Positions 1 to 64,000 of a DNA stretch of 64,000 nt are shown here, piece by piece. How positions within the stretch are numbered: the stretch's first letter is position 1; every line of letters starts with the position of its first letter. The DNA lies in assembly GCA_963971535.1 (NCBI GenBank), contig OZ020598.1, positions 96,539,650 to 96,603,649 on the forward strand, written 5' to 3'. The notes beneath the pieces are model-generated. The model was given only the letters and a program-made list of their open reading frames with translations, was not told where the DNA came from and made no database searches. The translations under genes and the position numbers were made by a program. Source of the stretch: Notolepis coatsorum. Lineage: Eukaryota; Chordata; Actinopteri; Aulopiformes; Paralepididae.

Positions 1-121
1 AAGTATGAGCTCACTACTGACTGAAATGTCCAACAAAAAGCATCAATTGTCAAATAACTAGACACATTAACATTAACTAGACTAGATGTTTGAGGAAATT
101 AGAAAGCGAACAACAACTTAA

Positions 122-485
122 CCCTTGTGTCTGATCAGATTCATATTTGTTTGATAACTTTGCAGTGATGAGCCAACATAATATGTGGCATAATCTTTTA
201 ATTATCTTGTATTTTTTTTTTACTCTTCATAAATTGTTTATTCCACTTCAGCCCGATCATAACCACCACATATTCTTTTTTTTGTCATATTTAACAACTC
301 TTTTCAGAAAAGTGGGAGTATTTCATTACAAAAATAATATAAAAAATGGTTATGATCAGGGCTGAAGTTGAATAAAATATTTATGGAAAAGAAAGTGGGA
401 AATTATTTCAACATAATCTTTTTATGGAGTTTTTCAATTTAGTCCCCTAATAAGAGTATAATATTTTAGTTTTCAGACACAAGGG
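122..485. mobile_element. piggyBac-like MITE
   Basis: The ends are CCCTTGTGTCTGA and its reverse complement, flanked on both sides by TTAA (118-121 and 486-489). An inner inverted repeat (about 238-268 and 349-377) makes most of it foldable. 364 bp, no coding capacity. Confidence 0.82.
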
Positions 486-489
486 TTAA

Positions 490-722
490 ATATAAACAAT
501 GGCATAGGATTTGAATTTAAACACAGTGGAGCTTAGATGATCTACAGTTGTCCACGACTTATCCTCCAAGGCATCTGCTATATAATAATCTTCAGATTAA
601 GTGTTATTAGTAGGTTACAGCAGTAAGCATTAGTTTGCTCAGTCAATTATGGCCAATTCGTTTTATATTGTTTAATACAGTTAAATAAATAGATAAATGA
701 AAAGCAATTTTTTTTTGGATTA
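490..722. other. AT-rich sequence, nothing recognised
   Basis: No ORF, RNA gene or repeat end recognised. Confidence 0.4.
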
Positions 723-744
723 CCCCCCCCCCCCCCCCCCCCCC
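723..744. repeat. Poly-C tract
   Basis: 22 consecutive C, directly abutting the hAT terminal fragment. Likely an assembly-sensitive homopolymer. Confidence 0.9.
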
Positions 745-825
745 ATACCGAAAATAATACCGAACCGTGTCTTCAAAGCCGAGGTACGTACCGAACCGTG
801 GATTTTGTGTACCGTTACACCCCTA
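745..825 (-). mobile_element. hAT-type terminal fragment
   Basis: The minus strand starts TAGGGGTGTAACGGTACACA and carries repeated ACGGTTCGGTA, as in teleost hAT elements. The opposite end is absent. A diverged relative lies at about 21565-21664. Confidence 0.6.
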
Positions 826-856
826 ATGTTTCTATAACTCTCTCCCATATAACTCT

Positions 857-1420
857 CTCCCATACCCTTAACACCAACCGCTGAAGTGCCCTTGAGCAAG
901 GCACTAAACCCCCAACTGCTCCAGTGGAGTTGCTCAGTGGCCAACAGTGTCAGACTGTGGTTGTACTGGGGCCTAACAAAATTAATAGTTGGTTTCAGGT
1001 TGGTTGTCAGTTTGGCCATGGGTAGGTAGGGAATTTATTTTATTTAATTTTTTAATTTTATTCTTTCCCACGGCGACTATGGATAGGGAATTTCTTTATT
1101 TAATTAAAATGTTCACAACAACATGGATGCATGTACTCTGCCAGCATGTTTAATATCCATAATACTAAATGTTTGACTAAGATTTCTATGAAACTTTATT
1201 AAAAAAAAAATAATTTTTTTTTTTTTTTTTTTTATAATTTTTTCTAAAAACTCATAAAATATATTGGGTCGCACCTAAATCGGCAGGGTCGGTCGGCAAC
1301 CTGAAACCAACTATTAATTTTGTTAGGCCTGGGCAGCTCCCAGGTGTGAATGGAACTCTGTGAATGTGAAGCAGGGCGTAGCTGAAAAAGAGCATCTGTG
1401 CTCAGCGAACCTACCCTGGG
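857..1420. repeat. SINE-like pieces with a 36-bp inverted repeat
   Basis: The segment TGCCCTTGAGCAAGGCAC at about 890 is common in teleost SINE-like repeats. The stretch 969-1004 is inverted at about 1298-1332, flanking AT-rich DNA. 1325-1435 ends GTAAATAAAGG, a retroposon-like tail. Confidence 0.45.
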
Positions 1421-1460
1421 TAAATAAAGGTTAAAATTAAAAATTAAAAAAATAAACACT

Positions 1461-1975
1461 GCAAGAACAGGCTGAAGCATAAGTCATTCAAGTAGATGCC
1501 GTCCATGGAAGAACAGTGTCCAGGGTAATTCCTTGTACTGTATGAACCAGGGAAACAGTGTGCTGGGGTACCCCAAGTTTGACTCTGGTTCGCTTGACAA
1601 TTAAGTTTGGGTCACTTCGGTTCCAAGAACAGGCTGAAGCAGCATATTCAAGTAGATGCCGTCCATGGAAGAACAGTGTCCATCAGGGTAATTCCTTGTA
1701 CTGTATGAACCAGGGAAACAGTGTGTGCTGTGCTGTGCTGGGGTAGCTGTGCTGTGCTGGGGTACCCTAAGTTTGACTCTGGTTCGCTTGACAATTAAGT
1801 TTGGGTCACTTCGGTTCCAAGAACAGGCTGAAGCAGCATAAGTCATTCAAGTAGATGCCAGGGTAATTCCTTGTACTGTATGAACCAGGGAAACAGTGTG
1901 TGGTGTGCTGTGCTGTGCTGGGGTACCCTAAGTTTGACTCTGGTTCGCTTGACTTAAGTTTGGGTCACTTCGGTT
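1461..1975. repeat. Tandem repeat of about 190 bp, partly coding
   Basis: Units begin with AAGAACAGGCTGAAGC near 1462, 1625 and 1819, each followed by a CTGTGCTG/GGGTACCC stretch. The leftward end of DUF4806-gene exon 12 (1928-1975) is made of this repeat. Confidence 0.8.
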
Positions 1976-4900
1976 CCTTGAGATGCCTCCCTCCCGGTCT
2001 GGCGCATAACGAAGCCACTTCTTGACAGTTTCGCTGTAGTCCTGGTCGGTCAGCTTGGGGTCAAACTGTCGAGCAGCAGCTGATAGACACAAAAATAAAA
2101 AAGGGAGGAAGAGAGGTGGGTGAGATGATGTACGATGATAAGAGCACCCGGCCCTCACTTCACACGAGTGCGATTTTTTTTAATCACTCAATTACTCACT
2201 CTGTAGGTCTACAGTAACAAGCTACAGTCAGCATCCAGTTAGACTGGACAGGAAAGAGAATTAAGCAATCGCAATACAATGTGTATCCATGCACCTCTAA
2301 AGCTCACCATTTCCATTTCCATTTGCAACAGCATAATTATATTCTGAATCACCAGCATCACCAGCATCACCACCGCACTACCTAAACTTAACCTATGAAG
2401 TAGTTTGCAGGGGAGGAAGCTCACCAAACATGCAGGCTTGTAGTGTGGTGTGCTTGAATGGCTTCTTGCTTTCTGAACAACGCTTGTCTTTCTTTCCAGC
2501 CCAGTTGAACCCACTGGCCAGGGCGTTGGTCATAGCAGTTTTCAACATCAGTCTGATCAGGTTCTCTGAATTGGTGCCTCCTACCAAAGCCAGGCGAGAA
2601 ATCTAAATCAGAGAGAAGAAAATGAAGGCCCTGCATTAGAAACAGCATAACGTTTATTTTATGAACACAGAGCAACCAACTTGTTTATACACACACTTTT
2701 TGCATGCACTGATATTCCAGCCCATGCCAGTCATTAGGTTTAACCACATTAACCCTCCTGTCCATATGTAAACGGTATATTTGAACAATTTCAAAACATT
2801 TCATAAATAGCAGATATACTGTTATGGTTTGTAACCGACCCCAATCGCACAACACAAGACAGGTATGATGGTTTGCCAAGAAACAGATATTTATTTAGAA
2901 CAGGGAAAAAGGGCACTGTCCCTTTAAGGGAGAAAACACAAAACACTGGAATAACACAAGAGGGGAAGGTAAAGTGCCCTTAAGAGGCGGGCAGGAAAAG
3001 GGAACACTATGGGAAGGTAAGGGAACGCCTAAGGGAAGGTTAAGGGAACGCCTAAGGGAAGGTTAAGGGAACGCCTTGGGAACAGAGGAACTAGAGACTA
3101 GAAGAACTAGGGAAAGAGGACTAGGGACTAGAAGAGCTAGGGATAGAGGACTAGGGACTAGGAGAACTAGGGATAGAGGACTAGGGACTAGGTGGAACTA
3201 GAAGGGGAGAACTTGGGACAGAGGGGACTGAGGCCCGCGGAGGCGGGCTGGGGAACAGGGAGGAACTGGGGACAGAGAACCGCGGAGGCGGGCTGGGGAC
3301 AGGGAGGAACTGGGGACTGGTGGGAAAACATCTGGGCCGCTCTGCAGAACAGAGGAGAGGGTTAATATTCAAAGGGAAAAAACAGAGCAGATGCAGAACA
3401 GTCCAAATAACAAAGTAACAAAGTAAATACTATCTTCGTGTGAACAAACACACAGTGGGAGATGAAATGTCCAAAATAATATCCACGAGAGAACAAAACA
3501 GAGTGGGAGATGAAATGTCCAAACTAATAACTAAGTGAGAACTAAAGGAGGCAATACGCTGGGAGAGTGACATCACAATCAAAACTCACCCAGGCGTATG
3601 CGTAATGGTACAGGAACAGCAGCGGGAACGGGGGCAAGAGGCATTACGCTGAGTGAGTGACATCACAATCAAAACTCACCCAGGCGTATGCGTAAAGGTA
3701 CAGGGACAGCAGCGGGAACGGGGGCAAGGGCACTACGCTGAGTGAGTGACATCACAATCAAAACTCACCCAGGCGTATGCGTAAAGGTACAGGGACAGCA
3801 GCGGGAACGGGGGCAAGGGCACTACGCTGAGTGAGTGACATCACAATCAAAACTCACCCAGGCGTATGCGTAAAGGTAAGGGACAGCAGCGGGAACGGGG
3901 GCAAGGGCACTACGCTGAGTGAGTGACATCACAATCAAAACTCACCCAGGCGTATGCGTAAAGGTAAGGGACAGCAGCGGGAACGGGGGCAAGGGCACTA
4001 CGCTGAGTGAGTGACATCACAATCAAAACTCACCCAGGCGTATGCGTAAAGGTAAGGGACAGCAGCGGGAACGGGGGCAAGGGCACTACGCTGAGTGAGT
4101 GACATCACAATCAAAACTCACCCAGGCGTATGCGTAAAGGTAAGGGACAGCAGCGGGGCGAGGGCATCGCCACCGGGTGGCTGGCTGTCCGAGCCGAGGA
4201 ACAGAGTGCTGGAACAGTGGCGGTGACGAGGGAGTCGTCCACCGGGTAGCCGACTGTCGGAGCCGAGGAACAGAGTGCTGGAACAGTGGCGGTGACGAGG
4301 GTGTCGTCCACCGGGTAGCCGCTGTCGGAGCCGAGGAACAGAGTGCGCGCCACACCTTGGTGTGCGCGTCGGAACAGTGGCGGTGGCGAGGGCGTCGTCC
4401 ACCGGGTAGCCGCTGTCGGAGCCGAGGAACAGAGTGCGCGCCACACCTTGGTGTGCGCGTCGGAACAGTGGCGGTGGCGAGGGCGTCGTCCACCGGGTAG
4501 CCGCTGTCGGAGCCGAGGAACAGAGTGCGCGCCACACCTTGGTGTGCGCGTCGGAACAGTGGCGGTGGCGAGGGCGGCGTCCACCGGGTAGCCGCTGTCG
4601 GGGCCGAGGAACAGAGTGCGCGCCACACCTTGGTGTGCGCGTCGGAACAGTGGCGGTGGCGAGGGCGTCGTCCACCGGGTAGCCGCTGTCGGAGCCGAGG
4701 AACAGAGTGCGCGCCACACCTTGGTGTGCGCGTCGGAACAGTGGCGGTGGCGAGGGCGTCGTCCACCGGGTAGCCGCTGTCGGAGCCGAGGAACAGAGTG
4801 CGCGCCACACCTTGGTGTGCGCGTCGGAACCGAGAGACGCCTCGGGGTGCGTCTGCGAGGAGGAGTGTGCCAAGCACGAAGGTCTGGAAGATGCGCGTCG

Positions 4901-7900
4901 GCGCGCTGAGGTCTGGAGAGCGTGCCAAGCTCGAAGGTCTGGAAGATGCGCGTCTGTGCGCTGGTACGGAGGAGCGTGCCAAGCTCGAAGGTCTGGAAGA
5001 TGCGCGTCTGTGCGCTGGTACGGAGGAGCGTGCCAAGCTCGAAGGTCTGAAGTGGAACACTGGAATACCTCCCGTAGAGGATTAGAGAGCGCAGTACAGT
5101 GTCTCCCTCCAGGCAAACGGCGGCAGGTGGCGAAGGCTTGAGCGCATCTGGCGCGCTGGTCTAGATGTGCGTCAGGACGAACAGCTGCGCTGGGGTCTGC
5201 AGTGGAACGCTGGGGTGCCTCCCGTGGAAGTTACAGGGAGCGCAGAACAGTCTCCTCCACAGGCTACGGCGACAGCAGACGAAGGCTGGAGCAAACATCT
5301 CAAGGCTGGAGAGATCCATCTTACAGCATTGGTAGACCAGAGGATCTCCCGAAAGAGTCTAGATGTTAGAGAATATGACTCAGCATGAATACAACACGAC
5401 CCCACGCCAAAACGAGGGGAAGCGCCCTGGTATTTAAAGCCCACAGGGGGACTAATTAGCCTGCCAACACAGGTGCGAGAGATAATAGAATATCAAACAG
5501 GTGTGGCCACTAAGGGTAAGGAACGAGAGGGTGGGGGCTAGAGAGAGTGAGTAGGGAATTCCTAACAGTAGGCTTAAAGAAGACAGAGAAAAGGTAGTGA
5601 GCAGCGGGCAAAACCTCACAGTACCCCCCCCTCAACGGGAGCCACCCGGCGACCCAAAACAAATACAGACAGAGTGGCAGGGGGCAAAACAAGAGGTACT
5701 GGCCAAGCCAGCAGGGGAAGCCACCACAAGAGTGGGGCTAGCAAAAGAAACAGGGTCGCCGAGGGGTAACTAGGGTAGCAGAGGGGCAACTGGTCTAGAG
5801 GAACTGGGTCTAGAGAACTAGTCTAGCGAACTGGGCAAGAGAACTGGTCTAGAGAACTGGTTTAGGGAACTGGTCTAGAGAACTGGTCTAGAGGAACTGG
5901 TCTAGAGGAACTGGGTCTAGAGAACTGGTCTAGAGCAACTGGTCTAGAGGAACTGGTCTAGAGGAACTGAGGGGCAAGCAGGGTAGCTAAGGGGTAACCA
6001 TGGAAGCACCGGGAAAGGGCTAGCAGAGGGAAGGTTAGCTGCCAGGGCACTGATAGCTACAGGGCCTATGCTAGCTGTACTGCTACATCAACATAGAGGC
6101 TGCGCAAGCTGCCGGAGCTAGGCTGGCAGACAGGGCTGGACCAGCATGAGAGCACAAGCTAGCTGGAAGGACAGTCCTAGCTGTGTGAGAAAAACTGACC
6201 TTGCTAGCTGAAAGGGCAGTCCTAGCAGTGGGATAAACTACACAAAAAAGTGGAGGCCACGCAGAGGGACCGGGTTAGCTGCTTGGGCCTGGCTAGCTAC
6301 AGGGCCCATGCCAGCTGCAAGGCTGCATTAACATAGAGGCTGTGCTAACAGCCGGGGCCAAGCTAGCAGACCGGGGCCATGCAGAGGGAAACTGGGTTAG
6401 CTGCCAGGGCATGGCTAGCTACATGGGGGTCAAACAGGGCAAAACGGGAAGCAAACAGGGGAGCTAACCGGGGAGACTAACAAGCTAAACAGGGGAGCTA
6501 GAGGGGACAAGAAAAAAAAAGGCAAACTCAACATACACCGTCTGTGCTGGCTGGGGTCGTCGATTTGGTGGGGTCGTACTGTTATGGTTTGTAACCGACC
6601 CCAATCGCACAACACAAGACAGGTATGATGGTTTGCCAAGAAACAGATATTTATTTAGAACAGGGAAAAAGGGCACTGTCCCTTTAAGGGAGAAAACACA
6701 AAACACTGGAATAACACAAGAGGGGAAGGTAAAGTGCCCTTAAGAGGCGGGCAGGAAAAGGGAACACTATGGGAAGGTAAGGGAACGCCTAAGGGAAGGT
6801 TAAGGGAACGCCTAAGGGAAGGTTAAGGGAACGCCTTGGGAACAGAGGAACTAGAGACTAGAAGAACTAGGGAAAGAGGACTAGGGACTAGAAGAGCTAG
6901 GGATAGAGGACTAGGGACTAGGATAACTAGGGATAGAGGACTAGGGACTAGGTGGAACTAGAAGGGGAGAACTTGGGACAGAGGGGACTGAGGCCCACGG
7001 AGGCGGGCTGGGGAACAGGGAGGAACTGGGGACAGAGAACCGCGGAGGCGGGCTGGGGACAGGGAGGAACTGGGGACTGGTGGGAAAACATCTGGGCCGC
7101 TCTGCAGAACAGAGGAGAGGGTTAATATTCAAAGGGAAAAAACAGAGCAGATGCAGAACAGTCCAAATAACAAAGTAACAAAGTAAATACTATCTTCGTG
7201 TGAACAAACACACAGTGGGAGATGAAATGTCCAAAATAATATCCACGAGAGAACAAAACAGAGTGGGAGATGAAATGTCCAAACTAATAACTAAGTGAGA
7301 ACTAAAGGAGGCAATACGCTGGGAGAGTGACATCACAATCAAAACTCACCCAGGCGTATGCGTAATGGTACAGGAACAGCAGCGGGAACGGGGGCAAGAG
7401 GCATTACGCTGAGTGAGTGACATCACAATCAAAACTCACCCAGGCGTATGCGTAAAGGTACAGGGACAGCAGCGGGAACGGGGGCAAGGGCACTACGCTG
7501 AGTGAGTGACATCACAATCAAAACTCACCCAGGCGTATGCGTAAAGGTACAGGGACAGCAGCGGGAACGGGGGCAAGGGCACTACGCTGAGTGAGTGACA
7601 TCACAATCAAAACTCACCCAGGCGTATGCGTAAAGGTAAGGGACAGCAGCGGGAACGGGGGCAAGGGCACTACGCTGAGTGAGTGACATCACAATCAAAA
7701 CTCACCCAGGCGTATGCGTAAAGGTAAGGGACAGCAGCGGGAACGGGGGCAAGGGCACTACGCTGAGTGAGTGACATCACAATCAAAACTCACCCAGGCG
7801 TATGCGTAAAGGTAAGGGACAGCAGCGGGAACGGGGGCAAGGGCACTACGCTGAGTGAGTGACATCACAATCAAAACTCACCCAGGCGTATGCGTAAAGG

Positions 7901-10900
7901 TAAGGGACAGCAGCGGGGCGAGGGCATCGCCACCGGGTGGCTGGCTGTCCGAGCCGAGGAACAGAGTGCTGGAACAGTGGCGGTGACGAGGGAGTCGTCC
8001 ACCGGGTAGCCGACTGTCGGAGCCGAGGAACAGAGTGCTGGAACAGTGGCGGTGACGAGGGTGTCGTCCACCGGGTAGCCGCTGTCGGAGCCGAGGAACA
8101 GAGTGCGCGCCACACCTTGGTGTGCGCGTCGGAACAGTGGCGGTGGCGAGGGCGTCGTCCACCGGGTAGCCGCTGTCGGAGCCGAGGAACAGAGTGCGCG
8201 CCACACCTTGGTGTGCGCGTCGGAACAGTGGCGGTGGCGAGGGCGTCGTCCACCGGGTAGCCGCTGTCGGAGCCGAGGAACAGAGTGCGCGCCACACCTT
8301 GGTGTGCGCGTCGGAACAGTGGCGGTGGCGAGGGCGTCGTCCACCGGGTAGCCGCTGTCGGGGCCGAGGAACAGAGTGCGCGCCACACCTTGGTGTGCGC
8401 GTCGGAACAGTGGCGGTGGCGAGGGCGTCGTCCACCGGGTAGCCGCTGTCGGAGCCGAGGAACAGAGTGCGCGCCACACCTTGGTGTGCGCGTCGGAACA
8501 GTGGCGGTGGCGAGGGCGTCGTCCACCGGGTAGCCGCTGTCGGAGCCAAGGAACAGAGTGCGCGCCACACCTTGGTGTGCGCGTCGGAACCGAGAGACGC
8601 CTCGGGGTGCGTCTGCGAGGAGGAGTGTGCCAAGCACGAAGGTCTGGAAGATGCGCGTCGGCGCGCTGAGGTCTGGAGAGCGTGCCAAGCTCGAAGGTCT
8701 GGAAGATGCGCGTCTGTGCGCTGGTACGGAGGAGCGTGCCAAGCTCGAAGGTCTGGAAGATGCGCGTCTGTGCGCTGGTACGGAGGAGCGTGCCAAGCTC
8801 GAAGGTCTGAAGTGGAACACTGGAATACCTCCCGTAGAGGATTAGAGAGCGCAGTACAGTGTCTCCCTCCAGGCAAACGGCGGCAGGTGGCGAAGGCTTG
8901 AGCGCATCTGGCGCGCTGGTCTAGATGTGCGTCAGGACGAACAGCTGCGCTGGGGTCTGCAGTGGAACGCTGGGGTGCCTCCCGTGGAAGTTACAGGGAG
9001 CGCAGAACAGTCTCCTCCACAGGCTACGGCGACAGCAGACGAAGGCTGGAGCAAACATCTCAAGGCTGGAGAGATCCATCTTACAGCATTGGTAGACCAG
9101 AGGATCTCCCGAAAGAGTCTAGATGTTAGAGAATATGACTCAGCATGAATACAACACGACCCCACGCCAAAACGAGGGGAAGCGCCCTGGTATTTAAAGC
9201 CCACAGGGGGACTAATTAGCCTGCCAACACAGGTGCGAGAGATAATAGAATATCAAACAGGTGTGGCCACTAAGGGTAAGGAACGAGAGGGTGGGGGCTA
9301 GAGAGAGTGAGTAGGGAATTCCTAACAGTAGGCTTAAAGAAGACAGAGAAAAGGTAGTGAGCAGCGGGCAAAACCTCACATATACAAGCTCTAACACGTT
9401 TTGAACTAGAAAGTGCTAAACACATTTTTCCCCTGAACAAGACCACACTGAAACAATCTACATTTGATAAATGAATGCAGTTCAATAAATTACCATCTTT
9501 TGACGGACTGATTGCTCCATCAGTAATGATTCTGCCTCATTGAAGTCTTGTTCACTGGCGATTGGCAGCTGGAAGGGGAGCATAGTGGTTGTGGTGGCCA
9601 CCCCGTGTCCCCTGGTCCCACCAGATATGTTGCCCTCAGCCAACTCGGTCTTGATGAACTGCACATCTCTGGATAGATCCTTCACCACAACAAGTAATTC
9701 AGCAAGCATTGAATTCATCTTCTGGATGGTAAGGTCTTCAGAAGAAGAGTTAAAATCATTAAGTGAGAAATAAAAATAAGCAGCAAATCACACGAGGAAT
9801 TACACCATGTCCAATAGACTTGCCTTTCATAAGCTGCCCGTCATCGCCGGCCATCTGTCTACGCTGTGAAACACCAGATTGCCCTGAGCTGTGTCCTGAC
9901 ATCGCTGTAGAAACAAAATCATAGTTATATATTTCACTAGTTTGACTGCATTGGATCAAACTGGTGGTAGTTCCCTCTAAAATGGCATACCATTTTGTGC
10001 ATGTTGTGAGAGACCAGGGGGACTGTAGTATTGCCCCGAGCTGCATCCCGACATCCCTGTAGAAACAAATCATTATATTTAAAAATACAAAATCTGACTT
10101 GTCAGTCAAATTAACATACATGTCACAATCACTAACACCGGTTCCTGACAGGCAGCAAGCGAGCGAACTGGAGACAAAATCGCACACGACACTGTCCTGA
10201 TATGACGCAGCGCGTGTCCGAGTGTGTGTTACCTGGATTCTCGACCAATAAAAAGTGTTTAGGGGCGGGACTCGGCCGCGTAATCGCTCAACTAGAGACA
10301 CAGCGAGCGAATATTTGAGGGGTGAACGACATCGCTGCTCAGTTCACTGTCGCTCGCGGCAGGTCAGGATAGTCTGATTGAAACGAATACATTTTAATCA
10401 CTTTTTCTCGCTCGCTCGCGTCGCTCTATGTCAGGAAGGGGTGTAAGGAGTTGTATCCCCGTCTCTCAAAACACTGTTACTGAAAGAGTACAGTATCATA
10501 CCACTACTTGCACTTTGTCGATCTTGCAGCTGCTGGACATGTGAGGCCTGCTGCTGCTGGTGATACTGAACAATATCAAATCCTGGCATCTCGGCTGAAA
10601 CACAGTAGGAAATACACAAAGTTATTAGCAAATGACGCTATTGTAATCCCCCATGTGAGAAAATGTTTGATTTCCATTCAGCTGATTTCACGTGCACTGC
10701 CAAATACTACTTTAATAAAAATATCAAAGACAATGCGAGACAATACAGATATTTTAAACATGCCAGAATATTATGTTATGAGATTGCTTGATAACTCACC
10801 ATTATGTTGAGTTAGCGATTGCCGGTAGTTGCTAGTAACCAGATCTACAAAGGGGAAATGTAAAATAAGTTGCGACTCAAACATGGTGGAAATTGTGCTC

Positions 10901-12319
10901 AATATAAAAGCATTATGTACAACTACACATTTTTATTGTGACATTGCTTGCAAGTTGTGAAGGCTTTGAATTTTTGTAGTGGGCTGGCATGCACATTGTA
11001 AACATGTATTCTGTTGCATGCATGATGCCAGCGACCTGCCAGCCATCTCCTCACAAGAACACAGATATGGGTTCACTTACTGTTATTTGGATCAGGAGTC
11101 TGCAACGAATCTAAATAGCTGTAGATCCTGCCACCATCCAAAGAATCTAAAAAAGGTAAGCCAGGGTGAGAATTGAAGATGCTACAAATCATGTTTAAAC
11201 AGTCATCTAGTTGGCATTTTAACATGCATAGCAACATACCATTCATTGTAGGGTCTTGGCCAACAACTGGAGGGTTGACGTATCTTAGCGCCTTACGAGA
11301 CCGGCTCGATTTTGGAGTCTGTCCTACAACATATTTTAGTTGGCATGTTATTCACAATGTATATATTTTGGGCCAACTATAGAATAACTGCAAGAAATGC
11401 AGAAGTCCAATCAAATTAAAATGCTCAATTTGTCGGTACATGGTCAGACTAATTTGTTTAACTGTTTATTATTATTATTAACTGTAGCCATTTCCAAAGT
11501 GCCTATATAAAATAAATGCATTGCATCAATACCTGGGAAACCCACATCAGGTGCTTTGGCAAAACGTTTTCTTTTGGCGTCGCCACTCGAGTCAGAGTCC
11601 GAGTGCACATACTGCTGATTTGGCCTAAAAAAAAGTATATATATACACACATATAAATAAATGTAGTTATGATACTACGTTTATTAGTCAAGGCTAAAGT
11701 CTGAATACATAGGCCCTCAGGCCACTGCGTGTTATCCTTTTAGCACTACTTGCAACTACAACAGCAGTGCCATTATTTACAACACCCTAGGGAGAGTTGT
11801 CCCTTTAACAAAGTGAACACTGTACCTGGATCTTCTTTTTTGGCGGAGATCTCCTTCGTCCTCAGATTCAATTTCAGAGGTTGGACACATAGTTGAGGTG
11901 TACTTGGTCTCTCGTTTTTTGGCCTCATCATGGGTCTCTGGAAAGAGCAGAGAGAAAATGACAATTAACATATCTGCAGTCCAGTGTTTAACGAAAAAAT
12001 ATATGTACCTCTTATCATATGTGCATCGTCACAATTTGCGTCCTCACTTTTTGTGTATGTGTTGCACGAAATACTCACCACACGTAGTAAGCTCACGTAC
12101 ATCCTTATAGGTGATCCATTTATCATCTGGTTGCAGTCCATCTCGAAGGGCTTTTGTGAGCTTTATGTGTTTAGGGGGCCATAACACAGTCTGGTCTTTA
12201 GCATTAAACCAGCTCCCTAGAACTACTGCTGTCCCACCATTTGGGAACTGTACAACTGACCACAGCACCACCTCACCATTCATCTTCAAAGGGCTGAAAT
12301 GAGAATTTACGGTACTCAT
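1928..12319 (-). CDS. 12-exon DUF4806-like domain protein, 489 aa
   Basis: Assembled by eye on the minus strand. Exons: 12079-12319, 11826-11937, 11533-11624, 11240-11323, 11081-11146, 10800-10844, 10502-10594, 9991-10056, 9806-9904, 9494-9735, 2425-2602, 1928-2079. All introns are GT..AG, every junction is in phase, and the total is 1470 nt with one terminal TAG. Exon 1 (residues 1-80) encodes a small domain with WSVVQFPNGGTAVV and a later VLWPP motif, common at the N-terminus of DUF4806 proteins. Next come an acidic linker, a basic DAKRKR patch, a Gln-rich stretch and a predicted helix (exon 10). The end (about 360-465) matches the DUF4806 pattern: a GG turn, FNWAGKKDK, and WLRYAPDR. Function is unknown. 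A TNP2-like transposase gene lies just upstream on the same strand, suggesting a transposon accessory protein or a derivative. Intron 10 carries a full LTR element. The weakest boundary is the exon 9 donor (GTGTAA). The start is the first ATG of exon 1. Confidence 0.82.
2820..5620 (-). repeat. 3' long terminal repeat
   Basis: 2801 bp. It differs from the other LTR at only four positions I could find (3164, 3237, 4577, 4788). It carries tandem arrays at about 3090-3200 (30 bp), 3546-4155 (87-89 bp, 7 units), 4160-4830 (70 then 91 bp, 8 units) and 4865-5050 (about 55 bp, 4 units). Confidence 0.93.
2890..2895 (-). promoter_or_regulatory. Poly(A) signal AATAAA in the 3' LTR
   Basis: AATAAA on the minus strand is followed about 35 bases later by a GT-rich stretch. 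The equivalent site in the other LTR is 6650-6655. It is sense-oriented to the host gene intron. Confidence 0.6.
5621..6579 (-). mobile_element. Internal region of the LTR element, non-coding
   Basis: Both ends carry GTAC next to the LTRs. About 5775-5975 is a short repeat rich in GGTCTAGAGAACT. About 6025-6420 contains two diverged GCTAGC-rich repeats. No protein-coding similarity was seen. Confidence 0.85.
6580..9380 (-). repeat. 5' long terminal repeat
   Basis: Same length and same array copy numbers as the 3' LTR, offset by exactly 3760 bp. Arrays map to about 7306-7915, 7920-8590 and 8625-8810. Confidence 0.93.
9191..9199 (-). promoter_or_regulatory. TATA-like box in the 5' LTR
   Basis: The minus strand reads CTTTAAATA, about 185 bp into the LTR. 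The same site is at 5431-5439 in the 3' LTR. It would put most of the 2.8-kb LTR, including all arrays, into the transcript. Confidence 0.5.
10138..10441. mobile_element. Possible MITE in intron 7 of the DUF4806-like gene
   Basis: CCTGACAGGCAGCAAGCGAG near 10145 is imperfectly inverted near 10410-10438. Target duplications could not be fixed. Confidence 0.4.
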
Positions 12320-12369
12320 AATGATCTCTCCTTACAAGCCATTCCCATACCGTCCTAAACTAATATAAT

Positions 12370-13411
12370 CCAGCCTTATTTCTGTCTGTAGTCGTCGGTG
12401 TAGGTTATCCAGTGTACATATCCACACGGTCCTCGTCTAGGGCTCCTCGGGTGAAAGCGCCAGGGTAAGCAGCCCAGCCTGGATAAGCACACTAGCTGGT
12501 ACGAGGAAACGTTGGTAATGCTGGTCACTGTAGAACGGTAGCCGCACGATACACTATACATAATAGACTAATAATAATAGAATAGGTCGAACTCAACGAT
12601 ACAGCTTTAAACTCTGACACTTCAGCTATCAATTTGCACGCGGTCTCAAGGCTCTATTTTGGGGCAAAACGGGCACACTTCACAGCACGTTGTATCGTGG
12701 TGAAGGCTTCAACTTATTGGGGTAACTAACTGCTGTATCCACCTGAAACGTATTTATACGTAAGGTGAATAATCTATAGTACCAGCCTTATTTCTGTCTG
12801 TAGTCGTCGGTGTAGGTTATCCAGTGTACATATCCACACGGTCCTCGTCTAGGGCTCCTCGGGTGAAAGCGCCAGGGTAAGCAGCCCAGCCTGGATAAGC
12901 ACACTAGCTGGTACGAGGAAACGTTGGTAATGCTGGTCACTGTAGAACGGTAGCCGCACGATACACTATACATAATAGACTAATAATAATAGAATAGGTC
13001 GAACTCAACGATACAGCTTTAAACTCTGACACTTCAGCTATCAATTTGCACGCGGTCTCAAGGCTCTATTTTGGGGCAAAACGGGCACACTTCACAGCAC
13101 GTTGTATCGTGGTGAAGGCTTCAACTTATTGGGGTAACTAACTGCTGTATCCACCTGAAACGTATTTATACGTAAGGTGAATAATCTATAGTACCAGCCT
13201 TATTTCTGTCTGTAGTCGTCGGTGTAGGTTATCCAGTGTACATATCCACACGGTCCTCGTCTAGGGCTCCTCGGGTGAAAGCGCCAGGGTAAGCAGCCCA
13301 GCCTGGATAAGCACACTAGCTGGTACGAGGAAACGTTGGTAATGCTGGTCACTGTAGAACGGTAGCCGCACGATACATTATACATAATAGACTAATAATA
13401 ATAGAATAGGT
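12370..13411. repeat. 412-bp tandem repeat, about 2.5 copies
   Basis: Copies start at about 12372, 12784 and 13196 and are nearly identical. The array separates the two copies of DUF4806-gene exon 1 and lies immediately upstream of the presumed functional start. Each unit contains a 61-codon open frame, which I regard as chance. Confidence 0.9.
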
Positions 13412-13563
13412 CGAACCAGCTCTCTAGAACTACTGCTGTCCCACCATTTGGGAACTGTACAACTGACCACAGCACCACCTCACCATTCATCTTCAAAGGG
13501 CTGAAATGAGAATTTACGGTACTCATAATGATCTCTCCTTACAAGCCATTCCCATACCGTCCT
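13412..13563 (-). pseudogene. Partial duplicate of DUF4806-gene exon 1
   Basis: This is nearly identical to 12210-12361: it carries the same start codon and about the first 37 codons of exon 1, then breaks into the edge of the 412-bp tandem array. It lies about 1.2 kb upstream of the functional-looking exon. It could be a dead copy or an alternative 5' exon. Confidence 0.75.
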
Positions 13564-13609
13564 ACAAAGCCAAAGTGCACTACACACATTGCATTTTTGA
13601 AGCATTTAA

Positions 13610-14938
13610 AGGAAAACTCCAACATTTTGTGAAATTAGCTTATTTGACATCTTCCCTGGAGTTATAAGAAGATACATACCTTTTTCGTCTCTCTGCATGC
13701 ATTGGGCTTAGGGAATGCCTGGACAGTTAGCCTAGCTTAACTTCATCACTGGAAGTGGGGCAGACATCTAACCTAGTTCACTACAGTCAGGAAATATACT
13801 CCAAATACAATCAAAATACAACTCCCAAACGTTCCCGTAAACATGTTGTGACCTGTGTATTTACCACGTCTCCCAGTCACACAAGTCACACAAGTCTCCA
13901 AGTCACACAAGTCTCCCAGTCACACAAGTCTCCAAGTCACATGAGTCACACAAGTCTCCAAGTCACAAGTCACACAAGTCCAAGTCTCCAAGTCACACAA
14001 GTCACACAAGTCCAAGTCACACAAGTCACACAAGTCTCCAAGTCACACAAGTCACACAAGTCTCCAAGTCACACAAGTCTCCAAGTCACACAAGTCACAC
14101 AAGTCCAAGTCACACAAGTCACACAAGTCCAAGTCTCCAAGTCACACGAGTCACACAAGTCTCCAAGTCACACAAGTCACACAAGTCACACAAGTCTCCA
14201 AGTCACACAAGTCACACAAGTCTCCAAGTCACACAAGTCTCCAAGTCACACAAGTCACACAAGTCCAAGTCACACAAGTCACACAAGTCCAAGTCTCCAA
14301 GTCACACAAGTCACACAAGTCTCCAAGTCACACAAGTCACACAAGTCACACAAGTCACACAAGTCACACAAGTCCAAGTCACACAAGTCACACAAGTCTC
14401 CAAGTCACACAAGTCACACAAGTCTCCAAGTCACACAAGTCACACAAGTCACACAAGTCACACAAGTCACACAAGTCACACAAGTCCAAGTCACACAAGT
14501 CACACAAGTCTCCAAGTCACACAAGTCTCCAAGTCACACAAGTCACACAAGTCACACAAGTCCAAGTCACACAAGTCACACAAGTCTCCAAGTCACACAA
14601 GTCACACAAGTCTCCAAGTCACAAAAGTCTCCCAGTCACACGAGACTCATGTGACTGGGAGACTCGTGTGACTTGTGTGACTGGGAGATGGGGTAAACAC
14701 ACAGGTCACAACATGTTTACAGGAACGTTTGGGAGTTGTATTTGGAGTATATTTCCTGACTGTAGTGAACTAGGCTAGATGTCTGCCCCACTTCCAGTGA
14801 TGAAGTTAAGCTAGGCTAACGGTCCAGGCGTTCCCTAAGCCCAAAGCATGCAGAGAGACGAAAAAGGTATGCATCTTCTTGTCCAACTCCAGGGAAGATG
14901 TTAAATAAGCTAATTTCACAAAATGTTGGAGTTTTCCT
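13610..14938. mobile_element. Foldback element flanked by TTAA
   Basis: Arms of about 260 bp (13610-13867 and about 14690-14938) are inverted copies beginning AGGAAAACTCCAAC. They are flanked by TTAA at 13606-13609 and 14939-14942. The loop is a satellite (13868-14650). Non-coding; mobilised in trans by a TTAA-specific enzyme. Confidence 0.88.
13868..14650. repeat. AAGTCACAC/AAGTCTCC minisatellite
   Basis: A composite of 9-bp AAGTCACAC and 8-bp AAGTCTCC units, entirely inside the loop of the foldback element. The long open frame across it is a repeat artefact. Confidence 0.95.
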
Positions 14939-15096
14939 TTAAGCGTTTCAATTGGCCAGCCAAACATGTTATCTCTGTACATGTAATATTGTACTAATTG
15001 TGTATTTATTAATGAGGTAAGTTATGCCCCAAAATCCGACGTTAGAGTCAGTGTGTCAATATAGTTACTGCACTTTAGCTTTGTAGGGCAGTATGG

Positions 15097-17199
15097 TTAT
15101 GCTGTTAAATGAAGTAGTGGTATTGCAATGGCACCATCTCCGTCTGGAGAGAGAAGACATTTGCGCTTGATATAGCGAAGTTTACCTATCCCTATATCTT
15201 CTTGCAAGCCACTGACCTTGTATATACCAATGTATGATGATTCACAGGGATACATGTAGTATGGCTGTTTGTGTCTGTACTTTCTGTAAATTATATATAC
15301 CTCTTCCTCTGATTTAAGAATATTCTCTACTAATGCAAATCCATCTCCAACCTCAATACAATTGTCTCCTTTCTTTGTGGACAAAGTAAACCGATGAGTG
15401 GAGACCTTCCTGTACTGTTGTGAAGAAGTAAACTGTGGGGGGACAGGCCCATCAGTGTGAATATTACGCAAAATTGGATCATCTGTGGGACATGGGGATC
15501 CAACATGTGGAATTTCAGACAACCTTTTCACTACCTGTTGTAGAGGCTGATGTGGCTTGCGTAGAAGATGCTTAATTTGTCCAAGATAGTTCTCAAAAGG
15601 GAATCCTGAGATATTATCTAGAGTGCCAAACTTCCTGTATTCCTCAGCCAAATGAATAAGCTGGTGTACATTGTACACAATTTCACCTCTTCCATACACT
15701 GTCCCAAAGTGTTCAACAAAAGAAGCCATCAACTTGTGTGCAAAGGCCAACATTTCCTCAGAAATACTAGGGGACAACAAGTACATTCCAACAGAAAACA
15801 ACATGAAGTTGTCATACAGCTCACTGGGGAGGGAATCCTTCAAAACAACAGGACCCCAATACAACATGAAGGATCGCAACTCAGTAGCTTTCCAGCGATC
15901 TAACTCTGACAGTTCCCTTGGTTTACGGTTAAATTCACAAGGCATGTAGGGACGTAGCTTTAGCAGTTTACCTGAAATGGCTTGTACAGTTTTGGAAGGG
16001 ACCCTTGTTGCCAAATTCTTCCCCTTTAACCATATATTAAGCAGTTTCCTTGTAACTCCGAGACAACAGAGATGCATGTAATCAGTTGGAAACATAGAAA
16101 CCATCTTAACTAAACCTGTTAAAGGGCTCGTCCCATTGTGATGTGCCTCATCAACCATGTCTGAGAAACTGGAGTCTGTCCTAAGTCTGACTTTTGTTTC
16201 AGGGTATGTCATTTTATTTCTCCATACACCCTCCTGAAAACACTTGTCACAACCAGAATAGCCATTAAATGCCTTGGTCTGCTTAATATAAGCTCTAGCC
16301 GGGGCATCACAAATGAAAGAAGAAATCTGTACATCAAATTGCTTGTCATTATAAATAATGCCATTAGACAGTACATTCTGAAGATCTTTGACAAACTGCT
16401 CTAGGTACTCAAAAACACTCTTTGGCTTGCTGAGACCACAAAAAATGCCAACAACAAATGGGGACTTTGTGTAGTCACATTTGAGACTTCCAAGTATGGG
16501 CCAAAACTGAAGTTTAGAACTTTTGAATAAAGGTAAACCATCTATATTAAACTGTAAATTAAGAGTTGTCAGAGTTGCCGGTAAAATCAAACATGCCAAC
16601 CGTGAAAGCACCCCTTTGACTAAACCAAAATGATAGTATTCTCCCCCTTCAATCTTAGTGGTAGGCACATGTTTTTGTGTTCCTAGCAATGTTCTTCCAT
16701 CTTTAGGAAGGGTGGGGTGAAACATCTTCAAAAAGGACAGCAAAGATGATAGTGCAACCAGAGAGACTGAATAGGATGTTGCCCAATATTTTAAACTTGT
16801 CATGAGGACATCTTCATTATGCTCATCACTGTCAAAGACATGTTCAGGTTCAATTTCGTCATCGCCAGCTATACTTTCAAAATGTGCATTTGACTCACCT
16901 GGTGAGTCAATATTTTCACTTTGATCACTGATAGTTAGTGGTCTGTTTAGTGGCAAGTCTGAAGTTGATAAATCTAGTGGCAAGTCTGATCTAGTTGTTA
17001 AATCTAGTGGCAAGTCTGTCTTTGGTAAATCGAGCAGGCACTCAGTATAGGCTGTGACAGGATCTGTGTTCTCTAAAGAGTGATGGTTTGTCCTTGAATT
17101 AGCAGCAACAATTAACTTATAATCAGTGAGGATAGCCTGCTCTGTCTCTCTCACTAATTTGTTGACTCTACGTCTTTTAGCCCGAGAATAAGATGACAT
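15097..17199 (-). CDS. TNP2-like (CACTA/EnSpm-type) transposase, 700 aa
   Basis: One uninterrupted ORF, with TAA at 15097-15099. Residues 215-230 read FNIDGLPLFKSSKLQFWP, the hallmark of the Transposase_21/TNP2 family. Candidate acidic catalytic residues are D220 (IDGLP), D298 (CDAPARAY) and D373 in TDYMHLCCLGV; E536 (PFENYLGQIKHLL) is a possible fourth. C317 and C320 may bind zinc. The first 130 residues are basic and then acidic, with tandem PLDLT (64-68) and PLDLS (74-78). The family cuts and pastes DNA ends of the CACTA type. The intact frame implies recent activity or selection. A CTACAG sequence lies 13 bases before the ATG, so an upstream non-coding exon is likely. The next gene downstream on the same strand is the DUF4806-like gene. 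An element with recognised ends was not found, so a domesticated host gene is the main alternative. Confidence 0.82.
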   Translation of the reverse strand: MSSYSRAKRRRVNKLVRETEQAILTDYKLIVAANSRTNHHSLENTDPVTAYTECLLDLPKTDLPLDLTTRSDLPLDLSTSDLPLNRPLTISDQSENIDSPGESNAHFESIAGDDEIEPEHVFDSDEHNEDVLMTSLKYWATSYSVSLVALSSLLSFLKMFHPTLPKDGRTLLGTQKHVPTTKIEGGEYYHFGLVKGVLSRLACLILPATLTTLNLQFNIDGLPLFKSSKLQFWPILGSLKCDYTKSPFVVGIFCGLSKPKSVFEYLEQFVKDLQNVLSNGIIYNDKQFDVQISSFICDAPARAYIKQTKAFNGYSGCDKCFQEGVWRNKMTYPETKVRLRTDSSFSDMVDEAHHNGTSPLTGLVKMVSMFPTDYMHLCCLGVTRKLLNIWLKGKNLATRVPSKTVQAISGKLLKLRPYMPCEFNRKPRELSELDRWKATELRSFMLYWGPVVLKDSLPSELYDNFMLFSVGMYLLSPSISEEMLAFAHKLMASFVEHFGTVYGRGEIVYNVHQLIHLAEEYRKFGTLDNISGFPFENYLGQIKHLLRKPHQPLQQVVKRLSEIPHVGSPCPTDDPILRNIHTDGPVPPQFTSSQQYRKVSTHRFTLSTKKGDNCIEVGDGFALVENILKSEEEVYIIYRKYRHKQPYYMYPCESSYIGIYKVSGLQEDIGIGKLRYIKRKCLLSPDGDGAIAIPLLHLTA

Positions 17200-17214
17200 A
17201 GTGATGAGGTGCTG

Positions 17215-17818
17215 TAGTCAATGTAATGGTACATAAATTGTGCTATTTACTTGGCTAGAACAGGTCTTTGCTTCAATTGCTGCAACGTGCGGCTTCTTGA
17301 AACTGGTACGTGATTCTGGAAAAAGAAAGAAAAAAGAGAGGAGGGTCGACATTAATGTGCTGCATTGCAATGTGCAGGGTGAAACGCTTGCATAATTCTA
17401 CATTTTGATCAATATCAAGAGAGTCCATTATTATATTATTGTTATATTGTTCATTAGAAAATACCATGTATATAACCAAACGTCTAACTATATAGTCAAT
17501 GTAATGGTACATACATTGTGCTATTTACTTGGCTAGAACAGGTCTTTGCTTCAATTGCTGCAACGTGCGGCTTCTTGAAACTGGTACGTGATTCTGGAAA
17601 AAGAAAGAAAAAAGAGAGGAGGGTCGACATTAATGTGCTGCATTGCAATGTGCAGGGTGAAACGCTTGCATAATTCTATATTTTGATCAATATCAAGAGA
17701 GTCCATTATTATATTATTGTTATATTGTTCATTAGAAAATACCATGTATATAACCAAACGTCTAACTATATAGTCAATGTAATGGTACATAAATTGTGGT
17801 ATTTACTTGGCTAGAACA
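17215..17818. repeat. 278-bp tandem duplication upstream of the TNP2-like gene
   Basis: Units are 17215-17492 and 17493-17770, plus a partial third copy to 17818. They are almost identical. They lie just before the TNP2-like start codon, so they probably duplicate 5' untranslated or promoter sequence. Confidence 0.9.
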
Positions 17819-18825
17819 ATTAAGTCTCAAACAGCCTGCAAACTACCTGGCGTTCTATCGCCATGCTCTAAGACAAACTCTAACCTTAACCAACTTAGAA
17901 AGAGTGCAAGGGGAGATGAAGCATATAGCGATATAAACATAGTCATAGCATCAAATTAGTATTTAGATAAGCCACAGAAAAAAATCACGTTATAAAAATA
18001 AGCAGTTTCTAAGAAAAAACGATTTGTTATGTGAAGCGCTTTATCAACATGGGCGCCGCCGTCGCGGTGCATTTAGCTAGCTGGCTACCTAGCCGCAGCC
18101 GGGATTCAAAGCCTACTAACCGGCTAACCCAGCTCGCTAAATACTGCATGTAGCTAGCAGAACTGTAAAATTAGTTTGAACAGCCATACAAAAAGAAACA
18201 CGCGGTCCCGTTGTTGTCTGGTAGGCAACGTTGCATTTACGGATCCACGTGTTTACTAGGCCAGCTAGCGCATGCTTCCTTGACTACTTCCTGTTCACCC
18301 AATAAGCATGCTTTTGATTGGCTGAGTCGCACAACGTCATTCAGTACCAACGCACGCAATTGGACCACGCAATTTCTAATCGTTGGCGCTATAATATTTA
18401 CATCGAAATAACTTAAACAACCGTACGATTCCACTTGCACACTCTCCAGAGTTATATTAAGCACACGCTACGAATATTCATGAATATTTATCTTAGTTGA
18501 CGTATATATATATTTACCTACCAAACTGCAGCATATCACATGCACAACGCCGTCAAGATCCACTGGTGCACACTCACAATAACGTTATTTTTCACAGAAC
18601 ACAGTTAAGATAAAAGTAATATAGCCAAAACTTACTGTAAAGCACTCAGTAGAATCAAATCCGGGGGGAACCAGACGTGCTGTTCTGAACAGCAGTTCAC
18701 ATTGAGAGATCGAGTGCTCAGCTGCATGCTGGGACGTACGTCTGTTTAAATTGGGGGGGGGGGAATTCGGGCCAACGTAATGACGACAAACAGCATATAC
18801 GTTGAACAGCATCCGTTGATTCAAC
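17819..18825. other. Upstream region of the TNP2-like gene, no gene seen
   Basis: No coding region recognised. A short CpG-rich patch at about 18040-18120 could be a promoter for the minus-strand gene, but no TATA box or initiator was identified. Confidence 0.3.
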
Positions 18826-19018
18826 ATTTATTAGATATTGGCATTTCAATCATTAAAATGCAACCACAAAACAATATTGATTCAATGATATGTTTTCAAC
18901 AATAGTCAATTGCTTTAGCGGTTAATGGGTGATTCAACATCAATCGTCGACCTTAACCAAAAAGCAAGCATTGTGACCATAAATCAACATTGAATTAACA
19001 CCTTTTGCTATCTGGGTG
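18826..19018 (-). other. Possible CACTA-like terminal and subterminal region
   Basis: Read on the minus strand it begins CACCCAGATAGCAAAAGG and carries repeated GTTGATTCAAC/GTTGAATC-like motifs, as subterminal regions of teleost EnSpm elements often do. No partner end was found left of the DUF4806-like gene. Tentative. Confidence 0.3.
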
Positions 19019-20150
19019 ATGACTCGGAATTGGACTTGGACTCGAGCATTGACTGCATTCTGACTCTGAAGGTGCAGACGAGGACTTAGACGTGTTCATT
19101 GGATAGTTATTTATATCTTTTTTTGTAATAGGCCCTAATCATTTGGCATAAGATATTGATAGTTAGTGCATTTGTTTGGCTATTGTGTCACAAAGTAAAT
19201 AAACTATCTTTGAAATGGTGACCGCTGTGTAATTTATTTTTAATGTAGACCTTTTTTTATTTGTATGTCAGTGGACTGAACCTTGGTGACTTGGACTTGG
19301 ACTTGGACTCAGACTTGGACTCGGACTCGAACACTGGGGACTCTCGACTCAACTCGGACTCAAGATGTAGTGACTCGACTACAACACTGCTTGCAGGCTA
19401 TTATGTCATAATTCTGATATCAACAAGAGGGATTTTGATCAAATGGTCCTGTATCTGTGAAAAATACTAATAGTCACAAATAGTCATAGATGTGAAGCTT
19501 TCAAGTACTGTGTTGTGCAATTAAGAGGCATATTTCATCGTTTTTATGGTTCCCTTGGCTAAGTCACATTTCTCGATGGTATTTCCAAATATTCAACTGT
19601 AATTGGATGTTAGTGATGACATCCTACTTTATAACACCTGGAGCACTGGAGCCCATGATGATTGCCCATAATTTCTATTTAAAGGAGGCTTGGAACGTGG
19701 GAAATGGGTTTTGCCGCCTAGTCTTTGTAGAGATTTGGTCTGAAATGTTACGACACTGGGGGAAATATACATAAATACTCCTCACTGTTTGACCGGGTGT
19801 TGAAGGGTTTTCAGGTTAACAACCATAAACAAGTTGTTCAGAGTGAATGTCGGCTGTGATGTCACAGGGAGAACACAAGTAATAAAATGAGCTTTTAGCA
19901 GTTAGCTGTACTTTGTGGAGCCAGGAACACTGCCTACCTAATGTGATGCCCAGCTTGTGTTTTACTCTTGGATGTGTGGGGTAGCGAGGCAGGGAAGGAG
20001 ATCATTTATTTAAAAACAACATGTTGAATACAAGGGAATAAGAGGTGCTGAAAAATAAATAATTAAAATTAGATTTAGCACGTTTGTTCATATGTTCCGC
20101 AGTTGTTGACAAGATACAAATTATGTCCCCTTAAAACTGAGATAAGATCT
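19019..20150. other. No gene; short GACTTGGACTC satellite
   Basis: About 19280-19375 is a degenerate GACTTGGACTC repeat. About 19690-20085 is homologous to 58795-58950 (shared CCTACCTAATGTG and TACTGAAAAATA-like segments), so it is a dispersed repeat of unknown type. Confidence 0.45.
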
Positions 20151-20152
20151 TC

Positions 20153-20305
20153 ACTAGGTCATCATGTAGACAGTCATAACAACAGTTAGAACTACACTAG
20201 GTCATCCTGTAGACAGTCATAACAACAGTTAGAACTACACTAGGTCATCCTGTAGACAGTCATAACAACAGTTAGAACTACACTAGGTCATCCTGTAGAC
20301 GACTG
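20153..20305. repeat. 43-bp tandem repeat, about 3.5 copies
   Basis: The unit includes GTAGACAGTCATAACAACAG. Confidence 0.85.
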
Positions 20306-20614
20306 TTAGAATTACACTAGCTCAGACTATAACAACTCATCTATAAAATTACCTCTAATCTAACCCGTATTTGTAACGTTCCCACTCCTGAACTATGTCT
20401 TTCAACCACCAGGTGGCCTAGTTCAGTGTGTACATCTTTGTTGTCTTGTATTTATTAATTTCCTGTCTGTCATCACCAATCTGTTGTTTGTTCATCTGTT
20501 GTCTGTGCTGTGCCCCATTGCCTAATCTAGTTTTGTCTCCCTTGTGTCTGTATCTATGTGCTGTTTGGTCTTGTCATGTTTCAGTATATTAACCCTGTTA
20601 TGTTTTTTGTTTAG

Positions 20615-21085
20615 TTGTTCCACCCAACTGTGTCTAATTTATCAATCAGCTTCCCATGTAGATCATGCACATCTTGCAGCCACATGATCAAAACAAATAC
20701 ATTTCACGATTCCCACACCGGGAAGAATTACAAGATCAGATCGCTAATTACATGTAATTCCACACACATAATATATCTATTATTCTGCCCATGTAAAAAA
20801 TACTATATTGGACAGACATCCCGCAAATTAAAAATCAGATTGAACGAACACAGAAGCAATATAAAGCGGACTTACATTAATTCCCCTGTGGCACGACATT
20901 TTAACGAAATGGATCATAAAATTAATGACCTCAAGTGCATAGGTCTAGAGATGGTGTTTCTTAATAGAAGGGGTGGCAACCATGAACAACTTCTTTTGCA
21001 ACGGGAATGTGTATGGATTCATCAGCTCAAATCTATGTATCCAGTTGGGATGAATGAAGAGTCCATTTTGGCTCCATTCCTTTAG
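20615..21085 (+). pseudogene. Penelope-like element C-terminal GIY-YIG fragment
   Basis: 156 codons open to a TAG. A cysteine cluster CRSCTSC (residues 16-22) precedes CPCKKYYIGQTSRKLKIRL, the GIY-YIG core with tyrosines and the downstream arginine, then SPVARHFNEMDH and GGNHEQLLLQRE. This layout is the C-terminal endonuclease of Penelope-like retroelements. It lacks the reverse transcriptase, so it is a 5'-truncated copy, although the remaining frame is open. The start is not a true initiator. Confidence 0.8.
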
Positions 21086-21260
21086 GTGCTATCCTATGTT
21101 ATCTACTATATGAGCTCCATTCCTGTAGGTGCTATGATGCTATCCTAAGTTATCTACTATATGAGCTCCATTCATTTAGGTGCTATGATGCTATCCTAAA
21201 TTATCTACTATATGAGCTCCATTCCTTTAGGTGCTATCCAAAGTTATCTACTGTATGAGA
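21086..21260. repeat. Tandem repeat of 40-55 bp, 3-4 copies
   Basis: The unit includes CTACTATATGAGCTCCATTC. It begins at the end of the Penelope fragment and probably expanded from its 3' flank. Confidence 0.8.
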
Positions 21261-21324
21261 AAAAAACTAGTACACTGTTTAATGAACGGTCTAACAACCT
21301 GATACCCCCAATGTACTGTCTTTT

Positions 21325-21470
21325 TTATTAATAAGATAAGATAAGATAAGATATTCCTTTATTAATCCCCTTGGGGAAATTCGTGACACACACATACGGC
21401 TCAACGTCTCATTAATGATATTAACAACAACACAATCATTACATTTTTACAGTAACAATGGCACAGCATA
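21325..21470 (-). mobile_element. LINE 3' end with (AAGAT)n tail
   Basis: AAGATAAGATAAGATATTCC followed by TTTATTAATCCCCTTGGGG is a common teleost LINE 3' terminus on the minus strand. Only the tail is present. Confidence 0.55.
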
Positions 21471-21564
21471 ATGACCTTCTGTGTTACGACCGTTAGTAAG
21501 CCAGTGGAAAGTAAAGTAAAGATATTGAGCATACATTTGTAAAATGTGCAACCCTAATTTCACC

Positions 21565-21664
21565 TAGTGGTATGAGACGTATTCGTCGTATGGTTGGATG
21601 TATCGAACCACGGCGTCCGTACCGTGAAGTCGCGGGACGAATTACGCGTACCGTTACACCCCTA
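21565..21664 (-). mobile_element. Diverged hAT terminal fragment
   Basis: The minus strand starts TAGGGGTGTAACGGTACGCG, related to the end at 745-825. No partner found. Confidence 0.5.
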
Positions 21665-22107
21665 GTAGAGAGAGAAGAGAAGAAGGGAGGAGAGGATCAG
21701 TAGAGAGAGGAGAGGAGAAGGGAGGAGATGATCAGTAGAGAGAGGAGATAAGAAGGAGGAGATGATCAGTAGAGAGAGGAGAATGGAGGAGAAGATAATA
21801 TGAGAGGAGGGGATCAGTAGAGAGAGGAGAAGGGAGGAGTGGATAAGTACAAAGATGAGAGGAGAAGGGAGGAGGGGATCAGTAGAGAGAGGAGAGGAGC
21901 GTAGAGGAGGAGGAAGAGAGGATAGGAAAAGGGAGCAGAGAAGAGGATAGGAGAGGAAAGGAGAGAAGAGGAGAGGAGAGGAGAGGAGAGGAGAGGAGAG
22001 GAGAGGAGAGGAGAGGAGAGGAGAGGAGAGGAGAGGAGAGGAGAGGAGAGGAGAGGAGAGGAAAGGAGAGGAGAGGAGAGGAGAGGAGAGGAGAGGAGAG
22101 GAGAGTT
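21665..22107. repeat. GGAGA satellite
   Basis: A purine-rich array with an almost pure (GAGAG)n core at about 21960-22105. Confidence 0.95.
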
Positions 22108-22510
22108 TAGACTTGATTTGAACAGGGACAACACACATTAATGCACATTGCTGTAAATGTGTGTTAGCCAAAGAAAATGTTCAACTGTTGTCCCTGGGCC
22201 TGGTGTTAGGCCGCTAAAATAACAGTAGAACATAAGAACAGGTTAAAAACACATCATGCTAAATATGAGATTTTTGCTAAAGAGCACATTGACGACATAT
22301 GTTAGCAGACATGTACAACCATAAGTACAAATACTCTGTATGCAGAGAAACAGATATGAGAGCTATGTATGGCAGGACATACATTAGCAGACGCATAGCA
22401 CATGCATTTGCAGTCATGTACAAACATAATGTGATAGATCTCCTCCCCCCTCCCATGGATATGTGAAGGATGGGAGATACTTCTGCCACAGGAGGAGTAG
22501 AGTCAATTAG

Positions 22511-22678
22511 GTAGCTGATTAGTACTGATAGAATACACCTGCACAGCATTAGTTCACACACATCTCACATGCACACACTCCCGACACACACACACTAGCT
22601 GATTAGTACTGATATAATATACCTGCGCATAATTAGTTCACACCCATCTCATGTGCACACACCCCAGACACACACACT
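22511..22678. repeat. About 85-bp tandem duplication
   Basis: Two copies beginning GCTGATTAGTACTGATA. The following sequence to about 23030 ends in CAATAAATATTC and may be a retroelement terminus. Nothing else recognised there. Confidence 0.7.
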
Positions 22679-23072
22679 ACAAAGCCACTTGGTTAGTCAG
22701 GAGTAAGTTGAGCGGAGGTGAGGTTGGAGTTGTTGTGAATTGAGAGACAGATTGTGTATTCAGAGTTGTGACGGTGAGAGGTAGTGAGAGGTGAGGAGAA
22801 AGCGAGTAAGTGTTATTTGTGTACTGGACCCTGGACTGGCTGAGATTCCCCCTTGTGTACTGACCCTGGACCGGACAGACTACCCTGAGTATTGAACAAT
22901 GCCTTTTTCTGTCGGCGAGCCTGTTTTGTGTTTTTGACCATCGGACTGTCTATGACCATTCTCTCGCCTATCAAACTGGATTTTTGCCTTTAATTCAATA
23001 AATATTCATGTACAGACAATGTACAAACAATGATAATACGTATTATGTACTTGTACACACAATCATACATGT

Positions 23073-23482
23073 AGGAGTGAGGAGAGGAGGAGCGAGGATA
23101 ATGGAGAAGAGAAGAGGACAGGAGACGAGAGGACTGAAGAGGAGCGGGGGAGGGAGGAGGCGGTAAGTAGATAGATGGAAAGAGGAGATGAGAAGAGAAG
23201 GGAGGAGTGGAGAAGAGAGGAGAGGAGAAGGGATGTGAGGAGAGGGGGAGAAGAGAGGGAAAGGGGGAGATGAGAAAGGAGGATAGGAGAAGGGATGATA
23301 AGAAAGGAGAGAAGAGGGAAGGACAGGGGAGGAGAGGGGAGGGAATGAGAGGAGAGGAAAAGGGAGTAGAGGAGGGGGGATATGGGAGGAGATAACAAAT
23401 GAGGAGAATAGAGAAGGGAAGAGGAAAGGAGAAGGGAGGGGATGAGAGGAGAAGGGAGGAGAGGATAAGGGAGGGGAGTCCC
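23073..23482. repeat. Degenerate GGAGA satellite
   Basis: Purine-only tract related to 21665-22107 and 25060-25365. Confidence 0.9.
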
Positions 23483-23696
23483 AGGACTTATTTCCTTTGT
23501 GGTCCTCGCTGTAGTTAGATGTCATGGAGGTGTGTGCGTGTGCACGTATAAGTGTATGTGTGCGGACGTGCAGGAGACGGTGGAGTAAGGCATTAGCGGC
23601 AGATAAATACACAAAAAAACATCAGTAAACAGTAAACATTCATGTTGGGCAAACAGCCATTGTTCTGAAAAAAGGTTAAAATACACACCTCCCATT

Positions 23697-24215
23697 GTAG
23701 GCTTCTATCCCCAGGCCATCAGGTTGCTCAACGAACAATAACACTATGCAACAACCATCAAATGCACTCACAACACACACATCCACATGCACACACTCAC
23801 TTTAAACAAACAACACACTGCAGCACCCACTCTCCACACTTTAGAACACCTAAACACACTTTATATTTATTGGTAAAGGATTTGCACTACAACCCATACC
23901 TCAGTACACCTTACTGTAAATTGTACCTAAATTGTACCTCATCCCATTTCTGCTTTGCACTATATAGTATATTGTATATTAGTATATTGCATAGTATTGT
24001 ATATTGTATGGTAACTCAGTTACTTCTATTCTGCATCGAACATTGTACATATGTATATACTGAACACTGTGTCTACGTACGTGACTTCTATTTTTACTTC
24101 AATTTTTACATGCTATACTATTTTATTTCAGACTTATCTTTTGTCTAGCACAGTCTCTGGAGCGTAACAGAAAGAAGCATTTTGTATAAAAGTATTCTGT
24201 ACTTCACTACCACTC
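23697..24215 (+). mobile_element. 5'-truncated LINE, C-terminal codons and 3' UTR
   Basis: 23705-23740 reads FYPQAIRLLNEQ then stop, the usual LINE ORF2 end. The 3' UTR is homologous to 52530-52990 (shared TTTATATTTATTGGTAAAG). Confidence 0.7.
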
Positions 24216-24475
24216 AAGGACACTTTGATAGAACCTTCCGATTCTACCTCCTGAGTCACTGTCAACACATTAACCCTTTCACTACCACACTACAGAGGGT
24301 TAACCTTTCACTACCACACTACAGAAGGTTAACCTTTCAATACCACACTACTGTGATAATGAAAGGTTAACCTTCTGTAGTGTGGTAGTGAAAGGGTTAA
24401 TGGAATGACAGTGGCTCAGGAGGTAGAATCAGAAGTGTATATCAAAGTGTCCTTGAGAAAGACACCTAACCCCTA
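24205..24475. repeat. Palindromic unit with inverted SINE-like arms
   Basis: Both arms carry GTGGCTCAGGAGGTAGAATC-like sequence in opposite orientation. They surround a core (24274-24396) made of TTAACCCTTTCACTACCAC units pointing both ways, with TTAA at each end. Confidence 0.7.
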
Positions 24476-24489
24476 ACTGCAAGCCATTA

Positions 24490-24650
24490 TTTTACCATAT
24501 AGACCTGTTCTCTGTCCACGTTAGACACAGTGTGCGCGTGCATCAAGGGGGCAAAAGGAACGTAATGCTGGTCAGAACAACGGGGCAGACTACAATATAT
24601 TTGCATTTTGTTAGTCATGCTAGTTATCTAAGCAATCAATCCAGAAGCCC
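24490..24650 (+). repeat. Dispersed repeat, copy 1
   Basis: Shares about 140 bp with 27770-27910, including CAGAACAACGGGGCAGACTA. Class unknown. Confidence 0.7.
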
Positions 24651-25059
24651 AGAACAAGGTGTCCAAACCCACTATCCCAACCATTCCGGGGAGGCAGAAT
24701 TTTTGGAAAATACACTCCTTGTACATTTAACAAAATTGTGCCTTTCACATTTGGGTTGGTCTCTAAGAAATTGTTAGCAGACACCTGTATCTGTTCGGAG
24801 ATCAAATTATTTGCATCACTGTTCAAGTAGTCTGAGTATTAGAAGTATTGGTTATTTTGTGTCGATACACAAAAAGTGTCCCGCTCCCCTTCCAGGATGT
24901 GCTGGCGTAATCGAAGTGGCATTGAATTAAGCTGGACGTCACAAGTTTCCAACTTCCCCTGACTTTCTGACCTAAGAACTTAGTTCTGGTGTTCACTTTG
25001 CCTACCACTTCCAGGGACATACCTGCACCCTCTGCAGTGTCAAAGTGTACAGCCCCAAG
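24651..25059. other. Nothing recognised
   Basis: Unique-looking non-coding sequence. Confidence 0.3.
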
Positions 25060-25365
25060 TAAGTGACAGGGACAGAGAGAAGCAGAGAGCAGAGCAGGGA
25101 GGGTTGGGAGAAGAGAGGAGGGATGAACAGAGAGGAGCGGAGTGGAGAGGAGAGGAGGGAGGGGTGGGAGGAGAGGAGGGAGGAACAGAGAGGAGAAGAG
25201 AGGAGGGAGGGTTGGGAGGAGAGGAAAGAGGAACAGAGAGGAGAGGAGAGGAGAGGAGGGAGGGTTGGGAGGAGAGGAAAGAGCTGAAAAGAGAGACGAG
25301 AGGCAAGGAGAAGAGATGAGAGGATAAGCAAGGAGAGCAGAGGAGGGACAAGAAGAGGAGAGGTG
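25060..25365. repeat. GGAGAGGAGGG satellite
   Basis: Purine-rich array with units containing GGGTTGGGAGGAGAGG. Confidence 0.9.
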
Positions 25366-25886
25366 GTTGGGAATGGACGTGAGAACTGAGTTTTACGAAA
25401 GGCAGAGTTTTTGCAGAGAAAGCTGAATCACTGTCCTAGGCCTTTGCAGCACTGCAGATTCATATACTGTATTTGCAGTGTGGGTCGAATCCCTAACCCC
25501 TAATCCCTAACCTAATCCCTAACATTTGGCAGTGAGTTTGCCTTGTCTGAATTAGTTAAAGTCAAAACCTGATGCAAGTCAGTTTTCCTCTTTCACCATT
25601 GAAAATGGTTCACAGGCCAGTCTTTTTCACCCGCCCCCCCCCCCCCAACACACATAATGACCCGTAACAGTTCAACACAGTCATCAACACCGTGCCGGCT
25701 GGTGCAAAGGGCAACACCAAAGGTTATCCATGTCTGTCTTTGGCCATCTTCTCCAATGGACCCCAGCTATGTCCATGCTGTTACAACTCAGTCCAAGCCT
25801 GGGACTGAAGGGAGAACTTATAAGCAATGTTTGTGTAGCTGCCTCTCTTCCAAAATAACTACCTGTAACCATTGGTAACCACATAA

Positions 25887-26227
25887 AGGAACACACCAAC
25901 ATTTTGGGAAAATAGCGTAGATAGATTAGTGAAGATAGATACCAATTTCCTCTCTGTGCGTTCAGTAGAAAGCTATCTGGCTGCATGTTAGCCTAGCTTA
26001 GCACAATGAATGGAAGCGGACACGACCGGTTAGCCTAGTCATTGTCCAATGAACACCTCTCCCGAAGGCTAACCGGTCAAGTCTGCTTCCATTCCTTGTG
26101 CTAAGCTAGGCTAACATCCAGCCAGATAGCTTTCTACTGAACGCACAGAGAGGAAACTGGTATCTATCTTCTTGTCTCTCTCTGGAGAAGACGGTAAGCA
26201 AAATGTCCAAAATGTTGGCGTGTTCTT
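25887..26227. mobile_element. Palindromic MITE, 341 bp
   Basis: Arms run ACACCAACATTTTGG to the centre, with inverted GCTAACC/GGTTAGC motifs inside. It is flanked by ATAA (left) and TTAA (right), a slightly decayed TTAA target. It resembles the arms of 13610-14938. Confidence 0.75.
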
Positions 26228-26699
26228 TTAAGAAAGAAAAAGCCTAATTTCTGTACAGCGGTAGAGTAGCTAAAACGATGGAAAAGCGCAGTATCACAGT
26301 TCCACTGTGGCCACTTTAGAAGATCCAGTAATTTCCCAAGTTAAGATAATCTATCACAGTAAACACGGAACCTTCATTTGGTTTTGTCGAAGTTTCTCCG
26401 CTTTATTGCTTTTTCATTATTCCACAGTGTTCCCAAGTGGAGACGCTTCACATCAGTGTGTGCATCTTGTTTAACCTGAGGCTGTTTTGCTCTGAAGGCC
26501 CACCACCCTCAACAAAACATCCTTTGTGGTTCTGTTAGGCCCTGCCGCTCACCGGACACCCTCGGGAACAAAGTCCCTGTCGGGAAATAGTCACTCACAA
26601 GCGTGTCACCTTACAATCCTTTTTGTCACATCCATATCTTTGTTGGCAAACAATCTGGTTCTTTTGAATGAAGGATAGATGTTTATCTTGCCGGTGATT

Positions 26700-26892
26700 T
26701 CATTCAACCTTTATTTATTCCTCGAAAAGGACAATTGAGGTCACCCTCATTTTCAATGTCGTCTAAAAGACTTAGACATTTCAATGGATACATTTCTTTT
26801 TCAATATAATAATAATAAATAATAACAACTCTATCAATATAGCACCCTTCACACACGTACCGCAACCCAAAGTGCCCCACAGCAAGTAGCAC
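26700..26892 (-). mobile_element. LINE 3' end, minus strand
   Basis: Homologous to 60661-60855: both contain CCCAAAGTGCCCCACAGCAA and a TAATAATAAT tail. Sequence from 26893 to 27394 shows nothing I recognise. Confidence 0.65.
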
Positions 26893-27394
26893 AAACTGAA
26901 CATGGGCATAAAATCAGCATACAGTCGACAGAATAACAACAATGTATAAAATGCAGACATGAGAATAGGTATAAAAGACAATAAAAGTAGTGCAACATAG
27001 AACGTGCAGACATAAAACAAGTCCAATAAGTACAGTGTTGCTCGAAGGCTGTTCCCCACCGGAACAGCCAGTCCCCCAAATACCCACACATCAATGCCCA
27101 CCACATCCCCGTCCACGACACCCCCCCTGATAAACCATGTCATGACCACTTTAGGATATTTAAGACGACACCCACGGTAGTGGAGACGAGACAGTAGTGC
27201 TAGGCCTCTTGCTAGAGAATTCATTTGAAAATGAATGGAGGAAATGAAGATGTACAGTAGACAGAAGTGCATGGGCTCTTAACTCTAAACTTATAGTTAG
27301 ACAATAGCATTGTCCTTCAAAAAAAATTATACAGAATTTTTTTTATACAAATTCACCAAAGAAATAGATTTTTGGAACTCCCTTAATGTAAACT

Positions 27395-27590
27395 ACGGCG
27401 GTGTGGGGATGGCTGATTTAAACCGCCACACCTGCCCTGGGTCAAGGTAATTAGACCTGGGAGCAGGTGCGGCTGTGCATCTGTTGTGCATGAGGTAATC
27501 AATACACAATAATAGAGCCTCTGTCGTGGCAGCTGCCTCCATCTGCTCTGGCTTGTACCAACGTGCCAAGCCTCTACAATAAAGGTTTGT
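27395..27590 (+). repeat. LTR-like repeat family, copy 1
   Basis: Begins near GGGGATGGCTGATTTAA and ends at AATAAAGGTTTGTG. Related copies: 28622-28800 (inverted) and 40690-40990 (direct). The poly(A)-like end suggests a solo LTR fragment. Confidence 0.5.
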
Positions 27591-27769
27591 GTTTTCACCA
27601 TCTACCCGGTGTCTCTTTCCCGTGCCGGAAAGCCCCACATCGGGCACCGCTGTGGCATTAGACTCTACCACAGGCCTCCTAAGTGGCTTTCAAAGAAGCT
27701 TTCCAGCACAGAGACACCGGGTAGATGGCGTAAACACATACCAGTTTATTGAAGAGGGTTGGCAAGACG

Positions 27770-27910
27770 GTATAGACCTGTTCGCTGTCAGACTCACTGT
27801 GCGCGCGCATCAAGGGGTCAAAATGAACGTAATCCTGGTCAGAACAACGGGGCAGACTACAATATATTTGCATTTGTTAGCCATGCTAGCGACCTTAACA
27901 ATCAATCCAT
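27770..27910 (+). repeat. Dispersed repeat, copy 2
   Basis: Same family as 24490-24650. Confidence 0.7.
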
Positions 27911-28082
27911 GCCAAAGCTACAGTATGTAAACGGTGAAAGACTCACTCACAGCCATGCTGATTTGGCTAAATGACATCCAGCCGTTTGAAACAACTCTTA
28001 GTCAGGGGAGTATCATGGTTTCTCCATAGAGCCCAGTCCTATTATTTTAGCGCAGCAGCTCAAACAGCTAGTGGGCAACTTA

Positions 28083-28566
28083 TGGTGCGTTCACGTCAGG
28101 TGGGAAGAAGCGGACAAACCAGATGACATCTCGTTGCTACAACTAGGAAGCATTCACGCGTTGAACTCGAGGAAACGCCCACATCCAAGATGGCGATCTT
28201 AGCCTACTGCTAACCTATTGCTACAAGTCGTTAGCAAGTTACTTTAAAATCAACTTTAGACGAACAGCAGCAAGTATAGCTCGTTTTTCATATGAAGGGT
28301 ACAGCAGTATGATTGTATTATTCTGATTATGTGATCAAAGTGATCATTTTGATTTGTATTTACCTTGTATTGCCGACATCGCCGTCAAGCTTGCTGCCAT
28401 GATGGTTGATACTTCCGCATTTCGGGACGCGAAGTGGGAGATATCGGGGTATATAAAAAACTCCCATATGACCTAGTAGGAATTACCACTAGGAGGCTGA
28501 CGTGAATGGCTTTTCCCAGTCGGAAGCTGGTTCTTTCGCTTCTTCCCACCTGACGTGAACGCACCA
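28083..28566. mobile_element. MITE with TTA target duplication
   Basis: The ends TGGTGCGTTCACGTCAGGTG and the inverse at 28547-28566 give terminal repeats of about 30 bp. They are flanked by TTA at 28080-28082 and 28567-28569. The 3-bp TTA fits PIF/Harbinger-like insertion. Non-coding. Confidence 0.75.
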
Positions 28567-28621
28567 TTAGTCATGTGACTCAGTTGGTATTGCTGATTGG
28601 CTCGAACACGGTTTGTATACA

Positions 28622-28673
28622 GCGAGCAGGTCTATAAGCCAGAGTAGATGGAAGTAGCTGTCATGACAGAGGC

Positions 28674-28705
<32 letters not shown>

Positions 28706-28800
28706 GGGGGGGGTGGCAGATGTAACCTGTGCACATTGATTACCTCATGCACAACAGGTGCGCAGTCACCCCTGCTCCCAGGTCTACTTACCTCGTTCCT
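28622..28800 (-). repeat. LTR-like repeat family, inverted copy
   Basis: Reverse complement of part of 27395-27560, interrupted by a GT/poly-G tract (28678-28712). Confidence 0.6.
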
Positions 28801-28874
28801 GGGTCCACGATCAACCAATCCCTGCACAACAACACCATACCAAAGAGGCCAAGCAGAGTAGACAGGCTAACCAG

Positions 28875-29220
28875 TAACGGCGTGAATTGACCAGCCCTGG
28901 GCTTGTGGTCCACTGTAGTCTCCCCTCTCATGGTCACGGTCCTATTTCTGTTGGGTCCATGCATGACAAGAGGGACAGTGTGTTTAATGAGCCTGGGCTT
29001 CAGGGCCAGTCTTCTGCCAGCTTTAGCCAGGTTTTGAAACGTGGCCTGGTTTGGCAGGGGTCTAAAGATAACGGAGATGCTGGCTATACGCCAGGGCGTC
29101 CGCAGCGTGAGTAGAACCCGGCCAATGTGGGTCACAGGCGTGGGTCCGGTTATGAGGAGCAGGACGGTCTGTTTCCGTTACCCGGGGCCTCAGGGTGAGA
29201 CGCTACATCTCTGGTTGGGA
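28875..29220. repeat. Degenerate repeats of unknown class
   Basis: Segments near 28950, 29135 and 29710 share a pattern of GGTCC..ATGACAAGA..GCCTGGGGCTCAGG. No coding assignment possible. Confidence 0.3.
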
Positions 29221-29221
29221 C

Positions 29222-29370
29222 TTTGTTAAGACCTTGGATAGTGAACTGTGTTAAGACCTTTGATACTGAACTTTGTTAAGACATTTGATACTGAACTGTG
29301 TTAAGACATTTGATAGTGAACTTTGTTAAGACCTTTGATAGTGAACTTTGTTAAGACCTTGTATATTTGT
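29222..29370. repeat. 25-bp tandem repeat, about 6 copies
   Basis: The unit is close to TTGTTAAGACCTTTGATA plus a GTGAAC segment. Confidence 0.85.
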
Positions 29371-29389
29371 ATAGTGTTGGGACTTTATT

Positions 29390-29505
29390 CCTATTTACCT
29401 ATGTTTAATGTATGAAGCACATTCTCAGGGGCTCATACAGAACCAAGCATTTCACTGCATTTACTTTATACGTGACAAATAAAAGCAAACTTGAACTTGA
29501 ACTAA
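29390..29505 (+). mobile_element. LINE 3' end
   Basis: Ends GACAAATAAAAGCAAACTTG with an (ACTTGA)n tail. Confidence 0.65.
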
Positions 29506-29798
29506 TATTGTTAATCAAGTCTGACAATGAGTGAAGGTTCTAACAAAGCTCAATATTGCTTTCACAAAGCCCTTATTTCTGTTGCGGCCCAGCTGGCTTT
29601 GTGGCTCATTGGTGGCACAGCCCGGCTGAACCGGGTCTAACGACGCTAGCTGTGAGTCAAACGGACCACAGCATGGCTAGAATCTGGGCTGCAGCGTTAC
29701 ATATGGTCGGCCCCCACATGACAAGACGCACAATATGCTTCTGTGGGCCTGCGGCTCAGGATGTGCGACTACATTTCTCATTTGGGTTTCAGAGCCTG

Positions 29799-31433
29799 GG
29801 CCCTCATTCATCAACGTGTTCTACGCACAGATTTGTGCTTACCCTGTGCGTACGATCATTTCTAAGCAAAGAGTGGGATTCATCAATTTCAACTTGAACT
29901 TGACTCCGTGCTTACGTCTACGCACAGGTCAGAGCACACTTAGCTGACGCCCAGTGGTAGAATATATTATTACAACAAGGAAATGAGCTTCTGTGCATAA
30001 TAACACTGGCATGTTCTAGTATGAACCGTAATTCATTATAGTTCATTGTAAAATAGCAACAGTAGTGTAATTATGGTCAAAACCCTATAAATAGCATTTG
30101 GAATAATAGATCTTTCTCTCAGAATGAATGCAGCATGGTTTATATAGCGTTATCGGAATATACGGGGTGTAGGCTACTGACTGACTGCGCTCCGCGTAGC
30201 TTGATTGATTGATTGAAAAGTTTATTAACAGATTGCAGAATGGGTACAGACGTACAGTACAGTACAGCTCAGTACATACAATTGTTAAGGGGATGCAGAC
30301 CAGAGAAAGACTTTCGTCTTGTTTACATCAGGGTCCCCCATTTTCAATTCATCATAAATCATAAAGCTCAACTCGTTATTATTTTGCGCACAGACCACAG
30401 AAACACGGGAACGTTTTGATTATATTTAAAAGGCTTTACGTTAAACGAAACAAGTGGAATTTCGAAGCTGTAAGCAGAATACAAGTCATATGAATATAGT
30501 GTTCTTCCCCCTTTTTACTGTATAAGAAAGAATAGAAAACGCATTGCAATGACACCAGATAGTGGACAGACTATGTATATGATGGGATTCAAGTTCGCGT
30601 TTTTGTTGATCATAGGCATGCTGTCAGAGTATGATATCTTAATCAAACATTCTAGAACATTTGTCGTCACAGATCATGTCCTAATAGAACATAGGCTATG
30701 GCATGGATCGTGATATTGTGTGGACTGTTATTATTACTGTACCGGGCGGTACCACCCATTGTGACAACAACCTTGTGAGTCCCGCACACAAACATGATGG
30801 AATTCAAGTTCATGTATTGAAAGGCAGGCTACATCATACATGCAGTGAGATTCATTGTTCTTGTATATGCTCTCGTATTATTGTTTATATAGGCTACCCA
30901 ATACTGACATAAAAATAGATTGTAGTATGCCTCTAGAAATCATATGCAGCAGGTAGAAAATTGACGGGAGATCCATCGCGATTTGGAATAAAATTGAGGA
31001 GAACTTTAATCCCTGGGTATTAATCAAACAACACGGGAAAAGGCAGTCATATTCCAGCGCGGTATTTATTAGTGTTTGCGCTGCCCAGGCAGCAATGGTT
31101 AATAGATATCATATCCGACATCACCGTAAGTGTACACGTCTGTCAGCCTGTCTCATGACACGCTTCCCTCGGCTTAGTCCATTTTTCCACATTTCATGGG
31201 TGTATTCCATTACCGTATATGGTTAATCGGGGCGTTTCTGGTATGCAAATACTTAAAACTGTGCACGAGCTCAAACGTAGGATCAAAGTCATATTCATCA
31301 TGACAGGTGTGCGTAGAACCTGCGTACGCACGTGTGATGAATCCCGACTTTCCTGTGCGTACACTCATTCTAAATTCTGTGCTTACGTGTGGAAATAGAA
31401 CATGTTCTACGCACACGTTGATGAATGAGGGCC
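29799..31433 (+). mobile_element. Harbinger-like DNA transposon, copy 1
   Basis: The terminal repeats start GGCCCTCATTCATCAACGTG, flanked by CTG (29796-29798 and 31434-31436). Subterminal CTACGCAC/GTGCGTA motifs are repeated. 1635 bp, non-coding. A LINE 3' end (30205-30360) is nested inside. Copy 2 at 38388-40121 is inverted. Confidence 0.8.
30205..30360 (-). mobile_element. LINE 3' end nested in the Harbinger-like element
   Basis: Minus strand ends TGTTAATAAACTTTTCAATC with a (CAAT)n tail. Same family as 55985-56620, 56786-56870 and 57810-57905. Confidence 0.7.
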
Positions 31434-31493
31434 CTGGTTTCCTAAAGCTCAAGCTGGGGTCTGGGCACAATTTAAATAGCACAGGAGTAATAA

Positions 31494-32165
31494 TACCTGG
31501 GCACTATTATCGACAGTAAACTCACATGGTACGCTCACACCAATGCCAGATCTGCAAACGTCTGCAGTTCTTTGAGGAAACGTAGACGTTTCAAAGTGGA
31601 CAGAGCTCTGCAGATACTGTTCTATAAGACCTGCATCCAGAGTGTGCTGACTTTCTGTATTCAGTGCTGGGGGGGGGGGGGGGGGGAAGCACTAAGTGTA
31701 CAGAATAAGAATACATTAAATAGGGTAGTCAAATAGGTATGATAACTGGTGAAGCAATGTGCAGTATTACAAACATATGTCAGACCAGTACACCAGGAAA
31801 TTGGCAGAAAATATCATAGCCAATCAACTGTACCCACTATGGTCTGAGTACGCACTCTTACCCCCAGGGTGGAGGTACTGCATGCCTAGGACTAGAACCA
31901 AACAATGCATTACATCCTTTGTCTCATGCAGCATTCAGCTGCTTAACAAGTTTTGATTATTTGGCCTTTTTTAGCACTTGCACCATGGTGCCGTCGAGGG
32001 TCATGCAGTGTCATGCTTTTTATTATGTTCGTATTTATTATGCTCATGTCTTGTTTGTCTGTGCTGTATTGTTCATACAATATTTGTGCCTATTAGGCTT
32101 TTTTGTTGCTCTCTTTGTGCAAAGCAAATTCCCATGAAGGCCAATAAAGGTCTCATTCATCATTC
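31494..32165 (+). pseudogene. LINE reverse-transcriptase C-terminal relic
   Basis: 31494-31668 encodes YLGTIIDSKLTWYAH and FYKTCIQSVLTF, the conserved region after the RT palm in L2/Rex-like LINEs. A poly-G run (about 31668-31686) shifts frame. The frame resumes further down (31759-31956), ending YALLPPGWRYCMPRTRT and IQLLNKF then stop. The 3' UTR ends CCAATAAAGGTCTCATTCAT. Confidence 0.75.
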
Positions 32166-32349
32166 CAGAGGGTCCCACAGAATAGATTAATTTCCCTATT
32201 TCATGAGGTTAGGCTGATGAGAACATTTGAGTGACTATTCCGATCATAGGTATGATTTTCTAAGCTAATTAACTCTGGGCTTAAACATACTTGTAACATG
32301 TCTTATTTAAGAACAGAAAACCTTATGAGATGGGTGTTCCTGAGACCAA

Positions 32350-32419
32350 ATCTTACCAAGTGGGGATCCGTGGAACAATTCAGGGGTCCCTTGCCTGAAA
32401 AAGCTTAAGAACTACTGTA
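32350..32419. mobile_element. Possible hAT (Charlie-like) terminal fragment
   Basis: The minus strand begins CAGTAGTTCTTAAGC then GGGACCCC. Abuts the Tol2-like element. Confidence 0.35.
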
Positions 32420-32421
32420 GG

Positions 32422-33911
32422 CAGGGGTGTAAAGTACTTGAGTAATTATACTTCATTACAATACTTAAGTACTGTTTGGGGTATTTGTACTTTACTCAAG
32501 TATTATTAGGTTTGTATACTTGTACTTTTACTCAATTACATTTCAGAGAAAAAAAACATACATTTTACTCCTTACAAAATGCAGACCTACGAAGTACGAA
32601 GTACAAAGTACAAATCTCGCAGGTCCAACCATTTTAATTAGTATATTTGTTTCTCTGGCCGAACTAACATTAACGTTATTAATCCTTCGGCCACACTTTA
32701 TTTAAAAACAGCCAATCAAATCCTCATCAATGGAAAATTAACTGGCCCATACCCATGCTGATTGGTCCTTGTGCAAGACTAGAAAGCGGGGATCTTTGCT
32801 AAGCTGTAGGGTCACATATCGGCATGTAACTCGAGAACCGCTGAACGGATTTTGTCACCTGAAAGGGCAATCGACAGGCAACAAATAGGGCTTTAATTCT
32901 ATCTATTGTATTAAAATAAATGCACACCCGAGCCACTAGAGGTCGGCAAAGTGGCATCGCAAATCGTCCTCATGAGGGCCCACATGTGGATGTTGGATGT
33001 TAAGAGATTAATGTATTTTTTATAAAAAAAAATTTAGCCAAGAGTAAAGGCCATAACCCTATCAAAACAGTAGTCAAAGTGTATATTTTTATTTATACCG
33101 ATGTTTTATACGATTAATCGGAAATACGAATTTATCGAAAAAATGCTAATTATATCTATTTTATCGTAAAAGCGCAAGGGAATTACTAGATCCAGATTGA
33201 ACCCTGCCATTGGAAAGATTAGCCTTTTCCCTATCCATATATGTATGATTTGGCCATAATAAGGTCAAGGTCAAGTTCAAGGTCAAATATGAATTCATAA
33301 TTAAAATCGATGATCATTTATTACTGTATCTACAAATCCTTCTGTTTAATAATCTTCCCTTTATTCATTTGCTTAGCTTTTTTTTTACACTTGATCTCAA
33401 TAAGGTGGTGAATGAGCTCATGGAGCGAAATCTCTTTGTTACAATTGTAACATGGTGTTATTCACCATCAAAGATGCACAAATAAATCATAATTTATATT
33501 CTCCTTTTCTTCATTACAATTTACTCAAGCCTAGTAACAGACACAATATTTCTGACACTGGAAATACATACCCCCATGTCCCTAGATGATCCTAGATACC
33601 AATAACATGCAAATTGACCTTGCAGAAGTGGAGCAATCTTCCATTTACTTAGGCATGTACCTTTAGGCGAAATTTCTGAAAATAGGGCTACCACTTAACA
33701 GGTTAAACACCTGCTATCAGAAGAATAGACAGTCAGAAAAAAGTCTTTACTTTTACTTTTTAGTACTTAAGTACATTTAAAAGTAGAAACTTTTTTACTT
33801 TTACTCAAGTGTGTTTTTAGCCAGATACTCTGACTTTTATTTGAGTACGATTTTGAAACGGTACCCATACTTTCACTTAAGTACAATGTTTGTGTACTTT
33901 TTACACCCCTG
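32422..33911. mobile_element. Tol2-like non-autonomous hAT element
   Basis: Starts CAGGGGTGTAAAGTACTTGA and ends GTACTTTTTACACCCCTG. Both subterminal regions are dense in ACTTAAGTAC/ACTCAAGTA motifs, like the medaka Tol2 ends. 1490 bp with no transposase. The flanking octamers ACTGTAGG and ACTATACA match at 5 of 8 positions, so the target duplication is decayed. Confidence 0.85.
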
Positions 33912-35000
33912 ACTATACAGTAGGTAGACGCCCAAAAGAGGTAACAGTCATATGTTCTTGGTGGAACCCTGCCGTAGGCTGTAGGACAAGATCAACGTGG
34001 TGGCTGATTCATTTAGCAAATAAATCTCATAAAATTATGGAGATGGAAAATAAATAGCAATAGATATGAAATCATTTAATTGAGCTATAATTAACACAAC
34101 GCAAGGGTTGGGTGTCCTCTGATGACATCACCGGAGGACATATTCATACTCACTAAGTAAACTCTCAAATGCCCCTTCAGAAACAAAATGTCTTATTTTG
34201 GCTCCTGGTCTGAAGGCCTCATCTGAAGATTGTCATTGTATAAACATGACATACATTGTAAACAATAAGGCAATTGAGTTGTGTAACTCCTGAGGTATGA
34301 TGTATACTAACACAAAGCTATATATTAAACTGAGTGTATACAACATTAAAATAAAAAGAGAACCCAAATATATAGGCTAGTATAGACTATACATACATAT
34401 ATACAACTAAGTGTAAAAAAGAGAAGCCCTAATATATACTAAGGCTATACATATACATGCATACATTACATACAAACGCCCATCTCAAGGTATATGCACA
34501 TACATGAACATGCCAACATATACAGTATGTGTATGCATACTATGCATACACATAATAAGCATACTTGAATGTGGGATGGATGTCCTATTAATATTGTCTC
34601 TCTATATCTCTCTCTCTTACACACACGCACACACGCACATGCACACACAGACACACATACAGTACTGTTAAAAGTTATCTGAAGGGTTACATACACAGCC
34701 TGAAACAAAGTGGATTTCACCTGCCAGTTAAATTATTTAGCATCTGAAGAATTGTTTGGAATAGAAAGAACAGGGTAAAGATAGGTTGGCAACCAGCTAT
34801 TGTAAAATGGTTACTGACAAACTCAATGTAGTCACTACCATATTTCCATATTTTCTGGGTGTTTTCCATGTTATTACCATCAGTGCCATGGTTTAAGTTA
34901 AATCGGATTATAATAATGATATAATGTAACTGTTGCAATACATGACGTGTACCATTGCAGTGCCACGGTAAATGATTTAATACAAATGGCTGGTACCATG
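33912..35000. other. AT-rich non-coding stretch
   Basis: No gene or repeat end recognised. A short CACACGCAC tract lies near 34618-34655. Confidence 0.35.
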
Positions 35001-35155
35001 TTAACCCTTTCACTGCCACACTACAAAAGGGTTCACCCTTTCACTGTGACAATATATAAGGTTAACCCTTTCACAACCACACTACAGAAAGTTAACCGTC
35101 TGTAGTGTGGTAGTGAAAGGGTTAACCTTCTGTAGTGTGGTAGTGAAATGGTTCA
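35001..35155. repeat. Palindromic CCCTTTCACTACCAC array, copy 2
   Basis: Three units in one orientation, then two inverted units, starting at a TTAA. Same family as 24274-24396 and 40327-40622. Confidence 0.8.
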
Positions 35156-35239
35156 AACTGAAATTACCATCCATAATCTTTGGAGTCTGTATGCCAACTG
35201 TGCTGTTCTCCTGCGTTGGGAGAATAATCGAGGAAGCAA

Positions 35240-35439
35240 NNNNNNNNNNNNNNNNNNNNNNNNNNNNNNNNNNNNNNNNNNNNNNNNNNNNNNNNNNNNN
35301 NNNNNNNNNNNNNNNNNNNNNNNNNNNNNNNNNNNNNNNNNNNNNNNNNNNNNNNNNNNNNNNNNNNNNNNNNNNNNNNNNNNNNNNNNNNNNNNNNNNN
35401 NNNNNNNNNNNNNNNNNNNNNNNNNNNNNNNNNNNNNNN
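35240..35439. other. Assembly gap
   Basis: 200 N, probably of nominal length. Confidence 1.
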
Positions 35440-36207
35440 GAGAGTAAACTACAGATTGCAAGTAGGGTGGCCAGATCCCAATAAACCAAATGTGGGACAA
35501 ATGGTATGTTTGTAAGGGACAATGTGGGACACCCCCCACCCTCCTTTTTTTTTGTGGACTGTCCCTGTCCCCTCAAACAAGGCTCATCCGCCACTGTCCT
35601 CGTTAAAATGACGACAAGCCTAATATGTTTTGCTCTTATTTATTTATTTTATTTTCCTTTTGTCTCTAATGGGTGTTAAGTACTCAAAATAAATAAAATT
35701 ACCACCCAGACTTACAATCACTTATGATTATAGGTCTGGACCCCCAGTCTTATCACACACATACAGATACAGCACTCAAAACTCAAACCTCTCATGCCTC
35801 TCTACCACTCTCTACCACTCCTCTATTGTTCTTGACCGGGCCAGATTTCACACCTCCACTTCCTCCCACAGGCTGGGCAGATTTTCATCTTACATTTTTA
35901 TTCGTCCCAAATGTCCCAGCCCCATCAGATTTCTTAGCTTTTTTCACTGTTTACTTATCATGCATTGCAACACTAATATATGGTCAGTACCCCAAGTCAG
36001 ACTGCCCATATAAAAATTATTTTGGGGGTCTGAGGGCAGTAGCCCCCGACCCCCTCCCTGGGGAAGCACTTAAGTTAACTACCCTCCCTTTGTTCCCCCA
36101 GCCAACACCCCCGGAAAATTAACACCTGAGTAGACTTAAGTGGCACACAAGCAGCAACAAGCAGCAGACAAGCAGCAGAATTGGTTTGATTTTTGAGCGC
36201 TGCGTCT

Positions 36208-36444
<237 letters not shown>

Positions 36445-36479
36445 GACCACCCAGACTATGCATAATAACGACCACCCTC

Positions 36480-36700
36480 ACAACACTTTTTCACTCTCCT
36501 GCCCTCCGGGAGGAGAATGAGGAGCCTCCGAGCTGCAGGACCAGCAGGCTGAGAGACAGCTTCATACACCAGGCTGTCAGGAAGCTCAACTCTCTCCCAG
36601 CTCTCCCCTCCTCTACTCTGCCACCACAGAACCTGGACTAAGAACACCCCCCCGCAGGAACAGTAATGGCACAATAATAAAGAATTATGATTATCTTCCC
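36480..36700 (+). pseudogene. LINE ORF C-terminal fragment
   Basis: Reads RLRDSFIHQAVRKLNSLPA close to the end, followed by a stop and a 3' tail with AATAATAAAGAATTATGATT. Confidence 0.6.
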
Positions 36701-36841
36701 CCTGCAATGATGTGTGCGGGGGGTGGTTAGGTTACCAAACGGCTACTCGCATCTTTTTTATTGTTATTATTCGTTTTCAATCTAAACCGTTTGGGATTGT
36801 TTTCCCCTTTTCAAATTTGGACCAAGTGAGCGGTCTTCTCT

Positions 36842-36998
36842 CGTGCCGAGCGGAAGTGGAAGACCAAGAAGAGGCTGGGTAGACGATGTCTGTGATTGGA
36901 GTGGAGTGAGAGGCGGAGTCACGGAGTTGGAGAGAAGAGGTGGGGACAGAATGGGTTGGAGAGTGATAGGCAACCTTCGGAACGAAGAAGCCACCTAA
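36842..36998 (+). pseudogene. RTE-like LINE C-terminal fragment
   Basis: Reads SGRPRRGWVDDVCDW and WRVIGNLRNEEAT then stops and a GATGAT tail. This Arg-Pro-rich ending is typical of several LINE clades. Confidence 0.5.
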
Positions 36999-37525
36999 TG
37001 ATGATGATGAGCAGCGGAGATAACAGCAGCGCGTTAGCGCGGATGACAAGCAATCATGCGGGACATGGTCTCAGTTTGCGTGACGCGTGAAAAGAGACAG
37101 AAATGCTGTACAATCACGCGCAATGCGTCTGGCCACCCTAATTGCAAGCCTATTTTTGTAGTTACTTTTCTCTCGACGCACAACTTTCCAAATATTATTA
37201 CTTCCGGGGGTCCAAACAGCAGTCTTTCATGGCAGTCTTTCAAGTAGTTTCTGACAGCAAACATGTTGGTGGTGTCCGTTTAAAAAAGCCACCACGGGAA
37301 ATGTCCCCCCCCCCCCCCCAAAAAGCTATTATACCCTCAATTGGCAGGTGGCGGATGTCAAGCCATGCAGTGCTTGCAAGATTACAGGTTCAAAGAATCG
37401 AGAAGTGAGTGTAATTATCAAGTGCATGGTGCTCCGTTTAGGCAAAATCATCTAATGGAAGACCAAAAACTGTGTGGGGTCCGTTTCAATATCGGTTGGG
37501 ATTTGGAATGGCTTCTGGTGCGTGC

Positions 37526-37707
<182 letters not shown>

Positions 37708-37762
37708 AGGCAGGAGTCTGCTTCACAGTACGCTGTGTGTTCATACAGCAGGTATTTGGACT

Positions 37763-37805
37763 TAATAATAATAATCTTCATTTATATAGCACCTTTCATA
37801 CACGG
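37763..37805 (-). mobile_element. LINE 3' tail fragment
   Basis: TAATAATAATCTTCATTTAT followed by ATAGCACCTTTCA, the reverse of the common GAAAGGTGCTATAT ending. Confidence 0.5.
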
Positions 37806-38232
37806 AGTGTAGACCAAATGCGTCCACATTTTTATATGAGTCTAGCACATTTTCATAACAATAGCTAATATTACCGTTTTCATTGAGGTTTCTTACAAAT
37901 TAACGATGCTTTATGTTGTCCTTTATATGCCGATTATCATACAAATCTTAAATTGTACCATATGTCACCCTTTAGACAACATATGTAACGCTACCAGCAC
38001 ACTTTTGTTAGGATAATTAGTTTACCATTCGCGGTCGCTATACCGAGGTCACAGTAATTGTTTACCGTGTGTGTGTGATGTGTGTGTGTGTGTGTGTGTG
38101 CATAGCGCAACATGACAAGCGTCCACAGGAAGGAAAACTGTTTACCCAGAGAAGGGAGGAGAGGAGGTACGGATATTATAAGCATGTTGCACTCTCTTAC
38201 ATATAGGAGGATATACTGTCTCTCCCACAGGC

Positions 38233-38347
<115 letters not shown>

Positions 38348-38387
38348 ACAGCCTAGCCATAGAGAAAGGCCGCCATAGGCAGACCTG

Positions 38388-40121
38388 GGCCCTCATTCAT
38401 CAACGTGGCGTAGAAAATGTTCTATTTCCACACGTAAGCACAGAATTTAGAATCAGTGCACGCACAAAAAAAACGGGATTTACCACACGTGCGTACGCAG
38501 GTTCGACGCACACCTGTCATGATAAATATCACCTTGGCCCTGCGCCGAGGCTTGTGCACACTTTCACGTATTTGCATACCAAAACCGCCCCGATTAACCA
38601 TATACGGTAATGGGCACCCCCATGAAATGTGGAAGAATGGACTAAACCGAGGGAAGCGTGTTATGAGACAGGCTGACAGACGTGTACACGTACGGTGATG
38701 TCGGATATGATATCTATTAACCATTGCTGCCTGGGCAGCACAAACACTAATAAAGACCGTGCTGGAATATGACTGCCTTTTTCCATTTTGTTTGATTAAT
38801 ACCCAGGGATTAAAGTTCTCCTCAATTTTATTCCAAATCGCGATGGATTTTCCGTCAATTTTCTACCTGCTGCATATGATTTCTAGAGTCATACAATCTA
38901 TTTTGATGTCAGTATTGGGTAGCCTATATAAACAATAATACGAGAGCATATACAAGAACAATGAATCTCACTGCCAATGATGTAGCCTATACGCCATGTG
39001 TAGCCTGCCTATATGTGATCAATACAAACTTGAACTTGAATTCCATCATGTCTGTGTGCGGGTCACTGCGGGAACTCACAAGGCTGTTGTCACAATGTAA
39101 ATAAGAACGTGCACTGAAAAGTTACAGTATGTAGTTGGTTGATTATTTGTATGACAGTCAGTAAACCCTTGCAAAAAGTATCCGTTTTATTTAATGAATT
39201 GAAAACATTCAGCATCGCCTTCCTCCCGGCATGCAGCAACAACATGTATCAGGCAAATGCGCATCGCAACATTGACTTAGTGGAATCCCTTTCTATTCAC
39301 ATAACTGCATTTGTGATGGAGCTTTGACAGCTACAGTAACAGTCTATTGCTCGATCCATCTCCAATATCACGATGGACCGTGCCGGTGGCAAAGACCCGA
39401 GGGTGGAGAGGATCTTGAATGAATTCCATCATCATATTTATATGTTGTGTGTCTGTCCACTATGTCTGTTACTTTGTTATTCCCCCCCCCCTATCTATGT
39501 AAAGCGACCTTGGGTCTCTTGAAAGGCGCTATATAAAATGAAGCTATTATTATTATTGTTATTATTATCACATCTGAGCGGGAGCTCACAAATAGACTGT
39601 TAGTCTCAGTGAAGTTTCAACGGAGGTCATCTATTCTAACCAACAAATTGAAGTAGAAAGCATTTCGTGACCAATCTTATTTGGAAACATGAAACACAAA
39701 ATAATTCGCTTTTTATTTGAAACAATATTTAATCGCGTTTGGAGGTTGGTGTTTTGCGTCTGCCCCCCCGTGCCAAACAAGCAGGCCAACCTCTTGTTCG
39801 CGTGTGAGCCCGTTATAATTACACTACTGTCGCTATTCTATAATGAACTATAATGAATTACGGGTCATACAGAAGTTGAACACTAATGCACGAAAGCTTA
39901 TTTCCGCCTTGAAACTAATGCAGAACTGAGGAGCGCTTATGCCGTAGTAACGATGTTCTACCACTGGGCGTCAGCTAAGTGTGCTCCGAGTTGTGCGTAT
40001 ACACATAAGCACGAAGTCAAGTTCAAGTTGAAATTGATGAATCCCACTCTTTGCTTAGAAATGGTCGTACGCACAGGTTAAGCACATATCTGTGCGTAAG
40101 TCAGGTTGATGAATGAGGGCC
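38388..40121 (-). mobile_element. Harbinger-like DNA transposon, copy 2
   Basis: Same terminal repeats as 29799-31433, in inverted orientation, flanked by CTG (38385-38387 and 40122-40124). 1734 bp. It carries its own nested LINE 3' end (39500-39570), so the two copies diverged by different insertions. Confidence 0.82.
39500..39570 (+). mobile_element. LINE 3' end nested in Harbinger-like copy 2
   Basis: GAAAGGCGCTATATAAAATG followed by (TTATTA)n. Confidence 0.6.
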
Positions 40122-40326
40122 CTGGCTCCTAAGAGAAGACAGACTGTGCACCCACTGCACACAAGATGAGGTGGAACCCGAGCTACACTTCCTAACAACC
40201 TGCCCACTATACCACGACATCAGAGACATATACTTCGCACAAATTGCAAACACCCAAAAGAGACTTTGAAAACATGGACAATAACAAAAAACTCCCATAC
40301 CTACTGGGAGAAAAACTCTCCTGCTC

Positions 40327-40622
40327 TTAACCCTTTCACTACCACACGACGGAAGGTTAACCCTTTACTATCACACTACAGATAACCGTCTGTAGTGCGA
40401 TAGTAAAGGGTTAACCGTCTGTAGTGTGATAGTAAAGGGTTAACCGTCTGTAGTGTGATAGTGAAAGGGTTAACCCTTTGTCGTGTGGCAGTAAAAGGGT
40501 TCACCTTCTGTATTGTCGCAGTGAAAGGGTTATCCATTTGGTAGTGCGGCAGTGAATTGGTTAACCTTCCGTATTGTCGCAGTGAAAGGGTTAAACCATT
40601 TGGTAGTGTGGCAGTGAAAGGG
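40327..40622. repeat. Palindromic CCCTTTCACTACCAC array, copy 3
   Basis: About two forward units then about eight inverted, diverging units. Starts at TTAA, immediately after the LINE-like frame. Confidence 0.8.
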
Positions 40623-40689
40623 ATAACTACTAGAGAGAGGCGCTACCATGACACACTGCGGTAGTAGACAAGGTGGGATCTGGGGACAC

Positions 40690-40818
40690 TGCTGTGGTGT
40701 GGGGGATGGCTGATTTAAGCACCTGTCACACCTGTCTTGGGTCAAGCTAATCAGACCTGGGAGCAGGGGTGGCTGAGCACCTGTTGTGGACTGAGGTAAT
40801 CAATGGACACAGGTTAAA

Positions 40819-40850
<32 letters not shown>

Positions 40851-40990
40851 ACAGACACGCACACAGACACACAGACACACACACAGACAGGAGAGCTCTG
40901 TCTAGATGGCACAAACCATCTGCTCTTGGCTTGTTATATATTGCCACAACTCTTCGGTCATATATAGGCATCCTTTGTCCTCACTGTTCC
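40690..40990 (+). repeat. LTR-like repeat family, copy 3
   Basis: Homologous to 27395-27560, with a poly-C and CA tract (40809-40890) in the middle. Confidence 0.55.
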
Positions 40991-41129
40991 TATCGTTTTT
41001 AGTTATTGACTGATGATTTTATTAAAATTATTTTAATTTAATTCAATTAAATTTGGTTCACTGTTTTTAACTGCTATTGTTATCTGTTATTGTTGTCATT
41101 TATTTCAGATATTTTTTTTTATATGTTAT

Positions 41130-41293
41130 GCCGTAGTGTAAAGCACCCTGTGCATTCGTGCTGTGAAGGGTGCTATATAAATAAAGGTCATTCATTCATT
41201 CATTCATTCATTCATTCATTCATTCATTCATTCATTCATTCATTCATTCATTCATTCATTCATTCATTCATTCATTCATTCATTCATTCATTC
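41130..41293 (+). mobile_element. LINE 3' end with expanded (ATTC)n tail
   Basis: GAAGGGTGCTATATAAATAA at about 41165 runs directly into about 26 ATTC units. Confidence 0.75.
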
Positions 41294-41775
41294 TTCAATA
41301 AAGGTCTGTGTTTGCACTACCGTCTCATGTGCCTCTGTGTCAGAAAGATCTGTTAAAACCCACTTGGGTGGTTCAACTGTTGAACTGCTAGTGCTACTAG
41401 TGATGCGTGGGTTGGGTGGGTGCAGTGTCACAAAAGAAAAAAGAAAAAAGTTCCAAATAATTGTGGGCAGGGTGTGGACAGAAGAGGATAACATAAAAGT
41501 CATGGACAATTTACCATAATACACTGTGGGCTACAAATGTTTCCAGATTGATAAGCCAACTCACAAACAAATGAAACAAGTTCAGAATTGGCTGATTGCT
41601 TGACCCCCAGAAGTGCTCCTTTCAGCGACGCGTTGAAAACGTGCCCGTCCGGATCGTGTGCTCATGTGGAGCACGTGGAACATAACGTTTGTAGTTATAC
41701 AGTAGCACACTGGCGGAATGGCACCACATTTCAAACTGCACTCCCTTGTGTGCTCAGCAATACATCCACCGAGTA

Positions 41776-42897
41776 TAGGGTGGCCAAACGTCCCGATTTG
41801 TGCGGGACAGTCCCGCATTTCAGCCCTCTGTCCCGCATGCCGCAAGAGAAGATCAATGTCCCGCATTTGTGCCCTTCCGAGCCCAATCTTCTCTGTTCCA
41901 TTCGTTCCGTTTCTCCGTACAAGTCAACAAGTCACCCTAGAGAGTGCAGCCGTTCCGATTTTGAGAAAGCAGCCAAATGCAACCAACCAGAAGGCGAGGC
42001 TGTGTTCCGAAGGAAGCTTACCCGCCTCCTCTGTGCTCAGCACCAATGGGAAGCATCCATTCGCTTTTTTAATTTCTGAAAGCCGGCCATTGCTTTCTAC
42101 GCGGAGAGACTGTAGCTCACAGTGTTAAAGACCAGCTCACAACTTTCCAGAGACACACTGATCTGCTGCAACTTTTCAGAGATGGTAAGTTCATCTAACT
42201 TATTCTAGTCTAAAGAAACCTATATATTACTATTTGTTAATCAGAGCGTTATTTGTTAATCAGAGCCGTTATTTTACCGTGTGTTTGTGTGTGCACGCCC
42301 CCGTGTAATGGCAAATTACTTTTACTCATGCTTTTCGGTGGCTTTCAGTGTATGTATGGTAAAAACACATTATACATTCAGGTATATATTAATATTGATA
42401 CATCGAGGTAACGTTAATATGCCTTTGTTTATCAGAACTATTTGCCTGCATGTGCGCTTTCCGTGGCAAATGCACTCGCGCTTTGAGACGGTACGTTCAT
42501 TTAACTTATTCTAGTCTAAAGAAACCTATACATCGAGGTAACGTTAATATGCCTTTGTTAATCAGAACTGTATTTTGCCTGCGTGCACGCTTTTCTAGTC
42601 TAAAGAAACGTATATTACTATTGATACATCGAGGTAACGTTAATATGCCTTTGTTAATCAGAACTGTATTTGCCTGCGTGCACGCTTTCCGTGGCAAATG
42701 CACTCGCGCTTCGAGACAGTAAGTTCATTCAAACTATAATGCCTTTAGTTAATCAGAAAGTTATTTTGATCAAAATTAATACATTATGTAAACATGATTA
42801 TTGTATACATATTCATTACTGTCCCGCAATTTCAACAAATGTCCCGCAAAATCGACACGCTGTCCTGCATTTGGATCATATGGATTTGGTCACCCTA
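41776..42897. mobile_element. hAT element with 8-bp target duplication
   Basis: Starts TAGGGTGGCCAAACGTCCCG and ends TTTGGTCACCCTA, flanked by perfect ACCGAGTA (41768-41775 and 42898-42905). Internal TCCCGCA motifs recur near both ends. The centre holds about four degenerate units containing ATCGAGGTAACGTTAATATG (42184-42720). Non-coding, 1122 bp. Confidence 0.88.
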
Positions 42898-42905
42898 ACC
42901 GAGTA

Positions 42906-43300
42906 TGAGTTTGTTCGGATGACCGGTTCTCAAGATATGAGTAAAGTTGTTGTTATAGGGCCACTGTCTGGCCAAATCGCATGCAAAGGGGCGTGGCATT
43001 ATTGGCAAAGTCGATCGGATGAATCTCTAGATATCTTGAGACAGAGACTCCTTCCTTTATACTTAGATAACATGTTGTTGGTTGGAACAAACCAGTCTGA
43101 TGCATTGTAAATGTGGTAGAAATTGTATGTTCCCCCTCCCTCCCATTTATCACCCCCCCCCCCACACCTACTATAGTCAGCCTACTGTTATCCAATACCC
43201 AATCCAATACCTACGCCCTGTCTCCCCGTCTCTCTTGATCAATCCATTTGTCCCCTGATCAATCAGTCTCACCTAAAGCCCCCACCTTCCCTAACACCAA
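42906..43300. other. No gene recognised
   Basis: Open frames here are short and without recognisable motifs. A poly-C run lies near 43154-43162. Confidence 0.3.
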
Positions 43301-43304
43301 ATTG

Positions 43305-44060
43305 CACACGCCACTGTGGATAAACGGGGCTATCATGGACAGGGTGAGCAGTTTCAAGTACCTGGGAGTTCACATCACAGAGGACTTGACATGGTCTACA
43401 CACATAGATTCTGTGGTGAAAAAGGCGAAACAGCGCCTCTATCACCTGAGACAGCTAAGGAAGTTCAGAGTATCGGGGAAGATACTCCACTCCTTCTATT
43501 CCGGAGCTGTAGAGAGCATTCTGACTGGAAACATCACTGCCTGGTTTGATAACAGCACGGCACAGGACAGGAAGGCACTGCAGACAGTGGTGCGCTCAGC
43601 AGAGCGTACTACGGGTATTGCACTACCACCCCTGCAGGACTTATATAACAGGAGGTGCAAATCCAGAGCCTGCAGAATTATGAAAGACCCCCACCATCCC
43701 AACAACAGCCTGTTCAAGCTGCTGTGGTCAGGCAACCGCTAAAACAATCACTTTAAACAAAATGTCACTTTAAAAAATAGAAAGTCACTTTAAAGGAAAG
43801 AGGTACTGTATAGTATAGTTTAGATACATTAAGAGTTAAAATTGTAAATTGTATAGTAGTGTATATAGGAACCAGTTTCTCAGGAACTTAGCATGTCTTT
43901 TTTTTTACCATGCAAATCTTGTGTCTTACCTATTAAATTTTTTCTATGCCTATTTTTATTATTGTATTTTGCACAATCATTGCGGGCATGACCACCCGCC
44001 TTTCATTGTATGGCCTGGTATGTATGTGACAAATAAAACTCTTGATTCTTGATTGATTCT
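43305..44060 (+). pseudogene. 5'-truncated L2-like LINE
   Basis: 43305-43742 encodes the C-terminal part of an RT ORF (SSFKYLGVHITEDLTWSTHI, NITAW, IMKDPHHP), closely similar to the end of the LINE at 48.1-51.3 kb. It stops about 45 codons earlier. The 3' UTR ends AATAAAACTCTTGATTCTTG. Confidence 0.85.
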
Positions 44061-44377
44061 CTCCTATTTGACCTAATACATTTGTAACAACCAACGATGG
44101 ACCAAGATAATTATTTCCACCACATACAGTAAAGAAAAAAGAAAAGTGGGTTCATGCCCACTGCCCTCAGAAAGCAACACTTGTGATTGGAGTCTCAAGG
44201 AAAAGAGGGCTGGGTTTGAGAATACTGTGGATGAATAGGAAATGCATGTGGATCGGGGTCACGTGAGAGCTGACTTGCATCAGTTTGCTAGTGTGAAACC
44301 AATACTATAAATCTGTTTCCGATTTGTGAAACTGGACTGTGAAAGACCAGTCGGGCATTGCAGTAGTCATGGTGGAG

Positions 44378-44530
44378 ATGCTACCATTGTAGTACTAATG
44401 CAGGATAGATGCAGAATGGACGATTTCTACAATGGCTACCGCTGTACTGCTGATGCAGGATAGATACAGGATGGATGACGTCTAAGGTAGCTCCCATTGT
44501 AGTACTAATACTGGATAGATGCAGGGTGGA
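44378..44530. repeat. Tandem repeat of about 60 bp, 2-3 copies
   Basis: The unit includes CATTGTAGTACTAATGCAGG. Confidence 0.75.
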
Positions 44531-44989
44531 GGAACGAGAGACCCAATGGGGACGATAGAAAGTGTAGATGCATTCATCAAGCAAAGCTGTAAAATCAATA
44601 CTGTATCTGTTGTAGCTCTTTGTGGCAATTCTTTCGACATCAATTGCATTCCTCTGTCGCACATTTTTATTGAACTATTGCTGTTGCTTCTCCCTCAAAG
44701 GGAGTAGCTACTGTACAGATGCTCCCTTCTCAGCCATCAGGAAGTGAATGACCGGCAGTTTCAGACACAATAACATTCCTCTTAAAGTTCTACTTCACAT
44801 TAGGGTTGCGAAAGAACCGGCTGCAGTGACTGCCATGCTACTAACGCAGGATCGACGCATAAGGAAGAAAAACAATGAAGAAGAATATCTTTATTGTCAA
44901 GTAAGTTTTTACATAATACGTGACCGGGCACCGACTGCAGTTCTAATGCCGGTACCCTTGGTCAAGGACAGTGGCAGGATTATGTACCT

Positions 44990-45152
44990 AGCATGCATGT
45001 ATTTTATGGTGTGGAACGAAACAGGAGTGGCTGGAGGAAAACCAGGTGAACACGCAAACTCCACACAGAATGCTCTCCTGCTGGGGTTTGAACCCAGGAC
45101 CTTCTTGCTGCAAGGCAGTAGTGCTAACCATGGTGCCATCGTGTCACGCTCT
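44990..45152 (-). mobile_element. tRNA-derived SINE
   Basis: On the minus strand an A-box-like TGGCACCATGGTTAGCA precedes a B-box-like CTGGGTTCAAACC, then the body with GGAGTTTGCGTGTTC. Same type as the common teleost tRNA SINE. Confidence 0.75.
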
Positions 45153-45710
45153 GAGCCATGTGTGTTTTTAAATGAAACGCACCTCTGTGATCGGCAATGT
45201 CACTAACTCAATCACTTGTTTGCAGTTAACCACTCTGCCCCTAGTGGCGGTTCACGAGCAATGCACTCTGTATAAGCATCTCATCTATGACACCGTGTGT
45301 CCTTGATTTTATGCTGGCTGTAAAACCATTGTAAAATACAGGCAGCCATCACTTCATCAAGCAGTGTTGTAAAATCAATACCGTGAGGGTTGTGTTTATG
45401 TTCATGATACCATATTCATTAGCCATTAGCCAGCCCTTATAGATGTGTATTTTACTGCATACCTTACATGCAACAGTGAATTATAGCACTGCAGTGTGTG
45501 GTCTGAGGTAATCTGAGGTGAAACTGAGGAGAGGAGCCATACGCTCCTGCAACGCTACAGTGCTGTGTCTAGTATTGTTTTTTAAATGGAAACTGAAAAC
45601 ATCGATTTTTTATCTAGCATATAATTAGCAACACCTCTTTTTTATTATTTACTTTATCCACTCTTTTGATATTATTTTATTTATTTGTTTTATCTTTAAA
45701 GTTTTACATT

Positions 45711-46252
<542 letters not shown>

Positions 46253-46255
46253 TTT

Positions 46256-47335
46256 GGCACAGTATAATATAGTTGATATACAGTAGAAAATATGGGTGTA
46301 CAGTATAATACAGTGACCATACAGTAGAATAGAGTGGACATACAATAGAATACAGTGGGCATAAAGTAGAATACAGTGAACATACAATAGAATATAGTGG
46401 ACATACAATATAATACAGTGAACATACAGTAGAATATAGTGGACATACAATATAATACAGTGAACATACAATAGAATATAGTGGATATTCAGTCGAATAC
46501 AGTGGACATACAAAATAATATAGTGGACATACAGTAGAATATAGTGGATACACAATCTAATATAGTGGACATACTGTATGGTAGAATACAGTGGGCACTG
46601 GGCATACACTAGAATATAGTGGACATGCTGTATGGTAGAATACAGTGGACATACAATAGAATATAGTGGTCATAAAATATAATATACAGTAGTGGACATA
46701 CAGTAGAATATAGTGGGCAATACAGTATAATATAGTGGATATACAGTAGAATACACTGGCCATACATTAGAATGCAGTGGACATACAGTATACTACAGTT
46801 GGCATACAGTAGAATACAGTGGACATACAGTCTAATATAGTGGACAAACAGTAGACTATAGTGTACATACAGTAGAATATAGTGGGCATACAGTAGAATG
46901 CAGTGGACATACAGTATAATATAGTGGGCATACAATATAATATACAGTAGTGAACATACAGTAGAATATAGTGGACATACAGTAGAATACACTGGACATA
47001 CAGTAGAATACAGTGGACATACAGTATAATATAGTGGGCAATACAGTATAATATAGTGGGCATACAGTAGAATACACTGGCCATACAGTATAATATATTG
47101 TACATACAGTATACTACAGTGTGCATACAGTAGAATACAGTGCACATACAGTATAATATAGTGGACATACAGTATAATATAGTGGACATACAGTATAATA
47201 ATAGTGGACATACAGTAGAATACAGTGGACATACAGTATAATAGAGTGGACATACAGTAGAATATAGTGGACATACAGTAGAATATAGTGGACAATAACA
47301 TACAGTAGCATATAGTGGACATACAATTATATTTT
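46256..47335. repeat. 21-bp minisatellite, about 50 copies
   Basis: The unit is close to AGTGGACATACAGTAGAATA plus T. It is 7 codons long, so several frames stay open. The same unit occurs at 52034-52232. Confidence 0.97.
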
Positions 47336-47699
47336 TAAAACATCCCCAAGGCTGCAACACCCCCATTCCTCCCAGGTGTCAGGCTCCTCATTAGCTTCCA
47401 TTCATTTTGGGGACCATGTTTAAATATCATACTTCTGAAGTATAAACAAACTATACTGCTGTGACAATTTCAATAAAACAGACCATTCTGAGTCAATGGT
47501 ACATGCTTGTACAACTGTACAAGCAAAACTGTACATTGGAATATCTAACATGTATTTACCACCTTCCTCTGCACGAGGACACAGATGGGTTTTATGTAAC
47601 ACAAGGACAATTACGTGGGTAATTCGAAAGTAAACGCACGCATTTCAGCCACACACACGTCACTGACACACTGGACGCAGCGGCCCAATATATATATAT

Positions 47700-48030
47700 T
47701 TTTAAAATCCACTCACCATTTGATGTACTTCTTTACGAGGAAATAGTGTCCCTCCCATCTGATCACTTGTAAATTAAATCCATCCTTCGATATTTTCTGA
47801 TGAAACGTTCAATGACCTCGTCTGCTTGCAAACAGTTGCAAATCAGGCAATGCAACAAACAGCAGTCTTTTGTGATCTAATCGATCCTTCATTTGCGTGA
47901 GGATGCTGTCGAAATCCACTAAACATTGTTCTGTTGATGCGTGACACACGTTCCATTTTCGGGACTCCGACTCTGACAGGTGGTCACTCAGACAGTCACC
48001 CAAGCGATTGCCAAAGCAGTGCACTCACCA
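47700..48030 (-). pseudogene. Degenerate coding relic, unknown
   Basis: A 71-codon frame (47809-48024) has protein-like composition (SESESRKWNVCHAS, DRLDHKRLLFVALPDLQLF). A neighbouring frame reads VIERFIRKYRRMDLIYK. In-frame stops and frame changes suggest decay. Not identified. Confidence 0.3.
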
Positions 48031-48105
48031 AAGCTGTGGGCTCACCTATCCCATCTTCCTCTTCTTCTTCTTCCTCTGGGTGAACATTTCGATGACTTAG
48101 CTATT

Positions 48106-50884
48106 AGCTCACGTTAGAAATCAAGCGGGAGAACGGCAACAAAGGAAACGGCAGAAAGAGGCATAGAGGAAGACGAGGAGGTATCAGACTTAGATTAAAA
48201 AGATCTGCTTACCGTCCAGCAATTCCATCCATCTTTCTGGCGAATGCACGTTCGTTGGAGGGAAGGATGGACGACTTGAGAGCGAGGGTCCGATTCCAAC
48301 GGGAGATGAGAGACGTTAACGTCATGTGTTTCACGGAGACATGGCTCAAGCCAGCGACGCCGGACAACAGCGTCTCTCCATCGGACAACTTCACCGTCCT
48401 GAGAGCAGATCGCACGGCAGCCTCTGGGAAGAGCATCGGAGGTGGGGTCTGCATCCTCACGAACAATCTCTGGGTTAATCCCAAAGAAGTACATGTCCTC
48501 TCAAGTTCATGCTCCCCAGATATGGAACATCTCTCAATCCTGTGCCGTCCGTTCCACCTACCCCGTGAGTTCACCGCGGTCATCATGTCCGTCGTATATA
48601 TCCACCCACAGGCAAATACTGGCAAAGCGCTGGTGGAATTACACGACCACCTCAACAAACAACAGATCAAGCATCCGGAAGCCGCGATGATAGTTCAACC
48701 AGGCGAATCTGAAAAAAGTGATGCCGTCCTTTTTTCAGCACATCGCCTGCTCCACAAGAGGGGGAAACACACTCGACCACTGTTACACCCCGTTCAGAGC
48801 CGGCTACAAGGCTGTAGCGGCTCCGCCACTGATGGGTGCTGCAAGCGCGAGCGATCACGACTCCATTTTTTTAATCCCTGCATACAAACAAAGATCGCGT
48901 GACGTCGTCGTGTCACAAGAGACAAAAAAGTGGTCTGACGAATCAGAGGCCACGCTCCGGGATGCGTTCGAAGACACAGACTGGGACATGTTTAAAGGAA
49001 GCGCCAGTGACGTCAGCGAGTACGCTGATACCGTTGTGAGTTACATAACAACAGTAACTGACGGTATTGTCCTCACAAAGAAGGCGCAGGTTTTCCCAAA
49101 CCAGAAACCTTGGGTGGACAGCACTATTAGAGCAGCCCTGAACTCACGCACCACGGCTTATAACCTGGGCAGAGAGTCAGGAAATATGGAAGAGTACAAG
49201 GCTTCAGTCTACACTCTGCGCAAGGCTGTTAAACTTGCTAAGAGGACATATGCTGAGAAACTGGAGACACAAATGGCACAAAACGACACAAGAGGCTTGT
49301 GGAGGGGACTGAAGACAATAACTGACTACAAAGTCAGCGCCTCCTCAATGGGGAGCGACGACGCCTCTCTCGCGGACAAACTCAACTCCTTCTACGCTCG
49401 GTTCGGTGTAGACAGAGGCGCTAGTGACGTCACTGGCGCACCGGCTGTTGTGGAGGGGGGGGTGGCAACCGCGGGGGTGCGGGGGCGCTCTCTCGTTGTC
49501 GGAACACAGTGTGAGAAGAGCATTTATGCAGGTGAACACCAGGAAGGCTGCTGGCCCAGATGGCATAACAGGACGCATACTTAAGTCCTGTGCAAACCAG
49601 CTTGCCCCGGTGTTCACCGCCATATTTATTCAATCCCTGGAGGAGTCAGTGGTCCCTGCCTGGTTCAAGATGTCTACCATCATCCCTGTACCGAAGAAAC
49701 CCTCCCCAACATGTCCAAATGACTACAGACCGGTGGCACTCACCTCTGTGGTCATGAAATGTTTCGAGAGGCTGGTCAAGGACCACATTTGTGCCTCCCT
49801 CCCCAGTGATATGGACCCTATGCAATTTGCATACAGGACAAACAGGTCCACTGACGATGCGGTCTCCCAGGTACTGCACAGCACTCTCTCCCACCTTGAC
49901 CGTCAGAAGGGGGGCTATGTGAGACTGTTGTTCATTGACTACAGCTCAGCGTTCAACACCATAGTCCCCACCAGACTGGTGGACAAGCTGATCGAGCTAG
50001 GTCTGAGCTCCGCCCTGAGCGCCTGGGTACTGGACTTTCTGAGTGAAAGACCCCAGGCGGTCAGGGTGGGGGGTCAGACCTCCAACACCATCACCCTGAG
50101 CATCGGGTCCCCCCAGGGCTGTGTTCTAAGCCCCCTGCTGTACTCACTCTACACACACGATTGTGTGGCCAAGTTCAGCGCCAACTCCATAGTGAAGTTC
50201 GCAGACGACGCGGTGGTGGTGGGGCTGATCTCGGACAACGACGAGAAGGCCTACCGGGAGGAGGTTGAGGTACTGGAACGTTGGTGCCAGGACAACAGCC
50301 TTCTCCTGAACATTGGTAAAACCAAGGAGCTGATCGTGGATTATAGGAGAGGACAGCAGGAGACACACACACCACTGATGATTAACGGGGCTACCGTGGA
50401 CAGGGTGAGCAGCTTCAAGTACCTGGGGGTCCACATCTCAGAGGATCTGACATGGTCAACACACATAGACACAGTAGTAAAGAAAGCGAAGCAGCGCCTC
50501 TACCACCTGAGACAGTTAAGGAAGTTCAGAGTATCGGCGAAGATACTCCAGTCCTTCTACTCAGGAGCTGTAGAGAGCATCTTGACCGGAAACATCACTG
50601 CCTGGTATGGAAACAGCACGGCACAGGACAAGAAGGCCCTACAGAGAGTGGTGCGCTCAGCCGAGTGTACCACGGGTATTGCGCTACCTACCCTGCAGGT
50701 TCTATACAACAAGAGGTGCAAATCCAGAGCCTGCAGAATAATGAAAGACCCCCACCACCCCAATAACATCCTGTTCCAGCTGCTGAGGTCAGGCAGACGC
50801 CTGCGAACCCCAGCTACTAGGACGGAGAGGCTTAGGCTCAGCTTCTTCCCCCAGGCCATCAGAGCCCTGAACAATGAACATTGA
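48106..50884 (+). pseudogene. L2-like LINE ORF2, endonuclease and RT, frameshifted
   Basis: Encodes an APE-type endonuclease followed by a reverse transcriptase. Endonuclease: RPAIPSIFLANARSL, FTETWLKPATPD, GGVCI, then DHCYTPFRAGYKAV and ASDHDSIFL. RT (frame from 49424): RKAAGPDGITGRIL, LLFIDYSSAFNTIV, SPQGC and FADDAVV at about 50198, ending at TGA 50882-50884. The endonuclease frame shifts near 48693, where about 11 nt carrying the GDFN motif appear deleted. A second shift lies between about 49440 and 49490 in a G-rich run. The RT itself is intact. Assignment to the L2/CR1 group rests on the C-terminal layout and tail. Confidence 0.9.
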
Positions 50885-51322
50885 GAGCCTCAGAAACTGA
50901 ACTATCCACACACAAGCACACACAAGCACACACACGACACGCACGCTGAGCACGCTCACACACTAGCAGCCACTTTAACACTCATGCCGCACACACGCAC
51001 ACTTATGGCCAAGAGGAAAGGCCACTTTAAATTAGTATAACAACAGGAACAGTGTATTGCACTACTAAAGCTACCTAGCATGTCCTATATGCTCTGTAAA
51101 TACTATGTACAGATACCGAGATGTCACACCATGTTACCTGTTTATTGCACTGTCGTTTTTATTGGATTCTATTATATGTTGTACCACTGTATTTTTATTG
51201 GATTCTATTATATGTTGTACCACTGTATTGCACATCGTCGCGGGCAAGACCAGCCGCATTTCATTGTATACCTGTATGCCGTGACAATTAAAACTCTTGA
51301 CTTGACTTGACTTGACTTGACT
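50885..51322 (+). mobile_element. 3' UTR and (TTGAC)n tail of the LINE
   Basis: Ends GTGACAATTAAAACTCTTGA then four further CTTGA units, as in L2-type LINEs. The element spans about 48106-51322 and is 5'-truncated or nearly full length. Confidence 0.88.
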
Positions 51323-52033
51323 ACAACAAGTTAGCTTACAGAGTCCAAGACGGCACGTTCACGTCAACTACACTACTTCAACTGAGATAGAAAAATATAT
51401 ATACAGTATATCATCAAACGATGCACAATAAGTTCATGAACAATTGAATAAAGATCTCGATGTCAGTCTCTTTCAAGGCAAATTGCACACAGTCAGTCTC
51501 AGTGGTGAGATGATGACTCTAGAACATTAGATGGCTATTGACACCACAGTCAATAGGGTCTAGCTGCAGTTCCGTATCATTAGCTGGCACCATTCTCTGA
51601 TTGGATTTCAAGGCTGTCAACACAATGTAGTACGACGTGAACGCCAATCAATCAAGTGCGCTCCGTCTCACTACCCGCATTTTTTAAACTCAAATAGCCT
51701 ATTTTGATTGGATAATTATATTCTTAAGCCCAACCCGTGCAACTATTTGAGCAGTAAGTGATTGACAGCTGGCCATTACTGCAGTCAGGTCAGAGAGCTC
51801 AGAGAGCTCAGAGCTGTCATTTGGACATTTTTGAAGAAAAGAAAATTCACTGGCATTGTTTTTGTTCAAATTCACTGGCACTGTTCACAGAGGAAAACAT
51901 TTCTAATAAAAAAAAAATAATAATAATAAAATTAAAAAATTTAATTAAATAAAAAAAAAAAAATTATTTATGTATATTAATAATAATATAAATATATTAT
52001 ACTAGTGAAGTACTGCCTCACTAGTTGTCATGC
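51323..52033. other. No gene recognised
   Basis: Non-coding sequence becoming extremely AT-rich at 51900-52010. Confidence 0.35.
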
Positions 52034-52232
52034 AATAACCTCCACTGCAGTGGACATACAGTATACTACAGTGAACATACAGTAGAATACAGTGGACATA
52101 CAGTATAATATAGTGGACATACAGTAGAATACACTGGACATACAGTGGACATAGAGTAAAATATAGTGGACATACAGTATAATATAGTGGACATACCGTA
52201 GAATATAGTGGACATACAGTAGAATATAGTGC
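52034..52232. repeat. 21-bp minisatellite, second site
   Basis: About 9 copies of the unit found at 46256-47335. Confidence 0.95.
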
Positions 52233-52529
52233 AGCCTCAGCAGTCATGTAGGATATATCCAGCATCGTGGGGGTGTTTACTACGGCTCCCCTCTCACAGT
52301 TAATGCGGAGGAGAGGCTTTACCAAGCCATGTAGTAAAATCAATACTATAAAGCCCTTTTATGGTTCCCTCTGTGGCGGTGTCCACTGCAGGCCCCCTCT
52401 GTGTAAGACAACAGAGGGGGCAGGCCTGGCCTGGGAAGGTGGTGTGGGGCCCTAATGAAATAAGCTATTTTCAGTTCATATTGGGTGTTAAAAATCATTA
52501 TTTTCATAGAGCAAGTGGAAAGAATACAA

Positions 52530-52992
52530 TACAATAATGTGTTACAATAACACTATGTAACAAACCATCAAATACACTCACAGCACACACATCCACATGC
52601 ACACACTCACTTTAAATAAACAACTCACTGTAGCACCCACTTTACTCACTTTAGGCACTTTAACACACTTTATATTTATTGGTAAAGAGATTTGCACTAC
52701 AACTCATACCTCATTACACCTTACTCTAAATTGTACCTCATCCCATTTCTGCATTGTACTGTATATTGTATTGTAACTCAGTTACTTTTTCTACATTGTA
52801 TATTGTATATAATGTATATTGAACACTTTTGTTTACGTACTTTTGACTTCTATTTTCTACTTATTTTATACGTATCTATTTTTATCTAGCACACTCTCAG
52901 GAGCAAAACAGAAAAAAGCATTTCATATAAAAGTATTGTGTATTTTTGTATGACAACTAATAAAGAAACTTGAAACTTGAACTTGAACTTGG
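52530..52992 (+). mobile_element. LINE 3' end, second copy
   Basis: Homologous to 23740-24215. Tail: AATAAAGAAACTTGAAACTTG. Confidence 0.7.
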
Positions 52993-53278
52993 AGAAATCT
53001 TGTTGAGAGAATAACTGAATTGGAATTATTTTAAATTTATTTAAAGAATATAATCCAAGGGGTTGACACTGCGGTTCCCTCTGGGTCCAGCCGTTCTAAG
53101 ACAAACAATCTGACACCACTACGGTGTACGGGTTCCAATCAGATGAATATATATTGGGGGGGAAAAAAAGATTGATTTAGTTGTCTCAGCTTATTTATCA
53201 AAATGTCATGATGTCTTGATCCATTTTCGTGTTACCCGATACTGGAGACTCATTTGATTCACCCTGCTGCTCTTCTCA

Positions 53279-53290
53279 CCACACACACAT

Positions 53291-53328
<38 letters not shown>

Positions 53329-53350
53329 ACACACACACACACACGCACAC

Positions 53351-53397
<47 letters not shown>
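53279..53397. repeat. (CA)n microsatellite
   Basis: Interrupted at several CG and CAT positions. Confidence 0.97.
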
Positions 53398-53402
<5 letters not shown>

Positions 53403-54235
53403 CGGCCCTCTCGAACAACACTGAGCAACTCATTTCTATTCATTCTCCATTCATTCTTCAGTTAAAAAACGGTCACATTTTGCGCTGACGACTAATAAAA
53501 CCTAATTGCCTCTCGGAGATGATGGTTCTAAGTCATGCTGTTTTGAATCGCAAGCTATTTAGCAGCCTGGGAGTATTAGAGAAAAAGACGTGACAGCTTT
53601 TGAATTGCATTGTAATGTAGGCGATAACACATTTTAGTTCCAGAAGTCCATGAAGTCCCAGGGTATTGGGGACATAATAGAAAAAAAGGGACTTTATTGT
53701 AGCTCCTAAACTCCTAAGCAACACTTTGTCTTCATGCCACAGGTTGACAGCACAGGGCTCCCCCTACTAACCCTTGTATAACATGAACCCCTTATGCTGA
53801 GAGCACATTTAGCATAAAACGCCTGACGATTGCGTACCCAAAGTCATTTGCGATGTATTACTTGAACCACTTATGCATGAGTCTGGTCTCTTTTGAAAGG
53901 AAACATTCTGAACTTTCTTCCACAACAGGAGAATAATCACTTTGAGTGCTAATGTAAGAGGTTTGAACAAGGTTACTCACGTTTTGTGTACTTGTTGCCA
54001 GATGCCTGTTTTTGAGTTCCAGCTGAGAGGTAGGAGGGCTGCCGGACGTTAAGAGGTTAACTGTCATTTTAAACTTCCACAACTTCTTATTTTCAAATAC
54101 AGTGATGATTGGGATATGCCCCCATGTGGATTGTTTATACCGTCCATATATGACTGGAGGCGCAAGTGTGAACCTGGTGAAATGTGTGTCTTCCCATAGG
54201 TGTGTGATGAGATCATGGAGACATAATGGAAGCCC

Positions 54236-54845
54236 ACAGCCAACATGGCAGACCTGTCCTGGTGGAAGGCTCTGAACATGACTGTGCCACGAAATCTCCT
54301 TGTCAACTTTTATCATTGTGCGGTTGAGAGTGTGCTGACCTACGGTGTGTCTGTGTGGTTCTCCAGCTGCACAAAGGCAGAGCAAGAGGCACTACAGAGG
54401 GTGGTGAAGGCGGCAGGCAGGATTGTCGGGACTCCTCTACCAAACATCACCTCCGTCTTCACCTCCCGCTGCCTCCACCGCTCCAAGTGTATCATCAAGG
54501 ACCAGTCTCACCCAGGCAGCACATCACCTCTTTCAGCTCCTTCCCTCAGGAAGGAGATACCGGTCCATACATGCCAAGAGTTCAAGATTTATTAACAGCT
54601 TTTTCCCCCAAGCATTCAGACTGTTAAACTCTCATTGACTGTCCCCTCACGTGCACATGCACTTTACCCGGACTTGATAACCACTATGTTACCGCTCATC
54701 ATGCACTTTATTATTTAAAATATTCTGTTATATGTACAGTGTTATGTGTTACATGTATGTATATTGTACTACGGTCTGTGGGAGCTGCCCTGAAATTTCG
54801 TTGTATACTTGTGTGTAATGACAATTAAAAGTCTATTCTATTCAT
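54236..54845 (+). pseudogene. 5'-truncated LINE, RT C-terminal part
   Basis: Reads NFYHCAVESVLTYGVSVWF and KAEQEALQRVVKAAG. A frameshift near 54525 is followed by LLPSGRRYRSIHAKSSRF and FFPQAFRLLNSH then stop (54638). The 3' end is GACAATTAAAAGTCTATTCT. Related to but distinct from the 48-51 kb LINE. Confidence 0.85.
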
Positions 54846-55960
54846 ACTCCCTTCTGCGACATTGGCTTCAGTTGCATCCTCCAACGTCCATTCATCTCTT
54901 CCTCCATTGTGGACGCTGAGACTACTCATCTGGGGCTCCTCAACGCACCCTCTACCCCCAGTTAAGAGCCCTTTTGTTACCTCGCTGTGTGTGGTTGGAT
55001 GTTAAACTGGAAACAGCAATCCACTAATATCAGTTTCCTCTCCATTAGGCACTGACCCGACGAGACCGGCCAGATGTCCTTCATGTGTGTTTTGACCTGC
55101 TGCCATCAGGAAAGCGCTTTAGAGAGCCTGCCTGTAAAACAAACAGAAGGAAGTGGTGAATGGCCACAGTACAAGGAATGGTCAGTTCACTAATATGCAC
55201 CCTTTGACCGCCTTGATTTAAAAATGTTTGACGAAAGTGCACTTTTTTTTGTACTGACCGAATCTATTTATTATACTTGACAGATCAACACTATAAGGAT
55301 CCTGTTCCAACAGTGTCATGTCTCTTGTGCTTTAATAGTGTCATGTATGTATCTTGTCCCCTGTGCTGTCTTGGATGTGTATAAGTGCAGCTGTTTGCCG
55401 TATTCATGCCTTAAATTGCCCCTTGCTGGACTAATAACGTTTTTTTTTATTTAATTGAATTGAGACCCGACGGAGAACGTCACTCAGAGCTACATGCGAG
55501 GTGCGTCTGCCAGTGTATTCTGTTGGATCAACAGTGCAGTGTTGTTTCCGCACTATACTCCAGACAGGCGGCACAAAATCACCTTGTTTAAATATTTGGT
55601 TACCTTTCCCCACCCCTAGCTGTCTCCTGTGTGTCCTTGTGTTCTTTTGTGTTGTTTTTCTCCCTGTTTGTTTGGTATTGTTTCTGATGTGGCGTGCTGC
55701 CATCTTGGGTGGCCTAATTACCCCTGCTCAGTGTCTGTAGGCCCGGGTGCCGCCCATCTTACTGGCTGCTTACTGGCCACGTGGAGTTTCCCTGTCACCA
55801 GGCTGGCCTGCGTTCAGGCCACCAGCAGGTAGTCCAGAATTAGGAGATGTCCTATTCCCCCATCCACATGGTGTTTTTCTCACTTGTGATTACGTTTTCC
55901 AAATAAAGATGAGGTCTCTTTAGATTCCAGATCTAGATAGAACACAAATATAATAAAGAG
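54846..55960. other. No gene recognised
   Basis: Open frames near 55500-55830 are short and lack motifs. Confidence 0.35.
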
Positions 55961-55984
55961 GGTTCATGTTTTACTTAGTTAATG

Positions 55985-56620
55985 TCTGGTTAATGTTAGG
56001 CAGTGGTTAGGGGTAATACTCTGGTCTGCATCCCCTTAACAATTGTATGTATTGGGGCGGCTAGGTGGCGTAGTGGGCAAGGCACTCGCCACCAATGTGG
56101 AGACGCTGGATTTGCGTGTTCGAATCCAGCTCTCCACATTGTTTTCAGTTTGGCTGGTCGTCCGTACTAATACAATTGGCAGTATTAGAGGGTGGGGAAA
56201 CTGATGGGTGGGGATCGGGCGTTGTGGACAGCGACTCCTACAGGTCGGTTGGTGCGCCTGCGCAGTAGAATCAGGACGTGTCGGGGGCAGCGTGAGCCTC
56301 CCACGCGTTACTCCTCGCCACTGAGAGATCGAGCTGCGCAGGTGAAAAGATGCGACTGCTGTTACCTCAAGTACCGGAGGGGACTTGTGCTATGTATGAC
56401 TTAGTCCACATTGCAGCCGGCTTGTGGGAGGCAAGAAACAGCGTTCGTGACAGGGGAGGGTTGAATTGGATGATACGAAATTGGGATGGGAGAAAAAATA
56501 TAGAAAATGGGAGAAAAAGTGGATAAAAAAAAAACAATTGTATGTATTGAGCTGTACTGTACCCATTCTGCAATCTGTTAATAAAGTTTTCAATCAATCA
56601 ATCAATCAATCAATCCTAAT
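55985..56620 (+). mobile_element. LINE 3' end interrupted by a SINE
   Basis: CTGGTCTGCATCCCCTTAAC (56022-56040) continues after the SINE into TGTTAATAAAGTTTTCAATC and a (CAAT)n tail (56577-56614). Confidence 0.75.
56055..56532 (+). mobile_element. tRNA-derived SINE with 17-bp target duplication
   Basis: A box TGGCGTAGTGG (56066-56076) and B box GTTCGAATCC (56118-56127) mark a pol III promoter. The body continues for about 400 bp to an A-rich end. AACAATTGTATGTATTG is present at 56038-56054 and 56533-56549. The element is intact and looks young. Confidence 0.9.
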
Positions 56621-56785
56621 GTACCGTTTCCTCCCCCTCGTATGTATATATTTTCTGTTAGGATCCCTGTTTAACAGTACTGTATATTTGCATATCTTGT
56701 ATGTCACAAATGTAACAGTACTGTATATCTGTATGTCATAAATGTCATGATATATATCTGTATATCTGTATGTTGTGTGTATGTC

Positions 56786-56870
56786 ATGAATGTCATTATG
56801 AATTGAAAATGGGGGACCCTGATGTAAACAAGACGGAAGTCTTTCTCTGGTCTGCATCCCCTTAACTATG
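56786..56870 (+). mobile_element. Fragment of the same LINE 3' region
   Basis: AATGGGGGACCCTGATGTAA to CTGCATCCCCTTAAC, matching 30290-30350 inverted. Confidence 0.6.
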
Positions 56871-57809
56871 CCGTCCGTCCACGAGTAGATACGTGTTTCG
56901 ATTCCATGCGTTGTGGACCAGAGCCACGTATATACTCGTGGCAAATTGTTATTGTTTTATTCCATATTTATAACGCTATTAACGTCCGCTATCGAGATCC
57001 ATTACCTACCCACATATTTGCTTTTCGAAACATGCACTACCGGCCAGATCCACTTAGGGGCGCCATCGCTCCACTGCAGTATCATTGAGGGGATTTTAAA
57101 AAATATATATATTTTACAGTCCTGTGGGCGGATCATATGAGCCTCGATTCCAAACAAAGACCCTCCATCTTTGATCCAGTTACCGAACGTATTTTTCAGC
57201 CTGGAATAATGGGATTTATGATTAGCCAATGTACATATCGATCTACCAGAATCCGATGACTAATGAAGAAATGCTGCCGGCGATCACATGGCCTGACGGT
57301 AGGATACTATTCCCCCAAATTACAGCTGGATTGGACATTGTTTTATAACGTAACGTGATGATCAGTGAACATGGCTGATTGAACGCACGCTATATTGCTA
57401 ATCAATAACACTAATCGGCGTTCCCCGCAGCCCCCATTTCATCCATAGATGCTCTGTAATAGTCCGGATGCTACGCAGTTTGTTTTATTTCATTCGTATA
57501 CATACAGCAGAAATGGCGTTTGATATAACGGCGCCAACGTTTAGCCTATTATATAGCTTCCTGGAAAAAAGCCGAGACGAAAAGCGCGATAAACCTTATA
57601 TTCACGACGCTATAAAATGACAACCAACCGATGGATTTTTATTTTCTTTAAGCCATTATGAAGGCACGGTTTATGCACTCAAGTGACAATGAGAATGGAC
57701 AGATAGCAATACTATAAATTATATATATATCTCTTAGAAAGTACATAGGTTTGTAAACAAACCGCTGTCCTCTGAGGCATAAATCGCCGCACGACTGCGG
57801 ACGCCAAAG
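56871..57809. other. No gene recognised
   Basis: Mixed-composition non-coding sequence. Confidence 0.35.
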
Positions 57810-57905
57810 TGTTAACAATTGTGTGTACTGAGTTGTACTGTACTGTACCCATTCTGCAATCTGTTAATAAAGTGTTCAATCAATTCAATCAATCAATCAA
57901 AGGCA
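57810..57905 (+). mobile_element. LINE 3' end, (CAAT)n-tailed family
   Basis: TGTACCCATTCTGCAATCTG then TTAATAAAGTG and CAATCAAT repeats. Confidence 0.7.
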
Positions 57906-58454
57906 AGTGCAACCAGCCGGTTAACTGCAACTGTTTGACATTTTAAGACTCAAGAGACACAGACAAGCTGGTGAGGAAGCCTAGCTCCGTAGTGGGAGTC
58001 AAACTGGTCAAACTAGAGGTGGTGGCAGAGAGGATGAGAAAGAAACTGGACCAGCCATAGACTTATCCCCCCCTGACACACATCAAACCGCCTTGGCCAG
58101 TCTTTTGTGCCAGTAGCCATCAGGCTTCATGAACGCGGGCATGGACTGCTGACAGCAGCTGGAGGACTAGCGGCGGCAGAACTTCAGAATGGTTCGAAAT
58201 AATAGAATAATTAACACTAGCACAGCCATGGAGAAAATGTCACTGATTCCCGCCGGGAACGGGTCAGATGATCCGACAGCTTATATGAGAAATATGAGAA
58301 AAATAAACAGTGTAAACTATATAATTACCTCTGAATATAGAAATATGAGGTTTACCACAATGAAATGTAGGTTTGAGTGGCATACTTTATTTTTATTTTT
58401 TTTATATTTAAAAAAAGAAATATTATAATAATCTTTTATTTATTTTTTTATGGA

Positions 58455-58532
58455 AGAGCCACACATTGATGGGCAAAGAGCCACATGCAGCTCGTAAGCC
58501 ATGGGTTGGCCACCCCTGCGCTAGATGCTCAC
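58455..58532 (-). mobile_element. hAT terminal fragment (Charlie-like)
   Basis: The minus strand begins CAGGGGTGGCCAACCCATGG then AGCTGCATGTGGCTCT, a widespread vertebrate hAT end. The partner end was not seen. Confidence 0.65.
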
Positions 58533-58794
58533 AAAGTGCTGTGACTTTCGTCTGTTCCAACGGCCCATTATGTGGAATAACGTTCTAATTAAATTTTCCT
58601 GAAGTCATTTTGAAATTTCAGAAACCGTGCCAGATAAAACGGGTACTTTTAGGAAAAGTCATTGAGTGCCAGAGCTGGAGCTCGACCGAGTGACGAGGAT
58701 AAATTTATTGAAAATGCCTAGGGGTCATGTGACCCCTCGTCGGCTGTGTTAACTACTAAACCGATCAATAAAGGAATATTTTATGTTATATTAT

Positions 58795-58950
58795 GGAAAG
58801 TGGGTTTTGCCTAGGCTATGTAGTCTTAAATGCTAATTAGGTGCTGGGGGAAATGCCTACCTAATGTGTTTTCCTCTTGGATGTGGGGGGTAGTGGAGAA
58901 AGATGTACTGAAAAATATATAATTAGAATACAATTTTGACTAGTTTATTT
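58795..58950. repeat. Dispersed repeat shared with 19690-20085
   Basis: Shared segments include GCCTACCTAATGTG, CTCTTGGATGTG and TACTGAAAAATA-like sequence. Class unknown. Confidence 0.5.
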
Positions 58951-59126
58951 ACAACTTTCAGATATTCAATGAAGTCAATAACCTGACCTGCCAGTTACAC
59001 AGAACCATCTGGGAAGTCGTCCTTTGAAACTGTTTGGAATTGTTGTGTTAGCCAGCACTTAAAATAAGAAAACTTGGCAGAGTATCTTTGCCCGTAGCCG
59101 CCAGTGGTTTCTCAACGGATAATGAT

Positions 59127-59516
59127 TGTTCTGAACCTTTGTGGTTGGATGCTTATTGTTCTGAACCTTTGTGGTTGGATGCTTATTGTTCTGAACCTTT
59201 GTGGTTGGATGCTTATTGTTCTGAACCACTGTGGTTGGATGCTGATTGTTCTGAACCTTTGTGGTTGGATGCTTATAGTTCTGAACCACTGTGGTTGGAT
59301 GCTGATTGTTCTGAACCACTGTGGTTGGATGCTGATTGTTCTGAACCACTGTGGTTGGATGCTGATAGTTCTGAACCACTGTGGTTGGATGCTGATAGTT
59401 CTGAACCACTGTGGTTGGATGCTGATTGTTCTGAACCACTGTGGTTGGATGCTGATTGTTCTGATCCACTGTGGTTGGATGCTGATTGTTCTGAACCACT
59501 GTGGTTGGATGCTTAG
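59127..59516. repeat. 30-bp minisatellite, 13 copies
   Basis: Unit GTTCTGAACCACTGTGGTTG plus GATGCTGATT. Thirty bp is ten codons, so several frames are open on both strands. Confidence 0.97.
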
Positions 59517-60660
59517 GACCTCTTGGATCTTCACAGCACAGACATCCATCTAGCCACTCATCCATCCATCGATCCACCGCCTAGACTACTGCATGTTAAG
59601 ACAACTCCAACTTGATATTGATTGCATTGTCAAGATGCCTGAGGTCAATAGCTAAACTGCTGGTTTTAAATTGTATTGTATACTGCCATTTGTATTCATG
59701 TCACAGAATGGATGGATGTATTGAAAACACTACAGTATTTAATTACAACTATGTTACATTGGGGGAAGTTAAAACCAATTTCTCCGGTATATAATTTGGG
59801 CACCCATTTTTTATTCATAATCTTTTATCTTCATATCTTTGGGTTGCAGGCACATGTACCTTTTAAAGCACAGCAATTCACCATGTCTGCTGCTCCCTTT
59901 TAATAAAATTGCCAGATTTGGCATCGTGGACAATTCCAACTTGATTGCCACTTGAAGATTACTGTAGAGCCATGCTGTTGGCCTGAGACCATGGAAAAAT
60001 CTGTGCTGCTTTCGCTTTGCATTCTGAAGTACTCTGCCGTTAGGTCTCAGCCCTGGAGCAGATGAATATATTGAAAACAACAACGGAAGTGTTTTTTGTT
60101 AGAAGTAGATGTTATATTATCCTTCTTCTTGAAGTGTAATGGCGGATCACAATCACATATAAGGAATATACAGCTACACAGAGTGCAGGCTATTTACACT
60201 TGCAGAAAAGTGGCTCTATGAAAATCACGTCCACCATGTGTATATTGGATTTCTAACCTTTACTCGACTATGCAAGGTGGGAGTGAGTTGAATGTCATGG
60301 CGCAGTAGGTGACAAACTACAATTGCAATTGTGTAGGCCAATAGGTAAGTGTTGGAGCCATTTAGCACAGAGTCAGCGAAATATAAAAGGATGTCGATTC
60401 AATTAAATATTGAAATACAATTCGATTGAATTAAATGTAATGTAATATGTTCATTAAACCCAGTAGGATTTGCTGTGCTAAATGGCACCGTTTCATTCAA
60501 ACGGTGCTATATTGCATGGACCAGGAAGGGCATTGGAAACATAACACATTAACGACCTCTGACATCATATTCTCCAGAATACCCGGTGGATTCAGTTACA
60601 ATTCTCAATGACTTTGAATTCTCCATGAATTATCGTGCCAGTGTTAATAATTTATGGGAC

Positions 60661-61770
60661 CTTCAATTCAATTCTTTATTTATTCTCGAAAAGGACAATT
60701 GAGGTCACTCTCATTTTAAATGTCATTGAGACATTTCAATGCATACATTTTTTATAATATAATAATAATAATAAATAATAACAACTCTATCTATAGCACC
60801 CTTCAGAGATGGGCCGCAGCCCAAAGTGCCCCACAGCAAGTAGCACAAAATGAACATGATGATGGTGTTTTCTCACTCTCGTTGGCACTGTTTTGGATGT
60901 ACTGGAGCTTCTGGAGACTCCTGCCAGGGATAACAATGAAAAGTGCATTGCAGTAGTCAGTAGTCCAGCCTTGAGGAGATACAGAGTGGAAATGTTCTTG
61001 AGGTGGTAGAAGGAGGATTTGCACAGATGTGAAGTGTGCATTGTAGGTCAAGTGAGGGTCAAACCTTGGTGACTGCTTTACCGGAAAGGGTAATGTTTTG
61101 TTCAGACAAGGTGATGTAAGTTATGGGTGAAAACTGGAGCTGGTGTGGGGTGCCAACCAAGAGGACCTCTGTTTTGGAGCTGTTTAGTCGAAGGAAGTTG
61201 CCATGACATCATCCAGGCCCTCAAGGATAGCAATGACATTACCTTGAGGGACACTGCAGGTGACACGCTGTGTCCAGGACTTGTAATCTCCCAGACAGAC
61301 TCTGGTCCTTCAGACAGGTACGACTAAAACCAGTCCAGCACAGAGCCAAAGAGTGCTATGATGTTGCGGAGGCGGTTGAGAAGGACGTCACGGTCCACAG
61401 TGTCAAACGCTGCGCTCAGGTCAGGGAGGACCAGGAGAGAGGGGGAGCCAGCATCGGCCGCCATCAGCAGGTCATTTGTAACCCTGAGCAAAGCCGAGCT
61501 GTGTTGTGGGTGGAACGGAAACGTGACTCACATTTCTCAAAGAGGTTGTTGAACTTGAGATGGTCCTGGAGCTGAGCAGCAATTGCTTTTTCCAACACCT
61601 TGGACAGGAATGTTAGAAATGGGTCTGTGATTTGCTAGAATGTCCGGGTCTAGGGTTGGCTTCTTGAGAAGCGGTCTGATGATAGCAGTTTTTTAGAGCA
61701 GGTGGAACATGACCAGTTAGGAGGGAGTGATTTATAATCAGGGCTGGGGTGTATAATATTACCAGAGCTG
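60661..61770 (-). pseudogene. Degenerate LINE reverse transcriptase, antisense
   Basis: Read from the right, 61690 to about 61300 gives IIRPLLKKPTLDPDILANHR and, in another frame, LLMAADAGSPSLLVL then LSAAFDTVDRDVLLNRL, the RT active-site region of a Rex1/L2-type LINE. Several stops and frame changes follow. The 3' UTR (60661-60855) is shared with 26700-26892. Confidence 0.75.
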
Positions 61771-62303
61771 TGGGGAAAAGGGTCCAAGACACAGATGGCA
61801 TCTGCGTGACATCATGGGGATGGGGGGTAGGGGTGTGCAGAGACATCATTATCTGTATCTGTATAATCTTTTTGGCAATTATTTTTGTACAATACAATAT
61901 GGGAACAGATTCAATCAAATCAACACATTCACATTAGATTAAAGGAAGTCATGTTAAATCTGACAAATGTTGTGATGTCCTAACCTAATATTCATTGGCA
62001 ATTAAATTGTTGTGCCTTCAAAGCATCACATTGATTTAATATTGGCATATAATTAATTATGAAATATATTTCTTCCGAATATATATCTATCTAAAGTAAA
62101 ACTTTAAAAGGCCAGTCCCAATTAAATGCTGAGTGCCTTTTACTGGCTGCGTATCTCCACATCTTGACAAATAAACATGTTCTCAATTAGAAGCCAGGTT
62201 CTAAATTAAGCGTTGTTTTTCTTATCATCATCATTTGCAATCATAAGTCAAAACTCTGGAAACATGACAGCAACACATTTCCAAATGGACAGCTGAGAGG
62301 GAC

Positions 62304-62595
<292 letters not shown>

Positions 62596-62637
62596 TGTGA
62601 GAAAAATAACTAGAGAGAGAGGTAGGAGCAATCAGCC

Positions 62638-62772
<135 letters not shown>

Positions 62773-62997
62773 CTCAGCTCTCTAGGAGCTGTCCATGGTG
62801 CTGATATGATTTGAGAAGCATGAGAGGGAGAGAAGACACCTGCCTCAGACTGGTTTAAATAAACAATGTGATCGTATTTCCCAGAGGGAGCAGAATGTTG
62901 TTGACCTTTGCTCTGAAAAAGTCAGTAAAACTGTTGCACCGCTCCTCTGTGGTCTCAGTGGTGTACTGTTCTGTACAGACCCGGTGCCCTAGAAGGT

Positions 62998-63459
62998 TAT
63001 GGCAAAACCAGACACTGTTTTGGATTGCATTGTTGTTGTTGTCCTGGGATTATTAGAAAAGTGGTGCTGCTTAAATTACATTGTGAAGTACACCACAGTT
63101 GGCTTGGAGCCCACAGAGTGGAGGAATACATTTAAATCATGCTCATTAACGCATTAGCTAGAATAGAATAGAATGAAGTACTTTCTAGCTGCATTCCATT
63201 CAGGCAACCTCACAGTACAAGGATTTCAGAAGGTTTTGCAACACAATTCTGTCTTGTCTTGGTTCACCTTTTAAATATGTTGACATTTAAAGGCTGTTTC
63301 ATTATACAGTTTGCAGTACAGGCTGGCAGGAGAGGTGGAAGGGAGAGGAGGATTCAAACCAAAAGGTTTATGTATATGGCTTCCCCCATCCACACTTCCG
63401 CTTTATTTTGTCAACAATTACAAATGTATTACCTATTGAATGCTAATGAACCACAGCAG

Positions 63460-63510
<51 letters not shown>

Positions 63511-63860
63511 TACGTCCAACAAGAAGGAGAGGGGGGTATCCATACAGCCCAATATCACTAACAACTATCTATTTCAAAACCACATTGGAACCCAATGCAC
63601 TATTCCCAGGACCAGCCTTTGGAAACAGGTGGGTACGACACACACAGCACATTCCCCTCATTATAGTCTGCCCTTGTACAGGCTGCTGTGTGGTGTTGAC
63701 GAGCCCGACATAATGGCCTCTAAAGATTATGACAAAACCATGCTGTTTGGTATTACACTGTCAAGTGGTCGGAGACTATTAGCAGAGCTGCGCTGCTTTT
63801 TGATTTGCATTGTGAAGCAGTCAGCGGAATAGCTTTCAGCCACAGAGTAAATGCATTACT
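62998..63860. repeat. Two diverged copies of a 130-bp dispersed repeat
   Basis: Copies at about 62998-63130 and 63726-63860 share a pattern of ATTAG..GTGCTGCTT..TTGCATTGTGAAG. Related segments are near 53530 and 59925. Class unknown. (TA)n at 63462-63508 lies between. Confidence 0.4.
63462..63508. repeat. (TA)n microsatellite
   Basis: About 23 TA units. Confidence 0.95.
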
Positions 63861-64000
63861 TACTCACACTCTCTCGTCAACAACAGCTGTGCCGACGGTA
63901 TCTTTGTGAGTTACCGGATTCAAACGGTTTCTTTTCATGGAGTGATTGACAAATGTAACTTTGCCTTGTCTTTTAATAAAACATTTTAATTGGCCATTTT

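Follow-up and report, generated by a model that had tools for sequence, protein, structure and literature searches.

A two-gene, TRC-type transposon candidate in Notolepis coatsorum pairing a transposase frame with a spliced DUF4806 gene

The window analysed here, a stretch of 64,000 nt from the 3.42 Gb genome of Notolepis coatsorum (G000:C43:96539650-96603649), carries a multi-copy DNA transposon with two genes inside it, a transposase and a spliced gene for a protein with a DUF4806 domain. The two genes have spread together within common ends flanked by 2-bp target duplications. As its CCC ends, its 2-bp duplications and the motifs of its transposase (one of them in part) are as published for TRC elements, the transposon is best placed as a TRC-type (animal CACTA-related) member of the CMC/CMCT group. 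We consider it likely that this is a two-gene TRC-type transposon in which a DDE transposase is accompanied by a spliced DUF4806 protein with a role like that of plant TNPA.

Ends, target duplications and class of the element

The initial annotation had placed a two-gene module at 1928..17199. Both genes do lie there, but the element is larger, reaching 19016 on the right and, in other copies, 768 bp beyond base 1 of the window on the left. Its 5' end and its two genes are:

19002..19016, minus strand: 5' terminal inverted repeat CCCAGATAGCAAAAG, the outer edge of the element, located by flank matching and base-by-base reading
15100..17199, minus strand: transposase frame (gene 1), an open frame of 700 aa with no internal stop and 64 scored genome copies
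1928..12319, minus strand: second gene (gene 2), 12 exons and 483 aa, a frame model with predicted splicing: 12319-12079, 11937-11826, 11624-11533, 11323-11240, 11146-11081, 10844-10800, 10594-10502, 10056-9991, 9904-9824, 9735-9494, 2602-2425, 2079-1928

With a probe from the right flank (40 of 5460 candidates scored) all 39 of the other matches scored ended at query bases 617-631, which puts the edge at window 19016, or slightly past it where bases agree by chance, and reading the right end base by base put the divergence immediately after GCTATCTGGG in 9/9 other fetched loci. Directly left of the window, all 3000 bases at C43:96536650-96539649 (L059) are N and may be an assembly gap; hence the 3' end was taken from two other copies. 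These are 99.5% identical as far as 768 bp past window base 1, where both end in TTTTTTGCTATCTGGG and their flanks then differ (common left end in 2/2).

The inverted repeat CCCAGATAGCAAAA, which begins with CCC, is found at both ends of the element. A left-end match accompanies 29 of the 40 right-end matches, and 13 of these paired copies were examined with both flanks. A target duplication of exactly 2 bp was seen in 10 of the 13, against a chance expectation of 1 in 16 for a 2-bp flank match; of the remaining three, one lies in a C run and is ambiguous, a second has one base in common and the third none. The 29 paired spans measure 8.7-24.4 kb, with 24 at 8.7-13.9 kb; the window's own span in this list is overstated by ~1.5 kb, since the match runs past the end. 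We estimate the window element at about 13 kb without the LTR retrotransposon described below, assuming that it ends on the left as the other copies do.

A search for CACTA ends around other copies had been proposed initially; CCC ends with a 2-bp duplication were found instead. Measured by the yardstick of CAC..GTG termini and a 3-bp duplication (PMC1636069, PMC12730594, as far as their available text goes), CACTA/EnSpm in the strict sense was rejected: the ends are CCCAGATAG and not CACTA, and the duplication is 2 bp and not 3 bp. In the available text of the respective papers, CCC ends with 2-bp duplications are described for SmTRC1, A. aegypti and T. castaneum (PMC1636069) and for Hydra Spongebob (PMC4298943), and TRC ends are said to be definable only in S. 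mansoni, A. aegypti and T. castaneum (PMC1636069). Because the copies are near-identical, we judge that the element has recently been active as a cut-and-paste transposon.

Joint spread of the two genes

The transposase is present in 64 scored copies at 99-100% protein identity (the best 64 of 1214 candidates), and within 30 kb of 41 of these an exon 1 of gene 2 was listed, the exon 1 list comprising the best 150 of 668 candidates. In all 41 cases the exon lies downstream on the same strand, 1.7-4.6 kb from the transposase. The pairs are found at many sites on 16 distinct contigs; random placement would give 0.17. The adjacency at many sites that had been named initially as the mark of a transposon is thus what we observe, and the proposal of a two-protein, CACTA-like animal transposon is upheld by a pair that keeps its order and strand from site to site, within shared ends and with 2-bp duplications.

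Two other readings can be dismissed on these counts. Nested repeats do occur here, as the LTR insertion illustrates, but that two unrelated elements merely lie side by side by chance in the window is refuted by the 41 recurrences of the pair, all with one order and strand, where 0.17 would be expected, and the pairs sit inside the common ends described above; we give this reading practically no weight. Just as improbable is the domesticated host pair at one conserved site which the initial annotation had offered as its other choice: both frames are open as it would have them, but dozens of near-identical copies with shared ends on those 16 contigs refute it because of their copy number and target duplications.

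In the remaining 23 of the 64 transposase copies no exon 1 was found among the matches listed. Four of these are on C8, and for each of the four either exon 11 or the 3' region was located downstream. At C8:198908470 and C8:22084084 the 3' region with exons 11-12 follows the transposase, and among the matches listed exon 11 is found downstream at C8:22084084, C8:52747105 and C8:160149562. The other 19 unpaired copies are on contigs absent from the exon 11 list, which holds the best 150 of 790 candidates and omits even the window's own exon 11. We conclude that gene 2 belongs to the transposon.

The transposase

The 700-residue frame of the initial annotation stands as described, being open for 700 codons from 17199 to 15100 on the minus strand, and translation confirmed that both this frame and that of gene 2 are unbroken in the window. 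The frame is free of stops in 62 of the 64 scored copies, and in 29 other copies the DNA identity to the window frame is 99.48-99.76%.

Motif definitions were taken from the available text of PMC1636069 and PMC12730594. TRC motif I is exact at aa 213-235, where it includes D219, and 0/20000 shuffles of the protein match it. D298 follows at a spacing of 79, the sole CxxC (CDKC 317-320) and the sole HxxxH (HQLIH 512-516) fall between the second D and the E, and FPFENYLG at aa 533-540 includes E536; motif I, a D-D distance of ~80 and CxxC, by which TRC transposases are recognised, are thus found together. The D and E residues are putative catalytic residues, their assignment being read from the motifs. 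For the eumetazoan box A, [LVI]Dx[LM]HxxxLG, the strict motif gave 0 matches; TDYMHLCCLG fits except for its first residue, which is unlike the TRC consensus (PMC1636069, available text), and the looser form that it represents was found in 20/20000 shuffles.

The protein called TNP2-like at first has the TRC/CMCT motifs, one of them in part, but the Pfam TNP2 model PF02992 (Transposase_21) gave no match to it at E up to 10. A Pfam search with the whole frame likewise gave no match at E up to 10, and in pieces the transposase gave DUF4218 (E 0.055) and a stray Cytochrom_B561 (E 0.15), both under their cut-offs. When PF02992 was searched against the genome (150 of 253 candidates scored) no copy of the window's transposase family was found. 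The score of this HMM was not taken as defining TRC membership; for SmTRC1 itself similarity to Transposase_21 is reported and that to TNPD was already weak (BLASTP 1e-5), according to the available text of PMC1636069. A separate Transposase_21 locus, G000:C6:153135334-153135705 (L082), scored 76 bits with PF02992 and is the only locus at E 0.001 or better among the 150 of 253 candidates scored. It was rejected as a relative of the window family, BLAST showing no relation (best E 0.40).

Among the transposase copies 32 silent and 27 changing variants were counted (two of the latter are stops; shared variants number 4 and 0), giving a pN/pS of ~0.29 that is only suggestive, since the loci had been picked by protein score. 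An AlphaFold model of the transposase alone had a mean pLDDT of 35.3 and was set aside. No relatives were confirmed in viral and prokaryote contigs with six peptide patterns, and a degenerate FPFENYLG pattern excluding the window family's own codon gave no match to other TRC families.

The spliced DUF4806 gene

A same-strand frame of 12 exons and 1470 nt had been described initially. The twelve exons and their compatible phases hold, but the length is 1452 nt with the stop, a difference of 18 nt. The gene runs from an ATG at 12319 to a stop at 1928 and the frame is kept throughout. Of the eleven introns, ten have GT-AG borders and the other, intron 9, has GC-AG. Its recognised domain is split by predicted introns:

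2075..9577, minus strand: DUF4806 domain (PF16064), running through exon 10 (9577-9494) and exon 11 (2602-2425) into exon 12, of which it takes in the initial two residues (to 2075); coordinates converted from the matched residues

Over its C-terminal 146 aa the protein scores 37.8 bits with DUF4806 (E 2.4e-09; positions 4-90 of the 90 in the profile), above the curated Pfam cut-off of 25 bits, hence the assignment of the second protein to the DUF4806 family was correct for the spliced domain. Exon 10 alone gave no score and exon 11 alone 17.1 bits, and joined they gave 37.5 bits. As joining the two exons yields a near-complete domain over the cut-off, the predicted splice between them, which spans an inserted LTR retrotransposon, is independently supported by the restored domain. 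DUF4806 was missed by hmmscan with the full-length 483-aa model, and a weak DUF637 match, below its cut-off, covers the same stretch. PF16064 gave no match among 26 candidates in the unspliced genome, as expected because the domain is split over exons. A phmmer search of the PDB with the gene 2 protein yielded nothing better than weak matches (E 0.067 or more). DUF4806 is described as a BEN subtype in the available text of PMC11075544, where DNA binding is given via a citation.

Among the best 150 scored copies of exon 1 (668 candidates), 88 are 100% identical, and for exon 11 this is true of 150/150 of the best-scored copies (790 candidates). As the exon 11 list is ranked from the best score down, and 8 intron 11 codons at the tail of the query are no less identical among copies, this identity shows the youth of the copies rather than constraint. 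In exons 2-6, 8/399 sites are variable as against 20/1100 in introns, so that no constraint on these exons is visible among the 10 young copies compared, which were chosen by exon 1; one of the ten is broken. No intron-less copy of gene 2 was seen among 88 of 4274 candidates scored, and one candidate at C23 was rejected as an intron-bearing deletion copy.

Insertions and repeats in the window copy

2820..9380: LTR retrotransposon in intron 10 of gene 2, with LTRs at 2820-5620 and 6580-9380, an inner part of 959 bp and a 5-bp duplication TATAC
12370..13416: 412-bp tandem repeat, 2.5 copies, directly upstream of gene 2 exon 1, located by repeat finding

The edges of the retrotransposon were read from the printed sequence. 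Its LTRs, each 2801 bp long and largely made of tandem repeats, are 99.857% alike over 2804 bp (4 mismatches), and the insertion is young. A probe with the first 1.18 kb of the LTR gave 38 long matches elsewhere among 40 scored, and another gene 2 copy was seen without the retrotransposon; the LTR unit is not part of the transposon. Because of this insertion in intron 10, gene 2 of the window copy may be impaired despite its intact exons.

Between the two genes, at 13606-14942, a 'CAAGTCACACAAGTC' minisatellite is flanked by inverted arms that match each other at 91% over 312 bp. The array is also present in 27/29 other transposase loci, and the unit is a nested MITE-like unit that is now part of the transposon family. 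A second partial copy of the first 39 codons of exon 1 lies at 13410-13526, by the 412-bp repeat (12370-13526). Outside the element, at 20152-20300, there is a 43-bp tandem repeat of 3.5 copies.

Terminal palindromes and a possible mechanism

18816..18885: two subterminal TTGAWTCAA palindromes (18877-18885, 18816-18824), converted from element positions
18984-18993: related TCAATGTTGA near the 5' end, converted from its element position

Of the odd palindrome TTGAWTCAA, the first 400 bp of the element contain two sites and the last 500 bp, as read in two other copies (L060, L061), contain four; none was found in 11.8 kb of the interior. The mean number of such sites in resampled end sequences was 0.02, and 0/2000 reached the count at either end. 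Two of the four 3' sites fall within an 80-bp tandem duplication. Sites of a related form, TCAAYRTTGA, number one at one end and two at the other.

We suggest that the gene 1 product would act as a DDE transposase, and that the DUF4806 (BEN-like) protein of gene 2 may bind the TTGAWTCAA palindromes inside both ends and bring the ends together for the transposase, like plant TNPA. The protein would probably also regulate the element's own promoter, for which the 412-bp repeat upstream of exon 1 is a candidate. End-binding is inferred from the analogy with plant TNPA/TNPD, and we put the chances that the DUF4806 protein binds TTGAWTCAA and pairs the ends at about even. For plant Spm, the available text of PMC1636069 describes transposition as requiring TNPA as well as TNPD, with TNPD interacting with TNPA and making the binding of TNPA to DNA more stable.

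Alternatively, gene 2 could be carried by the element without being needed for transposition, its protein acting on chromatin or silencing, as has been proposed for the TET/JBP genes borne by fungal transposons. Other transposons, EnSpm among them, carry TET/JBP genes (PMC12730594), and BEN domains, of which DUF4806 is a subtype, are predicted recruiters of chromatin-modifying factors (PMC11075544), both as given in the available text of these papers; the lack of visible constraint in exons 2-6 fits as well. Against this speaks the clustering of the palindromes at both ends, as expected of an end-binding partner, and, as a weak point, the complete identity of exon 11 in its best-scored copies. 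We regard a chromatin or silencing role as rather unlikely, at about one chance in four, and prefer an end-binding partner of the transposase.

Comparison with known systems

All comparisons here refer to the available text of the papers cited. SmTRC1 and the animal TRC elements resemble the present element in the CCC outer end, the 2-bp duplication, motif I, CxxC and a D-D distance of ~80, and spliced second proteins are reported there besides the transposase frame (PMC1636069). They differ in size, SmTRC1 being 4.5 kb as against the 8.7-13.9 kb of most paired spans here, and in the second protein, which here comes from a 12-exon DUF4806 gene, whereas SmTRC-PrA/PrB are reported to lack similarity to other sequences (PMC1636069). 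Hydra Spongebob/EnSpm-4N1_HM, assigned to TRC, has a TIR CCCAGCCAACATTGAC that starts with CCCAG and a 2-bp duplication, and CAACATTGA is both part of that TIR and present in the 3' subterminal region of the window element (PMC4298943). Unlike the present element, its transposase is broken by stops or frameshifts, and that text mentions no second gene.

Maize En/Spm (TNPA + TNPD) likewise joins a transposase-type protein to a spliced second protein (PMC1636069), but its ends are CACTA and TNPA is likened to the DUF4806 protein by role alone. The DUF4806 domain (PF16064) is found in four genes of zebrafish chromosome 4, which are treated there as host genes, whereas the DUF4806 gene described here is inside a mobile element (PMC11075544).

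Discussion

TRC transposons are already known, and what is new here is a TRC family whose second gene is recognised as DUF4806. So far, animal relatives of CACTA have been recognised from transposase and ends, and no family had been assigned to the second proteins of SmTRC1 (PMC1636069, available text). In the parts available of the literature on DUF4806, CACTA, EnSpm, TRC and BEN we found no link between DUF4806 and a transposon; the family may stand in Repbase.

DUF4806 is counted 69 and 54 times in two species of Hydra and 0-6 times in each of five other cnidarians, transposase domains being listed in the same table (PMC7642931), and it is an enriched domain in a beetle (PMC13270666), both as given in the available text. 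The two-gene element offers an explanation for such expansions, which in those texts are listed unexplained. Further, we speculate that DUF4806 proteins might at root be the second, end-binding protein of TRC transposons, that the lineage-specific bursts of DUF4806 genes in Hydra, the beetle and zebrafish chromosome 4 might be unrecognised transposon genes or domesticated descendants of them, and that TTGAWTCAA might be the DUF4806 binding site; this wider proposal is tentative, and we hold it to be a good deal less probable than its opposite.

The second gene is a candidate animal counterpart of the helper protein known from the plant relatives, in a DUF4806 family that is little understood. 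The present family, in which dozens of unbroken copies are nearly identical, the ends are defined and palindromes cluster, makes the role of the DUF4806 partner directly testable.
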